A DNA stretch of 64,000 nucleotides, taken from contig NZ_JARKMR010000002.1 in assembly GCF_029350975.1 (NCBI RefSeq), forward strand, positions 372,001-436,000, given 5' to 3'. The notes under the pieces are model-generated. The model saw nothing but the letters and a program-made list of their open reading frames with translations, searched no databases and was not told the origin of the DNA. This DNA comes from Maribacter zhoushanensis (GTDB lineage Bacteria > Bacteroidota > Bacteroidia > Flavobacteriales > Flavobacteriaceae). The position numbers and the translations under genes are program-made. Of the stretch, positions 1 through 64,000 are shown piece by piece; position 1 is the first letter of the stretch, and each line of letters opens with the position of its first letter.

Positions 1-114
1 GAAAAAAATAAGTCTAGTTTAGCACAATCAAAATCTTCGCCTAGCTCTTCTATTTCAGTAGTGCATGAAACGTTTAAAACAAATAAAAAGGATGTAAAAA
101 TAGATTTGAAGTAA
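1..114 (+). CDS. 3' end of a truncated gene (last 37 residues)
   Basis: A reading frame is open from base 1 to a TAA stop at 112-114. The 37 visible residues are rich in Ser and Lys (they begin EKNKSSLAQS and end KKDVKIDLK) and show no recognisable domain. The start and most of the gene lie outside the window. The composition could be a low-complexity C-terminal tail, but so little is visible that even its status as a gene is only probable. Confidence 0.4.
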   Translation, partial: EKNKSSLAQSKSSPSSSISVVHETFKTNKKDVKIDLK

Positions 115-304
115 TTTTTAATCATATGTAAATGGTTGAATTAGTTAATGTTATGATGCCAAACTTCGACCATTAAAATACGCAAGGTTGTTAATGAAAC
201 AATAATGAAAGTTAAATTTAAGGTAATTATGTAGGAGGAATTCTGTAGGAATATTATTTACAGAAATTAACTTTTTTTAAGATTTAGTAGAAAGATTTAT
301 AGAC
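115..304. other. intergenic stretch with no supported feature
   Basis: AT-rich sequence between the truncated gene and the promoter of the transporter transcript. An AGGAGG-like run near 231-237 has no start codon at a useful distance, so I do not call a gene from it. I see no other structure here. Confidence 0.4.
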
Positions 305-312
305 TACATTTG
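305..312 (+). promoter_or_regulatory. candidate promoter -7 element of the riboswitch/transporter transcript
   Basis: TACATTTG matches TAnnTTTG exactly. No good -33 TTG is visible. Transcription starting about 7 bases downstream would begin just ahead of the structured leader at 327, leaving about 145 nt before the ATG at 465. Confidence 0.45.
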
Positions 313-326
313 CCGCCTTAAAATTG

Positions 327-390
327 TTATCAAGAATCTCAAAAAAGGAGATAGCAACCTGCAATAACAAGCAAGGTGCTAAATAGATAA
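327..390 (+). promoter_or_regulatory. compact SAM-I-like riboswitch aptamer candidate
   Basis: The order of conserved blocks follows the SAM-I (S-box) core. TTATC (327-331) plus AAGA, AGCAACC (353-359), AAGGTGCTAAAT (373-384), then GATAA (386-390) closing a P1 helix with 327-331. Between AAGA and AGCAACC there is only a 5-bp hairpin (ATCTC 336-340 with GAGAT 348-352) instead of the long P2 with kink-turn and pseudoknot loop. ACCTGC (357-362) pairs with GCAAGGT (371-377) as a P3. There is no P4 between the P3 side and P1. The motif match is seen directly. SAM binding is inferred from the family and from the downstream methionine-type transporter. The missing P2 and P4 elements make it either a minimal variant or a diverged relative. 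Confidence 0.55.
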
Positions 391-448
391 GCCAATAATT
401 GGAACAAATGTTAATTCATTATCCATCTAGTGTTGCTATTCCTTTTTT
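341..448 (+). promoter_or_regulatory. expression platform: long-range helix competing with the aptamer
   Basis: Bases 341-358 (A6, GGAG, ATAGCAAC) are complementary to 432-448 (GTTGCTATTCC followed by T6) over 17 pairs with one bulged G. This helix would use the 3' half of P2, the following junction and the start of P3, so it cannot coexist with the aptamer fold. The 3' strand ends in six U residues 17 bases before the start codon, which resembles an intrinsic terminator. A terminator or anti-terminator role is inference. As drawn, the aptamer would block the terminator-like helix, so the direction of control is uncertain. Confidence 0.45.
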
Positions 449-464
449 AATAGAATAAAAAGAA

Positions 465-1763
465 ATGGAAGTTGCTAAAAAGATTATCCCAAAATTTTCT
501 GCTTTAATACCCCTGTTCGTATTTGTATTTACTTTTTTAGGAGTAGGCATCTATCAGAATGATTTCTATGCTCTACCCGCTCCTATTGCAGTTATTATGG
601 GTATTGTAGTTGCATTTATCATCTTTAGGGAATCTATTTCAAATAAAATAGAGACGCTCTTAAAAGGTTGTGGTGATGATAAGATATTGACAATGTGCCT
701 TATTTACTTATTGGCAGGTGCTTTTGCGGCAATTACTAATGAAACAGGTAGTGTAGATGCCATAGTAAATCTTGGTTTAGACCTCATTGCTATACAATAC
801 ATATACGTAGGTATTTTTATTATCGCCGGGTTCTTATCGGTCTCAACGGGAACTTCGGTTGGTGCAATAGTTGCTTTGGCACCTATTGTAGTAGGTTTTG
901 CAGAAGAAAGTAATGCAGAGCTGGCTATACTTTGTGGTGCGTTATTGGGCGGTAGTATGTTTGGTGATAATTTATCCGTAATATCAGATACCACCATAGC
1001 GGCAACACAATCTTTAGGTTGTAAAATGAGCGATAAATTTAAACAGAATATTAAAATAGCCGTACCAGCTGCAGTATTTACCACCGCAATATTAATTTTT
1101 CAAGGATTGGGATTAGAGTCCGCCGTATCTGAAAACACTATCTATAACTATGATATTGTAAAGATTTTACCCTATGTATTAGTAATTGTTCTGTCAATTG
1201 TAGGGATTAATGTATTTGTAAACCTTTTGCTAGGTTCTTTAGCAGCAGTTGCATTAGGTATTGTTTATGGAGACTTCACGCTAATTGAATCTGCTAAAAT
1301 TGCTTATGCGGGATTTACCAATATGACAGAAATATTTCTTTTGTCTTTGTTGACCGGCGGGCTGGCAGCCTTAGTAGCAAGAAATGGCGGTATAGAATTT
1401 ATATTGGTCAATATTAGAAGGCTGATTAAAAATAAGAAATCCGCACAATTTGGTATAGCCACTTTGGTGAGTACAATTAACATGGCAATTGCCAATAATA
1501 CCGTGTCAATTATAATTGCCGGTCCTATTGCAAAAACTATAAATGACGAGTACTATTTAGATAATAAGAAAACTGCTTCGATCTTAGATATTTTTGCTTG
1601 TATTTTTCAAGGTCTATTACCTTATGGCGCACAAGTTTTAATGATTTTAAGTTTCTCTAAAGGGAAAATAGATTATTTAGATTTGGTAAGTAATACTTGG
1701 TATTTATTGCTTTTGTTTATCTATACGTTACTATTTATTGGATTAAGACCATTACGAGGGTAA
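465..1763 (+). CDS. NhaC-superfamily Na+-coupled transporter, probable MetT-type methionine importer
   Basis: The 432-residue protein is almost entirely hydrophobic, with roughly 12 membrane segments. GDNLSVISDTT at residues 167-177 matches the signature loop of the NhaC Na+/H+ antiporter superfamily, and a polar stretch NMAIANNTVS lies in the second half. It sits in the inner membrane. Members of this superfamily placed under S-box or T-box control in Gram-positive bacteria were proposed to be methionine transporters (MetT). The SAM-I-like leader directly upstream makes the same role the best guess here. A plain Na+/H+ antiporter remains possible. The ATG at 465 is preceded by an A-rich stretch typical of flavobacterial starts. 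The gene appears to be transcribed alone. Confidence 0.7.
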   Translation: MEVAKKIIPKFSALIPLFVFVFTFLGVGIYQNDFYALPAPIAVIMGIVVAFIIFRESISNKIETLLKGCGDDKILTMCLIYLLAGAFAAITNETGSVDAIVNLGLDLIAIQYIYVGIFIIAGFLSVSTGTSVGAIVALAPIVVGFAEESNAELAILCGALLGGSMFGDNLSVISDTTIAATQSLGCKMSDKFKQNIKIAVPAAVFTTAILIFQGLGLESAVSENTIYNYDIVKILPYVLVIVLSIVGINVFVNLLLGSLAAVALGIVYGDFTLIESAKIAYAGFTNMTEIFLLSLLTGGLAALVARNGGIEFILVNIRRLIKNKKSAQFGIATLVSTINMAIANNTVSIIIAGPIAKTINDEYYLDNKKTASILDIFACIFQGLLPYGAQVLMILSFSKGKIDYLDLVSNTWYLLLLFIYTLLFIGLRPLRG

Positions 1764-1950
1764 TAATATTTTTTGATGAGATTTTTCCCAATTGTATTCT
1801 ATATATTCTGTAATAGGGTATAATCAAGATTTGAATGCTTTAAGTATTATCTTGAGGTATTTTACTTTAGAGTATCTTGCAATTAATGGCTTCAATCGTT
1901 AATATTGGGGTATCAGGCTTTACAAAAGATCTTATTCATAATATCAAAGA

Positions 1951-2472
1951 ATGGCAGAAGAACCATCGGTTTGCGAAGAGAGCGTTTATAATAACATTTA
2001 TCGAACTCATGCAGAAAGTTTGCGAAACTATCTTTACTACAAGTTTGGTAATATGCAGCGGGCAGAAGATATTGTACATGATTCTTTTGTTAAATTGTGG
2101 TCTATATGCAGTACGGTAGTTTATAAAAAAGTAGCCAGTTTTTTATATAGTATTTCACGAAATCTAATGATCGATACATTACGTAATAAGAAAGTTGCTT
2201 TGAAATTTGAAAAAGGATTGGTGAAAGAACTAGATAATGAAGATCCATATTTTAAATTAAGAACAAAAGAATTTCGATTAAAATTAGAGTCCGTCATTTC
2301 AAGTTTACCTGAAAAACAACGCGAAGCTTTTTTAATGAATAGAATAGATAAGCTAACCTATAAAGAAATTGCGATAAGGCTAGATGTAAGCGAAACAGCC
2401 ATTGAAAAACGTATATCAAAGGCTTTAATAAAATTGAATACGATTACAGAAATTAAAGATTTTTCTATTTAG
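1951..2472 (+). CDS. ECF-type RNA polymerase sigma factor (FecI-like)
   Basis: The 173-residue protein has sigma region 2 at about residues 27-60 (RAEDIVHDSFVKLW) and region 4 at about 118-165 (LPEKQREAFLMNRI, then a helix-turn-helix TYKEIAIRLDVSETAIEKRI). Region 3 is absent, as expected for ECF factors. It is followed after 37 bases by a FecR-type anti-sigma gene and then a TonB receptor, the usual Bacteroidota arrangement for cell-surface signalling. Its likely targets are the receptor and the two peroxidase-like genes downstream. Start codon ATG at 1951. A longer overlapping frame from 1877 is not supported by protein features. Confidence 0.9.
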   Translation: MAEEPSVCEESVYNNIYRTHAESLRNYLYYKFGNMQRAEDIVHDSFVKLWSICSTVVYKKVASFLYSISRNLMIDTLRNKKVALKFEKGLVKELDNEDPYFKLRTKEFRLKLESVISSLPEKQREAFLMNRIDKLTYKEIAIRLDVSETAIEKRISKALIKLNTITEIKDFSI

Positions 2473-2509
2473 CAGGTTGGTTAAATAATTTTTTAAACGT
2501 ATTACTGGT

Positions 2510-3418
2510 ATGAGCAAGCATTTGGAAGATAATAATTTAATTGCCCGTTGGATGGATGGTCGTTTAAGTGAAGAAGAGAAAGACCAGTTGAAAGAATCGG
2601 GTGAATTAGATGCGCTTAAAACCGTAATTGATGATATAGATACTTGGAAGGTAAAACCATTTAATGTAGATGCAGGTTTAACCAAGTTAAAAGAAGAGAA
2701 TAAGACGGTTGTTCCATTAAAAAATAGTAATAAAACCTGGCTGCGTATTGCCGCAAGTGTAGCCATTTTAATTTCATTTAGCTTGGTTTGGTATTTGACT
2801 TCAACTAGCTCCACTACGGTAGCTACAGAAATAGCAGAGAGTAAAACAGTTGAACTACCAACAGGTTCTTTGGTTGAACTAGATGCGGCATCAAGTATAA
2901 CATATAACAAAAATGATTGGAAAGACAGTAGAATGCTCAACCTTTCAGGTCAAGCATTTTTTAATGTCACCAGCGGTGCTCCTTTTGTCGTAAAAACGCC
3001 TACAGCAAAAGTTTCTGTATTGGGTACTCAGTTTAATGTAAGTACACAGAACAATGATTTTTCGGTGTATTGTTATGAAGGCAAAATAGAAGTTACGTAT
3101 AAAAACAATTCAGAAATTATTACGAAAGGGCAAAGTGTATTTTTAGTAAATGGCAAACTTGAAAAAGATGAACACGAATATTTAAGTCCGGAATGGATGA
3201 ATGGTTTAAGTACCTATGATAGAACTCCGCTAAAAACAGTTATAGCAGATGTGAAACGCTATTATAATGTAGAGGTCAATCTTCCGCAAAAGTATGATGC
3301 ACTTCAGTTTACGGGTACAATAGCGCATAAAGATTTACAACAAACTTTAAATACCATTTTTACCACAATGGAAATTAAATACGAGCTTCAAGAAGGTAAT
3401 ACCGTTATTTTTGAATAG
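2510..3418 (+). CDS. FecR-family anti-sigma factor
   Basis: The 302-residue protein has a cytoplasmic N-terminus (1-75) containing the WMDGRLSEEEKDQ type of segment. One membrane helix follows at about 77-97 (WLRIAASVAILISFSLVWYL), then a periplasmic FecR domain (about 105-200, with VLGTQFNVS) and a C-terminal DUF4974-like domain (about 225-300). It should hold the upstream ECF factor at the membrane and release it when the outer-membrane receptor is engaged. The receptor reading frame begins 22 bases after its stop, which supports one operon. Confidence 0.9.
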   Translation: MSKHLEDNNLIARWMDGRLSEEEKDQLKESGELDALKTVIDDIDTWKVKPFNVDAGLTKLKEENKTVVPLKNSNKTWLRIAASVAILISFSLVWYLTSTSSTTVATEIAESKTVELPTGSLVELDAASSITYNKNDWKDSRMLNLSGQAFFNVTSGAPFVVKTPTAKVSVLGTQFNVSTQNNDFSVYCYEGKIEVTYKNNSEIITKGQSVFLVNGKLEKDEHEYLSPEWMNGLSTYDRTPLKTVIADVKRYYNVEVNLPQKYDALQFTGTIAHKDLQQTLNTIFTTMEIKYELQEGNTVIFE

Positions 3419-3440
3419 TATTGAACGTATAAAGCATAAT

Positions 3441-5945
3441 ATGAGACCTATGTATAAGCATAAGAGAACGTTACTTCAGTTTCTTGTTCTTAGTTGGTGT
3501 TGTATTTTTTTTCCTTGCGTATCATTTTCTCAAAACGCTCCTGCATTAAAATTAGTGGATTTTTTAGATGAATTAAAAGCCACTTACAATGTAGATTTTA
3601 TCTATAACCACACACTTTTAGAACAAGTTGAACTTCCCTCCTCTTCACATGATTGTGAATCGTTAGAAAATTGTTTAGCAAATATAAATGAAGAGGCTCC
3701 CATCAAATTTATTAAAGATGGAATCAACTCATATATGGTAGTACCTATAAGAAAAGATATTTTATTTACCGTTGAAGATGCAGCAACCTCTGAATCTCTT
3801 GGTGATATTACGGTTCAAGTAAACAATGGTGAAGAGCGGTTTTTGTATCCTACAAAATCTAATTATACGATTAAGAATTTATTCCCGCTAGATTCTGTCC
3901 ATATCCGTTCCGCGTTTTATAATACATTGCACTTAACAGCGTCAGAACTGTTGGCATTAAAAACACCTGTGCGCTTAGAACACGCTATGATTCATTTGAA
4001 TGAAGTTCAGATAACCGATTATTTGACGAGAGGCGTTAATGCTAAGATCAGCGATAACACTTTTCAAATAGATATGAAGACATTGGGTTTGCTTGCCGGT
4101 GAAACAGATGGCGATGTTTTTAATGTAGTAAAGAATATTCCAGGTGTACATACGCCAAGCGGTAAGCCAGGTAGTTTAAATTTAAGAGGTAGTACCTTTG
4201 ATCAATCCTTAATTGAAATTGACGATATTACTATTTACCATAATGGTCATTTTTATGGAGCCATAGCGCCTTATAACCCTACAACCGTTAGTGAAATAGA
4301 ATTACAACGAAATACGCTAGCTGCAAAATGGGGAGGTCGCGTTGGCGGTCTAATTCATATGACCACTAATAATACAGTGCCAGATTCTACATTATATGAA
4401 GTACAGGCAAATACCGTTTATGCAGGGGCAACTATTCAAATGCCTTTAGTAAAAGATAAATTGGCTTTATATATTGCTGCTAGGTCTAATTACCCTAGTA
4501 TTAATTCCCCAAAATTAACGGCCTTCTCTAATCTTAATTTTCAGGGCAGTCGTTTAGAGGATGTTGCCGATGATGTTAATAGTGAATTTTTTAAAGTAGG
4601 ATTTTATGATATCAATTCAAAACTCGTATATGATATTAATGAAAACCATAAGGTAACCGTTAGTTATATCAGTATTCAAAACCTATTGTCGGCAACTTTA
4701 GAAGATGCTGATGATAAGGATAATAAAGATTTTAGGGATTTGTCTCTAGATAACTGGGGTATGACAGTAAAGTGGGAAGGTACATTCTCAGAGAAGCTTA
4801 AAGCACAGGCAAGGTTTAGCAAATCATCACTATTTATAGATAATAAAAGTGAAGGTTTTTCTGTATCGGAGCGTTCAAGTTTTGAGAAATACTCCAATAC
4901 CATTGACGATACTAGGTTCATCACTGAAGTAGAATTTCAACTAAACGAAAATACCGCTCTAGAAACAGGGTATACAATAACAGAATATAGTTTAAGGTTT
5001 GATGAGCGAAATGATGAGAATAGTATTGACAGCCGTAGAGATCAAGATGCAATGACGCATAGTATGTACGCATCCTTTAATAAGAATTGGGACGACAAGG
5101 TAACGGCTAATTTTGGGATGCACACAGATTATTACGATCCTAATAAAAGATTCTATGTAGATCCTAGAATTTCAATAAATGTTAGAACAAGTGATGCATT
5201 ATACTTAAAAACTTCGGCAGGTCGATCACATCAATTCATTCAAAAAAAATTACGTGATGATTTTGATGATTTCAATAATCAGACGCAATTCTGGTATTTA
5301 CCTGATCAAACCACAGCGGTATTGGAGGGTTACCAAACTATGCTTGGGGCTTTGTACAACAAATCTGGCTGGTTGGTAGATTTGGAAATTTATATTAGAA
5401 ATACCAAAAACGTAACATTACAGACCAATACGGATACGCTAGAAAAAGGAAAGCTAAAAAGTATGGGTGCTGATTTGTTTGTAAAAAAGAGATGGAACAA
5501 TTTTGAAACCATGTTCAGTTATTCGCTAAGTGAGGTAAATACGGACTTTGATGAAACCTTGCCGATATTTTTTGACCAACGCCATATCTTACATGTTACA
5601 GGTTTATGGCATATAGATCCTTTTAATTTGGCGGTAACCTGGGGCTATTTTACCGGTATGCCGGTAATTGTATCGGATTTTGATAGTAGTAGCTCAATTT
5701 CACAAAGCGATTTGGATATTGGCTATACTAATCGTTTTCCTAGTATGCACCAACTAGACGTATCAGCGACATATGAATTCACTAATGCTAGAAAAGGTTG
5801 GAAGGGCATTGTGGGGTTATCATTTGTAAATCTTTATGACCAAGATAATATCGTAAACATATTTCAGAATGAGCCACCGGTAGATGACCCCTATCGTAAA
5901 ACTATAGGCTTCGCCCCTAACCTACAACTTAGCATACAGTTTTAG
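3441..5945 (+). CDS. TonB-dependent receptor with STN signalling domain
   Basis: The chosen ATG at 3441 gives 834 residues. The frame extends upstream to a TTG at 3411 that would overlap the anti-sigma gene, and ATG 3450 is also possible. The order is a signal peptide (YKHKRTLLQFLVLSWCCIFF, cleaved near VSFSQ), an STN/secretin-type domain at about 35-105 that would contact the FecR protein, and a short carboxypeptidase-like beta domain. A plug follows at about 210-310 (ETDGDVFNVVKNIPGVHTP, LNLRGS, AKWGGRVGGLIHM), then a long barrel of aromatic and polar strands ending QLSIQF. It is an outer-membrane importer. The substrate cannot be read from sequence. No SusD partner is present, so a metal chelate or small molecule is more likely than a glycan. 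Confidence 0.9.
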   Translation: MRPMYKHKRTLLQFLVLSWCCIFFPCVSFSQNAPALKLVDFLDELKATYNVDFIYNHTLLEQVELPSSSHDCESLENCLANINEEAPIKFIKDGINSYMVVPIRKDILFTVEDAATSESLGDITVQVNNGEERFLYPTKSNYTIKNLFPLDSVHIRSAFYNTLHLTASELLALKTPVRLEHAMIHLNEVQITDYLTRGVNAKISDNTFQIDMKTLGLLAGETDGDVFNVVKNIPGVHTPSGKPGSLNLRGSTFDQSLIEIDDITIYHNGHFYGAIAPYNPTTVSEIELQRNTLAAKWGGRVGGLIHMTTNNTVPDSTLYEVQANTVYAGATIQMPLVKDKLALYIAARSNYPSINSPKLTAFSNLNFQGSRLEDVADDVNSEFFKVGFYDINSKLVYDINENHKVTVSYISIQNLLSATLEDADDKDNKDFRDLSLDNWGMTVKWEGTFSEKLKAQARFSKSSLFIDNKSEGFSVSERSSFEKYSNTIDDTRFITEVEFQLNENTALETGYTITEYSLRFDERNDENSIDSRRDQDAMTHSMYASFNKNWDDKVTANFGMHTDYYDPNKRFYVDPRISINVRTSDALYLKTSAGRSHQFIQKKLRDDFDDFNNQTQFWYLPDQTTAVLEGYQTMLGALYNKSGWLVDLEIYIRNTKNVTLQTNTDTLEKGKLKSMGADLFVKKRWNNFETMFSYSLSEVNTDFDETLPIFFDQRHILHVTGLWHIDPFNLAVTWGYFTGMPVIVSDFDSSSSISQSDLDIGYTNRFPSMHQLDVSATYEFTNARKGWKGIVGLSFVNLYDQDNIVNIFQNEPPVDDPYRKTIGFAPNLQLSIQF

Positions 5946-6116
5946 GTGGTCTACTAGTATTAAAACACCATTCAATCTTACCAATTTTTCAGTATTCTAA
6001 AATTAATTCTATTTTTTTTCAAATTAGGGGTTGGGTAAATTGAACTCTTAATCGTATTAAGGAAAAGGCATAAATAAAGCCTTCAATTAAACAGTAACCT
6101 TAATACAAAAAATGTT

Positions 6117-7571
6117 ATGCGAAATAATCAGTTAAGATGGTTAATAATAATTCTAGCAGTGATTTTAGTACAAGCTTGTGCCAAAGATGAACTTGATGTA
6201 CTTGAACTAAGCGAAACCGAAGTAGAAGATCTTAATACAGTAGAACAAGATTCTTTGACAGCTAGAAGACAGAACAACAGAAACAATGGTTTAAACCCTT
6301 CAGAAGAGACAGTACAGCTTATCAAGGATTGGAACGATCTGTGGTTAATACTAGATCGTTACACCAACGGATTAAGACCAAATACTACGGCAAGGGCGCT
6401 TGCTTATATTCATTTAGCTGGTTATGAAACAGCAGTAGCTGATATGGATGGTTATGGATCTACTAGAAATCAATTGCAAGGTTTTAATCTAGACCAAGAT
6501 GATAGGGCTGATAATGTAGATAGAAATTTAGCACTGAACACTTGTTATGCTTTGGTATTCGATCACTTCATGTTCAGTGTATCCAACAATGCTAAAGCCG
6601 GTATTGCCACTTTAGAAAATGAAATGGCAGAAGAATTATCTGAAAATTTATCTCAAGAAGAAATAGAGGATTCTGAGGAGTGGGGAGCATTGGTAGCGGA
6701 AATGGTCATTGCCTATAGTCAAACGGACAATGCTGCGGAAACACAACAATTAGATCCTAATCCTGCCTCATACGTGGCACCTGTAGGACTTGGTTTATGG
6801 GCTGCATCTGAAGGTGAAAGTGCTTGGTTTCCTTATTGGAACCAAGTTAGAACTTTTGTAATTTCTCCTGAACAAACCTCTAGTACGCCCCCACCTTTTG
6901 ATCATAATGAGAATAGAAATAGTGGTTATTACCAACAAATGGAGGTTGTTAATAATTCGGCAACCACGGCACGATTTGAAGATAATGAAGATTTGTGGAT
7001 ATCTGAGTTTTGGTCAGATGATGTAGAAGGGTTGATGATGAGTCCACCTGGACGTCAGTTTTCTATCGCCAATCAGTTAATTGAGCAAGAAGATTTAGAT
7101 TTTGAAGAAACCTTAGAGCTATTATTAAAATTGGGATTTGCCATGAATGATGCGGCAGTTTCGGCTTGGGATGATAAATATACTTACAACACGGAGCGTC
7201 CAAGTAGATATATTTTAGAATATATAAATGACGATTTTCAAACGAATTTAGCACGGTTTATTTCCTCTCCAAATCCTGCCTTTCCTGCGTATCCTTCAGG
7301 TCATGCAACCTTTGCAGCTGTGGCATCGGGAGTTTTTATGGACATATTTGGTGGTGATGCAATCAATTTCACGGACAGAACCCATGCCGGACGATCAGAA
7401 TTTAGAAGTGATTCTAGAACCTTCAATTCTTTTTCTGAAATGGCAGAAGAAAATGGATATTCTAGAATACCATTGGGTGTTCATATACAAGCAGATAGCG
7501 ATGAAGGTGCTCGTTTAGGATATGAAATTTCAGCAGCAATAAACAGTTTCAATCTTTCCCCAAATTTTTAA
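6117..7571 (+). CDS. vanadium-dependent haloperoxidase-like / PAP2-family lipoprotein
   Basis: The 484-residue protein starts with a lipoprotein signal (LIIILAVILVQAC, then AKDELD). The three anion-binding blocks of vanadium haloperoxidases and acid phosphatases are present: KYTYNTERP (about 353-361, the K-x6-RP block), PSGH (about 392-395) and SRIPLGVH (about 449-456, SR-x5-H). The last His is the ligand that holds vanadate, or the phospho-intermediate in phosphatases. Sequence alone cannot separate haloperoxidase from phosphatase. The protein is probably anchored in the outer membrane or facing the periplasm. It lies 171 bases after the TonB receptor and precedes a di-heme peroxidase, so it may belong to the sigma-controlled set. 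Confidence 0.8.
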   Translation: MRNNQLRWLIIILAVILVQACAKDELDVLELSETEVEDLNTVEQDSLTARRQNNRNNGLNPSEETVQLIKDWNDLWLILDRYTNGLRPNTTARALAYIHLAGYETAVADMDGYGSTRNQLQGFNLDQDDRADNVDRNLALNTCYALVFDHFMFSVSNNAKAGIATLENEMAEELSENLSQEEIEDSEEWGALVAEMVIAYSQTDNAAETQQLDPNPASYVAPVGLGLWAASEGESAWFPYWNQVRTFVISPEQTSSTPPPFDHNENRNSGYYQQMEVVNNSATTARFEDNEDLWISEFWSDDVEGLMMSPPGRQFSIANQLIEQEDLDFEETLELLLKLGFAMNDAAVSAWDDKYTYNTERPSRYILEYINDDFQTNLARFISSPNPAFPAYPSGHATFAAVASGVFMDIFGGDAINFTDRTHAGRSEFRSDSRTFNSFSEMAEENGYSRIPLGVHIQADSDEGARLGYEISAAINSFNLSPNF

Positions 7572-7587
7572 ACTTAAGCTCTTTATT

Positions 7588-7621
7588 GTAAAGGTTTCGC
7601 CGTTGCCGGCGGAACTTTTAC
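7588..7621 (+). other. strong intercistronic RNA hairpin
   Basis: GTAAAGGTTTCGCCG (7588-7602) pairs along its full 15-base length, with two G-U wobbles, with 7607-7621 across a TTGC tetraloop. No T-run follows, so it is more likely a processing or stability element, or a weak attenuator, between the haloperoxidase-like and peroxidase genes than an efficient terminator. Confidence 0.5.
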
Positions 7622-7715
7622 AATTATAAGGCATCTATCCTTCCAAAATTTAAATGACCAGAATGACAAAAAACTACTTTTCAATTTTTATCAATTCCTT
7701 TAAAATCAATTTAAT

Positions 7716-8927
7716 ATGAAAAAGTATGTTGTCACCTTATGTCTTATGACATTTATAAATATTTCTTGCGGAAAAGATGAGTATATAGAAATTCCTGAAG
7801 AAGATGAAGAAGTTGTTTTGGTTGAAGATGATACTGAAGTTGATACCACGGTAGAAGAACAAACATCAGATATTGTTGAGGTGGATGATTCCATTTTAAA
7901 CCTACCAGATACACCTTTTAATTATGCCAATATTCTTTTACCTGACTTTTTCTTTGACAATGATGTCAGAGATGAGGATAATACTCCCAATAATAATGCT
8001 ACAACAGATAATGGTGCAACTTTAGGTAGGGTTCTGTTCTACGATAAAAACCTATCTATGAATAACACCATTTCATGTGCTTCCTGCCATATACAAGAAA
8101 ACGGATTTTCTGATCCCAATGCATTAAGTACAGGATTTAATGGAGAGTTGACTGCAAGAAATTCTATGGGGTTGGCAAATGCCAGATTTTACGAGAATGG
8201 AAGGTTCTTTTGGGATGAAAGAGCAGCAACCTTAGAAGAACAAACCTTGGTACCGATACAGGACTTGGTTGAGATGGGGTTATCATTGCCTGAACTTGAA
8301 GCGAAACTAACACAACAGCCCTATTACGCAGCTTTATTTACAAATGCTTTTGGCGATGCAACTATAACAAGCAATCGCGTAGCATTGGCACTATCACAGT
8401 TTATAAGATCAATGGTTTCTTACGAATCTAAGTTTGATGAAGGCTTGGCACAAACACAAGATATAGATGACAATTTTCCCAATTTTACGACATCTGAAAA
8501 TAGAGGTAAACAATTATTTATGAGTAATCAAACAAGATGTTTTGATTGCCATGCCACTAATGTATTTGTAGGAGATGATGCAAGAAACAATGGGTTGGAT
8601 GCCACTATTACAGATTTAGGTGTTGGTGGTGTAACCGGAAACAACAATGAGTTAGGTGAATTTAAAGTGCCGTCATTAAGAAATATAGCCTTAACCGGAC
8701 CGTATATGCACGATGGTAGGTTTGAGACTTTAGATGAGGTTATCGAACATTATAATAGTGGTGTACAAAACAACCCTAATTTAGATAATAGATTAACACA
8801 AGGTAATAATGTTCGAAGATTGAATTTGTCTGACGCAGATAAGCAAGCCTTGGTTGATTTTCTAAATACTTTAACCGATGATGCTTTTATTAACGACGAA
8901 AAATATGCCAGCCCCTTTTTAGAATAG
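7716..8927 (+). CDS. di-heme cytochrome c peroxidase (MauG/CcpA family) lipoprotein
   Basis: The 403-residue protein has a lipoprotein signal (YVVTLCLMTFINISC then GKDE) and a very acidic linker of about 40 residues. Two c-type heme sites follow: CASCH (about 121-125) and CFDCH (about 275-279). GPYMHDGRF is the typical Met-containing region of the electron-transfer heme domain. It would reduce peroxide, or oxidise a substrate in the MauG manner, in the periplasm or at the outer membrane. Pairing with the haloperoxidase-like gene suggests linked peroxide chemistry: one enzyme consumes H2O2 to oxidise a substrate and the other removes it. That link is inference. Confidence 0.88.
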   Translation: MKKYVVTLCLMTFINISCGKDEYIEIPEEDEEVVLVEDDTEVDTTVEEQTSDIVEVDDSILNLPDTPFNYANILLPDFFFDNDVRDEDNTPNNNATTDNGATLGRVLFYDKNLSMNNTISCASCHIQENGFSDPNALSTGFNGELTARNSMGLANARFYENGRFFWDERAATLEEQTLVPIQDLVEMGLSLPELEAKLTQQPYYAALFTNAFGDATITSNRVALALSQFIRSMVSYESKFDEGLAQTQDIDDNFPNFTTSENRGKQLFMSNQTRCFDCHATNVFVGDDARNNGLDATITDLGVGGVTGNNNELGEFKVPSLRNIALTGPYMHDGRFETLDEVIEHYNSGVQNNPNLDNRLTQGNNVRRLNLSDADKQALVDFLNTLTDDAFINDEKYASPFLE

Positions 8928-9167
8928 ATTATCCGTAACATGTTAATGGTTATTACGTAGTAAATAAGAAGATATCATCGATTATTATATAGAGATGTTT
9001 CCATGAATTATGGGTGCACAGTGATGTGATTTCTTAAAATATTATCAATAAGTAATATTTGGGTCTGTTACATTATGTATTTGATAAAATATGTGTGTAA
9101 ATAAAACGTAAATATTAAACAGAGTGTTAAACCAAAAGCATAGATATAAGAACTTTCTCTAATAAGG
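8928..9167. other. intergenic stretch with no supported feature
   Basis: Part of a roughly 395-base gap between the peroxidase and the beta-barrel gene. It is AT-rich with no open frame of note, no clear terminator after the peroxidase stop and no RNA gene that I recognise. Confidence 0.4.
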
Positions 9168-9175
9168 TAACTTTG
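9168..9175 (+). promoter_or_regulatory. candidate -7 element for the outer-membrane protein gene
   Basis: TAACTTTG fits TAnnTTTG. The implied leader is about 140 nt, long for this genome. No -33 element is evident. Confidence 0.35.
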
Positions 9176-9323
9176 ATAGACTAATTAAAGAGGTACATCT
9201 AAACTTGTAGGTATTTATTTAAGTTTTATAGCTTAAGACATTGTTTATGAGATGGTTGTGAAAGTTTGTTTTTGCTTCGTTAATAATTAGATTAATCAAA
9301 TTTCAACTTATAAATCATTTATT

Positions 9324-10184
9324 ATGAAACACTTAATCGCTGTTTGTGCAGCTGTTTTAGTAAGCTCGGTATCTTACGGGCAATGGCAAGTATCTGCAAG
9401 TTCAGGATTGGCATTTGGTAGTGCAACCATGAAATTAGGAGAAAGAGTTAATATCTCTGATACCGAAAACTCTTATGGTAGTTATGGAGAAGGCGTAAAT
9501 TTTCAATTAAGAGGTACCTATTTTTTCGATGAATCTTTTGGTGTTGATTTAGGGGTTGGTTATTTACAAGGAACAGATCAAGACGTATCAATTGTTAATT
9601 TGCCAAGTACAGAGGTAAATGCAGTGGCAAGAGCACGTGCTTTTGGAGCTTCAGCATCTGTAGTTTACAAGTTTACAAATAATATTTACGGTCGTTTTGG
9701 AGCATTAATAAAATTAGGCGGAAAAACAGAAGGTGTTATCTATCAGAAATCTGTTTTTTCTGAAGCAGAAGCAGAAGCTTTTGGAGTGCCAAACGGATCG
9801 TACTCTGAAACAAACTACAAAGAAGATTTTCATGGTCATTTTCCTTTAGGTTTTGTAGGTGCACTTGGGTATAAGTATGACTTAGATTCCAATTTCAGCA
9901 TTTTTGCAGAAGTAGAATATTATGGAATCAGTTTAAAGCGTAAAGATTCAGAAATCTCTGAGTTTAATACAGATGTAAAACTACCTGATGGAACTGTTGC
10001 CGTTAGTGGTTTGTATACTATTGATAATCTGCCAGAAGGTATTGATAGAAATACTACATATGTAGACGAGTTGTCTAATACAAATACAGACACTACTCAA
10101 GAACTTTCTCAAAAAGTACCTTATTCATCATTTGGTTTAAACATAGGTGTTACTTATAAATTTGCAAAAGTAAGTAAGGAGTAA
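9324..10184 (+). CDS. outer-membrane beta-barrel protein
   Basis: The 286-residue protein has a clear signal peptide (KHLIAVCAAVLVSSVSYG, cleaved before QWQV). Alternating hydrophobic/polar strands follow (VSASSGLAFGSATMKLG, GVDLGVGYL, FSIFAEVEYYGISLK), and it ends with a strand SSFGLNIGVTYKF. This is the layout of a small porin-like or OmpA-type barrel without the OmpA peptidoglycan domain. No substrate can be assigned. A strong terminator follows directly, so it is a single-gene transcript. Confidence 0.75.
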   Translation: MKHLIAVCAAVLVSSVSYGQWQVSASSGLAFGSATMKLGERVNISDTENSYGSYGEGVNFQLRGTYFFDESFGVDLGVGYLQGTDQDVSIVNLPSTEVNAVARARAFGASASVVYKFTNNIYGRFGALIKLGGKTEGVIYQKSVFSEAEAEAFGVPNGSYSETNYKEDFHGHFPLGFVGALGYKYDLDSNFSIFAEVEYYGISLKRKDSEISEFNTDVKLPDGTVAVSGLYTIDNLPEGIDRNTTYVDELSNTNTDTTQELSQKVPYSSFGLNIGVTYKFAKVSKE

Positions 10185-10208
10185 TATTTAAAGAATTTAC
10201 AATTAGTA

Positions 10209-10246
10209 AGCCCCTATTAAAACAATAGTTTTAATAGGGGCTTTTT
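10209..10246 (+). terminator. intrinsic terminator of the beta-barrel gene
   Basis: A perfect 15-bp stem (AGCCCCTATTAAAAC with its complement) with a 4-base loop, followed by a T-run ending at 10246. Confidence 0.9.
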
Positions 10247-10305
10247 ATTTCTTTTCATTAATAAAATATAGAATTGAATTCATTTTTCTAAAGAACCTAA
10301 AAGAT

Positions 10306-10365
10306 GGTTACTATGTTATTTTTTCAAATAATCTGTAACCTTTTTTGTTGAAAAAATATAGTTAC
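10306..10365. promoter_or_regulatory. spaced GGTTAC/GTAACC inverted repeats upstream of fadH
   Basis: GGTTAC (10306-10311) is mirrored by GTAACC (10335-10340), with an inner TTATT/AATAA dyad. A further GTTAC follows at 10361-10365. Such spaced dyads upstream of a fatty-acid oxidation gene could be operators for a dimeric repressor. No regulator is identified. Confidence 0.3.
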
Positions 10366-10423
10366 TCACAAAAGGTTCAGTAATTAAACGTATCTTCAAC
10401 TATTATGCATGCATAGTAAATGA

Positions 10424-12469
<2,046 letters not shown>

Positions 12470-12494
12470 TGAAGTTGAATGAGGTTAAAAATGG

Positions 12495-13781
12495 TTATTC
12501 GTTTAATGTTCTTAAAACAGTTCCACTTAAGGCGTTCAACACAATAGTATCTACCTCTTCCCCTACTTCATTTAAATATGTTGTATCTAAATCTATTTGT
12601 ATGCTAGCTGTTTCACTGGCGTTTACGAAAACTAATGCACGAGTAAACTCTCTTTTGTAGAGTCCGTTTTCTAATTGCGAATAATTGCCAATAGCTTCTC
12701 CAAAATTCCAATTGTACTCATCTCTCCAAGGCGATGGGTCATTATAGTCATCGGTAATTTCTTGTTCAGAAAAATAGGTGTTACCATTGTTAACTAGCCA
12801 GTAGCTTGCAAAAGCATAATAAAATCCTTGATTGTCAATTATAGAGGTATGAGGTTGCACCAGGGTTATTTTGTTTTTAGCTTCATTGCCAGCAACTTCG
12901 GTAATTTGAGGCATAAAGCCTTGTGGATAATCAGACAGATAATTTCCATTACCAAAAACAAGCCACCATTCATTTAAAGCGCCGTTTAACTGTTGTAGAT
13001 AGCTGTCCCAAACTCCGGGGTGTAATCTAGTATCGGTTATATTGGCAAGTCCTATCTTATTATCCTGATGAAGTCTAGTATTAATGACGGATAGCATAGC
13101 CTCATATGCCAATTGAAAATCTTCGTCATTATCATAATTTGCAGGATAAATATTCTCATGATAAGTATCTCTTTTATAAATAGCGTTATCCATTAAAACA
13201 CCGTCCCATTCGTTAACCACAAGTTCATTGCCAACTTGGTTTGCCCAGTATTGTTGGTAGGTCGTATTGCCAATATCCATTTGCCAATGATTTGCATAAC
13301 CAGTGTATTCTAATCTATTGTCGTTTTCATCTACCAAGAACCATTCAGGATAATTGGTATCTGCATATGCAAAACCTACTCCTGTAGGTAATAAATATTC
13401 ATTGTCTTCTCCGTTTTCTACGGCATAGCTTCTAGTGGAAGTGAGATCTTTGTAAACTAAAGTCTTAATTTCTGGATTTATAGATTTGAACTTTGGTACA
13501 TATTCCTGAAACCAAGCATTCATAACTACTAAATCTCGTCTAGGAGCTTCGGTTTGTATTAATGCATCGGGTATTTCTTCATGATGTAGGTATAACCAAA
13601 ATAGTTTAGTTCGGTTTACTAAAGTATCAGTTACGATTTCATCTAAGACATTAGTTTCTTCAGAAATATTAAGGTTTGGGGAGTTATTTGATTCTATTTC
13701 ATCTTCATTTTTATCACTACTGCATCCTAAAAAAAGCAATGTAACTATGGATAAAATAAATGTTAAAATACCTTTTTTCAT
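12495..13781 (-). CDS. putative glycoside-hydrolase-like (GHL15-type) lipoprotein
   Basis: The 428-residue protein has a lipoprotein signal (ILTFILSIVTLLFLGC then SSDKNEDE, an acidic stretch typical of surface export in this phylum). The body reads like a TIM barrel of the putative glycoside hydrolase 15-like group: MNAWFQEYVPKFKSINPEIK, ALVYKDLTSTR-type strands, and WDGVLMDNAIY, where the Asp residues would sit at the barrel mouth. Activity and substrate are unknown. It is read divergently from the next lipoprotein gene, and the pair may act together at the cell surface. I assign the family from overall pattern, so an alternative barrel family is possible. Confidence 0.55.
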   Translation of the reverse strand: MKKGILTFILSIVTLLFLGCSSDKNEDEIESNNSPNLNISEETNVLDEIVTDTLVNRTKLFWLYLHHEEIPDALIQTEAPRRDLVVMNAWFQEYVPKFKSINPEIKTLVYKDLTSTRSYAVENGEDNEYLLPTGVGFAYADTNYPEWFLVDENDNRLEYTGYANHWQMDIGNTTYQQYWANQVGNELVVNEWDGVLMDNAIYKRDTYHENIYPANYDNDEDFQLAYEAMLSVINTRLHQDNKIGLANITDTRLHPGVWDSYLQQLNGALNEWWLVFGNGNYLSDYPQGFMPQITEVAGNEAKNKITLVQPHTSIIDNQGFYYAFASYWLVNNGNTYFSEQEITDDYNDPSPWRDEYNWNFGEAIGNYSQLENGLYKREFTRALVFVNASETASIQIDLDTTYLNEVGEEVDTIVLNALSGTVLRTLNE

Positions 13782-13900
13782 GATACATATTTAAGGCTTT
13801 AAAGATTGGGGAATCTGGCTCAAATTACGGAAAATCATTGTTTTAACAACTAAATCACCAATTCTTAACGTACATAAATCAACCCCAAAATTAAAACACA

Positions 13901-15244
13901 ATGCAAAATTTAAAGACTTACCTATGGTTATTGTCAATGGGTTGTACATTGATGGCCTGCACCAATGAAGAAGCTATTTTACCAGTAAATGACAGTAGTG
14001 ACGTTGAAACTGAAACAGCAGAAGAAGTAGTTGAAGAAGCGGAAGAAACGAATCCTACACCTGATGAAAATGCAACAACAATAGAGGTGGCAACTGAGCT
14101 TATTGCGAACGACTTAGAACCACACCCCATGCAAGATGTAGCGAAGCCAGATTATTTGCAAACTATTGTTGACCCGTCATTTGGTACAATCATTAGAAGA
14201 ATTTCTAATGCAGGTGCTGGCGGAGTTATAAAGCCAATGTATAGTACCATACAGGCTTGGAATGCAGATGAAACTAGAATGATTTTGTACGATCAAACTA
14301 ATGGAGTTCATCAATTATTGAACGGTATGACCTATGAGTTTATTCGTAACCTTGATAATGTTAGACCCGATGATTTGGAGCAGCTCTTTTGGGATTTTAA
14401 TAATCCTGATTTTTTATATTATTTGGATGCCGTTACAGATGATTTTATTAAATATACCGTATCATCTAGAACTAAGGATATACTTGTGAATCTTAAAGAA
14501 ATAACTAACTGTACCGGAAGTATTAGTATGGGTAACGATGTACAGATGATGTCCTGGGATTCTGATGTAATCGGATTTAGATGTGATAATAATCAAACCT
14601 ATTCTTATAGATTGTCTACACAAGAATTAGTAACCTTTAATTTAGATAATGTCAATTATACGGCAGCAATGCCAGCACCTAGCGGTAATTTATTTTGTCA
14701 TAACGTATCATCTTATGATGCCAATGGCAACTTTAAAGCGAGACTCAATAAAAGTAAGCCAGAACATTCTTGTTTAGGTAAAATGGCAGATGGCACAGAT
14801 ACTGACTTTTCAGTATGTTTTGATGCCGGACCAAATGGTGGTTGCCTTGGGAATATCATTGCCTTTGATTTAAGTACGGGAAATTGTTTACCGGTCATCT
14901 CTGAAGATTTAGGGTATGACTATCCAAAAACCGGAACTCATATTTCTGCTGTAGCACATAAAAACCCAGGATGGATAGCTGCTTCTATGATAGGCTTTGA
15001 AGGAGACGGGCAAGCGTTATTGGATCAAGAACTGGTAATTGCCTATGTAGAGCCTGGTAATATAAAGGTGTATAGAATTGGGCATCATAGAGCTGATGAA
15101 GATGAGTTTGATTATTGGGGAGAACCACACGTAGTAATTAGCCCCACTGGTACAAGAGTACTTTTTGGTTCTGACTGGAGCGGTAGCGAAGATGGTACTT
15201 CAGTTGAATCATATGTAGTGGAGTTACCTTCTTTTAATCAATAG
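13901..15244 (+). CDS. beta-propeller-like lipoprotein of unknown function
   Basis: The 447-residue protein has a lipoprotein signal (TYLWLLSMGCTLMAC then TNEEA) and a long acidic linker rich in Glu and Thr (residues 25-65). Repeated blades follow, such as WNADETRMILYDQTNG, FWDFNNPDFLYY and PHVVISPTGTRVLFGSDWSG, as in TolB or oligogalacturonate-lyase-like propellers. Several Cys residues in the middle could form disulfides, consistent with an extracellular position. No catalytic residues can be assigned. It has its own terminator downstream. Confidence 0.5.
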   Translation: MQNLKTYLWLLSMGCTLMACTNEEAILPVNDSSDVETETAEEVVEEAEETNPTPDENATTIEVATELIANDLEPHPMQDVAKPDYLQTIVDPSFGTIIRRISNAGAGGVIKPMYSTIQAWNADETRMILYDQTNGVHQLLNGMTYEFIRNLDNVRPDDLEQLFWDFNNPDFLYYLDAVTDDFIKYTVSSRTKDILVNLKEITNCTGSISMGNDVQMMSWDSDVIGFRCDNNQTYSYRLSTQELVTFNLDNVNYTAAMPAPSGNLFCHNVSSYDANGNFKARLNKSKPEHSCLGKMADGTDTDFSVCFDAGPNGGCLGNIIAFDLSTGNCLPVISEDLGYDYPKTGTHISAVAHKNPGWIAASMIGFEGDGQALLDQELVIAYVEPGNIKVYRIGHHRADEDEFDYWGEPHVVISPTGTRVLFGSDWSGSEDGTSVESYVVELPSFNQ

Positions 15245-15296
15245 ATTCTTTATTAAAATCATTTTTAATTGCAAAATATTTTAAGTGTATAGAAAC

Positions 15297-15331
15297 AAAA
15301 AAGGCGTATTCATATGAATACGCCTTTTTTT
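15297..15331. terminator. bidirectional terminator between convergent genes
   Basis: AAGGCGTATTC and its complement form an 11-bp stem around ATAT, flanked by A-runs on the left and T-runs on the right, so it can stop transcripts from both strands. Confidence 0.9.
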
Positions 15332-15345
15332 ATGTGAACTATTTT

Positions 15346-15645
15346 TTATTTTAATAATCCAAGAATACCTTCCAATTCTGTAAGGTTAAGACTTGAGCTA
15401 TTATCAGCATCTAAAACATCAAAATTTTCAGAAACTTCTCCTATAGCTTCAGATGAGCTAATAGCTTGATCATTGTTAGTATCTAAAAGACTAAATAAGC
15501 TAGCTACTTGTTGAACTGTAGAATTTGAGCTTAAAGAACCTAATAATTGTGCAGCATTAGATACTTGAGAAGTATCCATATTTTTAACGCTATTACAGCT
15601 AGTTAAAGAAGCTACAAGAATAAATGTGGCAATTACTTTTTTCAT
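15346..15645 (-). CDS. small EF-hand lipoprotein
   Basis: The 99-residue protein has a lipoprotein signal (VIATFILVASLTSC). Two EF-hand calcium loops lie in the C-terminal half: DTNNDQAISSSE (classic D-x-N-x-D-x-x-I-x-x-x-E) and DADNSSSLNLTE, where Ser replaces the third acidic ligand. It probably sits in a periplasmic or surface membrane leaflet and binds calcium. The partner is unknown. A good -7 element lies upstream at 15669-15676. Confidence 0.75.
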   Translation of the reverse strand: MKKVIATFILVASLTSCNSVKNMDTSQVSNAAQLLGSLSSNSTVQQVASLFSLLDTNNDQAISSSEAIGEVSENFDVLDADNSSSLNLTELEGILGLLK

Positions 15646-15668
15646 GGTATTGTGTTTTAATTTCAGTG

Positions 15669-15676
15669 CAAATGTA
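15669..15676 (-). promoter_or_regulatory. candidate -7 element of the EF-hand lipoprotein gene
   Basis: TACATTTG on the minus strand, 23 bases before the ATG. Confidence 0.4.
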
Positions 15677-15808
15677 ATTTAATTCCAAAACCTAGTAAAT
15701 AAAATATATACCAATAGCATAATTAAGACTACATAATAAGATTATTACTAGATGAAATTATAGAATTCATCCGTTTTAATAAAGAAAATTATTTTTCAAT
15801 TACAAGGT

Positions 15809-16609
15809 TCATTCTTGTATTACCTTTTCTAAAAGACCTAGAACCATCTGTGCAGAGTTTACAGATGCTATTTCAACAAATTTATAGTAATCTGTATGGG
15901 CTAAAGTGTTGGCATTATCGCTACAACTTCTTATAATAACATATGGAAGTTCTAACATGGTACAAATTTGAGCTACTGCGGCACCTTCCATTTCGGTAGC
16001 CATTGCATTGAAATTTGTGTATAAATATTCAGCTTTTGCAGCATCACTAACAAACGTATCTGCCGTTGCTATGGTACCCGTATAAAATTGTGGAATTCTA
16101 CCGTTAAATGGTTTGAGCTTAATACTTTTAGTTACTAGCTTACTTTGTTCCAATAATATAGAATCTACAGGTAATAACAACGAATTTTTAGAATTATCAA
16201 TTAAATTTCTTGACGCCCATGTTTGAAATTCACCATTTTTTAATTCACCAAAATCATATTGAACCAAATAATCGGCTATTACAATATCTCCTGGATGAAT
16301 ATTTGGATGTAACCCTCCTGCGACACCAGTAAATATTAAAGCATCAATATCAAATTTAGCGGTTAAAATTGCCGTACTATATGCGGCATTAACTTTACCT
16401 ATTCCTGCTTTAAAGAGAACTACATTTTTATTTTTCAGCTTTCCGGTGTAAAAAGTTATTCCATTTTCATGAATTTCATTTCCATTGACTAATTTCATTT
16501 TTAACAGATCTATTTCCTCGTCCATAGCACCCATTATTGCTATACGTTGCCCGTATGCTGAGCATACTATCAATAATAAAATACTTAGTAAAAAATGTTT
16601 TATAGCCAT
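15809..16609 (-). CDS. mtnN: exported 5'-methylthioadenosine/S-adenosylhomocysteine nucleosidase
   Basis: The 266-residue protein carries the MTAN signatures GAMDEEI (the last Glu aligns with the general acid of the E. coli enzyme), TEMEGAAVAQI (ribose-binding Glu) and RSCSDNAN (catalytic Asp). The enzyme splits MTA or SAH into adenine and the thioribose compound. Unlike the cytoplasmic E. coli form, it begins with a hydrophobic leader (AIKHFLLSILLLIVCSAYG, cleaved before QRIAIMG), so it should act outside the cytoplasm. It overlaps the upstream purine permease gene by 10 bases, so the two are co-translated. The permease could take up the adenine released. Confidence 0.85.
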   Translation of the reverse strand: MAIKHFLLSILLLIVCSAYGQRIAIMGAMDEEIDLLKMKLVNGNEIHENGITFYTGKLKNKNVVLFKAGIGKVNAAYSTAILTAKFDIDALIFTGVAGGLHPNIHPGDIVIADYLVQYDFGELKNGEFQTWASRNLIDNSKNSLLLPVDSILLEQSKLVTKSIKLKPFNGRIPQFYTGTIATADTFVSDAAKAEYLYTNFNAMATEMEGAAVAQICTMLELPYVIIRSCSDNANTLAHTDYYKFVEIASVNSAQMVLGLLEKVIQE

Positions 16610-17904
16610 AGGTAGAGAAGAGATAAAATATTTATAATGATAAGAATAGGGTTGACTTCACCCTTCTTTCCCGTAAATAACTTTAGTAATGTGAACGTTA
16701 GAAAACCGAATATTATGCCGGTGGTTATACTGTATGTAAGTGGCATTAAAATCATGGTTATGAAAACCGGGATTGCCTCATCTGCCATAGTCCAGTCAAT
16801 TTTTGTTAAGGGTTTCATCATAAACGAGCCCACCAAAACCAAAGCTATTGAACTTGCAATACTGGGAACAATTGATAAAAGCGGTGAGAAAAATAAAAAG
16901 GGTAAAAATAACAATCCAGCTGTAATTGCTGTAAGTCCGGTTTTTCCTCCTTCACGAATACCCACGGCAGATTCAATATATGCAGTTCCGGAACTGGTGC
17001 CTACTAAACCAGAGAATATAGTTGTGACTGCATCTACTAACAATGATTTTTTAAGGTTCTTAGGATTACCGTCTTCATCTTTATAACCAGAGGCTTCGGC
17101 AAGACCTACAAATGTAGATAGGCTGTCAAATAAATCTGTAAATGCAAATACAAAAATTACAGGTAGATAGGCATATTGAATGGAACCTATTATATCCGCT
17201 TTAAATAGTAAACTAAAATCTGGCATAGAGAAAACACCTGTATAATTTACAATAGTAGGAACTCCATAATTTATTAGGGATGCATCTCCCCACCACCTGC
17301 CTATAGGCCAGGCAAAAATTGTAGTCAATATAATACCGATAATAATGGCACCGGTAACTTTTCTTGAAACCAAAATAGCAGTAACAATAAGCCCTATTAA
17401 AAATGTAAGAAACATGGGGTCTTTTACGGAACCAAGCCCAACTAATGTAGCTTTGTCGTCTATGATAAAGCAAGCATTTTGTAACCCTATAAATGATACA
17501 AATAAACCTATACCGGCAGCTATGCCATAACGAAGGGCGTGTGGAATAGCAATTACAATTTTATCCCTGATTTTAAGAACACTTAAAATTAAAAACAAAA
17601 CTCCGGCCCAAAATACAGCGCCCAAAGCAGTTTCATAACTTAAGCCAAGACCTAATACAGCGGTATAAGTAAAAAATGCATTAAGACCCATACCAGGAGC
17701 TATAACAACAGGATTTTTTGCATAAATACCCATCATTATACTACCAAATGCACAGACTAAAACTGTAGAAGTTACCGCTGCGGAAAAAGGCATTCCAGAG
17801 GCTGAGAGAATTGCAGGGTTGACAATAATGATATAAAAAGTTGCTAGAAATGAACTGACACCAGCTAAAATTTCAGTTCGAAAAAACCTATTCTTATCTC
17901 TCAT
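16600..17904 (-). CDS. NCS2/AzgA-type purine permease
   Basis: With the ATG at 17904 the protein has 434 residues (the frame runs on to a TTG at 17943, which I reject). It opens MRDKNRFFRTEILAGVSSF, has NPVVIAPGMGLNAFF in the early part and DLFDSLSTFVGLAEASG, then GTSSGTAYIESAVGIREGG, later. These are hallmarks of the AzgA/PbuG/GhxP group of adenine-guanine-hypoxanthine proton symporters. About 12-13 membrane segments are expected. Its stop lies inside the start of the exported MTA/SAH nucleosidase gene, pointing to a salvage pair for extracellular purine. I looked for a purine riboswitch in the leader and did not see one. Confidence 0.88.
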   Translation of the reverse strand: MRDKNRFFRTEILAGVSSFLATFYIIIVNPAILSASGMPFSAAVTSTVLVCAFGSIMMGIYAKNPVVIAPGMGLNAFFTYTAVLGLGLSYETALGAVFWAGVLFLILSVLKIRDKIVIAIPHALRYGIAAGIGLFVSFIGLQNACFIIDDKATLVGLGSVKDPMFLTFLIGLIVTAILVSRKVTGAIIIGIILTTIFAWPIGRWWGDASLINYGVPTIVNYTGVFSMPDFSLLFKADIIGSIQYAYLPVIFVFAFTDLFDSLSTFVGLAEASGYKDEDGNPKNLKKSLLVDAVTTIFSGLVGTSSGTAYIESAVGIREGGKTGLTAITAGLLFLPFLFFSPLLSIVPSIASSIALVLVGSFMMKPLTKIDWTMADEAIPVFITMILMPLTYSITTGIIFGFLTFTLLKLFTGKKGEVNPILIIINILSLLYLWL

Positions 17905-18057
17905 TAAAATTAAAATAGTAAGAAAAGTGTCTTTATACACCAATTACTAAGAAAATTTAAGAACATTTTTTAAATAAGCAGTTTAGGCTACATATATTAT
18001 TGAATAGAGAAGTTTATCGTATGTTTTTTAGTTTTAATAAAATGCGTAATGAGGAAA

Positions 18058-18798
18058 TTACATATGAGCACTGAACCATATATTAATAGAAACTTCTTTT
18101 GGTCTTTCATCTTGTTGTGATGGTCCACCTTGAGACCCGCCACGACCACCACGGTCTTGACCGCCTCCAGAGCCTCTTTGACCTCTTCCTCCTCCAGATC
18201 CTCTGCCCTGTCCGCCCCCTCCAAAACTTATATTTGAGTTTTGATCTTTGTTTGGTGTCTCCATCTTCGGAGTAACGATACCTATAGACAGTTTTGAAAA
18301 CTCAGTACCACTATCCGCTATGCTACTCCTAGGAATAGAAAGCCTGTATATTAATTCTTTTGACTCTTCATTAAATAAATAGCTAATATTGATACCTAAG
18401 TTGTTTAAGTCTAAATGAAATTCTTGCTCAGAATCGTAATTGATGTATTTGGCAGTTTTCGGCATTTCTTCGATTAGCAAAGGTATATTGGGTCCTATTT
18501 TTTCCTTTTCTTCATCTCTATTATCGCTTCCTCTTTCATTTCTATCTGGACGTTGCGGCATTTTAACTTCTAAAGGGTATTGAACGGAAACATTCTTTTT
18601 CTTTTTTCCTTTTTCATCAAAGTAGACATAGAAGCCACGGTGTAACATAGACATCATGGTAGGTTCATCTGTAGTACTCAACTCCACATAAACATTATCT
18701 TGGTCTAATTTACTGTTGTAGGTTATGTTATCTACTGTATTTTGCGCTTGAGTACTCATACATACAAACAGCATTAAAAATTTAAAATATAATTTCAT
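18058..18798 (-). CDS. secreted protein with Gly/Arg-rich low-complexity region
   Basis: The 246-residue protein has a signal peptide (KLYFKFLMLFVCMSTQA, then QNTVDN). The first 185 residues look like an ordinary folded domain, with strands such as DNVYVELSTTDEPTMMSML and SKLSIGIVTPKME. Residues of about 191-232 are almost only Gly, Arg, Gln and Ser, including GGGG and RGG-like units. A short C-terminal strand KEVSINIWFSAHM follows. The low-complexity insert resembles flexible RNA- or polyanion-binding tails, but the protein is exported, so a surface or periplasmic linker role is more likely. No known family is recognised. Confidence 0.6.
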   Translation of the reverse strand: MKLYFKFLMLFVCMSTQAQNTVDNITYNSKLDQDNVYVELSTTDEPTMMSMLHRGFYVYFDEKGKKKKNVSVQYPLEVKMPQRPDRNERGSDNRDEEKEKIGPNIPLLIEEMPKTAKYINYDSEQEFHLDLNNLGINISYLFNEESKELIYRLSIPRSSIADSGTEFSKLSIGIVTPKMETPNKDQNSNISFGGGGQGRGSGGGRGQRGSGGGQDRGGRGGSQGGPSQQDERPKEVSINIWFSAHM

Positions 18799-18827
18799 GT
18801 TTAGCTATTAGATTTCTGTTATTTAAA

Positions 18828-18835
18828 CAAACTTA
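18828..18835 (-). promoter_or_regulatory. candidate -7 element of the Gly/Arg-rich protein gene
   Basis: TAAGTTTG on the minus strand, 29 bases before the ATG. Confidence 0.4.
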
Positions 18836-18943
18836 CCATTAACATTAGTGTTTTTAAAGAAAATTAAGTGAATGTCAATTAACTATTGGTGAAGGGCATC
18901 AACTAATAAACGAAAGATATAATTTAGTGAGATTTTAATTTGC

Positions 18944-18978
18944 AAAAAAGCTCCAACATTTCTGCTAGAGCTTTTTCT
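18944..18978 (-). terminator. intrinsic terminator of the arylsulfotransferase-like gene
   Basis: On the minus strand, AAAAAGCTC pairs with GAGCTTTTT across a 14-base loop. The T-run of the 3' arm serves as the release signal. Confidence 0.65.
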
Positions 18979-19007
18979 TACCAATCAATCTAAACCAAAA
19001 ACTATTT

Positions 19008-20276
19008 TTATAGACCCAAAGCTGTTATGGCATCATCATCTTTAGTAAAAGCGTATGCCCGCCATGGTCTACTGTAATTTGTAAATCTCCATAATACATC
19101 TCCATCACTATTCACTTCCCAAATGGCGCCAGTGCCTTCCGCAATAAGTGTGTTACCATTGCTCATTCGTACACCACTACCTAATCCGTTACTATATAAA
19201 TCACTATTTGTAAACTCCCAAGTAATTGTTGGTTCGTTATCTTGACCTGCAATTAATTCATACGGCGGACTTAACTGATATTCAGCTACTGCAGATTGAT
19301 TGTCATATTTGTTATTTACGAAAACCAACATTTTATTATCATCGAATAAGTTTGGGTAATGCACTCTGTTCATAGTGACTTCCCCAATATTGTCATAAGC
19401 TAAAGGATTTCCAAAACGGTACACCAAATTACCCCCTAAGTTATAATTACCGCCGGTATTAGAAGCTGCTTCTTCAGTTGATGTACTATGATCAATAACC
19501 CAAATCTCACTGTAGAAATTTACCGTCATATATAGCAAATCATTTGTTTCATCTAAAGTAATGCCGTTAACGTGCATTAAATCACCATCGGTTTGGTCAT
19601 CATTGTAATTGATATCAATCAAATTTGGTAGGTCACCTACTACCCCAAAATTTTCTTTACTTTCATCATCATCTTGAACAATATGATCTATGGCATGCCA
19701 TTCCCAAACAATTTCTTGTGTTAATGGGTTCATTTCTATAATGGCTTCTGGGTAAATATCAAAATTACCGGAAAACCCCAATTCTTGAGCATCTTCAGCA
19801 CTTACCTTTTCCCAGACAGGAAAAATAATATTGCCGTTAGATAAGTAGTTGACATCATGGTGTGAAATGTAATTGTCGCTTGAATAATTAACTTCCCAAT
19901 CAATTGTTTGGTCAGCATTAATTTTTCTAAAACTACCCCCATAACCACCATAGTTTATTTGAGGGTTATCTACTTTAATAGTGGCTACAAGACTACCATC
20001 GCTAAGCAGTTCGGCATCATTTCCCAATTGGTCCCCTTCAAAGTCCCAGTCAAACAATGTATTACCGTCATGATCAATTAAGAATACACCATCATCTGGT
20101 GCAACTGCTAATATATAAGAGTTAGAATCTACAGTACTGCTAACAGTTTCAGAGTCTTCAGTTGTTGAAGTATCTTCAGAAAGAGTCAAGTCAGTGTCGT
20201 CGTCACTGCAAGAAGTAATAAACATAGATATTATGCAAACAGTGCAAAAACCTATCTTAAAAGTTGATTTACTCAT
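19008..20276 (-). CDS. arylsulfotransferase (ASST)-like lipoprotein
   Basis: The 422-residue protein has a lipoprotein signal (CIISMFITSC) followed at once by SDDDTDLTLSEDTS, an acidic surface-export type of stretch. The body has ASST propeller features: DGVFLIDHDGNTLFDWDFEG, ISHHDVNYLSNGNIIFP, EAIIEMNPLTQEIVWEWHAIDH and LMHVNGITLDETNDLLY. ASST enzymes transfer sulfate between phenolic compounds through a His. Several His are placed plausibly, but I cannot name the active one. Many Bacteroidota members of this family are uncharacterised, so sulfotransferase activity is not certain. Confidence 0.7.
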   Translation of the reverse strand: MSKSTFKIGFCTVCIISMFITSCSDDDTDLTLSEDTSTTEDSETVSSTVDSNSYILAVAPDDGVFLIDHDGNTLFDWDFEGDQLGNDAELLSDGSLVATIKVDNPQINYGGYGGSFRKINADQTIDWEVNYSSDNYISHHDVNYLSNGNIIFPVWEKVSAEDAQELGFSGNFDIYPEAIIEMNPLTQEIVWEWHAIDHIVQDDDESKENFGVVGDLPNLIDINYNDDQTDGDLMHVNGITLDETNDLLYMTVNFYSEIWVIDHSTSTEEAASNTGGNYNLGGNLVYRFGNPLAYDNIGEVTMNRVHYPNLFDDNKMLVFVNNKYDNQSAVAEYQLSPPYELIAGQDNEPTITWEFTNSDLYSNGLGSGVRMSNGNTLIAEGTGAIWEVNSDGDVLWRFTNYSRPWRAYAFTKDDDAITALGL

Positions 20277-20502
20277 AACTAGTTGTTTTTAAGATTTAAT
20301 ATAATTTGCGTAAGTCGTTTAAGCTACAGGATAAATATAGAATTAGGTTTTATGCAAAATTGAAACAATCAGTGTATTTGGATGAAGAATAAGTAAAACC
20401 GTGTTTATTCACGGTAAATGGTTTTAGCCGAATTTTTATGAACTGACCTGTGCATATAAAATGAGTAGTAGATAGTATTAAAACAATACCTTAAAAAAGC
20501 AA

Positions 20503-20510
20503 TATCTTTG
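20503..20510 (+). promoter_or_regulatory. candidate -7 element of the deiodinase-like gene
   Basis: TATCTTTG, 35 bases before the ATG at 20546. This gives a short leader. Confidence 0.5.
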
Positions 20511-20545
20511 AGAATAGAAATAACAATTAAAACTTCACTTCAATA

Positions 20546-21238
20546 ATGGCTGCCGAATCTCATATATCTGTAAACGGACATACGCATGTACTTTATAAAG
20601 AAAATGCTTTATCTCAAGAAGAGCTCATAAAACAGAGTGAGGCTTTTTATAAGCACCTAGATGAAAGAAGATCCGTAAGGGAATATGCAGAAACACCAGT
20701 ACCTAAAGAAGTTATTGAAACGCTTATTAAAACAGCATCAACTGCACCTTCTGGTGCGCATAAACAACCTTGGACCTTTTGCGCTGTTTCTAATGCGGAG
20801 TTGAAATCAAAGATCAGAGAAGCTGCAGAAGCAGAAGAGAAAGAAAGCTATGAAAGTAGAATGAGCGAACGTTGGTTAAAAGATTTGGAGCCAATGGGTA
20901 CAAATATGTATAAGCCATTTCTAGAAGATGCTCCTTGGCTTATAATCGTTTTTAAGAAAGTACATGATTTAGGTGAGAATGGTGAAAAGGTAAATAATTA
21001 TTATGTAAATGAATCTGTTGGTATTGCCGCCGGTATGTTAATTACTGCGATACATAATGCAGGTTTGGTTACGTTAACGCATACTCCTAGCCCCATGAAT
21101 TTTTTAGCAAAACTATTGAATAGACCAAGTAATGAACGCGCATTTTTATTATTGCCGGTTGGTTACCCAAAGACGCCAACCTATGTTCCGGATATTGAAA
21201 GAAAACCAATTGAAGCTATTTCTGAATTCTATGAGTAA
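20546..21238 (+). CDS. iodotyrosine deiodinase-like flavoprotein (nitroreductase superfamily)
   Basis: The 230-residue protein has the FMN-binding start RRSVREY and TAPSGAHKQPW. It closely resembles animal and bacterial IYD, including RWLKDLEPMGTNMYKPFLED and LLLPVGYP near the C-terminus. The three residues that in IYD grip the amino-acid part of halotyrosine (Glu, Tyr, Lys, with spacings of 4 and 21) are present as E98, Y102 and K123. It is therefore likely to remove halogen from halotyrosines or a related halophenol reductively in the cytoplasm. It stands alone, tail to tail with the M24 peptidase. It lies 13 kb from the haloperoxidase-like gene, and a shared halogen theme is only suggestive. 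Confidence 0.82.
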   Translation: MAAESHISVNGHTHVLYKENALSQEELIKQSEAFYKHLDERRSVREYAETPVPKEVIETLIKTASTAPSGAHKQPWTFCAVSNAELKSKIREAAEAEEKESYESRMSERWLKDLEPMGTNMYKPFLEDAPWLIIVFKKVHDLGENGEKVNNYYVNESVGIAAGMLITAIHNAGLVTLTHTPSPMNFLAKLLNRPSNERAFLLLPVGYPKTPTYVPDIERKPIEAISEFYE

Positions 21239-21293
21239 CACTTTAAGTAATGTAAGCTTAAATTCTAATTTTATATAAATTAAAATGAGTTTG

Positions 21294-22648
21294 TTATAGC
21301 TTCATCAAACCTTCTAAAGCATCAGGGGTTCTGGGTAAGTCGGCACTTAGCACTTCACAACCTTCTTCAGTTATAAGAATCATATCTTCAGTAAAGACAG
21401 ATATATTTTCATCATGATTGTAATACCATGGTTCAACCGTAAATACCATACCTGGTTTTAATGCTGCGGTAGCTAAGTTTGGGTCGCCGGTGGAGAGTCC
21501 TAAATGGTGACCAAAGAACAAACCTACTTGCATATATTTTTTACATCATCAGGAATAATACTATTGGTTAGTGTTTGTACGTCTTTAAAGGTAATTCCGG
21601 GTTTAAGAAACTTGATTATCTCATCTGCAATATTGGTTTCCATAACAAGAATCTCTTTCTGCCTTTCGGTAAACTTACCAGAAACCGGGAATGTTCTTCC
21701 AATATCACTAACATACTGCTCATATTCACAACCGACATCAAAAATAACCAAGTCGCCACTTTCCATCACTCTATTTCTACGGTTATAGTGGGTAGCTAAT
21801 ATTCTCCATGGCCAATGAGAATTTGGTCCCGACTTAATGATGGACCCAAAAGCCAGTCGTTGAGAACCGTTAATTTTAAAATCACCTTCCAAAATACCTT
21901 CTAGGTAACGCTCATCTACCCCAGGTTTAATTTTTTTAGCAGATTGCTTAATACCTTCTACTGTTATGGTAGCAGCCTTTCTAATGATTTCTATTTCTGC
22001 TTTAGATTTAATCATTCTAACATTGGCAATAGCTTCGTACATATTTTCATACTTCAATCCTTTATGTTTATTCTGCAAAGCCTGTAAAAGCACTTGAACA
22101 GGAGAATAGGTCGCAATGTAATCTTCAGATGCATATCTAATATTGCCTTGCCGACCACTATTAATCAAAACAGTGTTTTCTTTGGTACTTTCTGTATTCA
22201 TTACAGAAGCAAAATCTTTAATGGAATCTAGGCTGATACCAGCTTTATCAGATATACTTTCGTCATTTAACAAAGGTCTTCCGGGGAAATCATTTTTTCT
22301 AGAGCCATTTTCAAATCGTAAATCATGTTCAGGAGTAAAAATAGAGGCTGATTTATTCTCTAAATTCAGCACAAGAATAGCGTTAGGTAATTCAAGACCG
22401 GTGAAATAGTAAAAATCATCTGCTTGTCTAAAAGTTTCTCCAAACGAAAACCCATCATTAGTAGGTATCACAGCCAAACCTGATTTTTCGCTTTCGATTA
22501 AAAAATTCATTAAATTTTCTCGACGTTGCTTTAATTCTTCTTTAGAAAAAGGCAATTCTGTCCATTCAAAATAGGATTGCACAGGAGTTTGTGCAAAAAG
22601 AAATGCATTAGAAAATAATAGGATAAATAAAGCGATGGTTGTTTTCAT
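21294..22648 (-). pseudogene. secreted Xaa-Pro dipeptidase/aminopeptidase (M24) with a frameshift
   Basis: The gene starts at 22648 with a signal peptide (TTIALFILLFSNAFLFAQ) and an aminopeptidase-P N-domain. The first metal ligands are in LVIFDVGCEYEQYVSDIGRT. The frame then breaks at a run of six A (21537-21542 on the plus strand) and ends at a TAG just after. The remaining ligands follow one frame over: GLFFGHHLGLSTGD (His), MVFTVEPWYYN (Glu) and VFTEDMILITEEGCEV (Glu). One extra A would restore a continuous protein of 451 residues. The homopolymer makes a sequencing error, a recent mutation or polymerase slippage all possible. Both halves are otherwise well conserved, so decay, if real, is very recent. 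Confidence 0.85.
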
Positions 22649-22829
22649 GGTTTTAGGGTTGTCTAGAATTTAATGATTTGATAAAATAACATCAATTTGA
22701 AGAAAATTACTAAATTTTATGAATTGAATTTTAGAATTTATTAAAATAATTTCAACAAATAATCAATTTCATTAGGATATCATCAAAAAATAGTTTAAGT
22801 TATAGTAACGATAAAAACAAAAATAATAT

Positions 22830-23690
22830 ATGAGGCAACTTAAGATCACTAAGCAAATTACAAACAGAGACACTAAATCATTAGAAAAGTACTTTCAAGA
22901 AATATCAAAAATTGATTTGATTACCGCAGATGAAGAAGTGGAGTTAACTAGAAGAATACGCGAAGGAGATCAGAATGCCCTAAATACATTAGTAAATGCC
23001 AACTTACGTTTTGTAGTATCTACGGCAAAACAATATCAAGGTAGCGGATTACGACTTTCAGATTTAATCAACGAAGGAAATATTGGCTTGGTAAAAGCCG
23101 CAAAACGTTTTGACGAAACAAGAGGTTTTAAGTTTATATCATATGCCGTATGGTGGATCAGACAGTCTATACTGTCATCTATTTCAGAGCAGTCTCGTAT
23201 GGTACGTATTCCATTGAATAAAATTGGTGAAATCAGTAAAATTAACAAGGTCTACTCTACCCTTGAACAATCATTACAAAGACCACCAAGTACAGTTGAA
23301 ATAGCCAGAGAACTTGATATGAGTAGCACGCAGGTAAAGCTTGCATTAAAAAATTCAGGTAAGCATTTATCTATGGATGCTCCTTTTCAAGAAGGCGAAT
23401 CATCTAATTTGTATGATGTTGTGAGCAATAAAGACGCAAACAGACCTGATGCGAATATGATGATGGACTCTCTAAAAACAGACCTTAATCAAGCATTAAA
23501 TACATTGCCAAGTAGAGAAAGCGAAATTGTACGGTTGTATTATGGCTTAGGAGAAAGAAACCCCAAAAGTTTAAGCGAAATTGGTGAGCTTTTTGACCTA
23601 ACCAGGGAGAGAGTAAGACAGATAAGAGAAAAAGCGGTACGTAAACTTCGCAATAAATCGCAAAACGAAATGTTAAGAGCGTATTTATAA
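22830..23690 (+). CDS. RpoD-family sigma factor, probable second (group 2-like) copy
   Basis: The 286-residue protein has the Bacteroidota primary-sigma layout without region 1.1. Region 1.2 is SLEKYFQEISKIDLITADEE, region 2 is NLRFVVSTAKQYQ through RGFKFISYAVWWIRQSI, region 3 is PPSTVEIARELDMS, and region 4 is SLSEIGELFDLTRERVRQI. Compared with the usual flavobacterial RpoD as I remember it, the N-terminus is alike, but several otherwise constant spots differ (GSGLRLSDLINEGNIGLV, SILSSISEQSRMVRIPLN, PSRESEIVRLYYGLGERNP). It is more likely a paralogue used under special conditions than the housekeeping factor. That judgement is from memory, not alignment. Confidence 0.8.
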   Translation: MRQLKITKQITNRDTKSLEKYFQEISKIDLITADEEVELTRRIREGDQNALNTLVNANLRFVVSTAKQYQGSGLRLSDLINEGNIGLVKAAKRFDETRGFKFISYAVWWIRQSILSSISEQSRMVRIPLNKIGEISKINKVYSTLEQSLQRPPSTVEIARELDMSSTQVKLALKNSGKHLSMDAPFQEGESSNLYDVVSNKDANRPDANMMMDSLKTDLNQALNTLPSRESEIVRLYYGLGERNPKSLSEIGELFDLTRERVRQIREKAVRKLRNKSQNEMLRAYL

Positions 23691-23711
23691 GCAAAAATTT
23701 ATACTACACAT

Positions 23712-23750
23712 AAACTGAAAGCCGACCCTTTGGGTCGGCTTTCAGTTTTT
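23712..23750. terminator. bidirectional terminator between sigma factor and helicase genes
   Basis: CTGAAAGCCGACCC and its complement make a perfect 14-bp stem with a TTT loop, with A-rich and T-rich flanks on the two sides. Confidence 0.92.
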
Positions 23751-23765
23751 AAAAAATAGTCGATG

Positions 23766-25100
23766 TTATTTTTTTCTGTTGGGCTCTTTCATTTTACTGT
23801 CCAAACTTGTAGTCTGGGCAATATGATTTGCTAATATTTTTTCCACTAATTCTTCTTTGGTTAAGTGATGAAATATAGTTTTGACCTTGGTTTTAAATTC
23901 GTCTGATATATCGCGGTTAGGTTTTGTCTTAAATATTTTTTTAGCCCAAAGTAAGGTGTTGTTTTCTTCAATACTTTGCGCATCTGCCTTTTGAAATTTG
24001 GAGAAAGAAATGCCCAATTCTTTTTCAAAATCGAATACTTCGGCAACTTCTTCTTTTTGTAGAATGGTTAATGAAAGTCCGGTTGCCCCTGCCCTAGCCG
24101 TACGGCCACTTCTATGCACATACGCATCGTAGGTGTCTGGTAAATGATAATTTACCACATAAGCCAATTCTTTAACATCTAGACCACGTGAAGCTAGATC
24201 AGTTGCTACAAGAATATTGATATGCCCTTCTCTGAACTGACCCATAATGCGGTCTCTGATTCCTTGGGTTAAGCTACCGTGCAATGCTCCAGAAGAAAAC
24301 TTATTGATAGCTAGTTTCTTTGCTAGCTTATTTACGGCTGCTTTTGTTTTACAGAAGATAATACCTTGTTGTCCATCTTTGGTATTTAAAAAATGCATTA
24401 GCACTTCTAATTTCTCAATAGGTTCTACAACTACATATTTATGGTCAATACCTTTATGACCAAGGGTAGCCATATCTGCTTCTTTATGTACTACATGTTT
24501 AGACATGTAATTTTGAACCAACTGTTTTATAGCTCCGCTCATGGTAGCGGTAAATAAAAATGTACGTCTGATTTTAGGTATTCCTGCAATAATAGTATCT
24601 AAATCTTCTTTTAATGCAGTAACCATTTCATCTGCTTCATCCAAAACCAAGTACTTTAATTTTTTGATATCTAAAGCCTCTCGTTTCACCAAGTCAACCA
24701 GTCTACCAGGTGTTGCCACAATAATCTGTGTTGGTGTTTTAAGTCGTTCTATTTGTGGTTTAATAGGGATTCCGCCACAAAGTGCAGCAATTGAAATCTC
24801 TGGGTTATTACCTACATATGACAATAAATTTGCGTGTATCTGTTGCGCCAATTCTCTAGTAGGAGCTAAAATAACAGCTTGTACCGTAGTACTTTTTGTA
24901 TTTATTAATTGTAGTAATGGTAAACCAAAAGCAGCTGTTTTTCCGGTTCCGGTTTTTGCCAAAGCAACAAGGTCCTCTTTCTGTTCAAGAATAACAGGAA
25001 TACACTTTTTTTGAATATCTGTAGGAACGGTAATCTGTAATTCTTCTAGATTTTCTTGTAAATCGTTAGAAATTCCTAAATCTGAAAACTGGCTTGACAT
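23766..25100 (-). CDS. DEAD-box ATP-dependent RNA helicase
   Basis: The 444-residue protein has all the core motifs: Q motif near residue 24-30, AKTGTGKT (48-55), PTREL (80-84), DEAD (154-157), TAT for motif III (184-186) and HRSGRTAR (329-336). A basic C-terminal extension of about 85 residues follows and ends KMKEPNRKK. It should unwind short RNA duplexes in ribosome assembly, mRNA decay or cold adaptation. It resembles CshA/DbpA-like helicases, but the subgroup is not certain. A perfect -7 element lies just upstream at 25114-25121. A truncated relative is encoded at 32179. Confidence 0.92.
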   Translation of the reverse strand: MSSQFSDLGISNDLQENLEELQITVPTDIQKKCIPVILEQKEDLVALAKTGTGKTAAFGLPLLQLINTKSTTVQAVILAPTRELAQQIHANLLSYVGNNPEISIAALCGGIPIKPQIERLKTPTQIIVATPGRLVDLVKREALDIKKLKYLVLDEADEMVTALKEDLDTIIAGIPKIRRTFLFTATMSGAIKQLVQNYMSKHVVHKEADMATLGHKGIDHKYVVVEPIEKLEVLMHFLNTKDGQQGIIFCKTKAAVNKLAKKLAINKFSSGALHGSLTQGIRDRIMGQFREGHINILVATDLASRGLDVKELAYVVNYHLPDTYDAYVHRSGRTARAGATGLSLTILQKEEVAEVFDFEKELGISFSKFQKADAQSIEENNTLLWAKKIFKTKPNRDISDEFKTKVKTIFHHLTKEELVEKILANHIAQTTSLDSKMKEPNRKK

Positions 25101-25113
25101 AAAATAATTTTAG

Positions 25114-25121
25114 GCAAAGAT
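25114..25121 (-). promoter_or_regulatory. candidate -7 element of the helicase gene
   Basis: TATCTTTG on the minus strand, 13 bases before the ATG, implying a very short leader. Confidence 0.45.
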
Positions 25122-25212
25122 AGGTACAGTTGTGCTAGGTAATGGTATGTTAGAATAAGGTTATTGGTATTATTTAAAATCAAATTCTAAATTAAGTCTT
25201 TGAAAATGGGAA

Positions 25213-25250
25213 TATAAAAAAAGCTTGCATCATATGTTTATGATGCAAGC
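25213..25250 (-). terminator. intrinsic terminator of the metalloprotease gene
   Basis: A perfect 11-bp stem (GCTTGCATCAT with its complement) and 6-base loop, followed on the minus strand by seven T. Confidence 0.9.
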
Positions 25251-25299
25251 CTAATGAAATAATACCTTAAGGGTGTATTATAGTTATGCTACTTAAGAA

Positions 25300-26340
25300 T
25301 TACTTTTTTGCATTGACAAATCCTCTTAAAGGAACTAACTCCTCCATTTTAGCAATATTTAAACCTTGATTTTCAGCTGTGCCAAAATCACCAAGCTCGT
25401 TAATGTCAACACCTTCTGTACCACGTGGTAAGTCATAAGATTCCCCGACAGAGGCAGATCCATAACCTAAATCTTTCATTGATCCTGCAGTTATTCGGCT
25501 TAAAGGATTCTCTCCAAGATTTAAGAAACCTGTCATTAATTCGTTGTTTAAGGTAGATTCTCTCCAGTGACCTAACGCAGTACCTGGACCACCCATGTTT
25601 TCAATTGGTAACTCGTATTTACCACCTTCTGCATTCCAAAATACATTAGCTTTCTTTCCAGTAAAATATGGATTGCTATCAGGGCCAGCTCTTAAGGTTC
25701 TATCAAATCCGAAAGGAGCGGTATTCCAAAGAGTTCCTATACCTAATACATGTCCCATTTCATGAACAATAACTTCTTCGAATAAATCTATTTCTTCTAA
25801 AAAATCTAAATCATCAACATCAAAGAACATAACGCCTGTCAATGATAAGAAATCTTCGGTACGAACAAATTGGGGACCCGCCTGACCTAAGATGCCACCA
25901 GGACCATCTATAGGTGCTAAAGCAACTTCAATCACAAGATCATCTACTGATTCAATATCTGGAAAACCTTCAAATGCCGATGGTATAGGACCGCCCACAT
26001 CTGGAACATCTTTTATAATTATACGCTCCCATCTTGCAGCGGCAGCTTCAAAAACCTCTGCTTGTCTTGCTGTAGGTGGTAGTAAATATTTGAGTGTAAT
26101 GTTGTACCTACCTTTGGTAGCATTGCTAGATTTTTCAGTTTGCAATGTAGTAACACCTAAATCATCAATTATGATGGGGGTACTAGTTGGTGCTTTTAGG
26201 GCAATTTCTAGCGTCTTAGTATCTTTTGCGGACTCAATTTCAGAATCTAATTTTTCTTCTGTACAAGAGGTTATAAAAAATGCACTCATGGCGCATCCCA
26301 AAGCTAAAAATTTACCTGTTTTTTGTAATGTGTTCTTCAT
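25300..26340 (-). CDS. leishmanolysin-like (M8) zinc metalloprotease, lipoprotein
   Basis: The ATG at 26340 gives 346 residues beginning with a lipoprotein signal (FLALGCAMSAFFITSC then TEEKLDSE). An upstream in-frame ATG at 26370 would put ten extra residues before the signal and is less likely. The zinc motif is HEMGHVLGIG, as in metzincin-type leishmanolysin relatives, preceded by a PTARQAEVFEAAAARWERII segment typical of bacterial members. It should cleave proteins at the cell surface. The third His ligand lies further C-terminal, as usual for M8. GTALGHWRESTLNNELMTG is the likely region and contains a Met-turn-like Met. Confidence 0.78.
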   Translation of the reverse strand: MKNTLQKTGKFLALGCAMSAFFITSCTEEKLDSEIESAKDTKTLEIALKAPTSTPIIIDDLGVTTLQTEKSSNATKGRYNITLKYLLPPTARQAEVFEAAAARWERIIIKDVPDVGGPIPSAFEGFPDIESVDDLVIEVALAPIDGPGGILGQAGPQFVRTEDFLSLTGVMFFDVDDLDFLEEIDLFEEVIVHEMGHVLGIGTLWNTAPFGFDRTLRAGPDSNPYFTGKKANVFWNAEGGKYELPIENMGGPGTALGHWRESTLNNELMTGFLNLGENPLSRITAGSMKDLGYGSASVGESYDLPRGTEGVDINELGDFGTAENQGLNIAKMEELVPLRGFVNAKK

Positions 26341-26465
26341 AAAAATATAGTGTTTAGTATTTAAAATCATTTATTTTAACAGTGTAAATTAAAATTATGA
26401 TTTGTTTTTGTTAAAATTAACATTTTGTTAACTTAATTGCAACACTACTTAAAATTTATATAAAA

Positions 26466-27680
26466 CTAATTTTTCATTTCCCAAGAATTCCATCTATCCA
26501 TACCTTCTTGATACCATTTATCTCCTTGTAAAAGCGTTAAATCATTATTACGCTCTACTTTAAACTCTATGGGCTGGTTGTAAAGCTGTCCGGCTTTCCA
26601 GGCGTTAAAGCATCTAATCAGCGTATCAATCTCTTCATCTTTTGTCAGGTCCATATCTAGTTTATATAATTCTTGAACTAACGGTATTACCTCGTTTGGT
26701 GTATTTGCATCAAAATGAATTAATGGAGATAAGCGAATTATTTGGTCGTTAAGAAGCATGCCGGTAGATGCTTTCAAGAACATCATGGCAATATAATTAG
26801 CGGTATCCGGTGGTTGATACAAAATTGTTTTTGCTTGGTGTAAAACTGTTTCTTTAAAGAAGTTTAATTGCGGTTTCCATCTAGAGAAGGCAAATTTTTT
26901 CCTTCTAAAAATTAAAGCGATTTGTTTCCAATTCCAAAAGTCTTTTTTGGCATCCACAGACATAAGAGAGTTACTTGTACCTAAAGAAACTACCTGTATG
27001 GTCTTTAAATCTACACCCAATTTGTAGGCTTCAATGATTCCCGCTAAAATAGGATTGTTAAATCCGCCTAAGGCACCATCCCATAATTCGTAAAATATAT
27101 CACTTCCTTGAGCTTTAAATCTGGCAGGGAAATCAAAATATTGAACAGGAGCATTAGAAGAACCGTTTATGGCTTGTGTTAGCCTTACCGAATCATACCC
27201 TTCTGGATTTGAGGAAAAAGACTTGAAAAATTTTGCTCTGTTATTTAGCGCATCATATGTAGCAACTACTAGTTTTAATGATTCTTTACCTATTAATCTA
27301 GGCAGTTCGTTCATTTGTACACTATCCACTTCTGGGAATAAACTTTCAAAAGCTTCTTTTTTACGTTTGGCACTGTACTTAGGTCCAAATCCGGCATTGA
27401 AAAGTCCGAGGTAATCTACTGGGAAATAACGGTCTTTAAATGAGTTTTTATGAAAAATCAGTTCTCTATTCTGTTGTTCCTTAAATAAGGATATTGCCTT
27501 GTCAATAGTATAATTTTCTGCAAGTGCGGCAAGAACAATGCTACCGCCAGAATTGGCAATAACTAAATCGAATTGTTGTAAAATTTGATGACCATTAATG
27601 TTACCGTACCTGTCTTTAAGAGTAAGAAGTTGTATAATTGCCCAGCTACCGCCGCCATCTAAAGAAAGAATTTTAAACAT
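26466..27680 (-). CDS. patatin-like phospholipase, atypical active-site motifs
   Basis: The 404-residue protein begins MFKILSLDGGGSWA, the oxyanion-hole region of patatins. The nucleophile elbow is IANSGGSIV (Ser present, the usual leading Gly replaced by Ala-Asn) and the catalytic Asp is in WDGALGGFNNP (DGA instead of DGG). Catalytic Ser and Asp are therefore both present, although the surrounding residues are unusual. There is no signal peptide, so it probably acts in the cytoplasm as a lipid acyl hydrolase. It has no close neighbour on the same strand. Confidence 0.72.
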   Translation of the reverse strand: MFKILSLDGGGSWAIIQLLTLKDRYGNINGHQILQQFDLVIANSGGSIVLAALAENYTIDKAISLFKEQQNRELIFHKNSFKDRYFPVDYLGLFNAGFGPKYSAKRKKEAFESLFPEVDSVQMNELPRLIGKESLKLVVATYDALNNRAKFFKSFSSNPEGYDSVRLTQAINGSSNAPVQYFDFPARFKAQGSDIFYELWDGALGGFNNPILAGIIEAYKLGVDLKTIQVVSLGTSNSLMSVDAKKDFWNWKQIALIFRRKKFAFSRWKPQLNFFKETVLHQAKTILYQPPDTANYIAMMFLKASTGMLLNDQIIRLSPLIHFDANTPNEVIPLVQELYKLDMDLTKDEEIDTLIRCFNAWKAGQLYNQPIEFKVERNNDLTLLQGDKWYQEGMDRWNSWEMKN

Positions 27681-27881
27681 ATGAATGGCTTAATTTAATA
27701 ACCTAAAGATAAGTACTTGAATAGGTAATTAAAAAGCAACGCGGGAACTACCTTTACTGAACTATCTAAAAGTACTATTATATCTGATAAGTCTATTATA
27801 GAATGTTCTTAGAATAGTTGAGGATATCATGTTATTCTTTTATAGTTAAGCTGATAAATTAAAGTTGTGTTAATAAAAAAG

Positions 27882-27895
27882 AATGAACGTTCATT
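27882..27895. promoter_or_regulatory. palindromic operator candidate of the TetR-led operon
   Basis: AATGAACGTTCATT is a perfect 14-bp palindrome five bases ahead of the -7 element. This is where a TetR dimer would block transcription. The same sequence with one change occurs at 58067. Confidence 0.6.
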
Positions 27896-27900
27896 TTCTG

Positions 27901-27908
27901 TAACTTTG
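27901..27908 (+). promoter_or_regulatory. candidate -7 element of the TetR operon
   Basis: TAACTTTG, 19 bases before the chosen ATG at 27927. This promoter position rules out the GTG start at 27867. Confidence 0.55.
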
Positions 27909-27926
27909 TATCTAGATATAATACAA

Positions 27927-28511
27927 ATGGCAGCACTTCAAAAAAGTATAGATAAACGTAATGCATTGATTAATGCAACCATAGAGTTGGTAAACAATGA
28001 CGGTTTTCATGCCACACCCATGAGCAAAATTGCAAAAATGGCATGTGTGTCCCCAGCTACCATTTACTTATATTTTGAGAATAAGCAAGACTTGGTGAAC
28101 AAGACCTATATAGAGGTTAAAGCTAGTTATACTGCTTATGCGTTTGCCACGTACAATGATGCCATGTCCGTTCAAGAAGGTTTTGAGGTTATATGGAAAC
28201 GTATTGCCGAGTTTAAACTTAAAGAAAGTGCTCATGCAATGTTTTTAGCTCAATGTGATAATACCCCAATGATAGATGAGGAAAGCCGACAAGAGGGCAT
28301 TAAACATTTACAGCCATTACTAAATCTATGGGCACGTGGTAAGAAAGAAGGTCTAATTAAGCCTGTTTCAGATTATATGCTGTATGCATATGCCATTAAT
28401 CCGCTTTCATTTTTAATGATTGCTCAAAATCGTGGTTCCGTTACCTTGGATGATGAGCAAATGGAGCAAGCATATGAAGCGGCGTGGAGCAGTATAAAAG
28501 TTTGTCAGTAA
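27927..28511 (+). CDS. TetR/AcrR-family transcriptional regulator
   Basis: The ATG at 27927 gives 194 residues. The N-terminal helix-turn-helix domain reads RNALINATIELVNNDGFHA, then MSKIAKMACVSPATIYLYFENKQDLV (about 8-55). A ligand-binding helical domain follows. The gene begins right after a palindrome and promoter, so it is probably self-repressed. The next gene starts one base after its stop, and three reductase genes follow on the same strand. A carbonyl, quinone or similar electrophile is the likely inducer (inference). Confidence 0.9.
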   Translation: MAALQKSIDKRNALINATIELVNNDGFHATPMSKIAKMACVSPATIYLYFENKQDLVNKTYIEVKASYTAYAFATYNDAMSVQEGFEVIWKRIAEFKLKESAHAMFLAQCDNTPMIDEESRQEGIKHLQPLLNLWARGKKEGLIKPVSDYMLYAYAINPLSFLMIAQNRGSVTLDDEQMEQAYEAAWSSIKVCQ

Positions 28512-28512
28512 T

Positions 28513-29184
28513 ATGAAAAAGACGGCTATCATTTTAGGGGCATCTGGTTTAACCGGAGGTTTATTGTTAGAGAAGTTAATTCATGACGATAGATATGAAA
28601 CCATAAAACTATTTTCAAGAACACGTATTGACGGATTGCCAAATAAGGTCATACAATATATAGGCAACCTATTAGAGCTTGATCAGTTTAAAAACGAATT
28701 TACAGCAGACGAAATATACTGTTGTATAGGTACTACCGTAAAGAAAACCCCGGATAAGAAATTATATAGAGCAATTGATTACGGTATTCCTGTAGCTGCA
28801 GCTAAATTGGCTAAAGAAAATGATATTTCTACTTATCTAGTCATATCTGCTATGGGAGCAAACAAAAAAAGTAAGGTCTTTTACAATAGAACAAAAGGCG
28901 AAATGGAACAAGATGTAGTTAACCAAGGAATACAGAACACATCTATTTTAAGACCATCTTTAATTGGTGGAGAAAGAGATGAACAAAGAGTGTTGGAGAA
29001 AATAGGTTTGGTTATTTTCAAAGTTATTCAGCCGCTATTTATTGGTCCACTGAAAAAATACAAAATTATTGATGCGGAAAACATTGCCCAAGCAATGTTG
29101 AATTTAGCAAATACAACGAGTAATACAGATGTTGTCATAACATCGAACGATATAGAACAATTAGCAAAACGCAACTTAAAATAG
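28513..29184 (+). CDS. NAD(P)-binding Rossmann oxidoreductase (atypical SDR)
   Basis: The 223-residue protein opens KKTAIILGASGLTGGLLLEKL, a nucleotide-binding loop of the GxxGxxG type. It continues with EIYCCIGTTVKKTPDKKLY and TYLVISAMGANKKSKVFYN, the pattern of small NAD(P)H-binding proteins related to YwnB and HTATIP2. The Tyr-Lys catalytic pair of classical SDRs is not clearly placed, so it may bind or sense NADPH or reduce an unknown carbonyl. It is translationally close to the TetR gene (1-base gap) and precedes the nitroreductase by 10 bases. Confidence 0.75.
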   Translation: MKKTAIILGASGLTGGLLLEKLIHDDRYETIKLFSRTRIDGLPNKVIQYIGNLLELDQFKNEFTADEIYCCIGTTVKKTPDKKLYRAIDYGIPVAAAKLAKENDISTYLVISAMGANKKSKVFYNRTKGEMEQDVVNQGIQNTSILRPSLIGGERDEQRVLEKIGLVIFKVIQPLFIGPLKKYKIIDAENIAQAMLNLANTTSNTDVVITSNDIEQLAKRNLK

Positions 29185-29194
29185 AAAGATTAAC

Positions 29195-29827
29195 ATGGAA
29201 TTATTAGATAAATTAAATTGGAGATATGCCGCCAAGGCAATGAACGGCGAAAAGGTAGCTGAAGATAAAGTGGAACGTATTTTAGAGGCAGCCCGCCTTG
29301 CCCCTACTTCTAGTGGATTGCAACCGTTTGAGATTATAGTGGTTAAAAATCAAGATATTAAAGAAAAGATTAGACCTGTAGCTTGGAACCAATCTATGAT
29401 TACGGATTGTTCTCACCTTTTGGTATTTGCAGCTTGGGATAATTATACAGAAGATAGAATCAACTACATGTTCGATTTGACCAATGAAATTCGTGGTTTC
29501 AAAAACGAAGGATGGGAAAATTACCGTAAGATGTTGTTAGATATGTATCCGCAGAAAGATCCGGAAGAAAACTTTAACCATGCTGCTAAGCAGGCTTACA
29601 TCGCGTTTTCTCAATCTATTGCTGCAGCGGCATTTGAAAAAGTAGATGCAACCCCTATAGAAGGTTTTGATCCTGCCAAAGTAGATGAAATTCTAGGTTT
29701 ACGCGAAAAAGGATTGCGCAGTGCCGTACTATTACCATTAGGGTACAGAAATGAAAGTGAAGATTGGTTGGTGAATTTGGTAAAGGTTAGAAAACCAATG
29801 GATGATTTGGTTACCGTTATTGAATAA
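29195..29827 (+). CDS. NAD(P)H-dependent nitroreductase/quinone reductase (NfsB-like)
   Basis: The 210-residue protein begins ELLDKLNWRYAAKAMNG and has RLAPTSSGLQPFEIIVV, the FMN-binding start of the NfsB-type group. AAAAFEKVDATPIEGFDPAKVD and GLRSAVLLPLGYRNESEDWL lie near the end. These cytoplasmic FMN enzymes reduce quinones, nitroaromatics and some aldehyde-derived electrophiles. Third gene of the TetR operon. A similar reductase is encoded at 50559-51218. Confidence 0.88.
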   Translation: MELLDKLNWRYAAKAMNGEKVAEDKVERILEAARLAPTSSGLQPFEIIVVKNQDIKEKIRPVAWNQSMITDCSHLLVFAAWDNYTEDRINYMFDLTNEIRGFKNEGWENYRKMLLDMYPQKDPEENFNHAAKQAYIAFSQSIAAAAFEKVDATPIEGFDPAKVDEILGLREKGLRSAVLLPLGYRNESEDWLVNLVKVRKPMDDLVTVIE

Positions 29828-29872
29828 TCGGTCATTAATGTAAGTGAAGAAAAAAATTAAAAGAAAAAGAAA

Positions 29873-31030
29873 ATGAACAATTTTGAATTTAAGAATCCCA
29901 CTAAAATTATATTTGGTAAGGATACTATAGTGAAATTAAGCAAAGAAATACCAGAAGATGCAAAAGTACTAATGCTATATGGTGGTGGTAGTATCAAGAA
30001 AAATGGTATTTACGAACAAGTAATGACAGCATTGTCTGGTATTGAAGTCATAGAGTTTGGTGGTATCCCTGCCAACCCTGAATATGCTATCTTGTTAGAA
30101 GCTTTACAGCTGATTAAAGATAAAAAAATCACTTATTTGCTAGCAGTTGGTGGTGGTTCTGTAATTGACGGAACTAAATTTTTATCTGCCGCAGCCGTAT
30201 ATGAAGGCGATACTCCATGGGATATTTTAACGAAAAGCATTAGAACTAAAAAAGGAATGCCTTTTGGTACCGTTCTAACTTTACCGGCAACGGGCTCAGA
30301 AATGAATTCAGGCTCGGTCATCACAAGAGCGGAAACCAAAGAGAAATTAGCAATGGGCGGACCAGGATTATTTCCTGAGTTTTCAATTCTAGATCCACAG
30401 GTTATAAAATCTATTCCAGAACGCCAGTTGGCAAACGGTATTACAGATGCTTTTACCCATGTGCTAGAGCAATACATGACATACCCTATAGATGCATTGT
30501 TACAAGACAGATTCGCAGAAAGTATTTTGCAGACCTTGATTGAAGTAGCTCCAAAAGTTTTAAAAGACCCAACGGACTATAAACCAGCTGCAGATTTTAT
30601 GTGGAGCTGTACCATGGCGTTGAACGGATTAATTCAAAAAGGAGTGCCGGGAGACTGGGCAGTACACATGATGGGTCATGAGTTGACCGCATTGTTTGGT
30701 ATAGACCATGCACGTACGTTAGCTGTAATAGCACCAAGTCATTATAAGTACAATTTTGAAGCTAAAAAAGAGAAATTAGCACAGTACGGTGAACGTGTTT
30801 GGAATATTACGGAAGGTAGTATTGATGATAAAGCATATGCTGCAATAGAAAAAACTGAAGCATTCTTTCATGAATTAGGTATTGACACCAAGTTATCTGA
30901 CTACACGAAAGATTATGAAGGTACTGCAGAAGAAATTGCAAAACGTTTTACGGACCGTGGATGGAAATTAGGTGAGCGTCAAGCTTTAATGCCAGAAGAC
31001 GCACAGAAAATTGTGAAAATGGCTTACTAA
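29873..31030 (+). CDS. yqhD: NADPH-dependent aldehyde reductase, YqhD-type iron-containing alcohol dehydrogenase
   Basis: The 385-residue protein closely parallels E. coli YqhD in length and order. NADPH-binding GGGS occurs as LYGGGSIKK and AVGGGSVIDGTKF, LTLPATGSEMNSGSVI follows, and the metal ligands lie in ITDAFTHVLEQY and MMGHELTALFGIDHARTLA. It reduces toxic short aldehydes to alcohols. Last gene of the TetR operon, followed by a terminator. The set (TetR, Rossmann protein, nitroreductase, YqhD) fits carbonyl-stress defence. Confidence 0.9.
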   Translation: MNNFEFKNPTKIIFGKDTIVKLSKEIPEDAKVLMLYGGGSIKKNGIYEQVMTALSGIEVIEFGGIPANPEYAILLEALQLIKDKKITYLLAVGGGSVIDGTKFLSAAAVYEGDTPWDILTKSIRTKKGMPFGTVLTLPATGSEMNSGSVITRAETKEKLAMGGPGLFPEFSILDPQVIKSIPERQLANGITDAFTHVLEQYMTYPIDALLQDRFAESILQTLIEVAPKVLKDPTDYKPAADFMWSCTMALNGLIQKGVPGDWAVHMMGHELTALFGIDHARTLAVIAPSHYKYNFEAKKEKLAQYGERVWNITEGSIDDKAYAAIEKTEAFFHELGIDTKLSDYTKDYEGTAEEIAKRFTDRGWKLGERQALMPEDAQKIVKMAY

Positions 31031-31049
31031 GAATATATTATGAGTTTTG

Positions 31050-31084
31050 AAAAGGGCTATCTTATATAAGGCAGCCCTTTTTTA
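31050..31084 (+). terminator. terminator of the TetR operon
   Basis: AAAGGGCT pairs with AGCCCTTT, with CTTATATAAG able to pair within the loop, followed by a T-run. Confidence 0.8.
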
Positions 31085-31167
31085 TTTGGTATAGCCAATT
31101 ATAAAGAGCATTTGATTTTCAATTCAAGAAGGTAGAACAGTGAAAAACCAATATCTTCGCGCGCATT

Positions 31168-32067
31168 ATGTGGATGTACCTTGGACTATTAGCGGCTCTT
31201 TTCTTAGGGTTGCACAACTTATGCAAGAAACATGCTGTACAAGGCAATGATGCTTTTTCTGTACTGCTAGGTACTTTAATTGCCGGATTCTTATTGTTTT
31301 TACCATTATTTATAGGTTCTAAATATTATCCAGAAGAATTACAGGGTATTGATTTATTTGTATCTGGTATATCTTTAAAAACACATGGTTTTATATTTAT
31401 AAAGGCAATGATTATGGCTTCATCATGGGTGTTGGCATATCAGGCTTTGAAGCATTTACCTATTACCATTGTTACGCCTATACGATCGGCAGGACCTTTT
31501 TTTACTTTTATTGGCGCAATTCTTATTTACCAAGAAAGACCCAATTTTTGGCAATGGATCGGTTTTTTCTTAATTATATTTTCTGTTTTTCTATATTCTA
31601 GAATTGGAAAAAAAGAAGGCATTAATTTTAAAAGTAACAAATGGATTTATGCCATTATTGGAGCCACATTTTTAGGGGCATCAAGTGGTTTGTATGACAA
31701 GTTTTTAATACAGAGTTTGGCACTGAACCCTCCTACCCTACAGTTTTGGTTTTGTACTTATACCATGTTGATAATTGGTATGGTAGTTCTTATTACACGT
31801 TCAACTAATTCTAATCTAAAAGGCTCTTTTAAATGGCGATGGACCATACCAATGGTGGGGCTTCTATTACAAACGGCCGACTATTTCTATTTTAAAGCAT
31901 TACAAGATCCGGATGCATTGATTATGTTGTTATCTGCAATCAAAAGAAGTCAAATACTTATAGCCGTTGTAGTGGGTGGTTTTATTTTTAAAGAGCAGAA
32001 CAAACGAAAGAAATTGGTGCCTTTGGCAGGTATTCTGCTGGGGGTATTTCTTATTTTGTATTCATAA
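31168..32067 (+). CDS. EamA/DMT-superfamily transporter
   Basis: The 299-residue protein has ten predicted membrane helices in two EamA repeats. The first starts MWMYLGLLAALFLGLHNLCKKHA and includes ALKHLPITIVTPIRSAGPFF. The second starts IYAIIGATFLGASSGLYDKFL and ends PLAGILLGVFLILYS. Members export or import small metabolites across the inner membrane. The substrate cannot be read. A near-consensus -7 (TATCTTCG at 31152-31159) sits only about 8 bases ahead of the ATG, so the mRNA may be nearly leaderless or the second ATG at 31174 may be used. Confidence 0.85.
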   Translation: MWMYLGLLAALFLGLHNLCKKHAVQGNDAFSVLLGTLIAGFLLFLPLFIGSKYYPEELQGIDLFVSGISLKTHGFIFIKAMIMASSWVLAYQALKHLPITIVTPIRSAGPFFTFIGAILIYQERPNFWQWIGFFLIIFSVFLYSRIGKKEGINFKSNKWIYAIIGATFLGASSGLYDKFLIQSLALNPPTLQFWFCTYTMLIIGMVVLITRSTNSNLKGSFKWRWTIPMVGLLLQTADYFYFKALQDPDALIMLLSAIKRSQILIAVVVGGFIFKEQNKRKKLVPLAGILLGVFLILYS

Positions 32068-32133
32068 AAAAGTATCTGAAGTTCACCAATATAAAATACC
32101 TAGGTATATTGGGGTTAGCCCATTTGTAGGCTG

Positions 32134-32141
32134 TATCTTTG
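32134..32141 (+). promoter_or_regulatory. candidate promoter of the half-helicase gene
   Basis: TATCTTTG, with a TTG at 32109-32111 near the -33 position. The ATG is 37 bases downstream. Confidence 0.5.
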
Positions 32142-32178
32142 TATGGTAACAGTATTTGTAATTAGTTAAGGTAGCAAT

Positions 32179-32790
32179 ATGTCATTTAAAAAACTGAATC
32201 AGCATTTATTAGAGAGATTGGAATTTCTATCCATATCAGAACCAACTCCGTTTCAGAAAAAAAGTATTCCTGTTATAAAAAGTGGGGCAAATGTTTATTG
32301 TACGGCACCAAAAGCAAGTGGAAAAACGACTACGTTAATTTTAACCACATTGCAAAAACTAAAATGTAAAGCAGAGGGCAATGCGCCAAGAGCCGTTGTT
32401 GTAGTTGAGAATAAGGAAAAGGTTTTGGAACTTTATGATACCTTTTTTGAATACACCAAGTATACCGATGTTAGACTTTATGCCAGCTATAAAGAATTGC
32501 ATATAGATATTCAAAAGTCAGAAATATTTGAGGGTATAGATATTTTGATAACTACCCCTACTACCCTACATAAATTGTTTTTGTTAAATGGTGTAAGTAC
32601 TTCGCAGTTAAAGATATGTAGTATTGATGATGGTGATTTTTTAATTCAAAAATCTGACTACACGGCAATGATTACGGTTGCCCAGAGTATTATGAAATGC
32701 CAATATGTAATATACTCGGAAAAAATGCACCCTAAGTTAGAACGTTTTGAAGATTTCTTTATGGAACGTTCTACTCATGTAAAAGCCTAA
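32179..32790 (+). CDS. degenerate, single-domain DEAD-box helicase relative
   Basis: The 203-residue protein corresponds only to the first RecA domain of a DEAD-box helicase. It keeps a Q-like segment (EPTPFQKKSIPVI), a Walker-A-like loop (APKASGKT, 43-50) and a TPTTL block where helicases have TPGRL. The DEAD box is DDGD (150-153), the SAT motif is not recognisable, and the whole second domain with the arginine fingers is missing. Unwinding is therefore not expected. It could bind RNA or modulate the full-length helicase. The frame is intact and has its own promoter, which argues against decay. Its stop overlaps the convergent patatin gene by 4 bases. Confidence 0.75.
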   Translation: MSFKKLNQHLLERLEFLSISEPTPFQKKSIPVIKSGANVYCTAPKASGKTTTLILTTLQKLKCKAEGNAPRAVVVVENKEKVLELYDTFFEYTKYTDVRLYASYKELHIDIQKSEIFEGIDILITTPTTLHKLFLLNGVSTSQLKICSIDDGDFLIQKSDYTAMITVAQSIMKCQYVIYSEKMHPKLERFEDFFMERSTHVKA

Positions 32791-33566
32791 TTAATTGGTG
32801 TTTGTTTTGAATAACCTTGTGCTTTTAAAACATCTAAAGCACTATTGTACCCAATCTCGAAAATAGGATCAATGGATCTCATGTCAAAAGTAGCATATTC
32901 ACATAGCTCTTCTGGGGAAATGATAAGCTCGCAATCAGAAAACTTGGCAATAGATTCTGATGCAGATTTTATTTTATAGGCCCTGTCAAGAACATTATAA
33001 GAATGCTTTAGATCATTTATTTCAATACTTTTCAGTGCATTTACATAACTGCCTATAATGTTGTCGCAGTGAGTTTGCAATGGCTCAATAGGAAAATTGT
33101 TCAACACTCCACCATCTACATAGTAAGAACCATTAATATCTACAGGTGAAAATACGCCAGGGAAAGTGGCAGATGCTAAAACAGGTTTTATCAGTTCTCC
33201 TTTATCAAAAATGGTTAATTCACCTTTAATAATATCAGTAGCAGTGATGTATAGTTTCTTTGGAAGCGATTCAAAAGCATCGTCTGGAAAGAACTTTTTA
33301 AATTCATCATAAAACTTTTCTGTGTCCAGAAATCCGGGCTTTCTTCGCGCAAATTTCTTAGCATGAAAGATAGGAATCACTTTAAAAAATTCTAATATAT
33401 CTGCCCAATGTACACCACCGGCATATAATGCTCCAACAATAGCACCTGCGCTAGTACCAGATATGTGAGTGGGGTAAATACCATGCTCCTCTAAAGCTTT
33501 GATTACTCCTATATGCGCTACTCCCCTTATGCCTCCTCCTGAAAGTACTAAACCGGTATGTATCAT
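32787..33566 (-). CDS. patatin-like phospholipase (RssA-type)
   Basis: The 259-residue protein has all patatin landmarks: GGGIRGVAHIG (oxyanion hole), GTSAGAIVGA (nucleophile Ser in GxSxG) and VDGGVLNNFPIEP (catalytic Asp in DGG). There is no signal peptide, so it is a cytoplasmic or membrane-associated lipid hydrolase. The size fits the short bacterial RssA group. The next gene on this strand lies 26 bases upstream, so the two may be co-transcribed. Confidence 0.88.
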   Translation of the reverse strand: MIHTGLVLSGGGIRGVAHIGVIKALEEHGIYPTHISGTSAGAIVGALYAGGVHWADILEFFKVIPIFHAKKFARRKPGFLDTEKFYDEFKKFFPDDAFESLPKKLYITATDIIKGELTIFDKGELIKPVLASATFPGVFSPVDINGSYYVDGGVLNNFPIEPLQTHCDNIIGSYVNALKSIEINDLKHSYNVLDRAYKIKSASESIAKFSDCELIISPEELCEYATFDMRSIDPIFEIGYNSALDVLKAQGYSKQTPIN

Positions 33567-33592
33567 GTTTGGTGTTATTTATTAACTATTAA

Positions 33593-34204
33593 TCAGTTTT
33601 GAGCAACTATTTCAAAATTTACCAATCCGCCATTGATTTCTGCTTTTTTCAAAAATCCATCTTTATAGTGGTAAATATTTTCTTGATCCTTCGCATTAAT
33701 TTTTTTGTAGATATGGTTGCCTAAAGCAACTATTGTATTAAAACTGCCATCTTGCTCAGAGTAACATTTTTGTATGTCTAATGGCTCTTTAAAATATAAT
33801 AAAATGGTAGCATATGTAATATCACTTTCAACTACCTTTTCTTTTTTATTGTTCTTGGTAATTTGGTAGTAGCTTTCTTTCCAGCTAGTTGTGATATTTG
33901 CATGCGGCTTGTTATTTACTTCTATTAATACATTGGCTGTTTTTAGAAGACTATTCTCGTAAGTAACATCATACTCGTAATTCACTTCAATTTCTTTAAT
34001 AATTCTGGTGTTGATTGTGGTTATACTTTGATAATTAACCCTTGAGCTCTTAATGGTTTTTGTCGCGTGTAAATTACCAACAATTTTATCTTTGTGAATG
34101 ATATTGAAGCTAAGCGTATTATAAGGTTGTGAGTTAATCTTATCGCCATTCAAATTTAAAAAAAGAAGGGAGCAAAAAGTTATAATAAGATGGGTTGAAG
34201 ACAT
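33593..34204 (-). CDS. exported DUF6134-like protein
   Basis: The 203-residue protein has a short signal peptide (HLIITFCSLLFLNLNG). An all-beta domain follows: LSFNIIHKDKIVGNLHATK, YEYDVTYENSLLKTANV, NIYHYKDGFLKKAEING. This is the pattern of DUF6134-type periplasmic proteins, whose function is unknown. The family call is from resemblance in memory only. It precedes the RssA-like patatin gene on the same strand. Confidence 0.5.
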   Translation of the reverse strand: MSSTHLIITFCSLLFLNLNGDKINSQPYNTLSFNIIHKDKIVGNLHATKTIKSSRVNYQSITTINTRIIKEIEVNYEYDVTYENSLLKTANVLIEVNNKPHANITTSWKESYYQITKNNKKEKVVESDITYATILLYFKEPLDIQKCYSEQDGSFNTIVALGNHIYKKINAKDQENIYHYKDGFLKKAEINGGLVNFEIVAQN

Positions 34205-34329
34205 GTTAAGAAGAATTTAATGAGTCATATTCGTTAAATTAACTACTATAAAACTAAGTAAATCTCTGTTTAGAAAAACTAACCAGCGTCATGTTTTATC
34301 AAAAGAGGAATATAGGAAGCATAAAAACA

Positions 34330-34362
34330 ATAAACGCCTATGGAAAAATCCATAAGCGTTTG
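34330..34362 (-). terminator. terminator of the DUF6515-like gene
   Basis: Imperfect stem AAACGC-C-TATGGA with TCCATA-A-GCGTTT, T-rich on the minus strand downstream side. Confidence 0.6.
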
Positions 34363-34385
34363 TAATAATCAACATCCAATTTTAT

Positions 34386-34976
34386 TTATTCCATATCAAT
34401 GATACCTACAACTTCATAGGCTCTAGAGCCATTTACTTGTATTTTTTCATAAAGTATATTAGAGTATTCATAGTATGTAAATCCATCAATAGTTACTTTC
34501 TCATATCCATCAGGTAATTCGTTAACCACTGTACCAATTTCAGGATCAACAACTTCGTATCCAGAATTTGCTTCTACGTAAAAGGTGCCGCCAACATTAA
34601 AATACAGTTGGTTATTATAACGTACTCTAGAATAGTTAGATGGTAAACTATTTATTCTAAATCCAATTTTAGGTGCTATAGCGATATATCTACCACGAGA
34701 TGCAGTATAATACTTATTGTTGGAATAGTAATAGCTTTGTCCATTATGTTTTACAACAGTTTTGTTAGGCACAGTCCTAACTGCTGTAACTTTTTTCTTG
34801 GGTGTTTTATACTGAACTTTTTTACTTGATACTCTACCGGGATTTTTTGTAACTGTAGTAGTTCTAGTAGTCGTTGTTTTTGTTGACGTTCTTTTACGTG
34901 TTTGTGCTGTACTTGGTATAGCAAATGCAACTAATAATAATCCTAGTATTACGTATGTTTTAGTATTTGTTTTCAT
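34386..34976 (-). CDS. exported DUF6515-like protein
   Basis: The 196-residue protein has a signal peptide (TYVILGLLLVAFAIPSTAQ), then a basic Thr/Lys/Arg-rich segment (residues 26-75). Repeated Tyr-rich units follow of the form hydrophobic-x-G-x-x-Y-Y (NGQSYYYSNNKYY, NNQLYFNVGGTFY, DGFTYYEYSNILY), separated by LPSNY or LPDGYE turns. This repeat is typical of DUF6515 proteins of unknown role in the envelope. The basic segment could bind DNA, LPS or peptidoglycan (inference). Confidence 0.65.
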   Translation of the reverse strand: MKTNTKTYVILGLLLVAFAIPSTAQTRKRTSTKTTTTRTTTVTKNPGRVSSKKVQYKTPKKKVTAVRTVPNKTVVKHNGQSYYYSNNKYYTASRGRYIAIAPKIGFRINSLPSNYSRVRYNNQLYFNVGGTFYVEANSGYEVVDPEIGTVVNELPDGYEKVTIDGFTYYEYSNILYEKIQVNGSRAYEVVGIIDME

Positions 34977-35208
34977 CGTTTTACATTTAAAAGGTTAAAC
35001 TTTTATTTTTACGTTCAATTCTTTGACATGTAAATGTAGTAGTGGTTTAATCTGTAACCATGTAAAAATTTCTGAAATAGACGTTCAAGGAAATTTCATC
35101 TACGAACCCGTGTATTTTATAGAAGTCTAAAACCCATTTTTTTTGAAAAGATCTTATTTTACTGGGTAATCGTAATTTAAATGCTTTTTAGATTTAATTC
35201 TAGGGTTT

Positions 35209-37116
35209 TTACTCAGCTTGTGTAGTAGTATTGTTTTGCCGGTTTTCTAACACTTTTCTAATAGACTCACTATCCCAATGATTGTCATATTCAACGATGC
35301 CTCTTTTAAAATCCTCTTCTAACAACCGTTCTTGCTCTTCTAACTCTTTACGAACTTTAAAAATGTAATCTTCATTTCCTTTTGGTTCAGTTGCCAATCT
35401 TCTTAGACTGGTTTCATCATATTTAATGAAATTCTGTACTTGTCTGTTCAAGGTGTATTTTCTGAAACCAAGTTTACTTAAAACATCTTTAGCCAATGAT
35501 AGAGAGGTATCTAGAGATTCTCGATATATATTCTCCATACCCATATTCAACAATTCATAAGCATCATTTCTATTCTGAGCTCTGATCATTAGTTCTACAT
35601 GTGGATACTTCTCTTTCACCATTTTTGTAATTTCTTTGGTAACACTAGGGTTATCAATAGCACAAATTAAAATTTTAGCTTGCGCAATACCGGCAGACTC
35701 TAATAAGTCTATACGGGTAGCATCACCATAGTATACTTCAAAACCCATTTTGCGCAGTACATCTACTCTATTGGAATCTTGATCCAGTATAGTTGCCTCT
35801 ATACCGTGGGAACGTAAAAAACGACCAACGGTACTGCCAAAGTGACCAAAACCGACCAGAATCACGTTTTGCGATTTAGCAATATGGTCCATAGGTCTTT
35901 CAATAGATTCTTTTGTTCCAATTTTAGGCAAGATAAAACGTTCGTTAATTATACCTATAATAGGTGTTAACGACATGGTCAATGCTGTAATTACCAACAT
36001 GATATCCATTTGTTCTTGATTCAAGATATTCAATTGAAATGCAAAGGATAATAATACAAAGGCAAATTCCCCAATTTGTGCCAAGCCGAAAGTCAATAGC
36101 AAATTTTGGTCTAATTTTAACTTGAATACTTTACCGATAATAAAAAGTATCAATGCTTTGATCAATATTACCGCCAACAAAATACCGCCAATGGTCAATG
36201 GTATTTTAGCAATGACTACAAAATTAATTGAGGCGCCTACGGCTATAAAAAATAAACCTAAAAGAAGGTTTTTAAAGGGTTCAAGATTACTTTCTAGTTC
36301 ATGCTTGTATTCACTACTAGAAAGGACAACACCGCCTAAGAATGCACCTAAGGCAGGCGATAGCCCTACATATTCCATTAAAAATGATATGCTGAATACA
36401 ATTAACAAGGCGGAAGCAAACAGAAGTTCTCTTACACCCGTTTTTGCAACTCTACGTAGCATGGGTACAATTAAGTATTGACCTGCCACAATAATCAAAA
36501 CTACAGATAAGATAATAGCAAGTGTTTGGTAACCCATGGGTAAAGTATTTAAAAGGTTACCGGTGGTTTCATGACTGTCAACAACAGCTTCACCATCTGA
36601 ATTTGAAAGAAGAGGGATTGCACCTAACATAAAGATTACGATGATATCTTGGAATAATAATATGGAAAATGCCGCGTTGCCAAAGGTTGTTTCCATGAGT
36701 CCTTTTTCATTAATGGTCTGCATGGCAATAGCCGTAGATGATAAGGCTACAGCCATAGAAATTACCAAGGCAACTTTCCAGTCAAAATTCAACAGTATAA
36801 AAAAGAGGTAAGAGAGCAACATGGTACCGGCAACCTGCAGACCGCCCATACCTGCAATAGATTTACGCATGTTCCAGAAATTTTTCGGCTCAATTTCGAG
36901 TCCGATCAAGAATAGCATCACTACTACTCCAAACTCGGCAAAATGAAGAATATCATCTCCCTCTTCTCCAATAAAGCCCAACACATACGGACCTATTAAA
37001 ATACCCGCAATCAAATACCCCAAAACAGAACTTAGACCTAATCTTTTGGCAATTGAAACACAGATAATTGCCCCTAATAAAAAAACAATAGCATCAAAAA
37101 GTATACTTCCGGTCAT
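35209..37116 (-). CDS. CPA2-family K+/H+ antiporter with RCK domain (KefB/KefC-like)
   Basis: The 635-residue protein has 12-13 membrane helices in residues 1-390 (for example ALSSTAIAMQTI and LSPALGAFLGGVVLSSSEY). A cytosolic TrkA-N/RCK domain follows (from NVILVGFGHFGSTVGRFL at about 413, GxGxxG) and then an acidic tail. This is the Kef arrangement: K+ efflux coupled to proton entry, protecting against electrophiles by acidifying the cytoplasm. The flavodoxin-like gene 40 bases upstream is the usual ancillary subunit. Most Kef systems are gated by glutathione adducts. Whether this organism makes glutathione cannot be seen here, so the gating ligand is open. Confidence 0.88.
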   Translation of the reverse strand: MTGSILFDAIVFLLGAIICVSIAKRLGLSSVLGYLIAGILIGPYVLGFIGEEGDDILHFAEFGVVVMLFLIGLEIEPKNFWNMRKSIAGMGGLQVAGTMLLSYLFFILLNFDWKVALVISMAVALSSTAIAMQTINEKGLMETTFGNAAFSILLFQDIIVIFMLGAIPLLSNSDGEAVVDSHETTGNLLNTLPMGYQTLAIILSVVLIIVAGQYLIVPMLRRVAKTGVRELLFASALLIVFSISFLMEYVGLSPALGAFLGGVVLSSSEYKHELESNLEPFKNLLLGLFFIAVGASINFVVIAKIPLTIGGILLAVILIKALILFIIGKVFKLKLDQNLLLTFGLAQIGEFAFVLLSFAFQLNILNQEQMDIMLVITALTMSLTPIIGIINERFILPKIGTKESIERPMDHIAKSQNVILVGFGHFGSTVGRFLRSHGIEATILDQDSNRVDVLRKMGFEVYYGDATRIDLLESAGIAQAKILICAIDNPSVTKEITKMVKEKYPHVELMIRAQNRNDAYELLNMGMENIYRESLDTSLSLAKDVLSKLGFRKYTLNRQVQNFIKYDETSLRRLATEPKGNEDYIFKVRKELEEQERLLEEDFKRGIVEYDNHWDSESIRKVLENRQNNTTTQAE

Positions 37117-37156
37117 AATTGGTTGGTTAAATAAGCTGTAATCAATTGAATAGCGG

Positions 37157-37708
37157 TTAAGGGGTCAAAACAGTTTCCATACTTTGAAGCTTATCGATTA
37201 AAGTACTATAATTTTCTCCGTAGTTTTTAAGCTCTTCGTCAGTCAATTTATAAGTACCCATTACGGTAAATGGTTTGTGATAGATCATAAGGCAGAGATT
37301 AGCCGTTTGTTCAAAAGGTCTTAAAAACTCTGTAATGGTATAACTATTACTACCTTGGGAGCAATACAGTTCTTTACTGCCGCCCGTAGTAATGGCGTTC
37401 AGGCAAATTTTAGAAGTCAACGCTTTACCATTTGGCCCGTAAGCCCAATTGAACTCCAACACCATATCTATCCACTGTTTTAATAAAGGCGGACAACTGT
37501 ACCAGTACAGAGGGTGATGCCAAATTATAACATCATGCTCTTCTAATAATTTTTTCTCGAACAAAACGTCTATATGAAAATCTGGATATTGTTCGTAGAG
37601 GTCATGAAAAGTGACACCTTCTTTATCTTTTATATAATTTACCAAAATTGTATTTGCTCTAGACTTTTCAAACTTAGGGTGAGCAAATAAAACAAGTACC
37701 TTTTTCAT
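37157..37708 (-). CDS. NAD(P)H oxidoreductase, KefF/KefG-like ancillary protein
   Basis: The 183-residue protein has the flavodoxin-like quinone-reductase fold: KVLVLFAHPKFEKSRAN, DLYEQYPDFHIDV, HDVIIWHHPLYWYSCPPLLKQWIDMVL and NAITTGGSKELY. KefF and KefG bind the antiporter and boost its activity and have quinone reductase activity. Position directly ahead of the antiporter gene supports that pairing. It follows the MarC gene by 44 bases on the same strand, so MarC, this protein and the antiporter could form one transcript. Confidence 0.85.
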   Translation of the reverse strand: MKKVLVLFAHPKFEKSRANTILVNYIKDKEGVTFHDLYEQYPDFHIDVLFEKKLLEEHDVIIWHHPLYWYSCPPLLKQWIDMVLEFNWAYGPNGKALTSKICLNAITTGGSKELYCSQGSNSYTITEFLRPFEQTANLCLMIYHKPFTVMGTYKLTDEELKNYGENYSTLIDKLQSMETVLTP

Positions 37709-37752
37709 ACTACGGTAAATTAAGAAAAATAATGATTGCTTGAGTTGGGCAA

Positions 37753-38376
37753 TTATTTAGTAATCAAATTGAATGAGATTTTTATTCCTTCTATGATCAT
37801 ACCGGTACCAATTATGGCAATAATCAAACCCATTATTTTACCGATTACTGAAATAACATTGAACCCCACTAAGCGTACAATAAAGTTGCTTAGCCTAAAG
37901 GTTAGGTAAGTCAACAAGCTCATAAAACCGAATACTGCTATTACAATAGCAATATGTACAGGTTGTGCGCTAGACACAAAGTTCATAGCAGTAACTATTG
38001 TTCCCGGACCGGCTAAAATTGGAATAGCCAAAGGAGATACAGCAATGTTTTCATCGATGTTTACGTGCTTAATATTCTTAACGTTAGATTGTTTTGATTG
38101 AAGCATTTCAAAACCAATAAAAAATATAAGTATACCGCCGGTAATTTTAAAGGCAGGAATGCTAATATTAAATAATTCGAATATATATTTTCCTAAAAGG
38201 ACAAATACTAATACAATTATAAAGGCAATAAGATTGGCTCTTTTATTGATATCTTCTTTCGTTTTATTATCGGCACCTTGGGTAAGCGATAAAAAAACGG
38301 TCATGTTAGAAATTGGGTTGGTAATGGCAAAAAAGCCAGTAAAAACAGCAATAGAAAATGTTATTAAATCATCCAT
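37753..38376 (-). CDS. MarC-family integral membrane protein
   Basis: The ATG at 38376 gives 207 residues (a TTG 12 bases upstream is not needed). Six membrane segments are visible, with NPISNMTVFLSLTQGAD near the start and AVSPLAIPILAGPGTIVTAMNF in the middle, the strongest MarC signature. MarC was once linked to multiple antibiotic resistance, but that role was withdrawn and the function is unknown. Located upstream of the Kef-like pair. Confidence 0.85.
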   Translation of the reverse strand: MDDLITFSIAVFTGFFAITNPISNMTVFLSLTQGADNKTKEDINKRANLIAFIIVLVFVLLGKYIFELFNISIPAFKITGGILIFFIGFEMLQSKQSNVKNIKHVNIDENIAVSPLAIPILAGPGTIVTAMNFVSSAQPVHIAIVIAVFGFMSLLTYLTFRLSNFIVRLVGFNVISVIGKIMGLIIAIIGTGMIIEGIKISFNLITK

Positions 38377-38560
38377 TATTATGAGCAAAAATTAATCGTG
38401 CAAGAACTAGATTTTTTATTAAAATTCCTAAACTATTTAAAAGCTTTAAAGAATAATTATACTTCTTAAAAATAGAGGGGCAAATGAAATTCTTGTCTCT
38501 TATAAAATTATGATTATAAATGATTTACAAAAATATTCCAGATAGCGAATGAAATATTAT

Positions 38561-39679
38561 TTATTTTAAAATTTCGAATAGAATAAATTGATTGAGCTGA
38601 GGACCATAAAGACTAAAATTATTATCAGCTACCACGACTAATGATTGATTACCATTTTTAAAGTTTGGACCAAAAGTGATGCCTTCAATATTATCTACTA
38701 TACCGTTGGTAAGTTCTTTACGAATATTCTCAAAATTGAACATAAGTTTTTTGGTTGCTTTAGTATAATTAGTTTCTTTTAAACTACTAATATTGCTAAC
38801 ATCCGTTGCATTGCTTGCATCCACATCGTAAATCTTAACGGTATTACCACCGTCGGTATATCCCATAGAATATGAACGTTCTAAAACAAAAAACTTATTT
38901 GTATCATATTCTAGAATCTCTACGATACCATTCAATTCAAAAGTAGCTCCGTCAGCTGCGGCACGAGCAACCTTGTCCAATTCATATACTATTTCCTTTT
39001 CTAAAAGCCCAGTTCCCTTGTTAAAAAAAGCAATTCTTACAGGTGAATCTGTTTCTTCTAAGATAGGTTCTTCACCATCTTCTTTCAACGGTAATTCCAT
39101 TGCAACCCAATACCCTTTTTTATTGTGACTCAATGTAATGCCTTCAAATACACCATTATGACGTGGTCCTAAATTCGTATTAATATTTGGTAAGTAGCGG
39201 TTCGTTAAATCAAATTCCTTGACATAGACTCCGCTTGAATCTGAAATACGGACAAAGGGTTTTGTTCCATTCTTTATGTTTCCTTCACTTGTATAAATGA
39301 AGTATCCATCATCAAATCTTATAGATTCTGGGTCAACTGTTCCTTTAGAGAATAGGTTGCCGTTTTTATCCTTTAAATGAGTAACTGATGTTATATCAAC
39401 GGAGTCAAATCCGTTGATATCATAAGAAAGCTTAGCAGTATAAAATCTAGAGTATTCACTATCATCACTTATGGCATACCAATTACCATTAGCATAATCA
39501 ATTCCTGATAATCCCCCTACCCTTGTGTCTGCAAATGTAGTTGCGTCCGGTAAAACATATTCGTCTACAAAACGAAGTTTTAAATCGTTCTTAGTTTTTT
39601 TGACCTCATTATTGTATCGGCAAGAGATTACAGTAAATATCACTGTAAATATTATGAACGTTCCTGTAATTCTCTTCAT
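38561..39679 (-). CDS. esterase-like-of-phytase family lipoprotein
   Basis: The 372-residue protein has a lipoprotein signal (ITGTFIIFTVIFTVISC). A six-bladed propeller-like body follows: GLSGIDYANGNWYAISDDS, DPESIRFDDGYFIYTSEGN, HNGVFEGITLSHNKKGYWVAM and GIVDNIEGITFGPNF. This is the esterase-like activity of phytase family, whose Glu-containing repeats may bind calcium. The substrate is unknown. A -7 element lies at 39728-39735. Confidence 0.72.
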   Translation of the reverse strand: MKRITGTFIIFTVIFTVISCRYNNEVKKTKNDLKLRFVDEYVLPDATTFADTRVGGLSGIDYANGNWYAISDDSEYSRFYTAKLSYDINGFDSVDITSVTHLKDKNGNLFSKGTVDPESIRFDDGYFIYTSEGNIKNGTKPFVRISDSSGVYVKEFDLTNRYLPNINTNLGPRHNGVFEGITLSHNKKGYWVAMELPLKEDGEEPILEETDSPVRIAFFNKGTGLLEKEIVYELDKVARAAADGATFELNGIVEILEYDTNKFFVLERSYSMGYTDGGNTVKIYDVDASNATDVSNISSLKETNYTKATKKLMFNFENIRKELTNGIVDNIEGITFGPNFKNGNQSLVVVADNNFSLYGPQLNQFILFEILK

Positions 39680-39727
39680 TTACCAGTGCTTAATAACCAA
39701 CCTTAATTCGTGTGAGTTTCTGAGATA

Positions 39728-39735
39728 CAAAGGTA
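39728..39735 (-). promoter_or_regulatory. candidate -7 element of the phytase-esterase-like gene
   Basis: TACCTTTG on the minus strand, 48 bases before the ATG at 39679. Confidence 0.4.
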
Positions 39736-39760
39736 GCATCAAATTATAACAAGCTACGTT

Positions 39761-40549
39761 TTAATTAACCAATGTCTTTGTCAATGAAAGTAGTGCTTCA
39801 ACTTTTTTAGCATCATAAGTATCTGGGTGTGCTTGTGCATATTCGCCTTTGTCATTGTCAAAATAAGCATAAGTTTTTGCTTTGTCCGTCATACTTAAAT
39901 CATACAAAATATCTACACCTTTTTCTGCAGGAGACCAATGCTGACCATAAGCTTCTTTAGCCATTTTTGTATTTAATAAGGAACCAGGATTTACTGCTAC
40001 AACAGAAATTGATGGTTCTTGTTTTGCTAAATAAAAACTCCACATTGTTAAGGCTAGCTTGCTTTGTGCATAAGCATCATTAGCTCCTAAACTAATACCG
40101 CCTTGTAATGCATTTAAAGAAACTGGAGATTGGGCTGCAGAACTAAGATTTACTATTCTAGGTGCATCTGTTTTTTTCAATAGCGGTAATACGGCATTTG
40201 TAAATTGATACGGTGCTAAATAATTCACTACTAAACGAACATCTACTCCATTCGTAGCAGTATGAATTTTAGCTTTAAAAATACCTGCATTGTTGACCAA
40301 AACATCAATTTTCGGCATTTTCTCGGTGACTTCTTTTGCCATCATTCTTACGTCTGACAAGTTTGAGTAATCGGCTAAAAAACCTACCACATTATCATTC
40401 TTTGATTCTGCTTTGATTTCTGTTACGGTGGCATTTAACTTAGCTTCAGTTCTACCATGAACCCCAACAAAATGACCTTCTTTTGCTAAGCGCAAGGCTA
40501 ATAATTTTCCTATTCCGTCAGTACTTCCTGTAATTAATATATGTTTCAT
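39761..40549 (-). CDS. short-chain dehydrogenase/reductase (SDR)
   Basis: The 262-residue protein has the cofactor loop TGSTDGIGKLLALRL, NNAG (LVNNAGIF), a Ser in RIVNLSSAAQ and the catalytic YAQSK (DAYAQSKLAL). It oxidises or reduces an unknown alcohol/carbonyl with NAD(P). The GRT after the second strand suggests NADP preference. It follows the 2OG oxygenase gene on the same strand with an 84-base gap. Confidence 0.88.
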   Translation of the reverse strand: MKHILITGSTDGIGKLLALRLAKEGHFVGVHGRTEAKLNATVTEIKAESKNDNVVGFLADYSNLSDVRMMAKEVTEKMPKIDVLVNNAGIFKAKIHTATNGVDVRLVVNYLAPYQFTNAVLPLLKKTDAPRIVNLSSAAQSPVSLNALQGGISLGANDAYAQSKLALTMWSFYLAKQEPSISVVAVNPGSLLNTKMAKEAYGQHWSPAEKGVDILYDLSMTDKAKTYAYFDNDKGEYAQAHPDTYDAKKVEALLSLTKTLVN

Positions 40550-40633
40550 TTTTGCTTTTTACTGTTGATGAAATATGGGCAGAAATTTGTCTGCTATTTT
40601 TTATAAAGTTGTATCTATTTTACTTGTGGTCTT

Positions 40634-41599
40634 TTAAAAAGGTGCAAAGGTGTCTTTAGGACTGTTTGGTACACTCCAACGCTCACGAGCACTTATACTT
40701 TCTGTTGTAACAACTTTAGATGCTGAGTTATTTGCAATACCATAGCTACTTACACTGCCTCTTGGAATTTGCATGTGGTCTCCGTACAACCAAACTACCA
40801 AATTACTGCGTTGCCCACTGGTTATTGGGTGCGTAGCGTGCGCAACATTGCCTCTGTGAATTATTGCTTTGCCTGATTCAAAAGTAGTTTGTACCGTTTT
40901 TCCTGTGGTCTTATCATAGAAATCAACTTGTGAACCTGTGAATTTTTCATCAGGTAAGTTGATATTAATATTCAAGGTAGCAGCAGAAGCATCGGTATGG
41001 GCGTGCAAATCTTTGTCTTTATCCGGGTTATACTGAATAGAAAAGCCAAATGTTTGGTTATCATAACCATAAGTACCCAATAACAAACGAGCGATCGGAC
41101 GCATATAACGATCCATGATTTCGTTATAAAATGCCTGAAAATTAGGTGCTGCAAGGTGTCCCTCTGAGCGTGGATCTAGCATAATCCCATAACGATTCAA
41201 TTGAATACCATAAGGTGCACGTCTAGGGATTTCAGAATTTACAGTATCCTCTAAATACTTGCGAAATTCCGCTAAGCGTTCTAAATCAAAAAACTGAGCG
41301 GAATACACTCCAGGGATAATTTCTTCCCATAAATCAGCTACAGCATTTTCTTTTTCTGGATTTTCCCAAGCATCGTTTATCGCTTTTCTCAATTTTGGGT
41401 CAAGTAGCGTTTCATCAGGAATTAATAAACTGTCTTTGTTTTCAATTTCCCATTCTCTCCATGCATCTTCAAGTAACTCTCGGTTACTATTCCAAAATTG
41501 TGACACAGATGGATCACGGTTTAATGAAGCTTCGCGAGTTGGTACTGTAAGTGCACGAGCTTGTGCGAGTGCATTAGTATTTGTTGTTGTTGTTTTCAT
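40634..41599 (-). CDS. 2-oxoglutarate/Fe(II)-dependent oxygenase
   Basis: The ATG at 41599 gives 321 residues; an upstream TTG is discarded. A double-stranded beta-helix is visible in the second half. The iron site is HTD in KDLHAHTDASAAT plus a distal His in IIHRGNVAHATHP, and the following Arg (GQRSNLVVW) would hold 2-oxoglutarate. This resembles the prolyl 4-hydroxylase group, often acting on amino acids or small metabolites. The substrate is unknown. The -7 element lies at 41671-41678. Confidence 0.78.
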   Translation of the reverse strand: MKTTTTNTNALAQARALTVPTREASLNRDPSVSQFWNSNRELLEDAWREWEIENKDSLLIPDETLLDPKLRKAINDAWENPEKENAVADLWEEIIPGVYSAQFFDLERLAEFRKYLEDTVNSEIPRRAPYGIQLNRYGIMLDPRSEGHLAAPNFQAFYNEIMDRYMRPIARLLLGTYGYDNQTFGFSIQYNPDKDKDLHAHTDASAATLNININLPDEKFTGSQVDFYDKTTGKTVQTTFESGKAIIHRGNVAHATHPITSGQRSNLVVWLYGDHMQIPRGSVSSYGIANNSASKVVTTESISARERWSVPNSPKDTFAPF

Positions 41600-41670
41600 G
41601 ATATATTTGTTTTTTACCAAAACCTCATTAAGAGCATCTTTTGGTTTTATTTATTTACTTATTCTGATAA

Positions 41671-41678
41671 CAAAGGTA
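41671..41678 (-). promoter_or_regulatory. candidate -7 element of the 2OG oxygenase gene
   Basis: TACCTTTG on the minus strand, about 70 bases before the ATG. Confidence 0.4.
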
Positions 41679-41750
41679 GTATGAGACACCAGTAATTTTT
41701 TGGTAGTAAAAACGGTTGTTTAGGTAAATTTCAAGGTTTTATTTTAAAGC

Positions 41751-41777
41751 AAAAAAATGCCCCATTTCTGGGGCATT
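41751..41777 (-). terminator. terminator of the quinone-reductase-like locus
   Basis: AATGCCCC pairs with GGGGCATT across a 6-base loop, followed on the minus strand by seven T. Confidence 0.85.
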
Positions 41778-41848
41778 CAACAAAACATATTAATCGGCAT
41801 GTTTAGAGTTAGCAACTCTAATTCTCCTGAATATTTATTTACTATTAT

Positions 41849-42832
41849 TTAGTTTTCAACCACAACTTTACCTATAGCTGTACCACTGGCTAAGTGTGCA
41901 TATGCATCACCAACTTGCTCTAATGAAAATTGATTTTCATCTACAACTGGCGTTAAGTGCCCTTCATTGGAAATTTTAGCCAGTTTCTCCAAAATTTCGG
42001 CATGTTTAGCTCTTTTGAAGTTGTGTAACATGGGTATTAACATGAAAACTACGTGTAAAGAAGCTCCTTTAAAGTGCAACGGAGTTAAATCAATTTCTAA
42101 CAAGGAAACCGTTGTAGAAATGTGTCCGTTTAAGGCAATTGCTTCCATAGAATTGGTCAGGTTTGCACCACCAACCGTATCGAAAATAACATCAAATCCA
42201 CCATCTGTATATTTTGCTGTGTAATCTGCTACTTTCTCTGTAGTAAAATCAATAAAGGTTGCTCCAAATTTCTCAATAATCGCTTTTTGTTTGTCGCCTG
42301 TTCCTGTTGCAAAAACTTCTGCTCCAAAGTACTTCGCTAATTGAACCGCTAAGTGACCAACACCGCCAGAACCACCATGTATTAATACTTTTTTCCCTGA
42401 TTTTACACCTGCTCTTGTTAACCCTTCGTATGCTGTAATTGCTACTAATGGTAAGGCTGTAGTTTCGCGCATCGTTAAGTCTTTTGGTTTGTGACCAATT
42501 AAACTACTATCGGCAACAATGTATTCTGTTAATGTACCAGGTAAATCTGCTAGTCCTCAAGCACAACCGTAAACTTCATCCCCAACTTTATAACCCTCTA
42601 CTCCTTCTCCAATGGCTTCTACTTTTCCAGAAAAATCCATACCTAACAAGGCTGGTGCAGCCGGCGATAAAGGTAAATCTGCACCCATATTCTTAATCAT
42701 CATATCAATAGTATTGACACTAGATGCCGCTATTTTTACTAATACATGATTTGCTTTTACTGTTGGTTTTGCTATTTCTGATACTTCGAAATTTGCGCTT
42801 TCTCCGTATTCATTTAGTAACATTGCTTTCAT
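41849..42832 (-). pseudogene. zinc-independent quinone oxidoreductase (MDR) interrupted by in-frame TGA
   Basis: The frame begins at 42832 (MKAMLLNEYGESANFEV) with the catalytic-domain start of the MDR/quinone reductase group and runs to YKVGDEVYGCA. It then meets a TGA (plus-strand 42557-42559) and continues in the same frame with GLADLPGTLTEY, the Rossmann part (KVLIHGGSGGVGHLAVQLAK) and an end IGKVVVEN, 327 codons in all. In relatives the interrupted position is Gly (GCAGGL), and GGA to TGA is one base change. There is no other damage, so the loss is recent or the base is a sequencing error. If translated separately, the second part would lack the catalytic domain. Confidence 0.85.
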
Positions 42833-42850
42833 ATCTATTTTTTTTATTTC

Positions 42851-42906
42851 GTTAATTGTTGTTCGTTAATTGTTGTTCGTTAATTGTTGTTCGTTAATCG
42901 TTGTTG
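42851..42906. repeat. 14-bp tandem repeat, four copies
   Basis: The unit GTTAATTGTTGTTC occurs three times exactly (42851-42892) and a fourth time with two changes (42893-42906), just upstream of the quinone reductase start. Copy number may vary and alter that gene's expression. Confidence 0.85.
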
Positions 42907-42914
42907 GTTTTTCG

Positions 42915-43018
42915 TTTTTCGCTGTGCGCTAGATGCTCCGCGCGGCACGCTTAACACATATTTTCAGATTGCGACCTGCGTATGGCGTTAAGCGTATTGC
43001 GCATGGCGCTCAGCGCCC
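42915..43018. other. GC-rich block with GCGC-containing repeats
   Basis: About 100 bases of unusually high GC for this genome lie between the enoyl-CoA hydratase stop and the 14-bp repeat. Near-repeated units include TGCGTATGGCG, AAGCGTATTGCGC and ATGGCGCTCAGCGC. GGCGC/GCGCC (43004-43016) can form a tight hairpin next to the gene end. It codes for nothing obvious and looks like an inserted intergenic repeat element. Confidence 0.5.
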
Positions 43019-43864
43019 TTAATTCACTTCTTGAATATCCATTACCATTTGTTCCCGGTTCTTTTGGTTGTCATGGTCAAATTGCGCTCCGTTATCGTCT
43101 GCATAAGCAAAACGTTTTATAGCCGGAGTTCTACTTGTTGCCTGAAACAATTGATATGCTTCTTCTTTTAAAGCTTCTTTTATCGGTAAATCTATAGAAG
43201 CATATACAGCACTTTTAGAAGCTGCAATAGAATCTGCTGGAAATTGAGAAATACGTTGTGCCAAAGCATCTACATAAGCACCAATTTCATCTGCGTCTAA
43301 AGCTTTGTTTATAGTTCCGAATTTTTCAGCCTCATCTGCATCCCAATCTTTAGCACCTAAAATTATTTCTAATGCTTTTCCTAAACCTGCTTGTCTAGCC
43401 ATACGTGAAGCTCCACCACCACAAGGTAAAATTCCCATACCAACTTCCATTTGCATAAATTTCGCTTTTCCTCTAGCTGCAAAACGCATATCTAAAGCCA
43501 ACGCCATTTCGTGTCCGCCCCCTCTTGCAAAACCTTCAATTTTGGCGATAGTTGCTTGTGGCACGTTGCTTAATCTTTCTAATACGGCTTGTAGGTCCAA
43601 TAACTGTACTTCGTTTCTTGGTACCGCTTCCATAGACATATCTCTAAGTAAGTTGGTATCATAATGGCATACCCAATATCCCGGATTTGAAGATTCAAAA
43701 ACCACAACTTTTACGCTTCTATCACGCTCTAATCGTAAGCATAAACTGCTTAAATCTGCCAGCATCTCTTGTCCCTGTACGTTTACGGGTCCGAAGTTGA
43801 TGTCAACTGTTAAAATTCCGCCTTTTTGTTCTGCTGTAAATGTTTGAAAGTTCTTGTAGTCCAT
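43019..43864 (-). CDS. enoyl-CoA hydratase/isomerase (crotonase) family protein
   Basis: The 281-residue protein has the crotonase oxyanion segments IAKIEGFARGGGHEMALALDMRFAA and GGGASRMARQAGLGKALEIIL. The usual hydratase Glu pair is not clear: the first region has the form ARGGGHE, with a Gly-rich turn and a Glu, and VGMGILPCGGG lacks the second Glu, so the reaction may not be hydration. The helix FADDNGAQFDHDN near the end is atypical. A good promoter (43909-43916 with a -33 TTTG) lies upstream. Confidence 0.8.
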   Translation of the reverse strand: MDYKNFQTFTAEQKGGILTVDINFGPVNVQGQEMLADLSSLCLRLERDRSVKVVVFESSNPGYWVCHYDTNLLRDMSMEAVPRNEVQLLDLQAVLERLSNVPQATIAKIEGFARGGGHEMALALDMRFAARGKAKFMQMEVGMGILPCGGGASRMARQAGLGKALEIILGAKDWDADEAEKFGTINKALDADEIGAYVDALAQRISQFPADSIAASKSAVYASIDLPIKEALKEEAYQLFQATSRTPAIKRFAYADDNGAQFDHDNQKNREQMVMDIQEVN

Positions 43865-43908
43865 AATATTATATTTTGGTTGATATTCGTTCTGTATTAA
43901 TTACAGTA

Positions 43909-43937
43909 CAAAGATATCTGGGGACGCAAGTTTCAAA
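43909..43937 (-). promoter_or_regulatory. promoter of the crotonase-family gene
   Basis: On the minus strand TTTG (43937-43934), then 17 bases, then TATCTTTG (43916-43909). This is one of the more complete promoter matches in the window, about 45 bases before the ATG. Confidence 0.55.
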
Positions 43938-44034
43938 TGGGTAAAAAACAAAGTGGTTTTGGTAAAAAATGAGGTAAATGCTACTTTTTCAAGTTTAAGT
44001 AAGTAATTTAATTGGCTTTATAATCAAACTTTCT

Positions 44035-44445
44035 ATGAGCACATCCTGTGAACCTGCACCACAGAATAAAAAAGAATTTATTTCTGATATAGGTGAAATA
44101 CTAGTAAAAGATAATGGTAAGAAGAAATACTATACACCCGAAGAGGTGAAAAAAGCCCACCGAAAAAGTAAATGGTATGACTATGTAGATTTATCTTGTT
44201 GGGCAATGTCAGTTTTTACATCTCACGAAGCTTTTGATTTATATCATAAAGTTACAGGGGAAGCTTGTGATTATGTAGCTATGAAAACAGAAATGTTAAG
44301 TGGTTTATCAGTTTCTACGGCATCTAATTGGACAGATATTCCGGACTTGGATATTGATGCGTCTTGGTTAGATTTTGGAGATGTATTCGATGGAATATTT
44401 GAAGGCGTTGGAGAATTTATCTCTGGGATTTTCGATGGTATCTAG
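44035..44445 (+). CDS. small protein of unknown function with C-terminal amphipathic repeat
   Basis: The 136-residue protein has no signal peptide and no family I recognise. Its N-terminal half is charged (KEFISDIGEILVKDNGKKKYYTP, with a KKAHRKSKWYDYVD segment) and includes three Cys. The C-terminal 35 residues are acidic and aromatic with a near-repeat, FDGIFEGVGEFISGIFDGI. The hydrophobic positions are spaced like an amphipathic or membrane-active helix. It overlaps the stop of the convergent AraC gene by 4 bases. The intact frame, 411 bases, and sensible codon use support a real gene. Confidence 0.6.
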   Translation: MSTSCEPAPQNKKEFISDIGEILVKDNGKKKYYTPEEVKKAHRKSKWYDYVDLSCWAMSVFTSHEAFDLYHKVTGEACDYVAMKTEMLSGLSVSTASNWTDIPDLDIDASWLDFGDVFDGIFEGVGEFISGIFDGI

Positions 44446-45332
44446 TTTGCCTGTGCAGCTATGTTAGCTTTAAAAGCCCCAATCGTCATTCCCTTATAAC
44501 TTTGGAAAGTCTTGTTTAAATGACTGGAATCTGTAAAACCTAATTCCAACGCAATTTCTGAGAACTGCAAGTCCGTATATTTTAATCGGGTTTCTACAAG
44601 CTTCAATTTATAGTTTATGATATACTTCTTCAAAGAAACATCGGTATGCTTTTTAAAGTATTCACTCATGTAATTATCTGCCATATGAAATTCCTCTGCC
44701 AGACGCTTGGTAGTAAGTAATTCAGAATTGTAGATATTGGCGTGAATATAGTTGATGATTTGCTGAATCTTAGATGATTTAACCTCCTTAACGGTATCTG
44801 CCGTATTTATAAATTGAATGTTTCTGGCAATCAGATGTAGAATAACTGATACTGAGTTTTGAATGATAAAAATATCAAAGGTCTGCTCTCTCATATATTC
44901 AGTAGCGACCATATTTATTAAGGAAACCAAGTGCGACCTGTCAGATTCCGTTTCGAACTGCATTTCACGAAGTTCGTGGCTTTCGCTATTTAAAATTTCC
45001 TCAATTTTTCGAAACCAATCGTTAACGGGCAGTGTTTCGTTCTGTGTAGCTGTATTTCTAAAGAAGCTCTTTAAAAACTTAATGGCCACAGTAGTTGTGG
45101 CGGTTTCAGGGTTTACGATATAAATATCGTCAGGTATAAAAACAAAAACACTATTGGCAGTATAGGGAACAGTTTTACCATTGATCTTTATAGAACCTGT
45201 TCCCTTTTCAAAATATAGTATTTCAAAAAAACGAATAGTCGTGTATTTGCAAAATTCAAACAAGGTTTGTTCTTCGTATTTAGCAATTACAATATTTTCA
45301 ATGATAGTACGTGCCATGGTGTAAAGATGCAT
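44442..45332 (-). CDS. AraC-family transcriptional regulator
   Basis: The 296-residue protein has an N-terminal cupin-like sensing domain (FFEILYFEKGTGSIKINGKT, FVFIPDDIYIV). A C-terminal double helix-turn-helix follows (LAEEFHMADNYMSEYFKKH and FSEIALELGFTDSSHLNKTFQSYKG). Its ATG overlaps the stop of the upstream flavoprotein gene (TAATG), so the two are translationally coupled and may share a signal. A second regulator of similar design is encoded at 54572. The targets may be the surrounding oxidoreductase genes. Confidence 0.88.
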   Translation of the reverse strand: MHLYTMARTIIENIVIAKYEEQTLFEFCKYTTIRFFEILYFEKGTGSIKINGKTVPYTANSVFVFIPDDIYIVNPETATTTVAIKFLKSFFRNTATQNETLPVNDWFRKIEEILNSESHELREMQFETESDRSHLVSLINMVATEYMREQTFDIFIIQNSVSVILHLIARNIQFINTADTVKEVKSSKIQQIINYIHANIYNSELLTTKRLAEEFHMADNYMSEYFKKHTDVSLKKYIINYKLKLVETRLKYTDLQFSEIALELGFTDSSHLNKTFQSYKGMTIGAFKANIAAQAN

Positions 45333-46978
45333 TAATTTGTGGTAGTGGCAAATTTGTCTTGCGCCAAAAACTTATGAATATCGCTAACTACTATAGAGCC
45401 TTCACCAACGGCGGAAGCAACACGTTTTACAGAACCCGAACGCACATCGCCAACAGCAAAGAGACCAGGTAAACTGGTTTCAAACGTGTAGGGTTTTCGC
45501 TGATTGAATTCAGATTCATTTTTTAGTGCGTAGTCGCAAATGGAAAGTCCGGTATGGACAAAACCTTTGGCGTCGGTATCAATAATGGTATCTAACCACT
45601 CTGTACAAGGTTTTGCACCTACAAAAGTGAAAAGGTAACTAATATCATTTTCCACTAAAGTTTCATTTTTCTTGACTGTCACCTCTTCCAAATAGGTGTC
45701 GCCATCAACTTTTACAACATTGCTATTTGTCAATACTTCTATGTTTTCGCAAGCCATTATACGTTGAACCAAATAGTCGCTCATTTTAGCACCAATATCT
45801 TCATTTCTAATAATTACATAAACTTTATGCGCATAATTAGATAAGAATATTGCGGCTTGACCTGCAGAATTACCACCGCCAACAATACCAATGTCACTGT
45901 CTTTACACATATTGGCATGCATAGATGTTGCGCTATAATATACGCCCGCGCCTTCAAACTTATCTATATCTTGTAAGGGCAATTTTCTATACGCGGCACC
46001 TGTAGCGGCAATTACAGTTTTAGCTTTTATTGGAGACGTGTTACTGGCATGAACCTCGTAAATATCTGCTTTACGCTCTATACTTTCTACCCTGTGTGGA
46101 ACTGAAATGGTGCAACCAAATTTTTGGGCTTGAATGTAACCGTTATTTGCTAAGTCTCTACCTGATATTCCAGTAGGGAACCCTAAGTAATTTTCAATTT
46201 TAGAACTCTTTCCTGCTTGACCTCCTGGAGAATTGCTGTCAATTGTTAATACCTTTAATCCTTCAGAAGCTGCGTAAACACTGGCAGCTAAACCAGCAGG
46301 ACCGGCTCCTACAACCAACACATCATAAACTTCATCATCTAATTTAATTCTGACTCCTGTACATTCCCCTATTTCATCAATTGTTGGACGAATAGAAATT
46401 TCATTCTGACTATTTATTAAAACAGGTAGGTCATCAGTTGTCAAACTGAAGGTTTCTAACATTTGAACCAATCCTTCCTCTTTGTCAGAATCTATGTATT
46501 TATACCATATGTCATTCTTATCCATAAAATCACGGATGGCATATGTTTCATTTGAATGTTCAGAACCAATTAACTTAATTCCTTGAATACTGTGTTTTAA
46601 CGCATCTTCACGTAGCAAAAAAGCATTAAGCAATACATCACTAATATCACTGAATTTGGCGATGGCACTTTTTAATTTTTCAGGTTTAATACGTAAAAGT
46701 TGTGTATTTTCTAAGGTCTCACCGCAAACACCTACTGTACGGTGCGAAAGTATACTGCTTGAACCTGAGAACTGATGCTTTTTATGAATAGTAAGATTAT
46801 CATCTTTCTGATCTGGGTCAATAATTCTAATTCCGCCAGAGAGTACCACGAAGAAATCATAATGTTGATCTCCAAAATCTAAAACAACCGTTGGCTCTTT
46901 ATAGGTTTCTATAGTACCATAAGTCTTTAACTTTGCTACTTGAGCATTCGTTAGTTCAGGAAATTTTGGATCGATCAT
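45332..46978 (-). CDS. cyclic-nucleotide-binding domain / thioredoxin-reductase-like FAD protein lacking CxxC
   Basis: The 548-residue protein has three parts. A Crp-type cyclic-nucleotide-binding fold occupies about 1-125 (FFVVLSGGIRIIDPD), a glutaredoxin/thioredoxin-like segment about 130-205, and a thioredoxin reductase module starts at GAGPAGL (224-230) with GGGNSAGQAA for NADPH (367-376) and GLFAVGDVRSG near the end. The redox-active CxxC of thioredoxin reductase is replaced by SATS (349-352), so disulfide reduction is unlikely. NAD(P)H oxidase or sensor roles are possible. It is followed by a coupled AraC gene and preceded, 11 bases away, by a UBP zinc-finger gene. Confidence 0.82.
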   Translation of the reverse strand: MIDPKFPELTNAQVAKLKTYGTIETYKEPTVVLDFGDQHYDFFVVLSGGIRIIDPDQKDDNLTIHKKHQFSGSSSILSHRTVGVCGETLENTQLLRIKPEKLKSAIAKFSDISDVLLNAFLLREDALKHSIQGIKLIGSEHSNETYAIRDFMDKNDIWYKYIDSDKEEGLVQMLETFSLTTDDLPVLINSQNEISIRPTIDEIGECTGVRIKLDDEVYDVLVVGAGPAGLAASVYAASEGLKVLTIDSNSPGGQAGKSSKIENYLGFPTGISGRDLANNGYIQAQKFGCTISVPHRVESIERKADIYEVHASNTSPIKAKTVIAATGAAYRKLPLQDIDKFEGAGVYYSATSMHANMCKDSDIGIVGGGNSAGQAAIFLSNYAHKVYVIIRNEDIGAKMSDYLVQRIMACENIEVLTNSNVVKVDGDTYLEEVTVKKNETLVENDISYLFTFVGAKPCTEWLDTIIDTDAKGFVHTGLSICDYALKNESEFNQRKPYTFETSLPGLFAVGDVRSGSVKRVASAVGEGSIVVSDIHKFLAQDKFATTTN

Positions 46979-46989
46979 ATTGAATTGGT

Positions 46990-47259
46990 TTAGTAGTTCA
47001 CAAAAGCTTCATCTTTATAACACCAAAGCCATCTTTCATTAAGTTCTGCAGAACTAATTACTGGATGGCCCGTACTCTTATAATGTGCAGTAGCATGTTT
47101 GTTTTTAGAATCGTCACAACAAAGCGTTTTACCGCAATCTTGGCAAGTACGCAAATGTACCCATGTGTCACCTAATTTTACACACTCTTCACAAATATGC
47201 TTTGTAGCAGTTTTTAACTTGGATATTGCATTGATATGACTACAAGTTTTCTGCTGCAT
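46990..47259 (-). CDS. UBP-type zinc-finger protein
   Basis: The 89-residue protein consists of little more than a ZnF-UBP domain. Zinc ligands are in CSHINAI, HICEECVKLGDTWVHLRTCQDCGKTLCCDDS and KHATAHYKSTGHPVISS. Such domains in eukaryotes bind the ubiquitin C-terminus. In bacteria they often accompany thioredoxin-reductase-like proteins such as the one encoded 11 bases downstream, possibly as a partner subunit (inference). Confidence 0.85.
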   Translation of the reverse strand: MQQKTCSHINAISKLKTATKHICEECVKLGDTWVHLRTCQDCGKTLCCDDSKNKHATAHYKSTGHPVISSAELNERWLWCYKDEAFVNY

Positions 47260-47309
47260 AACTTTTTGGTGTTGTTAATCTGATTTTGATTATCAGTTAC
47301 TTAGGTAAA

Positions 47310-47783
47310 TTAACTTAAACTAGCTCGTAACATCCAAGCCATTTCTTCATGTTCTTGCAATAGACCTGTTAAAAAGTCTGCAGTTCCTACATCTTCTAAA
47401 TCATCTTCTATAGTTGGTATGATTTTTCTAATTTCTACTATTATGGTGTCATGGTCTGCTAATAAGACTTTCATATAGTTTAAGCTAGAATTATCACCTT
47501 CTATCTCTTCTGATAAATGTGTTAACTGCAAAAATTGCTTTAACGTACCGGGTGCATAATGACCTATTTTTCTAATACGTTCTGCAACACCGTCAACAAA
47601 TTCTTTGATAGTATTATAGTGGTCTTCAAAAAACACATGTTTGGTATGAAAATCGATACCTTCTAAATTCCAATGTGCTCTTAAGGTTTTTGTGTAGATT
47701 AAAAATTCGTCTGCCAATATTTTAGATAAATGCTCGGCAACTTTTGCTCTATTGTCTTCTGTAATTCCGATGTTTGTTTTCAT
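47310..47783 (-). CDS. dps: Dps-family ferritin-like DNA/iron protein
   Basis: The 157-residue protein has the Dps ferroxidase signature LRAHWNLEGIDFHTKHVFFEDHYN, followed by KEFVDGVAERIRKIG. The first His and the downstream Asp/Glu residues form the inter-subunit iron site. It should assemble into a 12-mer cage that stores iron with H2O2 and protects DNA. It has a short basic N-terminus only, so DNA binding is uncertain. The neighbouring flavoprotein and peroxide-related genes suggest an oxidative stress context. Confidence 0.92.
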   Translation of the reverse strand: MKTNIGITEDNRAKVAEHLSKILADEFLIYTKTLRAHWNLEGIDFHTKHVFFEDHYNTIKEFVDGVAERIRKIGHYAPGTLKQFLQLTHLSEEIEGDNSSLNYMKVLLADHDTIIVEIRKIIPTIEDDLEDVGTADFLTGLLQEHEEMAWMLRASLS

Positions 47784-47836
47784 TTTTTTATATTTAATAT
47801 GTTATTCTTTCGTTCTATAAATTTAAAGAAAGAATC

Positions 47837-47872
47837 ATAAAAAAGCGATTAACTTCAAGACAGTTAATCGCT
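47837..47872 (-). terminator. terminator of the Yellow/MRJP-like operon
   Basis: A perfect 11-bp stem AGCGATTAACT with its complement and a 7-base loop, followed by a T-run on the minus strand. Confidence 0.85.
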
Positions 47873-47929
47873 CATTTAATACTAGTTTTGACGCAATAGA
47901 GAAAACAATTTTAATTGATTATAAAATGA

Positions 47930-49036
47930 TTATCTAAAAGAAACACCTTCCACTACTGGTTTAAATCTGAAAATATAGAATGGTTTTGTAGATTGATCTT
48001 TACCCTCATTAAATGGAGCTCCTCTGTTTACTTGCGCTGCAGACACATACATATATCCATCTACATGGTTGTAACTTACACCATCTGGCCAGACCAATTT
48101 ATCATCTTTTATCATAGTGTGAACACTTCGGTCTTTTGCTAGAACTACAGCAACACTCTTCGTTTCCAAAGCCGTTAAATATAGATTGCCTTCTTTATCA
48201 ATAGACATTCCGCCATTGTTCGGTTTTTCTGAATAGGTTTCAATTTTGCTATCCAACAATGCCTCGGTCAAAGTCTCGTCTACAAGGTCTAATATTTTAA
48301 CTCGGTAAATTTTGGTGCCGTTTAAAGGACCGTAATAAATATATTCAAAATTAGCATCAGCAGTAATTCCGTCATTCCCAATCAATAAATCTTTACCGTT
48401 TACAGCCAAATGCTTTTCGTCAATTACCGTTGGTGTATTTTCTGGTAAGGTTGTACGTGTACCTTCTAAAACACGACGTGTTTTACCAGTTTTCATATCA
48501 ACAATAATAAAAGCTGCTTTGCTACCATCACCTCCATTGCCAATACCTTCATCTGCTATAATAAAATAACCGTTTTTGGTATCTACCACCATATCATTAG
48601 GTTGTGAGATTGCTGGCACTACTGATTTTGGTAAATAATAAATACGTTCTAATGAATTAGTTTGAGTGTTCCAGCCCACTATTTTTGGTGTTACGTTATC
48701 ACGTTGTGCCATGTCTAGCATCCAGATAATTCCGTTTTCATCATTACGAATACCTAGAACATTGCTCAAATAATTATCATCCGTAGCTCTTGGCGTATTC
48801 CATTCCAAATTTGGAAACGGTGTGGTTGTACTTGTTTTTTTATCAAACTTGACCACTCTAATTTCTGGACCAAAAAATGGATGATGACTGTATACCAAAT
48901 CGCCATCATTGGTGAAAGCAATATTCCCCACAGCTTGATCTACAGTAGCAAAAACTTCTGCTTTGGCTAACGTTTTCTGCGCATTTGCAGTCATAACAGA
49001 GAGTAGTATACTTAGTGAAATTAGTTGTTTTTTCAT
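47930..49036 (-). CDS. Yellow/MRJP-family exported protein (L-dopachrome tautomerase-related)
   Basis: The 368-residue protein has a signal peptide (QLISLSILLSVMTANA, then QKTLAK). A six-bladed propeller follows with family hallmarks: YLSNVLGIRNDENGIIWMLD, NDMVVDTKNGYFIIADEG, YIYYGPLNGTKIYRV and MSIDKEGNLYLTALE. Relatives include insect Yellow and major royal jelly proteins. The bacterial function is unknown, possibly a lactonase-type or ligand-binding role. The cupin gene ends one base before its start. A second member is encoded at 53334. Confidence 0.82.
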   Translation of the reverse strand: MKKQLISLSILLSVMTANAQKTLAKAEVFATVDQAVGNIAFTNDGDLVYSHHPFFGPEIRVVKFDKKTSTTTPFPNLEWNTPRATDDNYLSNVLGIRNDENGIIWMLDMAQRDNVTPKIVGWNTQTNSLERIYYLPKSVVPAISQPNDMVVDTKNGYFIIADEGIGNGGDGSKAAFIIVDMKTGKTRRVLEGTRTTLPENTPTVIDEKHLAVNGKDLLIGNDGITADANFEYIYYGPLNGTKIYRVKILDLVDETLTEALLDSKIETYSEKPNNGGMSIDKEGNLYLTALETKSVAVVLAKDRSVHTMIKDDKLVWPDGVSYNHVDGYMYVSAAQVNRGAPFNEGKDQSTKPFYIFRFKPVVEGVSFR

Positions 49037-49037
49037 G

Positions 49038-49505
49038 TTATTCGCTTTTCTTCAAATAATCAGGCAACTCTTTAGAAAGCCAATCTTGACGAACAGGAAC
49101 ATGAACATCTAAATCCACCGTTTTTTCTAAAGCCCAAAATTCATGAGGTATGTTCTCTGGGAATACAATTACCTCTCCACCAGAAACAATAACAAACTTT
49201 TCTTTGCCGTCTATAATAGTCTTAATTTTAACCTTACCGGACATGATATAGGTAATCTGCTCGTTTGGATGCTTGTGCCATGGAATATGTGCCCCTTTTT
49301 CCAAATTGAAAATAGTCATTTGACCTTTTTCTCCATGAAACCATTTACGCTGAATACCTTTGCCAATAGTTTCTGATTCCATTTCATCAAAATTGAAATG
49401 CTGCACTTTTGAAGTCGCCACGGAATCAATCGTATTTACCTGTGCATTTGCCGAAGTACCAGCAAAAATTGCTGCTATAAGAAATATTTTAAGTGTAGTT
49501 TTCAT
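49038..49505 (-). CDS. exported cupin-domain protein
   Basis: The 155-residue protein has a signal peptide (TTLKIFLIAAIFAGTSANA) and one cupin barrel. The metal ligands fit GAHIPWHKHPNEQITYIMSG (His, His, Glu/Gln) and FPENIPHEFWALE (His). It sits in the periplasm and could be a dioxygenase, an isomerase or a sensor. One base separates it from the Yellow/MRJP-like gene, so the two proteins likely act on the same compound outside the cytoplasm. Confidence 0.8.
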   Translation of the reverse strand: MKTTLKIFLIAAIFAGTSANAQVNTIDSVATSKVQHFNFDEMESETIGKGIQRKWFHGEKGQMTIFNLEKGAHIPWHKHPNEQITYIMSGKVKIKTIIDGKEKFVIVSGGEVIVFPENIPHEFWALEKTVDLDVHVPVRQDWLSKELPDYLKKSE

Positions 49506-49535
49506 TTTCTATTTAAATTATTGTACTCATTGCGT

Positions 49536-50543
49536 CTAAAATCCTTCTAAAACAATTTTACCTTTTGCTTTTCCTGTCTCTAAGAAAGCATGGGCTTTAC
49601 GCATATTCTCTGAGTTAATGGTTCCAAAGTTTTCTCCTAAAGTGGTTTTAATAGTTCCGTTGTCTATCAATTTAGAAACCTCATTTAAGATGTTGTGCTG
49701 CTCAATCATATCTTCCGTCTGGAACATAGAACGAGTGAACATCAATTCAATATGAGTAGACACAGCCTTACCTTTAAAAGGCATGACATTAAATGACTTA
49801 GGGTCATCAATAAAACCAAATTTACCTTGTGGTTTTATCACTTTTACAATCTCGTCTGCATGCTGCTCGGTAGCATTTAAACTCACAATATAATCAGGAG
49901 CAAGTAGCTTATATTTTTCAAATTCCTCACTCAATTTATTTCTGTGGTTAATAACCGAGTCTGCACCCAATTCTTTTAACCAATCTGTAGTTTCTTCACG
50001 GGAAGCCGTTCCTATAATGTTCAGTTTTGTAAGCTTCTTGGCTAATTGTACTAAAATAGAACCAACACCACCTGCAGCACCAATTACTAGAATAGATTTA
50101 CTGGCATCATAAGTTGCAACTTCTAATCTATCAAACAACATTTCCCAAGCCGTAAGAGAAGTTAATGGTAAAGCCGCAGCTTCAGCATAAGATAAGCTAG
50201 ATGGTTTCTTGCCCACAATACGCTCATCTACCACTTGATACTGAGCATAACTTCCTTGTCTCGTGAAATCGCCCGCATACCAAACTTCGTCACCAACCTT
50301 AAACAACGTAACATCTTCTCCAACTTCTTTTACAATCCCAGTAGCATCCCAACCAATAATTTTCCAATCATCGCCTTCAACAGGCATACCTGCTCTTACT
50401 TTATAATCTGCCGGGTTTACGGAAATGGCTTTTATCTCAACTAGAATATCTCTTCCTTTTGCTTTGGGAGTATCTATTTCGATGTCTTGAAGAGATTTTA
50501 CATCCTCTATTGGGAGGTTCTCCTTGTATCCTATTGCTTTCAT
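49536..50543 (-). CDS. MDR-family zinc-type alcohol dehydrogenase / quinone reductase
   Basis: The 335-residue protein has the GroES-like domain (VEIKAISVNPADYKVRAG, WDATGIVKEVGEDV). The Rossmann domain contains SILVIGAAGGVGSILVQLAKKL. The end is KAHAFLETGKAKGKIVLEGF. The zinc-binding Cys ligands of classical alcohol dehydrogenases are absent, so it is more likely a quinone or enone reductase using NADPH. It lies between the nitroreductase gene (15 bases away) and the cupin gene (30 bases away) on the same strand. Confidence 0.85.
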   Translation of the reverse strand: MKAIGYKENLPIEDVKSLQDIEIDTPKAKGRDILVEIKAISVNPADYKVRAGMPVEGDDWKIIGWDATGIVKEVGEDVTLFKVGDEVWYAGDFTRQGSYAQYQVVDERIVGKKPSSLSYAEAAALPLTSLTAWEMLFDRLEVATYDASKSILVIGAAGGVGSILVQLAKKLTKLNIIGTASREETTDWLKELGADSVINHRNKLSEEFEKYKLLAPDYIVSLNATEQHADEIVKVIKPQGKFGFIDDPKSFNVMPFKGKAVSTHIELMFTRSMFQTEDMIEQHNILNEVSKLIDNGTIKTTLGENFGTINSENMRKAHAFLETGKAKGKIVLEGF

Positions 50544-50558
50544 ATTAGCTTCGTGTTA

Positions 50559-51218
50559 TTATATTAACGTGAAAATTTCACTTTCTGGTAATCTAGATTT
50601 AGGAGTTTTTTCAGTTGAATTAAAATCAGATTCAGCTCTATATCCTAAAGAAACAGCTACTAAAGAAGTGTATCCTTTTTCTCTTAAACCGAATTCTTCA
50701 TCCAAAGCTTTTACATCAATACCTTCCATTGGTGTAGCATCAATTCCTAAACTTGCAACTCCCAATAAAAAGTTTCCAATGTTAAGATATACTTGCTTTT
50801 CCATCCAGTGTTGTAAGTCTTTTAAATCGTATTTATGAATACCTGTAAAAGCTTTTACAGCACCTAAAAATCCGTTTTTAATATCTTGGTTAGGGAATCT
50901 ACCGCTTTCATCTTCTGTATCTGCAATATGCTGATAGTAGGTATCATCTGCATCAATTTTTGAACAAAATAAAACAACAGCTGAAGCATTAGTTACTTTT
51001 GGCTCGTTAAAACTAAAAAAACCTTGAGTCCCCTTAGCAATGCGTGCTTTACCTTCTGTAGTTTCAGCAACTATAAAATGCCAAGGTTGTAGGTTTACAC
51101 TTGAAGGACTCATTCTTAACAAGTTTTTGACTTCTGCCATATCTGCATCAGAAATTTTCTTGGTGGTGTCGTATTCCTTTGTTGTGTATCTCCAGTTTAA
51201 TGTTTCGTGTAAATTCAT
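50559..51218 (-). CDS. NAD(P)H-dependent nitroreductase family protein
   Basis: The 219-residue protein starts NLHETLNWRYTTKEYDTTKK and has MSPSSVNLQPWHFIVAET for FMN binding. GVASLGIDATPMEGIDVKALDE and REKGYTSLVAVSLGYRAESD lie near the end. It is an NfsB-like cytoplasmic FMN reductase of quinones or nitro compounds. It heads the minus-strand run nitroreductase, MDR reductase, cupin, Yellow-like protein. The promoter lies at 51257-51264 within an inverted repeat. Confidence 0.88.
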   Translation of the reverse strand: MNLHETLNWRYTTKEYDTTKKISDADMAEVKNLLRMSPSSVNLQPWHFIVAETTEGKARIAKGTQGFFSFNEPKVTNASAVVLFCSKIDADDTYYQHIADTEDESGRFPNQDIKNGFLGAVKAFTGIHKYDLKDLQHWMEKQVYLNIGNFLLGVASLGIDATPMEGIDVKALDEEFGLREKGYTSLVAVSLGYRAESDFNSTEKTPKSRLPESEIFTLI

Positions 51219-51243
51219 TTTTATATGTTTTAATAAGGTTAAT

Positions 51244-51270
51244 CCTATTTATATGGCAAAGGTAAATAGG
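51244..51270 (-). promoter_or_regulatory. promoter with flanking inverted repeat, nitroreductase operon
   Basis: TACCTTTG (minus strand, 51257-51264) lies within CCTATTT (51244-51250) and AAATAGG (51264-51270), an inverted repeat with a 13-base spacer placed where a regulator could cover the promoter. Confidence 0.4.
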
Positions 51271-51428
51271 AAATAAAGTTTTTATAATGTATAAAAAAAG
51301 GAGAAGAAGGTATAAATAGAGGTTTTATAGAGGTGAAATCTTAATTTTAAGCCAAAAAGCACTTGATTCAATTCATTTTATTGAATTAAACTATAATAAT
51401 TTATAGGGAAACCTTTATTAATACAAAG

Positions 51429-51728
51429 TTAGTTGGTCAGTTCTGTCATTTTAAACAAAGTGACATCAACTAACTTCTCTTCGGTTGCAGCCTTATATTC
51501 AGCAATATGTTTACTTTGAGAATGTTTTTGAAGTAATTCTTGACTAACCCATTTCTCATGGAATAAGAATAAATTTGGGTTAGAATTATCTTGATGTAGG
51601 TCATATGAAATATTACCCTCTTCACCTCTAGTAGGACCAACAAGTTTTAGTAATTCCGCTTTTACATCTTCACTATATTCTTCTTTTGCTAAAATATGCA
51701 CGACTACCGTTAAATAAGATTTTTTCAT
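51429..51728 (-). CDS. antibiotic-biosynthesis-monooxygenase (ABM) domain protein, quinol monooxygenase-like
   Basis: The 99-residue protein has the small ferredoxin-like ABM fold: YLTVVVHILAKEEYSEDVKAEL, GNISYDLHQDNSNPNLFLFHEKW and LLQKHSQSKHIAEY. The YgiN-like group oxidises quinols without a cofactor. No operon partner is closer than 66 bases (AlkB, upstream on this strand). Confidence 0.82.
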   Translation of the reverse strand: MKKSYLTVVVHILAKEEYSEDVKAELLKLVGPTRGEEGNISYDLHQDNSNPNLFLFHEKWVSQELLQKHSQSKHIAEYKAATEEKLVDVTLFKMTELTN

Positions 51729-51794
51729 AGGATATTACTTAAGTTTAATTTGCTAAAAGTATACAATCAAAACGTAATGTATGTAAATATAAGG

Positions 51795-52424
51795 TTAGTT
51801 GATCCACCGAAACGTAAGATTAATTCTTGGATGAATCTGTTTTTTTGTTTTTGGTATTTTATGTTTCCAGTTATCTTGAGTAGCACCTTTCATTAGAAGT
51901 AGGCTTCCGTGAGCTAAAGGAATAGCTACACGTTTTAAATCTTTACGGGTAGTATGTTTTAATCGAAAAGGTCTGGTCTCTCCAAAAGTTACCGATGCAA
52001 TAACTGTGTTTTTACGTTGGTCTCCTTTATAGTCTTGGTGCCAATCTACACTGTCTTTGCCATCTCTATAATAATTAAGCAAACAACGTGTAAATTTTAC
52101 ATTGACCTCCTTCTCTATTCGCTCTTTAATAAAAAGTAAATCAGCATTCCATAAATGCATTGTACTTTTTGTATTCGTGTATTTAATATCCTTGGTAACA
52201 TCTCCATACCAAGCTGTTAATCTAGGGTAGTCTACATCTTTTCCATGAATGGTAATTTGCTCTTGCTGCCATGGAGTGTTTTGTAATAGGCTATTATACA
52301 GCTTATTGCTTTCTTCTAAACTGAAGAAATTCTCGAATAAAGTAACATCAGCTCCTGGTAAATCAAATTCTATTTTACGGACTTCGTTTGTTGAAAATAA
52401 GTCCGCCTGATTAAATAAATCCAT
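51795..52424 (-). CDS. alkB: AlkB-type 2OG-Fe(II) DNA/RNA demethylase
   Basis: The 209-residue protein has the substrate segment PRLTAWYGD, the iron ligands in VDWHQDYKGD (HxD), a His near PLAHGSLLLMKGATQDNWKH, and the 2OG-binding RINLTFRWIN at the C-terminus. These match the bacterial ALKBH2/3-like group. It repairs alkylated bases by oxidative demethylation. The start at 52424 is preceded by AGGAGG at an 8-base distance, a strong Shine-Dalgarno that is rare in this phylum. Confidence 0.92.
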   Translation of the reverse strand: MDLFNQADLFSTNEVRKIEFDLPGADVTLFENFFSLEESNKLYNSLLQNTPWQQEQITIHGKDVDYPRLTAWYGDVTKDIKYTNTKSTMHLWNADLLFIKERIEKEVNVKFTRCLLNYYRDGKDSVDWHQDYKGDQRKNTVIASVTFGETRPFRLKHTTRKDLKRVAIPLAHGSLLLMKGATQDNWKHKIPKTKKQIHPRINLTFRWIN

Positions 52425-52432
52425 TTGTTATT

Positions 52433-52438
52433 CCTCCT
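52433..52438 (-). promoter_or_regulatory. strong Shine-Dalgarno sequence before alkB
   Basis: AGGAGG on the minus strand, 8 bases upstream of the ATG. It stands out because nearly all other starts in the window have only A-rich leaders. Confidence 0.55.
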
Positions 52439-52499
52439 CTTTATGTTGTACTAGTTCGTCGGAAATTCAGCCCTAAACTTACCTAAAAGCAAATGCTAA

Positions 52500-53276
52500 T
52501 TAAGATTGATTTTGCAACCAGTTATTGGTCACTTTGTCAATATCTTTTCCTTCACGAGAAACCTGATAATCTAGTGCTGCAATAATATCATTTGTAAAAT
52601 GTAAACCATCTAGTTTTTTCAATTGCGCATCGGTAAATAAATCCTTTTTATCTTCACGAAGTAATAAAACCGCTTTGTCTACAATACCTAATAATCCTTT
52701 AGGTTCTTTTAACTCTCTAATGTTGTATTTATAATGTAGAAATTGTGGTTTCCAAAGAGGTACCACCATCCATTGTTTATGGGCAACTGCATTTTCAAAA
52801 GCGCTAAAACAATCGTCTTCTGTACCTGTGTGAAATTTATAACCCGCAGCATTTAATCCATAGGCTTCCATCATTTCAATAGAAAAACGGGTTATTCCTG
52901 CTCCAGAGTTTATACCTTGAATATCCTTTTTCATTTTAGAAACTACCTCTGGCTCTAGTAAATCTGAAACCTCAGTTATTTCTTCAGATATATAATTTGG
53001 AACTCCCCAAAGCGCATACGGTTTGTAGTGCAAACCCAATTCTAGCAACGGAACTTCCTTCTCTACATCACTTTTGTAAATACCGTGACTAGATGGCAAC
53101 CAAGCCGAAGCTAACATATCTACTTGTCCAGATTTTAATCGCTCAAAATTCTCTCGATGTGGTGCATATTCGCGTTCCACATTAAAACCCATTTCTAATA
53201 ACGTATTAGCAACCAAAGAAGCTGCAATACGGTGAAAAGATAAATTGGTAACCCCTATTTTTAGTATTGTTTTCAT
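52500..53276 (-). CDS. OpuAC-type glycine-betaine-binding protein without an export signal
   Basis: The ATG at 53276 gives 258 residues starting MKTILKIGVTNLSFHRIAAS. An ATG four codons upstream is possible. The body is the periplasmic binding fold of OpuAC/ProX proteins (ERLKSGQVDMLASAWLPSSHG, YALWGVPNYI, GAGITRFSIEMMEAYGLN, KQWMVVPLWKPQFLHYKYN). Yet it has no signal peptide or lipobox, and no permease or ATPase gene lies nearby. It may act in the cytoplasm as a ligand sensor or storage protein. It follows a terminator and so has its own transcript or relies on read-through. Confidence 0.78.
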   Translation of the reverse strand: MKTILKIGVTNLSFHRIAASLVANTLLEMGFNVEREYAPHRENFERLKSGQVDMLASAWLPSSHGIYKSDVEKEVPLLELGLHYKPYALWGVPNYISEEITEVSDLLEPEVVSKMKKDIQGINSGAGITRFSIEMMEAYGLNAAGYKFHTGTEDDCFSAFENAVAHKQWMVVPLWKPQFLHYKYNIRELKEPKGLLGIVDKAVLLLREDKKDLFTDAQLKKLDGLHFTNDIIAALDYQVSREGKDIDKVTNNWLQNQS

Positions 53277-53285
53277 AATTATACA

Positions 53286-53318
53286 CATTAAAAAAGCGCA
53301 CCTTTAAAAGATGCGCTT
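53286..53318 (-). terminator. terminator of the second Yellow/MRJP-like gene
   Basis: On the minus strand AAGCGCA pairs with TGCGCTT with further pairing of CTTT/AAAG inside, followed by six T. It ends just before the OpuAC-like start. Confidence 0.8.
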
Positions 53319-53333
53319 GTACATTGGGGGAAT

Positions 53334-54383
53334 TTACTTTACCAATTCAGTTTTGATTACTAAATAAGGTCCAACACTTTCTTCTTTACCATTGTTTAGG
53401 GCAGCAGTTCTATTTAACTGATCAACTGTTCCGTAAAGGAATCCGTCATTTGCTACATACAAACCATCAGGCCAGGTTTGTCCTTCAGGGATTTTAGCCA
53501 AAGTTTTGTACTCATTTTTTGTTGATAATCCTATTTCACCATCCACAACATTAGTTACATAAACGTTCCCGTTTGCATCAACTTCCATTCCGTCAGAAAA
53601 TGATTTTACTCCGAATTTCTCAATAGTGCTCAATAATTTTTCATCCGATTCAAAGCTACTTGCGGGTGCTCTGTACATTGTTTTACTGTGTAATGCTCCG
53701 TAATATACCCAATCATTATGTGGGTCAATAGCTATTGGGTTTAATGCGAATCCGCCTTCAATTTCTGGCATCATTGATACGTGACTTTGTGCCATTCTTT
53801 TTGCTTCTCCATTTTCGGTATTAATAACGATAAAAGCAGGCTCAGGAGCACTTTTTAAATCGCCTTGAGTCATATCTGCAATAATGACACGATTGTGTTT
53901 TTCGTCAATTACAAAATCTTGTAAAAAGCTAGCAGGTTTTACAACAGCATCAGGAATAGCAATGGTTTTTACTATTTTTTCATTTTTAGTATCCCAAATC
54001 ACAAATTGCTTGGTTCCCATATCTAACATCCAAAGATTGTCTTTACTGTCTGCTCTAATTCCTATAACAGCTTTGAAAATAGAATTTTCACCCGTTGCAT
54101 ATTCGGCATTTGGGTAAGCTACATTTTCGCCATTTTTATTCAGTTCAAAAACTTTAGTTGTTGGTGATACTAAAGGATTCATAGTAACAAATAATCTTTC
54201 GTTACTTGTAAGCGCTAAATTACCAGGTCTAATATCTTGACTTGAAAATACGGTTTCTACTGTTTTAATTTCTTTTGAAACCATTTCTATTGCATCTTCT
54301 TTATATGCTTGTTTTTTCTCATTTGCAGATTTACACATCACTAATACAGATGCCAATACCGATACTAATAGTAGTCTTTTCAT
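53334..54383 (-). CDS. Yellow/MRJP-family lipoprotein
   Basis: The ATG at 54383 gives 349 residues with a lipoprotein signal (RLLLVSVLASVLVMC then KSANEKKQ). The upstream in-frame ATG at 54410 would bury the signal. Propeller blades match the exported relative at 47930: FKAVIGIRADSKDNLWMLD, FVIDEKHNRVIIADMTQGD, WVYYGALHSKTMYRA and MEVDANGNVYVTNVVDGE. Two members 5 kb apart with different localisation signals suggest related but not identical roles. It is divergent from the AraC gene, which may control it. Confidence 0.82.
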   Translation of the reverse strand: MKRLLLVSVLASVLVMCKSANEKKQAYKEDAIEMVSKEIKTVETVFSSQDIRPGNLALTSNERLFVTMNPLVSPTTKVFELNKNGENVAYPNAEYATGENSIFKAVIGIRADSKDNLWMLDMGTKQFVIWDTKNEKIVKTIAIPDAVVKPASFLQDFVIDEKHNRVIIADMTQGDLKSAPEPAFIVINTENGEAKRMAQSHVSMMPEIEGGFALNPIAIDPHNDWVYYGALHSKTMYRAPASSFESDEKLLSTIEKFGVKSFSDGMEVDANGNVYVTNVVDGEIGLSTKNEYKTLAKIPEGQTWPDGLYVANDGFLYGTVDQLNRTAALNNGKEESVGPYLVIKTELVK

Positions 54384-54429
54384 TTCTTTATTTTTTAAGT
54401 TTAGATTCATTTAAATATTTAATACAAGG

Positions 54430-54437
54430 CAAAATTA
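54430..54437 (-). promoter_or_regulatory. candidate -7 element of the Yellow/MRJP-like lipoprotein gene
   Basis: TAATTTTG on the minus strand, in the divergent region shared with the AraC promoter. Confidence 0.45.
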
Positions 54438-54516
54438 CCCTAGGTAACGTGCTTTAATGATGTACGTAAATTGGTAATTAGTGTATAAATAAAGGTTAAT
54501 GAGTTGGTGAATTAGT

Positions 54517-54544
54517 TTGAAACCTATTTTTTAACCTAAATTTG
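54517..54544 (+). promoter_or_regulatory. promoter of the second AraC regulator
   Basis: TTG (54517-54519), 17 bases, then TAAATTTG (54537-54544). The position shows that the TTG codon at 54542 cannot be the start and supports ATG 54572. Confidence 0.55.
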
Positions 54545-54571
54545 TCCTATTATTCCATAAATACCATTAAA

Positions 54572-55468
54572 ATGCAAGTATTAGAAGCATACAAACCTTT
54601 TGAAATACAAGAAATAGAGTTAACGGATTGGAAACAACGCCCGGTTAAGAACAATTTTTTTGAGTTGGTTCTAATTAAAGATGGACAAGGCACACAGTGC
54701 ATTAATTATAATGATTATGCCTATGGGAAGAATAGTATGTTTTTATTGCCTCCGTTAAAATGCCATTCTTTTACTATAGAAAAACCTACCAGATTTGTAT
54801 TTCTAAAATTTACTGATTCATTTTTTAAGAATGCAAACAGAATTACCATTGATAGAAATGAGTGGTTTAAAGAAGCTTCGTTTATATTATCTAATTACAA
54901 TCAGTTACCAGGAGATATTATTAAAAATGAATTAGATAGAAGCTATTTAGAAAACCTAATTGGTATGATTCTTCAAGAATCTAGAAATTATGGAGAAGAA
55001 TCTATAAACCTAGTCACCAGTTTAATGACTAGTATTTTAGAAATCTTAATTCGCAATATTAAAAAGAGCAACTACTTTGAATTACCAAAGAACAATTCTG
55101 ATGAAAGAATTACTAAAATGCTGACTTATATAAATACCAATATTGACAAGACTGAATTATTGAAAGTTGAAAATTTAGCCGATGTTTTTATGATGTCACC
55201 TACGTATGTAAGCGAATATTTTAAAAAGCAAGTGAGCATGTCTTTGCGAGAATATATCATTAAGGCAAAACTGAAGTTAGTAGAGATTCGCCTTTTAAAT
55301 TCAGATTACACATTAACACAAATTGCAGATGATTTAGGTTTTACCGATGTAAGTCATCTTTCAAAAACTTTTAAACGTTATACAGGTTCATCTATTCGTG
55401 ATTTTAAAACAAAGGGAGAATATATGTTATTGAAAAGAGCGTCTTGCACACCAACAGCAAGTGCTTAA
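54572..55468 (+). CDS. AraC-family transcriptional regulator
   Basis: The ATG at 54572 gives 298 residues. The sensing domain (FFELVLIKDGQGTQCINYNDY, MFLLPPLKCHSFTIE) is followed by two helix-turn-helix units (LADVFMMSPTYVSEYFKKQ and LTQIADDLGFTDVSHLSKTFKRYTG). It closely resembles the AraC protein at 44442 and probably arose by duplication. It is divergent from the Yellow/MRJP-like lipoprotein gene, a common layout for a local regulator and its target. Confidence 0.88.
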   Translation: MQVLEAYKPFEIQEIELTDWKQRPVKNNFFELVLIKDGQGTQCINYNDYAYGKNSMFLLPPLKCHSFTIEKPTRFVFLKFTDSFFKNANRITIDRNEWFKEASFILSNYNQLPGDIIKNELDRSYLENLIGMILQESRNYGEESINLVTSLMTSILEILIRNIKKSNYFELPKNNSDERITKMLTYINTNIDKTELLKVENLADVFMMSPTYVSEYFKKQVSMSLREYIIKAKLKLVEIRLLNSDYTLTQIADDLGFTDVSHLSKTFKRYTGSSIRDFKTKGEYMLLKRASCTPTASA

Positions 55469-55826
55469 ACAATCTTTTTTTTTAATTAATCTTTTTGCCG
55501 ACGATATAGAGGATTTGATAATTGTCTGTTTTCTACTTTTTTTTGGGTCTAGAACAACTTAATACATTGCTGTATATGCTATTATATAGCTTACGGTCAT
55601 ATATTAAATGACCACTGAATACCCTACCCTATTATTAACGATAGCATTTATCATATTGCTAGTGTAATTACTTGTGTACTTGCTAGGGAGTTCTATTTCG
55701 TTGGTTTTTTTGACTCGTAAAGTTTCAATCTTACCTCATTTCCATATCGGTTAATACTTCATTTAATCTAGCTAAAAGAGTCATTTCATACCTATTAACT
55801 TGTCTTCAAATCAAAATTAATACACT
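55469..55826. other. intergenic stretch with no supported feature
   Basis: About 360 AT-rich bases between the AraC and SDR genes. I see no TAnnTTTG match close to the SDR start, no strong hairpin and no small gene. The region around 55570-55640 (TATATGC/GCTATTATATAGC) has weak dyads only. Confidence 0.4.
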
Positions 55827-56567
55827 ATGAAATTAGAAGATAAAGTAATTATAATAACGGGAGCATCAAGCGGAATTGGCAAAGCAACAGCAATAAAACT
55901 AGCCGAAAATGGAACTAAGGTTGTTTTAATGGCGAGAAGCGAAGATGAGTTAAACGACCTGAAATCTAACATTAATGAAAAAGGCGGAGAAGCCTTAGTG
56001 GTAGCGGGCGATGTAACAAAGAAAGCAGATTTCGAAAATGTTGTTTCTAAAACTAAACGCGAATACGGTAAAATATCAGGTTTAATCAACAATGCAGGAT
56101 TAATGCCTTTATCATTTGTTGAAAAACTTAAAACTGACGAGTGGGATAAGATGGTAGATGTGAATATCAAAGGAGTCCTGAACGGGGTTGCTTCAGTATT
56201 ACCAGAGCTAAAAGCTAACAAAGGCGGTAATATCATTAATATTTCTTCAATGGCTGCAAATAGATATTTTCCAGGTGGTGCAGTGTATTGTGCAACCAAA
56301 TCTGCAGTGAAAATGTTTTCAGAAGGACTGCGTCAAGAATTGGCACCGAAATACGGAATTAATATCACCTCTATAGAACCTGGTGCAGTCGCTACTAATT
56401 TGACAAGCACCATTAGCGATGAGGATATTAAAGAGATGATGAAAGAAATGCAAAAGATGGAAACCTTAGAAGCAGAAGATATTGCTAACAGCATCTACTA
56501 TGTTTTAACACAACCAAATAGAGTAAACATCAATGATGTGTATTTGGTACCAAGTGAACAACAATAA
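55827..56567 (+). CDS. short-chain dehydrogenase/reductase (SDR)
   Basis: The 246-residue protein is a classical SDR: cofactor loop TGASSGIGKATAIKL, NNAG (GLINNAGLMPLS), Ser in IINISSMAANR, and the active-site YCATK (GAVYCATKSAVKMF). MARSEDEL after strand 2 suggests NADP. It probably reduces a ketone or aldehyde in the cytoplasm. The aldehyde dehydrogenase gene follows after 20 bases, so they form an operon. Confidence 0.9.
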   Translation: MKLEDKVIIITGASSGIGKATAIKLAENGTKVVLMARSEDELNDLKSNINEKGGEALVVAGDVTKKADFENVVSKTKREYGKISGLINNAGLMPLSFVEKLKTDEWDKMVDVNIKGVLNGVASVLPELKANKGGNIINISSMAANRYFPGGAVYCATKSAVKMFSEGLRQELAPKYGINITSIEPGAVATNLTSTISDEDIKEMMKEMQKMETLEAEDIANSIYYVLTQPNRVNINDVYLVPSEQQ

Positions 56568-56587
56568 ATAAAATTTAAAAACAAATT

Positions 56588-57982
56588 ATGTCTACGACAA
56601 CAAAACAAGATACATTCAAAACAATTAACCCTACTACAGGAAAAACACTGTCCACATACGCATATATGACAGATGATCAAGTAGAGGAAAGCATTCAAAA
56701 CTCTCAAAAAGCATTTTTGAAATGGAAAATGAAATCCATTGAAGAACGCGGCGAGATTATAAAATCTATAGGTAAAGAATTACAGAATCATAAGAAAGAG
56801 CTAGCAGAGTTAATGACCGATGAAATGGGTAAACTTTTATCTCAAAGCGAGCATGAAGTCGACCTTTGTACATCAATTTGCGATTATTCTGCAGAAAACG
56901 CTCCAGAATTTTTAAAAAATGAAGAAAAAAAATTATCTGATGGAGGAAGAGGAATTATAACCTATTCACCGATGGGAATTATATATGGTATTCAACCATG
57001 GAACTACCCAAGTTATCAAGTATTAAGATATACTATTGTTAACTTAATGGCTGGTAACAGTATTTTGCTAAAACATGCATCTAACGTTACAGGTACGGCA
57101 AAATTGTTGAAATCTATATTTGATACAGCTGGTCTACCTGAGAATTTATTCAATGTCATGGTTATTGATCATGAGCAGTCTAATGCGATTATAGAACATA
57201 AATTAATTAGAGGTGTTACCTTAACCGGTAGCCCGGTTGCGGGAGAAAAAATTGGTGAATTGGCTGGTGCACAATTGAAAAAGACAGTGCTTGAGCTTGG
57301 TAGTAATGATGCTTACTTGGTGCTAGATGATGCCGATATTGATTTGGCTGTAGAAAAAAGTGTTATGGGTAGAATCTATAATAATGGAGAGACCTGTATA
57401 GCCGCTAAGAGATTTGTGGCTACAGAAAAAGTATATGATGAGTTCAAAGAAAAGTTCGTGAAAGCAATGAACGCTTTGAAAATTGGAGACCCTAAGAAAA
57501 AAGAAACTGAATTAGGACCAATGGCTCGTGAAGATTTGAGAAAAAAGATTCATGAACAACTTGAAGAAAGTGTAGAGAAAGGAGCAGAAATATTATGCGG
57601 AGGAAAAATTCCTGAAGGGGAAGGTTACTTCTACCCTGCTACTGTGTTGGGTAACGTATTGCCAGGTCAGCCAGCGTACGACGATGAATTATTTGGACCG
57701 GTTGCTTCATTAATTAAAGCAAAAGATAATGAAGATGCTATGCGTATAGCTAATGATAGCAGATTTGGATTAGGTGGCGGAATCTTTTCTAAAGATGTTG
57801 ATAAAGCCATTGAATTAGCGGAAAAGCATTTTGATACAGGGATGATATTTATAAATTCTTTTGGTTTAGCAAACCCTATGATGCCCTTTGGCGGTGTTAA
57901 AGATTCTGGATATGGAAGAGAACACGGTGGTTTTGGTATGAAAGAATTTGTAAATGTGAAAGCCATTACCATTATGAAATAA
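56588..57982 (+). CDS. NAD(P)+-dependent succinate-semialdehyde dehydrogenase family protein
   Basis: The 464-residue protein is a complete aldehyde dehydrogenase. PWNYPSYQVLRYT is the cofactor entry, the catalytic Glu lies in VLELGSNDAYLVL, the nucleophile Cys in NNGETCIAAKRF, and the end is NPMMPFGGVKDSGYGREHGG. Its length and motifs fit the short succinate-semialdehyde dehydrogenase group, which oxidises the semialdehyde to succinate. Other aldehydes are possible. Second gene of the SDR operon, followed by a terminator. Confidence 0.9.
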   Translation: MSTTTKQDTFKTINPTTGKTLSTYAYMTDDQVEESIQNSQKAFLKWKMKSIEERGEIIKSIGKELQNHKKELAELMTDEMGKLLSQSEHEVDLCTSICDYSAENAPEFLKNEEKKLSDGGRGIITYSPMGIIYGIQPWNYPSYQVLRYTIVNLMAGNSILLKHASNVTGTAKLLKSIFDTAGLPENLFNVMVIDHEQSNAIIEHKLIRGVTLTGSPVAGEKIGELAGAQLKKTVLELGSNDAYLVLDDADIDLAVEKSVMGRIYNNGETCIAAKRFVATEKVYDEFKEKFVKAMNALKIGDPKKKETELGPMAREDLRKKIHEQLEESVEKGAEILCGGKIPEGEGYFYPATVLGNVLPGQPAYDDELFGPVASLIKAKDNEDAMRIANDSRFGLGGGIFSKDVDKAIELAEKHFDTGMIFINSFGLANPMMPFGGVKDSGYGREHGGFGMKEFVNVKAITIMK

Positions 57983-57998
57983 AATTGCAGCAAGCATT

Positions 57999-58026
57999 AA
58001 AAAGCATCTTTATAGATGCTTTTTTT
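57999..58026 (+). terminator. terminator of the SDR/aldehyde dehydrogenase operon
   Basis: AAAGCATCT pairs with AGATGCTTT across TTAT, followed by a T-run. Confidence 0.85.
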
Positions 58027-58066
58027 GAATATAAAAATGAATTCGTTTTATAAAGCTATGTTAAAA

Positions 58067-58080
58067 AATGAATGTTCATT
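58067..58080. promoter_or_regulatory. second TetR-type operator candidate
   Basis: AATGAATGTTCATT differs from the palindrome at 27882 by one base in 14 and lies 12 bases ahead of a -7 element. This suggests the TetR protein encoded at 27927 also controls the reductase gene downstream. Confidence 0.5.
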
Positions 58081-58092
58081 CTTTTTTTGTAA

Positions 58093-58100
58093 TACCTTTG
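58093..58100 (+). promoter_or_regulatory. candidate -7 element of the MDR reductase gene
   Basis: TACCTTTG, with the palindrome in the -33 to -20 region. The leader would be about 105 nt. Confidence 0.5.
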
Positions 58101-58211
58101 GATTGTGATTAACAAATGGTTGTCAAACCTTTATTTAATCTGTGAAATTGTAAAGAAGTAAATATTACAATGAGGATTTTAAAAGTGATATAAAACTTAA
58201 ACGAAAGACTT

Positions 58212-59210
58212 ATGAATAAATCAATTAATTTAAAACAACGTCCGGTAGGTACCCCTACTCTTTCAGATTTTGAATTTGAAGAATTAAACGATAATCTTAC
58301 TATCTCTGATGGAGAAATTCTATTGGAGGCAAATTATATATCTGTTGATCCTTACTTACGTGGTAGAATGAGTGATGCCAAATCTTACGTACCGCCATTT
58401 AAAGTTGGTGAGCCAATTAGTTCTGGTATAGTTGCAGAAGTTGTAGACTCTAAAAATGATAATTTTCAAAAAGGAGATTTTGTTTCTGGACTATTGCAAT
58501 GGAAAGAAAAACAGGTTTCCACAGGTGAAGGTTTACAGAAAGTAGATAAAAGTAAAGCTCCGTTAAGTGCATTCTTAGGAATTATTGGAATGACGGGCTT
58601 AACGGCATTTTTAGGTCTTCATGAAATAGGTAAACCTAAAAAAGGAGAAACCTTAGTGGTTTCTGGTGCCGCAGGTGCCGTTGGTAGCGTAGTAGGACAA
58701 ATTGGTAAAATTCTAGGACTAAATGTTATCGGTATTGCCGGTTCAGATGAAAAAATAGATATGTTGAAATCAGAATTCGGTTTTGACCACGGTATCAATT
58801 ACAAAACAACCAAAGATATGAAAGCTGCTATTAAAGAAGCGGCTCCAAACGGAGTGGATGTCTACTTTGATAATGTTGGCGGACCAATTTCTGATGCCGT
58901 GTTATTCAACATCAATCAATTTGCTCGTATTATTATCTGTGGTGCTATATCTGTATATAACAAGACGGAAACCCCTATGGCAGTCGCTGTACAACCTTTC
59001 TTGGTTAAAAACAGTGCTTTGATGCAAGGGTTCATCGTTTCTAATTACGCAGAAAAATTTCCTGTAGCTATGAAGCAATTAGCAGCTTGGCTGGGTGAAG
59101 GGAAATTAAAATATAAAGAAACTGTGGTTGAAGGTTTTGAGAATACACCAAAAGCATTCTTAGATATGATGGATGGTAAGAATAAAGGTAAAATGATAGT
59201 GAAAGTCTAG
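58212..59210 (+). CDS. NADP-dependent MDR oxidoreductase (prostaglandin-reductase/CurA-like)
   Basis: The 332-residue protein starts with KQRPVGTPTLSDFEFEEL and has ISVDPYLRGRMSDAKSYVPPF, the signature of the zinc-free leukotriene B4 dehydrogenase/CurA group. The Rossmann part is GETLVVSGAAGAVGSVVGQIGKI and the cofactor region IAGSDEKIDML. GVDVYFDNVGGPISDAVL is also typical. These enzymes reduce the C=C bond of enals and enones with NADPH. It is under the palindrome matching the TetR operon and precedes a DJ-1/PfpI gene by 42 bases. Confidence 0.88.
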   Translation: MNKSINLKQRPVGTPTLSDFEFEELNDNLTISDGEILLEANYISVDPYLRGRMSDAKSYVPPFKVGEPISSGIVAEVVDSKNDNFQKGDFVSGLLQWKEKQVSTGEGLQKVDKSKAPLSAFLGIIGMTGLTAFLGLHEIGKPKKGETLVVSGAAGAVGSVVGQIGKILGLNVIGIAGSDEKIDMLKSEFGFDHGINYKTTKDMKAAIKEAAPNGVDVYFDNVGGPISDAVLFNINQFARIIICGAISVYNKTETPMAVAVQPFLVKNSALMQGFIVSNYAEKFPVAMKQLAAWLGEGKLKYKETVVEGFENTPKAFLDMMDGKNKGKMIVKV

Positions 59211-59252
59211 AACATAAACACATTATAAATCAATAACTTAAAAACAAAAAAA

Positions 59253-59930
59253 ATGAAAATATTATTTGTATTAACGTCTCATGATGAATTAGGAGACACA
59301 GGAAAGAAAACAGGATTTTGGATTGAAGAATTTGCGGCTCCGTATTACGCATTATTAGATAAAGGCGCTGAAATTACGGTTGCAACACCAAAGGGTGGAC
59401 AAGCACCAATTGACCCAAGTAGTGATTCTGAAGACGCTCAAACAAAAGATACAAAGCGTTATAAGGAAGACAAAGATGCTCAAAACGTAATCAACAATAC
59501 TAAAAAATTGGCTGATGTAAATGCCGCTGATTTTGATGCAGTTTTCTACCCAGGTGGTCACGGACCGTTATGGGATTTAGCTAATGATGCTACTTCTATT
59601 AAATTGATAGAAACATTTAATGAACAAGAAAAACCAGTTGCATTTGTTTGTCACGCTCCAGCAGCATTAAAAGGTGTAAAAGGAACTGATGGTCAGCCAT
59701 TAGTAAAAGGTAAGAAAGTAACCGGATTCACAAACAGTGAAGAAGCAGCTGTTCAATTGACAGAAGTAGTTCCTTTTTTGGTTGAAGACATGCTACAAGA
59801 AAATGGCGGAATCTACTCTAAGAAAGAAGATTGGGCTTCATACGCTGTACAGGATGGAAATCTTATTACAGGTCAAAACCCGGCTTCATCTGAAGCTGTA
59901 GCAGAGAAATTATTAGCTGCTTTAAAGTAA
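59253..59930 (+). CDS. DJ-1/PfpI-superfamily protein (type 1 glutamine amidotransferase-like, Hsp31-like)
   Basis: The 225-residue protein has the nucleophile elbow AFVCHAPAAL (Cys, His), the conserved Glu in TKKTGFWIEEFAAPYY and GGHGPLWDL (FYPGGHGPLWD). This Glu-Cys-His set matches the Hsp31/GLX III group that detoxifies methylglyoxal or repairs glycated proteins. It sits downstream of the enone reductase gene, in keeping with carbonyl stress defence. A terminator follows. Confidence 0.88.
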   Translation: MKILFVLTSHDELGDTGKKTGFWIEEFAAPYYALLDKGAEITVATPKGGQAPIDPSSDSEDAQTKDTKRYKEDKDAQNVINNTKKLADVNAADFDAVFYPGGHGPLWDLANDATSIKLIETFNEQEKPVAFVCHAPAALKGVKGTDGQPLVKGKKVTGFTNSEEAAVQLTEVVPFLVEDMLQENGGIYSKKEDWASYAVQDGNLITGQNPASSEAVAEKLLAALK

Positions 59931-59951
59931 AAGCATGGTGTAAATAATTTG

Positions 59952-59983
59952 AAAAGCCCGTAAACAATAGTTTACGGGCTTTT
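59952..59983. terminator. bidirectional terminator
   Basis: AAAAGCCCGTAAAC and its complement form a 14-bp stem around AATA, with A and T runs at the two ends. It lies between convergent genes. Confidence 0.9.
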
Positions 59984-60011
59984 AATTTGTTAAACATCTT
60001 GTTAATTGACA

Positions 60012-60686
60012 TTAACTCTCCTCTAACAAGGCATTTACATCGGTTATCAATTGTGCTATTGAAGCACGGTTTAGTCCGTTGTAGATTCCTCTAATATGTT
60101 TGTTCTTATCAATCAATAAGAAGTTTTCTGTGTGTAGAAAGTCATTAATATCTTTTGGAATACCTAAATCGTTTTCTACAAAATATTCGTTTCTCCCTAA
60201 ATTGTAAATCTCAGTCTTGTCTCCGGTAACTAAATGCCACTTAGAATTAATAACTCCATTTTTTTCGGCATATGTTTTTAGTACTGATACAGAGTCAATA
60301 GACGGAGTTACGGAATGTGAAAGAATAGCAACCTCAGGATTATCTAGAAATGCCTCTTGCACCTTGGTCATGTTATTGGTCATTTTCAGACAAATACCAG
60401 GGCATGTTGTAAAAAAGAAATCAGTGATATAAATTTTATCATCAAATGATTTTTGGGTGAGCGTATCCCCTAGTTGATCAACAAGTTTAAAATCAGGAAT
60501 TTTATGAAATTGCTTTTCCTCTTCAGTATTTGGTGTCAACCAATGTGGTGTAAAAGATTCATCGTTGTAATAGGGTAAGTGCTCTACCCTACTGGTTTCG
60601 GTTACCGGTATATTCTCTTTTTTGATTGTCTGTTTACAACCCGTAAAAAGTAATATGGCAGCTATATAAAATAGAGTCTTTCTCAT
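60012..60686 (-). CDS. SCO family lipoprotein (copper chaperone / thiol reductase)
   Basis: The 224-residue protein has a lipoprotein signal (TLFYIAAILLFTGC) and a thioredoxin fold. The copper/redox motif is CPGIC (C-x3-C) in DFFFTTCPGICLKM, and the distal His is in DFLHTENFLLIDKN. SCO proteins deliver copper to the CuA site of cytochrome oxidase or reduce its cysteines. Its start overlaps the MORN-repeat gene stop by 4 bases (ATGA), and the YHYH gene precedes that one, so three lipoproteins form one operon. Confidence 0.88.
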   Translation of the reverse strand: MRKTLFYIAAILLFTGCKQTIKKENIPVTETSRVEHLPYYNDESFTPHWLTPNTEEEKQFHKIPDFKLVDQLGDTLTQKSFDDKIYITDFFFTTCPGICLKMTNNMTKVQEAFLDNPEVAILSHSVTPSIDSVSVLKTYAEKNGVINSKWHLVTGDKTEIYNLGRNEYFVENDLGIPKDINDFLHTENFLLIDKNKHIRGIYNGLNRASIAQLITDVNALLEES

Positions 60687-61306
60687 AATGCTTCATTTTC
60701 TGATCTAACCACAGTTTCATCTTCTAATTGGTAACAAGAATTTGCTCTTCTTAATCCAAATATGCGTCCATTTTTAGCTTCGTAATTTACATACAGGGTT
60801 CCATTTTGAAGCCAAGCTTTTTGCAAACCCTCTTCCTTACCGTTGACCAATTGTCTTTCTTTTGCCAATTGACCGTCTGTATACCATTTTTTCTCTACGC
60901 CATGTATCTTACCATTTACATAACTGGCTTCTTGTGCAAGTTGGCCGTTTTTCCACCAGGTTTTATAAGAACCTTCTAAACGATTGTCTTTGTAATGATA
61001 TTCTACCCGCAATGCACCGGTTGTAGAAAACCGTTGCGCAACGCCTTGTCTTTTGCCATCAATGAAACCCACCTTTTCAGCCAATTGTCCATTTTCGTGT
61101 AAAACTAAAGAATAGCCATCATAAGGTGAGTTTTTGTAATACCATGTTCCTTCTAATTGGTTAAGTTCTAACTCATCTTTAAACTTTGTTACGTTTTCAA
61201 TGACCAATTGCTCTTTGTTACTTTGAGATTTTTCGGTTGTATGTTTACAACCGCTCAATGAAATGAACAAAAGAAAAACGAATGTGAAAAGAGAAGTAAT
61301 TTTCAT
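60683..61306 (-). CDS. MORN-repeat (YwqK-like) lipoprotein
   Basis: The 207-residue protein has a lipoprotein signal (SLFTFVFLLFISLSGC). It then has about six copies of a 22-24-residue MORN-like repeat with a G-x-x-x-x-W/F and NGQLAxE core (ENGQLAEKVGFIDGKRQG, KNGQLAQEASYVNGKIHG, TDGQLAKERQLVNGKEEG). The annotation YwqK antitoxin is often given to such proteins, but no toxin gene is present and the protein is exported, so I do not use it. Role unknown, possibly a scaffold for the SCO or YHYH proteins. Confidence 0.75.
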   Translation of the reverse strand: MKITSLFTFVFLLFISLSGCKHTTEKSQSNKEQLVIENVTKFKDELELNQLEGTWYYKNSPYDGYSLVLHENGQLAEKVGFIDGKRQGVAQRFSTTGALRVEYHYKDNRLEGSYKTWWKNGQLAQEASYVNGKIHGVEKKWYTDGQLAKERQLVNGKEEGLQKAWLQNGTLYVNYEAKNGRIFGLRRANSCYQLEDETVVRSENEAL

Positions 61307-61311
61307 AACTA

Positions 61312-62109
61312 TTAATATCCTTGAAACGGACCTGCAAATGCTATATAAGATCCAGTTGTTGAATAAACCTCGTTAATGATGTGATAGTGATATTCTTCTT
61401 CACCATCTGAATATTGCGTTGTAGAAGTATGACCGCCAGAGGCATCTAAATCTGTAGGGTAATCGCCGGTAGCACTACATTTTCTTCCGTATAGAAATAC
61501 ACCATCTAAAAGTATACCTACCAAATTTTCATCATCATTGGTAAATGCTTTTGGTTCTAGATGATAATGATACACCCCAGGGCCTATATGCGCTCCTGTC
61601 CAATCTAGACTAGCTGCTGCTTGATCCAATGCCCCGCCACCTTCTTGATCATTAAACAAAGAAGATCCACTTACCGCAATACCAATAGTACCTAAATCTG
61701 TTTGCACGGTACTACCTGTTAAATTTGGGGTAGCATCTACACGTATGGTATAAGCATTGTTATTACTGGACATGATGCTAGGTGTAAGGGCTACATCTGG
61801 TTCATCTTTATACAAAGAATTTCCCTCTCCCCAGTAAACGGTTTCATGATTGGGTAAACCTGTAGTCTCAATAACAACTTCAGAACCATCTAAATAAATG
61901 GTAACAGCATCTGTATTAAAAGCAGCATACGCAGCATGAAGTTCTGTAGCAATTTCATCATCATCAGAATCGGTACTAGAATCATCTGAAGCTATATCTT
62001 CTAGTACACCATCATCAACACTATCGCTACTACAAGCAATTAAGGTGATAAAGGATAGTGCCAAAACGATGGATATAGAGGGAACTCTTTTAAATATTTT
62101 TTTTCTCAT
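61312..62109 (-). CDS. YHYH-domain lipoprotein
   Basis: The 265-residue protein has a lipoprotein signal (SISIVLALSFITLIAC) followed by SSDSVDDGVLEDIASDD, a strongly acidic stretch. YHYHLEPKAF and EEYHYHIINEVYS give the domain its name. His pairs of this kind could bind copper or another metal, which fits the SCO gene in the same operon, but family function is unknown. It also has SATGDYPTDLDASGGHTS, shared in form with the larger YHYH protein at 62877. It starts a three-gene operon with 5-base and overlapping junctions. Confidence 0.8.
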   Translation of the reverse strand: MRKKIFKRVPSISIVLALSFITLIACSSDSVDDGVLEDIASDDSSTDSDDDEIATELHAAYAAFNTDAVTIYLDGSEVVIETTGLPNHETVYWGEGNSLYKDEPDVALTPSIMSSNNNAYTIRVDATPNLTGSTVQTDLGTIGIAVSGSSLFNDQEGGGALDQAAASLDWTGAHIGPGVYHYHLEPKAFTNDDENLVGILLDGVFLYGRKCSATGDYPTDLDASGGHTSTTQYSDGEEEYHYHIINEVYSTTGSYIAFAGPFQGY

Positions 62110-62233
62110 AACAAGTAAGTTTAAATTTTATTTGTCGATTTTATTGGTACAATACTAATAATTAATTGTTTGCAATATTTATAAAATCAGCGAATGACCA
62201 TAGTGTTTAAGTGAATCAATCATTTAAATAAGA

Positions 62234-62866
62234 TTAATCATCTTGAACAGTAGACTTCGTCTTTAATTTAAGCATTTTTTTAATCAAATATCCTAACCCC
62301 ATAAATGCCAATAGAAAGATTATAATCAATGAAGGTGAGATATTTGCATTCTGTTGCGCCGTTTCAACGAACTTATTGTCTTTGACCAAGAGTGCAATAG
62401 TATGGTCATTAGCTTGGTTTAAATTGAAATGATCTTTAACAAAACCTTCTTTAAAAACCATTAATACACTTTGGTTTCTACTTATATCGTCAAACACCTT
62501 ATTAGAAATTACTGCAGACTCAATTGAGGCTGGTATATCTTTTATTTCAAAAATGACTTTTGTCTCATGTCCAAGTTTTACAATACCCTTGCCTAAAGTT
62601 ATTTGTTCACCGTTATTAAAAGAAATAAGTAAATTATTCTTGATATGTGCTAATACCATCTCTTGAAATTCTTCGGGTGTTTTATAAGGTGTATCGGCAA
62701 AATGAGTTCTAACTTCTTGTTGAAAAGCTGTTAGCGATGCATTTATTTGTAAGACCCAAGTACTATTCTTCTGTTCTGCTAGAACTAGAGTAGAAGCATC
62801 AGGGCTATGAGCAAAGCCTATAGCTGATGAACACATTATGATTATTAATAAGATATATTTTTTCAT
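62234..62866 (-). CDS. exported protein with C-terminal membrane anchor, unknown family
   Basis: The ATG at 62866 gives 210 residues with a signal peptide (KYILLIIIMCSSAIGFAHS). The ATG at 62905 would overlap the upstream gene and place 13 residues before the signal. A soluble beta-rich domain follows (WVLQINASLTAFQQEV, VIFEIKDIPASIESAVI), and a final membrane helix (SLIIIFLLAFMGLGYLI) precedes a basic tail KKMLKLKTKS. The topology is periplasmic domain plus anchor. I do not recognise it with confidence. Position between two YHYH genes suggests a shared role. Confidence 0.6.
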   Translation of the reverse strand: MKKYILLIIIMCSSAIGFAHSPDASTLVLAEQKNSTWVLQINASLTAFQQEVRTHFADTPYKTPEEFQEMVLAHIKNNLLISFNNGEQITLGKGIVKLGHETKVIFEIKDIPASIESAVISNKVFDDISRNQSVLMVFKEGFVKDHFNLNQANDHTIALLVKDNKFVETAQQNANISPSLIIIFLLAFMGLGYLIKKMLKLKTKSTVQDD

Positions 62867-62876
62867 ACCGCTATTT

Positions 62877-63914
62877 TTATTCGGCGTAAGCACCGTGTAA
62901 TCCATTAATGAAATTATTATTTCCTGCTTCGTCTACATGGTAATGATAACCGCGAGTGTCATCTGTGTGACCGCGTAAATCATCTAAGCCGGTAGGCGCA
63001 TTACCATCGGCATCGGTATATTCATAAATACCATAACCATCCATGGCGTATCCTATTAAAGCGGCATGACCGTCTTCTTGCGCAATAGTAGTACTAAAGC
63101 CCGTAGCTGCATGATAATGGTATCCTTGATGTACATTGATATGTCCGCCGGCATCATCAAAAGGAGCAAGTGTATAAGCGCCTAAAATATTATCTGTAGG
63201 TGCCGGAGCAGAAAATTCTATACCGTTTAAAGCAACCCCACGTGTAGATGGTAAAGTGCTAACAGTGCCTGGACCGCCTCCTTGACCAGCAGTTGAAAAG
63301 TACACATCTGTAGATTGCGCAACGGGGGTAACAGGAATAGTAAATGTTTGTGAAAGGTTGGTAATATAAGACGGAAGACATTCTACACAGAAGTTTTCAT
63401 ATGCTTCACCAACATCTGGATTTGCAGCGTTAATGCAGTCATCTTCAGTATCTGTAATATAGATATCGCCATTTGCATCGTACATTAGCCAATTAGAGTC
63501 ATTATAAAATTCAGCCATATTTTCTACGAAAGCTCCGTCTACATCATAAACTTCCCCGCCTTCTAACCAAATACCGCCGGCTGTATCATCATCAGAAATA
63601 TTCCCTGGGCACCACGGTCCCATATTGTGATCAGAAGGTAGACTATTGGTTACTATTTCATAACAATCTGTAGAAGTACCATCTGAAAGTGTACAGGGTA
63701 CTGTGGTTATAGTAACCGTACCATCACTAGTTAAAAAATACGAAGCGTCAACATTTATGGCCAAATCATCGGTAGACATGTCTGTTTCGTCATTTTCATC
63801 TATGGTAACATCTTCGTCTAGTGAAGAATCATCACTACTACAGCTACCAAAATTTAATGCTAAGAATGCAAAAAATGCGAATGCAAAAATTGAATATTTA
63901 TTTTGTTGTATCAT
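62877..63914 (-). CDS. large YHYH-domain lipoprotein
   Basis: The 345-residue protein has a lipoprotein signal (SIFAFAFFAFLALNFGSC) followed by SSDDSSLDEDVTIDENDETD, an acidic surface-export type stretch. The YHYH motif appears twice, GYHYHAATGFS and GYHYHVDEAGNN, with further His in GHINVHQ and LRGHTDD. Several paired Cys (CSDGTSTDCYE-like, CVEC) suggest disulfides. It is expected on the cell surface. The copies may bind a metal or an organic ligand. It is the first gene of a minus-strand set of YHYH, membrane-anchored unknown, YHYH, MORN and SCO. Confidence 0.8.
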   Translation of the reverse strand: MIQQNKYSIFAFAFFAFLALNFGSCSSDDSSLDEDVTIDENDETDMSTDDLAINVDASYFLTSDGTVTITTVPCTLSDGTSTDCYEIVTNSLPSDHNMGPWCPGNISDDDTAGGIWLEGGEVYDVDGAFVENMAEFYNDSNWLMYDANGDIYITDTEDDCINAANPDVGEAYENFCVECLPSYITNLSQTFTIPVTPVAQSTDVYFSTAGQGGGPGTVSTLPSTRGVALNGIEFSAPAPTDNILGAYTLAPFDDAGGHINVHQGYHYHAATGFSTTIAQEDGHAALIGYAMDGYGIYEYTDADGNAPTGLDDLRGHTDDTRGYHYHVDEAGNNNFINGLHGAYAE

Positions 63915-64000
63915 AATATTATTTTTAGATTATTAATTAAATATGATTAAGGTCTGTGTAATTCTTGATTTAATTTTGTTGCAATATTTTCCGTTTTATG

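Follow-up and report, generated by a model that had tools for sequence, protein, structure and literature searches.

Locus and target gene

The window, that is the whole stretch of 64,000 nucleotides of Maribacter DNA that was analysed, carries close to its 5' end a structured leader followed by a gene encoding a transporter of the NhaC superfamily (Table 1). This type of target had been named in an initial annotation made from the sequence alone, and the match of the protein to PF03553 bears it out. Against the NCBIfam equivalog for the Na+/H+ antiporter NhaC, TIGR00931, the same protein scored 84.7 bits, far below the curated cut-off of 370 bits. The substrate is probably methionine, judging from the SAM aptamer in front of the gene and from the SAM riboswitches that accompany the methionine and SAM genes of this genome. 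The transporter gene is adjoined by a cluster encoding a FecI-type sigma factor, a FecR and a plug-domain receptor (window positions 1951-5945).

Table 1. Position of the features of the leader and of the gene that it precedes, in window coordinates
Feature	Position	Strand	Basis
Promoter -7 box, TACATTTG, TAnnTTTG type	305..312	+	72 of 77 leaders share the box type
SAM-I/IV aptamer	322..418	+	RF01725, whole model 1-99
P1, 327-331 with 386-390	327..390	+	cmscan; 98.5% of cells paired, nearly invariant in 66 distinct aptamers
P2 hairpin, 336-340 with 348-352	336..352	+	Both-side changes in 2 of 5 pairs, 66 aptamers
Competing helix, 5' strand (P2 loop, P2 3' strand, start of P3)	341..358	+	17 pairs with 432-448
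P3, 353-355 with 378-380, 358-360 with 374-376, 361-362 with 371-372	353..380	+	7 of 8 pairs invariant, 66 aptamers
Pseudoknot (PK-2 type), P3 loop 365-369 UAACA with tail 409-413 UGUUA	365..413	+	Covariation
Hairpin after P1 (P5 position), 392-395 with 399-402	392..402	+	RF01725 alignment structure line
Competing helix, 3' strand (436-447 also the sequestering strand)	432..448	+	Duplex shuffles
Predicted start-codon sequestering hairpin, 436-440 with 464-468 and 442-447 with 457-462, AUG 465-467 paired	436..468	+	Constrained folding, aptamer imposed
NhaC-superfamily transporter (PF03553), 432 aa, probable MetT-like methionine transporter	465..1763	+	PF03553, 85.7 bits

Within the genus an orthologous gene (at least 72% identity) is present in 15 of 36 genomes, and in all 15 a match to the SAM-I/IV family RF01725 is found directly in front of it. 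Of the 21 genomes without the gene, 20 have no RF01725 match and the remaining one (G001) has a match elsewhere. In a sample of 299 genomes of the family, 22 hold a relative of the transporter at E <=1e-60. The element lies within about 90 nt upstream of all 18 relatives that are at least 59% identical, and none of the four that are 40-54% identical has an RF01725 match in front, in a scan of the 299 genomes whose stricter filters lose weak matches. Three of these four distant relatives have no core upstream; the fourth (in G123) starts 71 nt from the end of its contig, with its upstream region mostly unseen. Two of the 15 genomes of the genus that hold the gene present it in damaged form behind a preserved aptamer: in G006 (locus L016) the gene is decaying and only its 3' part remains, and in G025 (L010/L104/L141) it is split into two frames.

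Identity of the aptamer

A cmscan search of the 64-kb window with Rfam 15 gave one match above threshold, RF01725 (SAM-I/IV), which covers the leader over model positions 1-99 of 99 with 58.8 bits (E 4e-7), the gathering score of this family being 41.1 bits. In the genome of 4.26 Mb the leader is the sole RF01725 match at E <=0.001 (E 6.4e-9). The search of the genome with RF00162 (SAM-I) returned only C17:58499 and C17:42770, and nothing at the leader at E <=0.001. When RF00162 was compared with the 15 copies found before the transporter gene in the genus, three were listed, at 28.2-28.5 bits, below the threshold of 44.4. As the leader moreover has no P2 kink-turn and nothing between P3 and P1, its membership in SAM-I was rejected. 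The Rfam comparison that the initial annotation had proposed is therefore divided, with the SAM-I/IV model matching over its whole length and the SAM-I model missing the leader.

The same annotation had described a minimal SAM-I-like RNA with a layout different from that of classical SAM-I. Its description of the parts is accurate: the conserved blocks occur in order over 64 nt, from TTATC at 327 to GATAA at 386-390, P2 consists of a simple 5-bp hairpin that has neither an internal loop nor a kink-turn, and P4 is absent, as no helix stands between P3 and P1 in the cmscan structure. The claim of a minimal form and a new layout has to be withdrawn in view of the full-length RF01725 match. According to the paper that defined the class (Weinberg et al. 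2010, PMC2864571), the P2 of these SAM-I/IV variants has no internal loop. The simple P2 of the leader is thus a feature of the class and is not unusual. A pseudoknot loop in P2 had also been denied, which is correct for the P2 loop itself, but a pseudoknot does exist, and it joins the P3 loop with the 3' tail. By its sequence, the leader is an ordinary SAM-I/IV riboswitch aptamer belonging to a family already known, with SAM as its presumed ligand; the earlier view of a SAM-type aptamer is in this respect supported by the RF01725 match.

Leader set, promoter and covariation

The leaders compared were taken from the best 80 of 288 loci of the named-genome scan, to which the window was added. 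The core was found by a regular expression in 77 of these 80 loci and by eye in two more. L175, whose contig begins inside the aptamer, was excluded from the leaders found by regular expression, as were L186 and L221, which have variant cores with the aptamer visible by eye. The 77 loci and the window make 78 leaders, and the removal of L177, which is identical to L162, leaves the set of 77 used below. Three groups were distinguished among them, with 36 (the window's group), 21 (group 2) and 9 leaders (Flavobacterium-type), the remaining 11 of the 77 being in none. In addition, 20 genus labels, one of them standing for an unnamed Flavobacteriaceae, were assigned by hand; thinning to one leader per label controls relatedness only in part.

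Promoter boxes were counted in 77 of the 78 leaders, L205 being left out since its upstream sequence is too short. A TAnnTTTG box is present less than 60 nt before P1 in 72 of them, and there always 6-15 nt ahead, the expectation being 0.07 per 60 nt. In Flavobacterium psychrophilum the sigma-A consensus TAnnTTTG sits at -12 to -5 (PMC9723704). With the box in the same position, transcription is predicted to start near 317, upstream of the aptamer.

Base pairing was evaluated in the 66 distinct aptamers that come from the 78 leaders (the window and loci from the best 80 of 288). Of 1648 cells 99.3% are paired. Those changed on both sides number 27, against 8.9 in shuffles, and none of 500 shuffles reaches 27; pairs with both-side changes number four, against 1.9 in shuffles (10 of 500). 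No excess was seen for further pair types in the aptamer (8 against 8.0 in shuffles). The pseudoknot was spotted by eye and afterwards tested for covariation in the same 66 aptamers, where two of its five pairs have both-side changes. Its first pair is UA in 56 aptamers, CG in seven, UG in two and of another kind in one, and its last pair is AU in 32, GU in 16, GC in 15 and of another kind in three. Compensatory changes, which had been suggested earlier as a check on the helices, are therefore found in P2 and in the pseudoknot; P1 and P3 contribute little in this respect because both hardly vary.

The competing helix

Between 341-358 and 432-448 a helix of 17 pairs with one bulged base (G350) can be formed. 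This competing helix is real. The best duplex between the aptamer half and the tail of the window has -20.3 kcal/mol and is matched by 11 of 10,000 dinucleotide-shuffled tails. Both the helix and the sharing of one strand by the aptamer and the output helix, as proposed in the initial annotation, are supported. Its placing of six T just before the ATG needs correction, as the T run ends at 448, 16 nt ahead of the ATG at 465. The fold of the whole leader is barely more stable than that of shuffled sequences, 31 of 200 of which equal it (z -1.0), and fold stability is thus uninformative here.

The complementarity recurs among the leaders. In 58 of the 77 (from the best 80 of 288 loci), no more than 15 of 300 shuffles equal the strongest duplex of tail and aptamer, the median z being -3.0. 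When tails were reassigned among leaders 5000 times (mean -15.3, sd 0.23), the cognate mean of -17.4 over the 77 leaders was never reached, and the same held in three draws of 5000 with one leader for each of the 20 genus labels. The 36 leaders of the window's group show only a small margin (-16.9 cognate against -16.3 reassigned, 12 of 5000 reaching it), which weakens to 14-153 of 5000 when this group is thinned to 14 labels. For the nine Flavobacterium-type leaders the cognate pairing is no better than the reassigned one (3370 of 5000). Furthermore, among the 77 leaders the tails of 21 others pair as well or better with the aptamer half of the window.

The aptamer strand that is targeted differs between genera. 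In the window's group (Maribacter, Zobellia and others) the tail is directed at P2 and the beginning of P3. In Gillisia, Gelidibacter and some Winogradskyella the pairing reaches J1/2-P2 by means of a GAUUC-type element, and in Flavobacterium it reaches P1/J1-2.

Predicted masking of the start codon

Bacteroidota ribosomes make no Shine-Dalgarno pairing, as stated in two papers (PMC3155529, PMC9976891), and a riboswitch in these bacteria must therefore hide the start site in another way. Masking of the start codon can do without a Shine-Dalgarno sequence, and translation in Bacteroidetes responds to structure placed before the start. A hairpin of -5.2 kcal/mol in this position cut a reporter to 0.12 in Prevotella bryantii, an effect given as one fifth in the discussion of the paper, and left Escherichia coli unaffected (PMC3155529).

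With the aptamer imposed, constrained folding of the leader gives the predicted hairpin at the start codon listed in Table 1. This hairpin and the competing helix are mutually exclusive because both use 436-447. In all 77 leaders, opening the start region costs more energy when the aptamer is formed than when the competing helix is, the median difference being 4.8 kcal/mol. As this bias is partly built in, shuffled tails were used as a control (six per leader, 462 in total). They give a mean difference in opening of 2.4 kcal/mol, whereas the natural tails give 5.0, and 69 of the 77 leaders exceed their own shuffled mean. The figures of the two analyses differ slightly: in the first, a shorter region was opened in those leaders, the window included, where the alternative helix reached into it, and in the second the alternative helix was sought only to 12 nt before the start. 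At least four bases of the start region are paired with the competing strand in 64 of the 77 leaders, against 45% of the shuffles.

The pairing of tail and start was also submitted to reassignment. In 5000 reassignments the cognate mean was never attained, either over all 77 leaders or within the window's group of 36. After thinning, it is reached by 1-211 of 5000 over the 20 labels and by 84-271 of 5000 in the window's group (14 labels). In group 2 (21 leaders) the cognate tail-start pairing is not clearly better, with 540 of 5000 reassignments reaching it. In a simple duplex test of tail and start, just 14 of the 77 leaders are equalled by at most 15 of 300 shuffles, and this test is weak perhaps because the hairpins straddle the chosen boundary. 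Some of the tail-start pairing comes from composition, since the tails are U-rich and the starts A-rich.

In the window taken alone, the tail-start duplex is no better than that of shuffles (167 of 300 as good), its opening energy is 6.3 against 5.1-8.1 in six shuffles, and the starts of 27 other leaders among the 77 pair as well or better with its tail. Masking in the window alone is thus not beyond chance and the case rests on the class of leaders. The clearest relatives, as seen by eye, are those of Flavobacterium (L214) and Gillisia (L202-L206), in which one tail segment complements both the 5' side of the aptamer and the start codon.

Mode and sign of control

From the family match, the covariation of the pseudoknot, the linkage to the gene, the recurring complementarity of tail and aptamer and the change in the opening of the start, all computed here, we infer a riboswitch with SAM as its ligand, which would act on translation rather than on transcription, with an OFF sign, and on a transporter that would have methionine as its substrate. 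Repression of the translation of a MetT-like transporter by a SAM-I/IV riboswitch (SAM-OFF) is, as a whole, a probable reading, and confidence in the aptamer itself is higher. Without SAM, the tail 432-448 would pair with 341-358 and disrupt the aptamer at P2 and P3; the surroundings of the start (about 455-470) would then stay open and the transporter would be made. With SAM, P1, P2, P3 and the pseudoknot would lock and the tail strand would be released, whereupon its segment 436-447 could cover the start codon by pairing with 457-468 and translation would stop.

The sign of control, which had been left open earlier, is most likely OFF, because the tail strand of the competing helix can pair with the region of the start codon as well, and because related leaders offer the same choice between two partners although their sequences differ. 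Moreover, a methionine/SAM regulon could readily include the transporter as its fourth member, given that SAM-I and SAM-II precede the other methionine and SAM genes of the genome. Together with the masking of the start and the precedent of the S-box metT genes, this regulon and the rarity of U runs at the helix end favour the SAM-OFF control of translation.

An opposite, SAM-ON switch of transcription, in which the 17-bp helix and the six U would form an intrinsic terminator without SAM and SAM binding would prevent it, would suit an exporter or a housekeeping antiporter. The 3' strand does end in U6, the alternative fold of the window is more stable than the aptamer fold by 5.3 kcal/mol when modelled with neither ligand nor pseudoknot, and the longest U run of the tail is of at least five in 51 of the 77 leaders (best 80 of 288 loci). 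Nevertheless, just 15 of the 77 leaders have a run of at least five U no further than 8 nt from where the best duplex of tail and aptamer ends, with 13 of 36 in the window's group and 0 of 21 in group 2, and only five of the 77 have at least five U among the 8 nt after the duplex end. A U run at the helix end is therefore not common to the leaders, which makes a terminator unlikely. In the window U443-448 pair with A341-346 and so form part of the stem itself, and the loop measures 73 nt; a terminator scan of positions 100-700 gave no sites, but it detects only loops of 3-8 nt. The SAM-ON sign would also be contrary to that of the S-box metT, which is derepressed on sulfur depletion in Clostridium perfringens (PMC2940859).

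Quite unlikely is a second alternative, in which the aptamer is real as well but control is exerted by mRNA decay or by Rho, coupled to translation, and the competing helix only tunes the ligand threshold. The alternative and aptamer folds are nearly equal in energy, with a median difference of 0.3 kcal/mol over the 77 leaders in the model without ligand and pseudoknot, as would be expected for a tuned switch. Nothing separates this explanation from direct translational control, but the start-masking signal favours translation as the initial step. Very unlikely is a competing helix that arises incidentally where a U-rich tail meets an A- and G-rich P2. Such an origin would agree with the A-rich P2 loops and U-rich tails of many leaders, with the 19 of 77 leaders in which more than 15 of 300 shuffles do as well, and with the tails of group 2, whose pairing with the aptamers of the window's group surpasses that of this group's own tails (-20.3 against -16.3 kcal/mol). 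The dinucleotide shuffles keep the composition; even so, the window is matched by no more than 11 of 10,000, and 58 of the 77 leaders are equalled by at most 15 of 300; in the same way, one leader from each of the 20 genus labels suffices for 0 of 5000 reassignments to reach the cognate mean in all three draws. The SAM-OFF control of translation is consequently preferred.

Other SAM riboswitches and RF01725 loci

In the same genome SAM-I is found before the gene of an O-acetylhomoserine sulfhydrylase, which we take to be metY, and before a metH-like gene encoding the N-terminal part of MetH, and SAM-II is found before metK. Three classes of SAM riboswitch are thus present in one genome, the SAM-I and SAM-II loci being located on contig C17 of G000 (C17:42770-64258; L222, L223 and L224). 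In the genus SAM-I was found in 36 of 36 genomes and SAM-II in 35 of 36. A survey from 2007 reports no species with both SAM-I and SAM-II (PMC2258182).

Of 90 RF01725 loci, 39 precede the transporter, 32 precede another reading frame and 15 have no frame of at least 60 aa within 160 nt; the remaining four were placed wrongly in the computation. Among the loci that do not precede the transporter (L019, L057 and L064, also L225, L227, L228 and L229, and others), some are mobile-element or defence-like, with a BT4734-like N domain, a VapE-like protein or a phage integrase. A resolvase, type I restriction genes and an Hsp70/AAA/kinase cluster are found near such non-transporter loci. A SAM sensor on mobile-element or defence-like genes would be unexpected. 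Relatives of two mobile-element proteins located behind other SAM-I/IV matches were sought in viral contigs, where none was confirmed.

At two loci (L015:1595 and L019:1596) the start codon lies, by eye, within the 3' strand of the aptamer pseudoknot, the loop UAAACA pairing with AUGUUUA. To judge from this arrangement the aptamer alone could hide the start there, no further output helix being needed. In genus g240, from another family of the order (L068, L072-L075 and L085-L090), the SAM-I/IV aptamer is followed by a short frame starting with MFK and, about 200-540 nt past the aptamer, by a gene whose product resembles by eye a TonB-dependent receptor.

Comparison with known systems

SAM-I/IV riboswitches have a pseudoknot between the P3 loop and the tail, in addition to a hairpin after P1, and a crystal structure of this class was reportedly obtained by Trausch et al. 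in 2014. No description of the transporter gene behind SAM-I/IV or of its output helix was found in the parts of the literature searched, where subscription papers are few. The aptamer family (RF01725) and the two-way anti-sequestor logic (PMC2258182) are already known. As far as these searches go, three points are new, namely the target gene, a predicted masking directed at the start codon, and an output helix that has been rewired from one genus to another.

The SAM-I/IV aptamer of the Flavobacteriaceae thereby gains a clear target, the MetT-like transporter, and a testable mechanism. The 77 leaders of one gene are a natural series in which a nearly fixed aptamer has been rewired to new output helices, and they suggest how a Bacteroidota riboswitch hides the start site without Shine-Dalgarno pairing. 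In addition, the genome shows three SAM aptamer classes sharing one pathway. It is tentatively proposed that one nearly invariant SAM-I/IV aptamer was repeatedly coupled, before one orthologous gene in one family devoid of Shine-Dalgarno pairing, to novel output helices aimed at one aptamer strand or another, each of these helices burying the start codon, and that direct masking of the start codon would be the general form of riboswitch control in Bacteroidota.

With respect to the aptamer, the leader corresponds to SAM-I/IV RF01725 (PMC2864571) in the whole model, in the conserved core, in the P2 without internal loop, in the hairpin after P1 and in the pseudoknot of the P3 loop with the tail, and no difference in the aptamer was found. 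A P4 helix is named for SAM-I/IV in PMC6890682, whereas the Rfam structure line and the leader have none between P3 and P1; this is perhaps a matter of naming only. The same paper names a P2 kink-turn and a P4 helix for SAM-I, describes for SAM-IV a pseudoknot between P3 loop and tail and a hairpin after P1, and considers the ligand pocket to be common to SAM-I and SAM-I/IV. S-box SAM riboswitches have also been reported in metagenome fragments of Bacteroidetes/Chlorobi (PMC2211319).

In Firmicutes it is the S-box (SAM-I, RF00162) that precedes metT, a gene of the NhaC superfamily (PMC2940859). The likeness with the present leader consists of the ligand pocket, the superfamily of the transporter and the expected OFF logic. 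The aptamer is however of another class, and premature termination of transcription takes place there, whereas masking of the start codon is predicted here. The closest parallel in the choice of strands is offered by the anti-sequestor/sequestor switches (Barrick and Breaker 2007, PMC2258182), in which one strand likewise has two possible partners, the side of the aptamer and the region of initiation. Two differences separate the leader from this scheme, since the masked site here is the start codon with its A-rich surroundings and not a Shine-Dalgarno sequence, and the aptamer strand is P2 with the start of P3, J1/2-P2 or P1 being reached in other genera.
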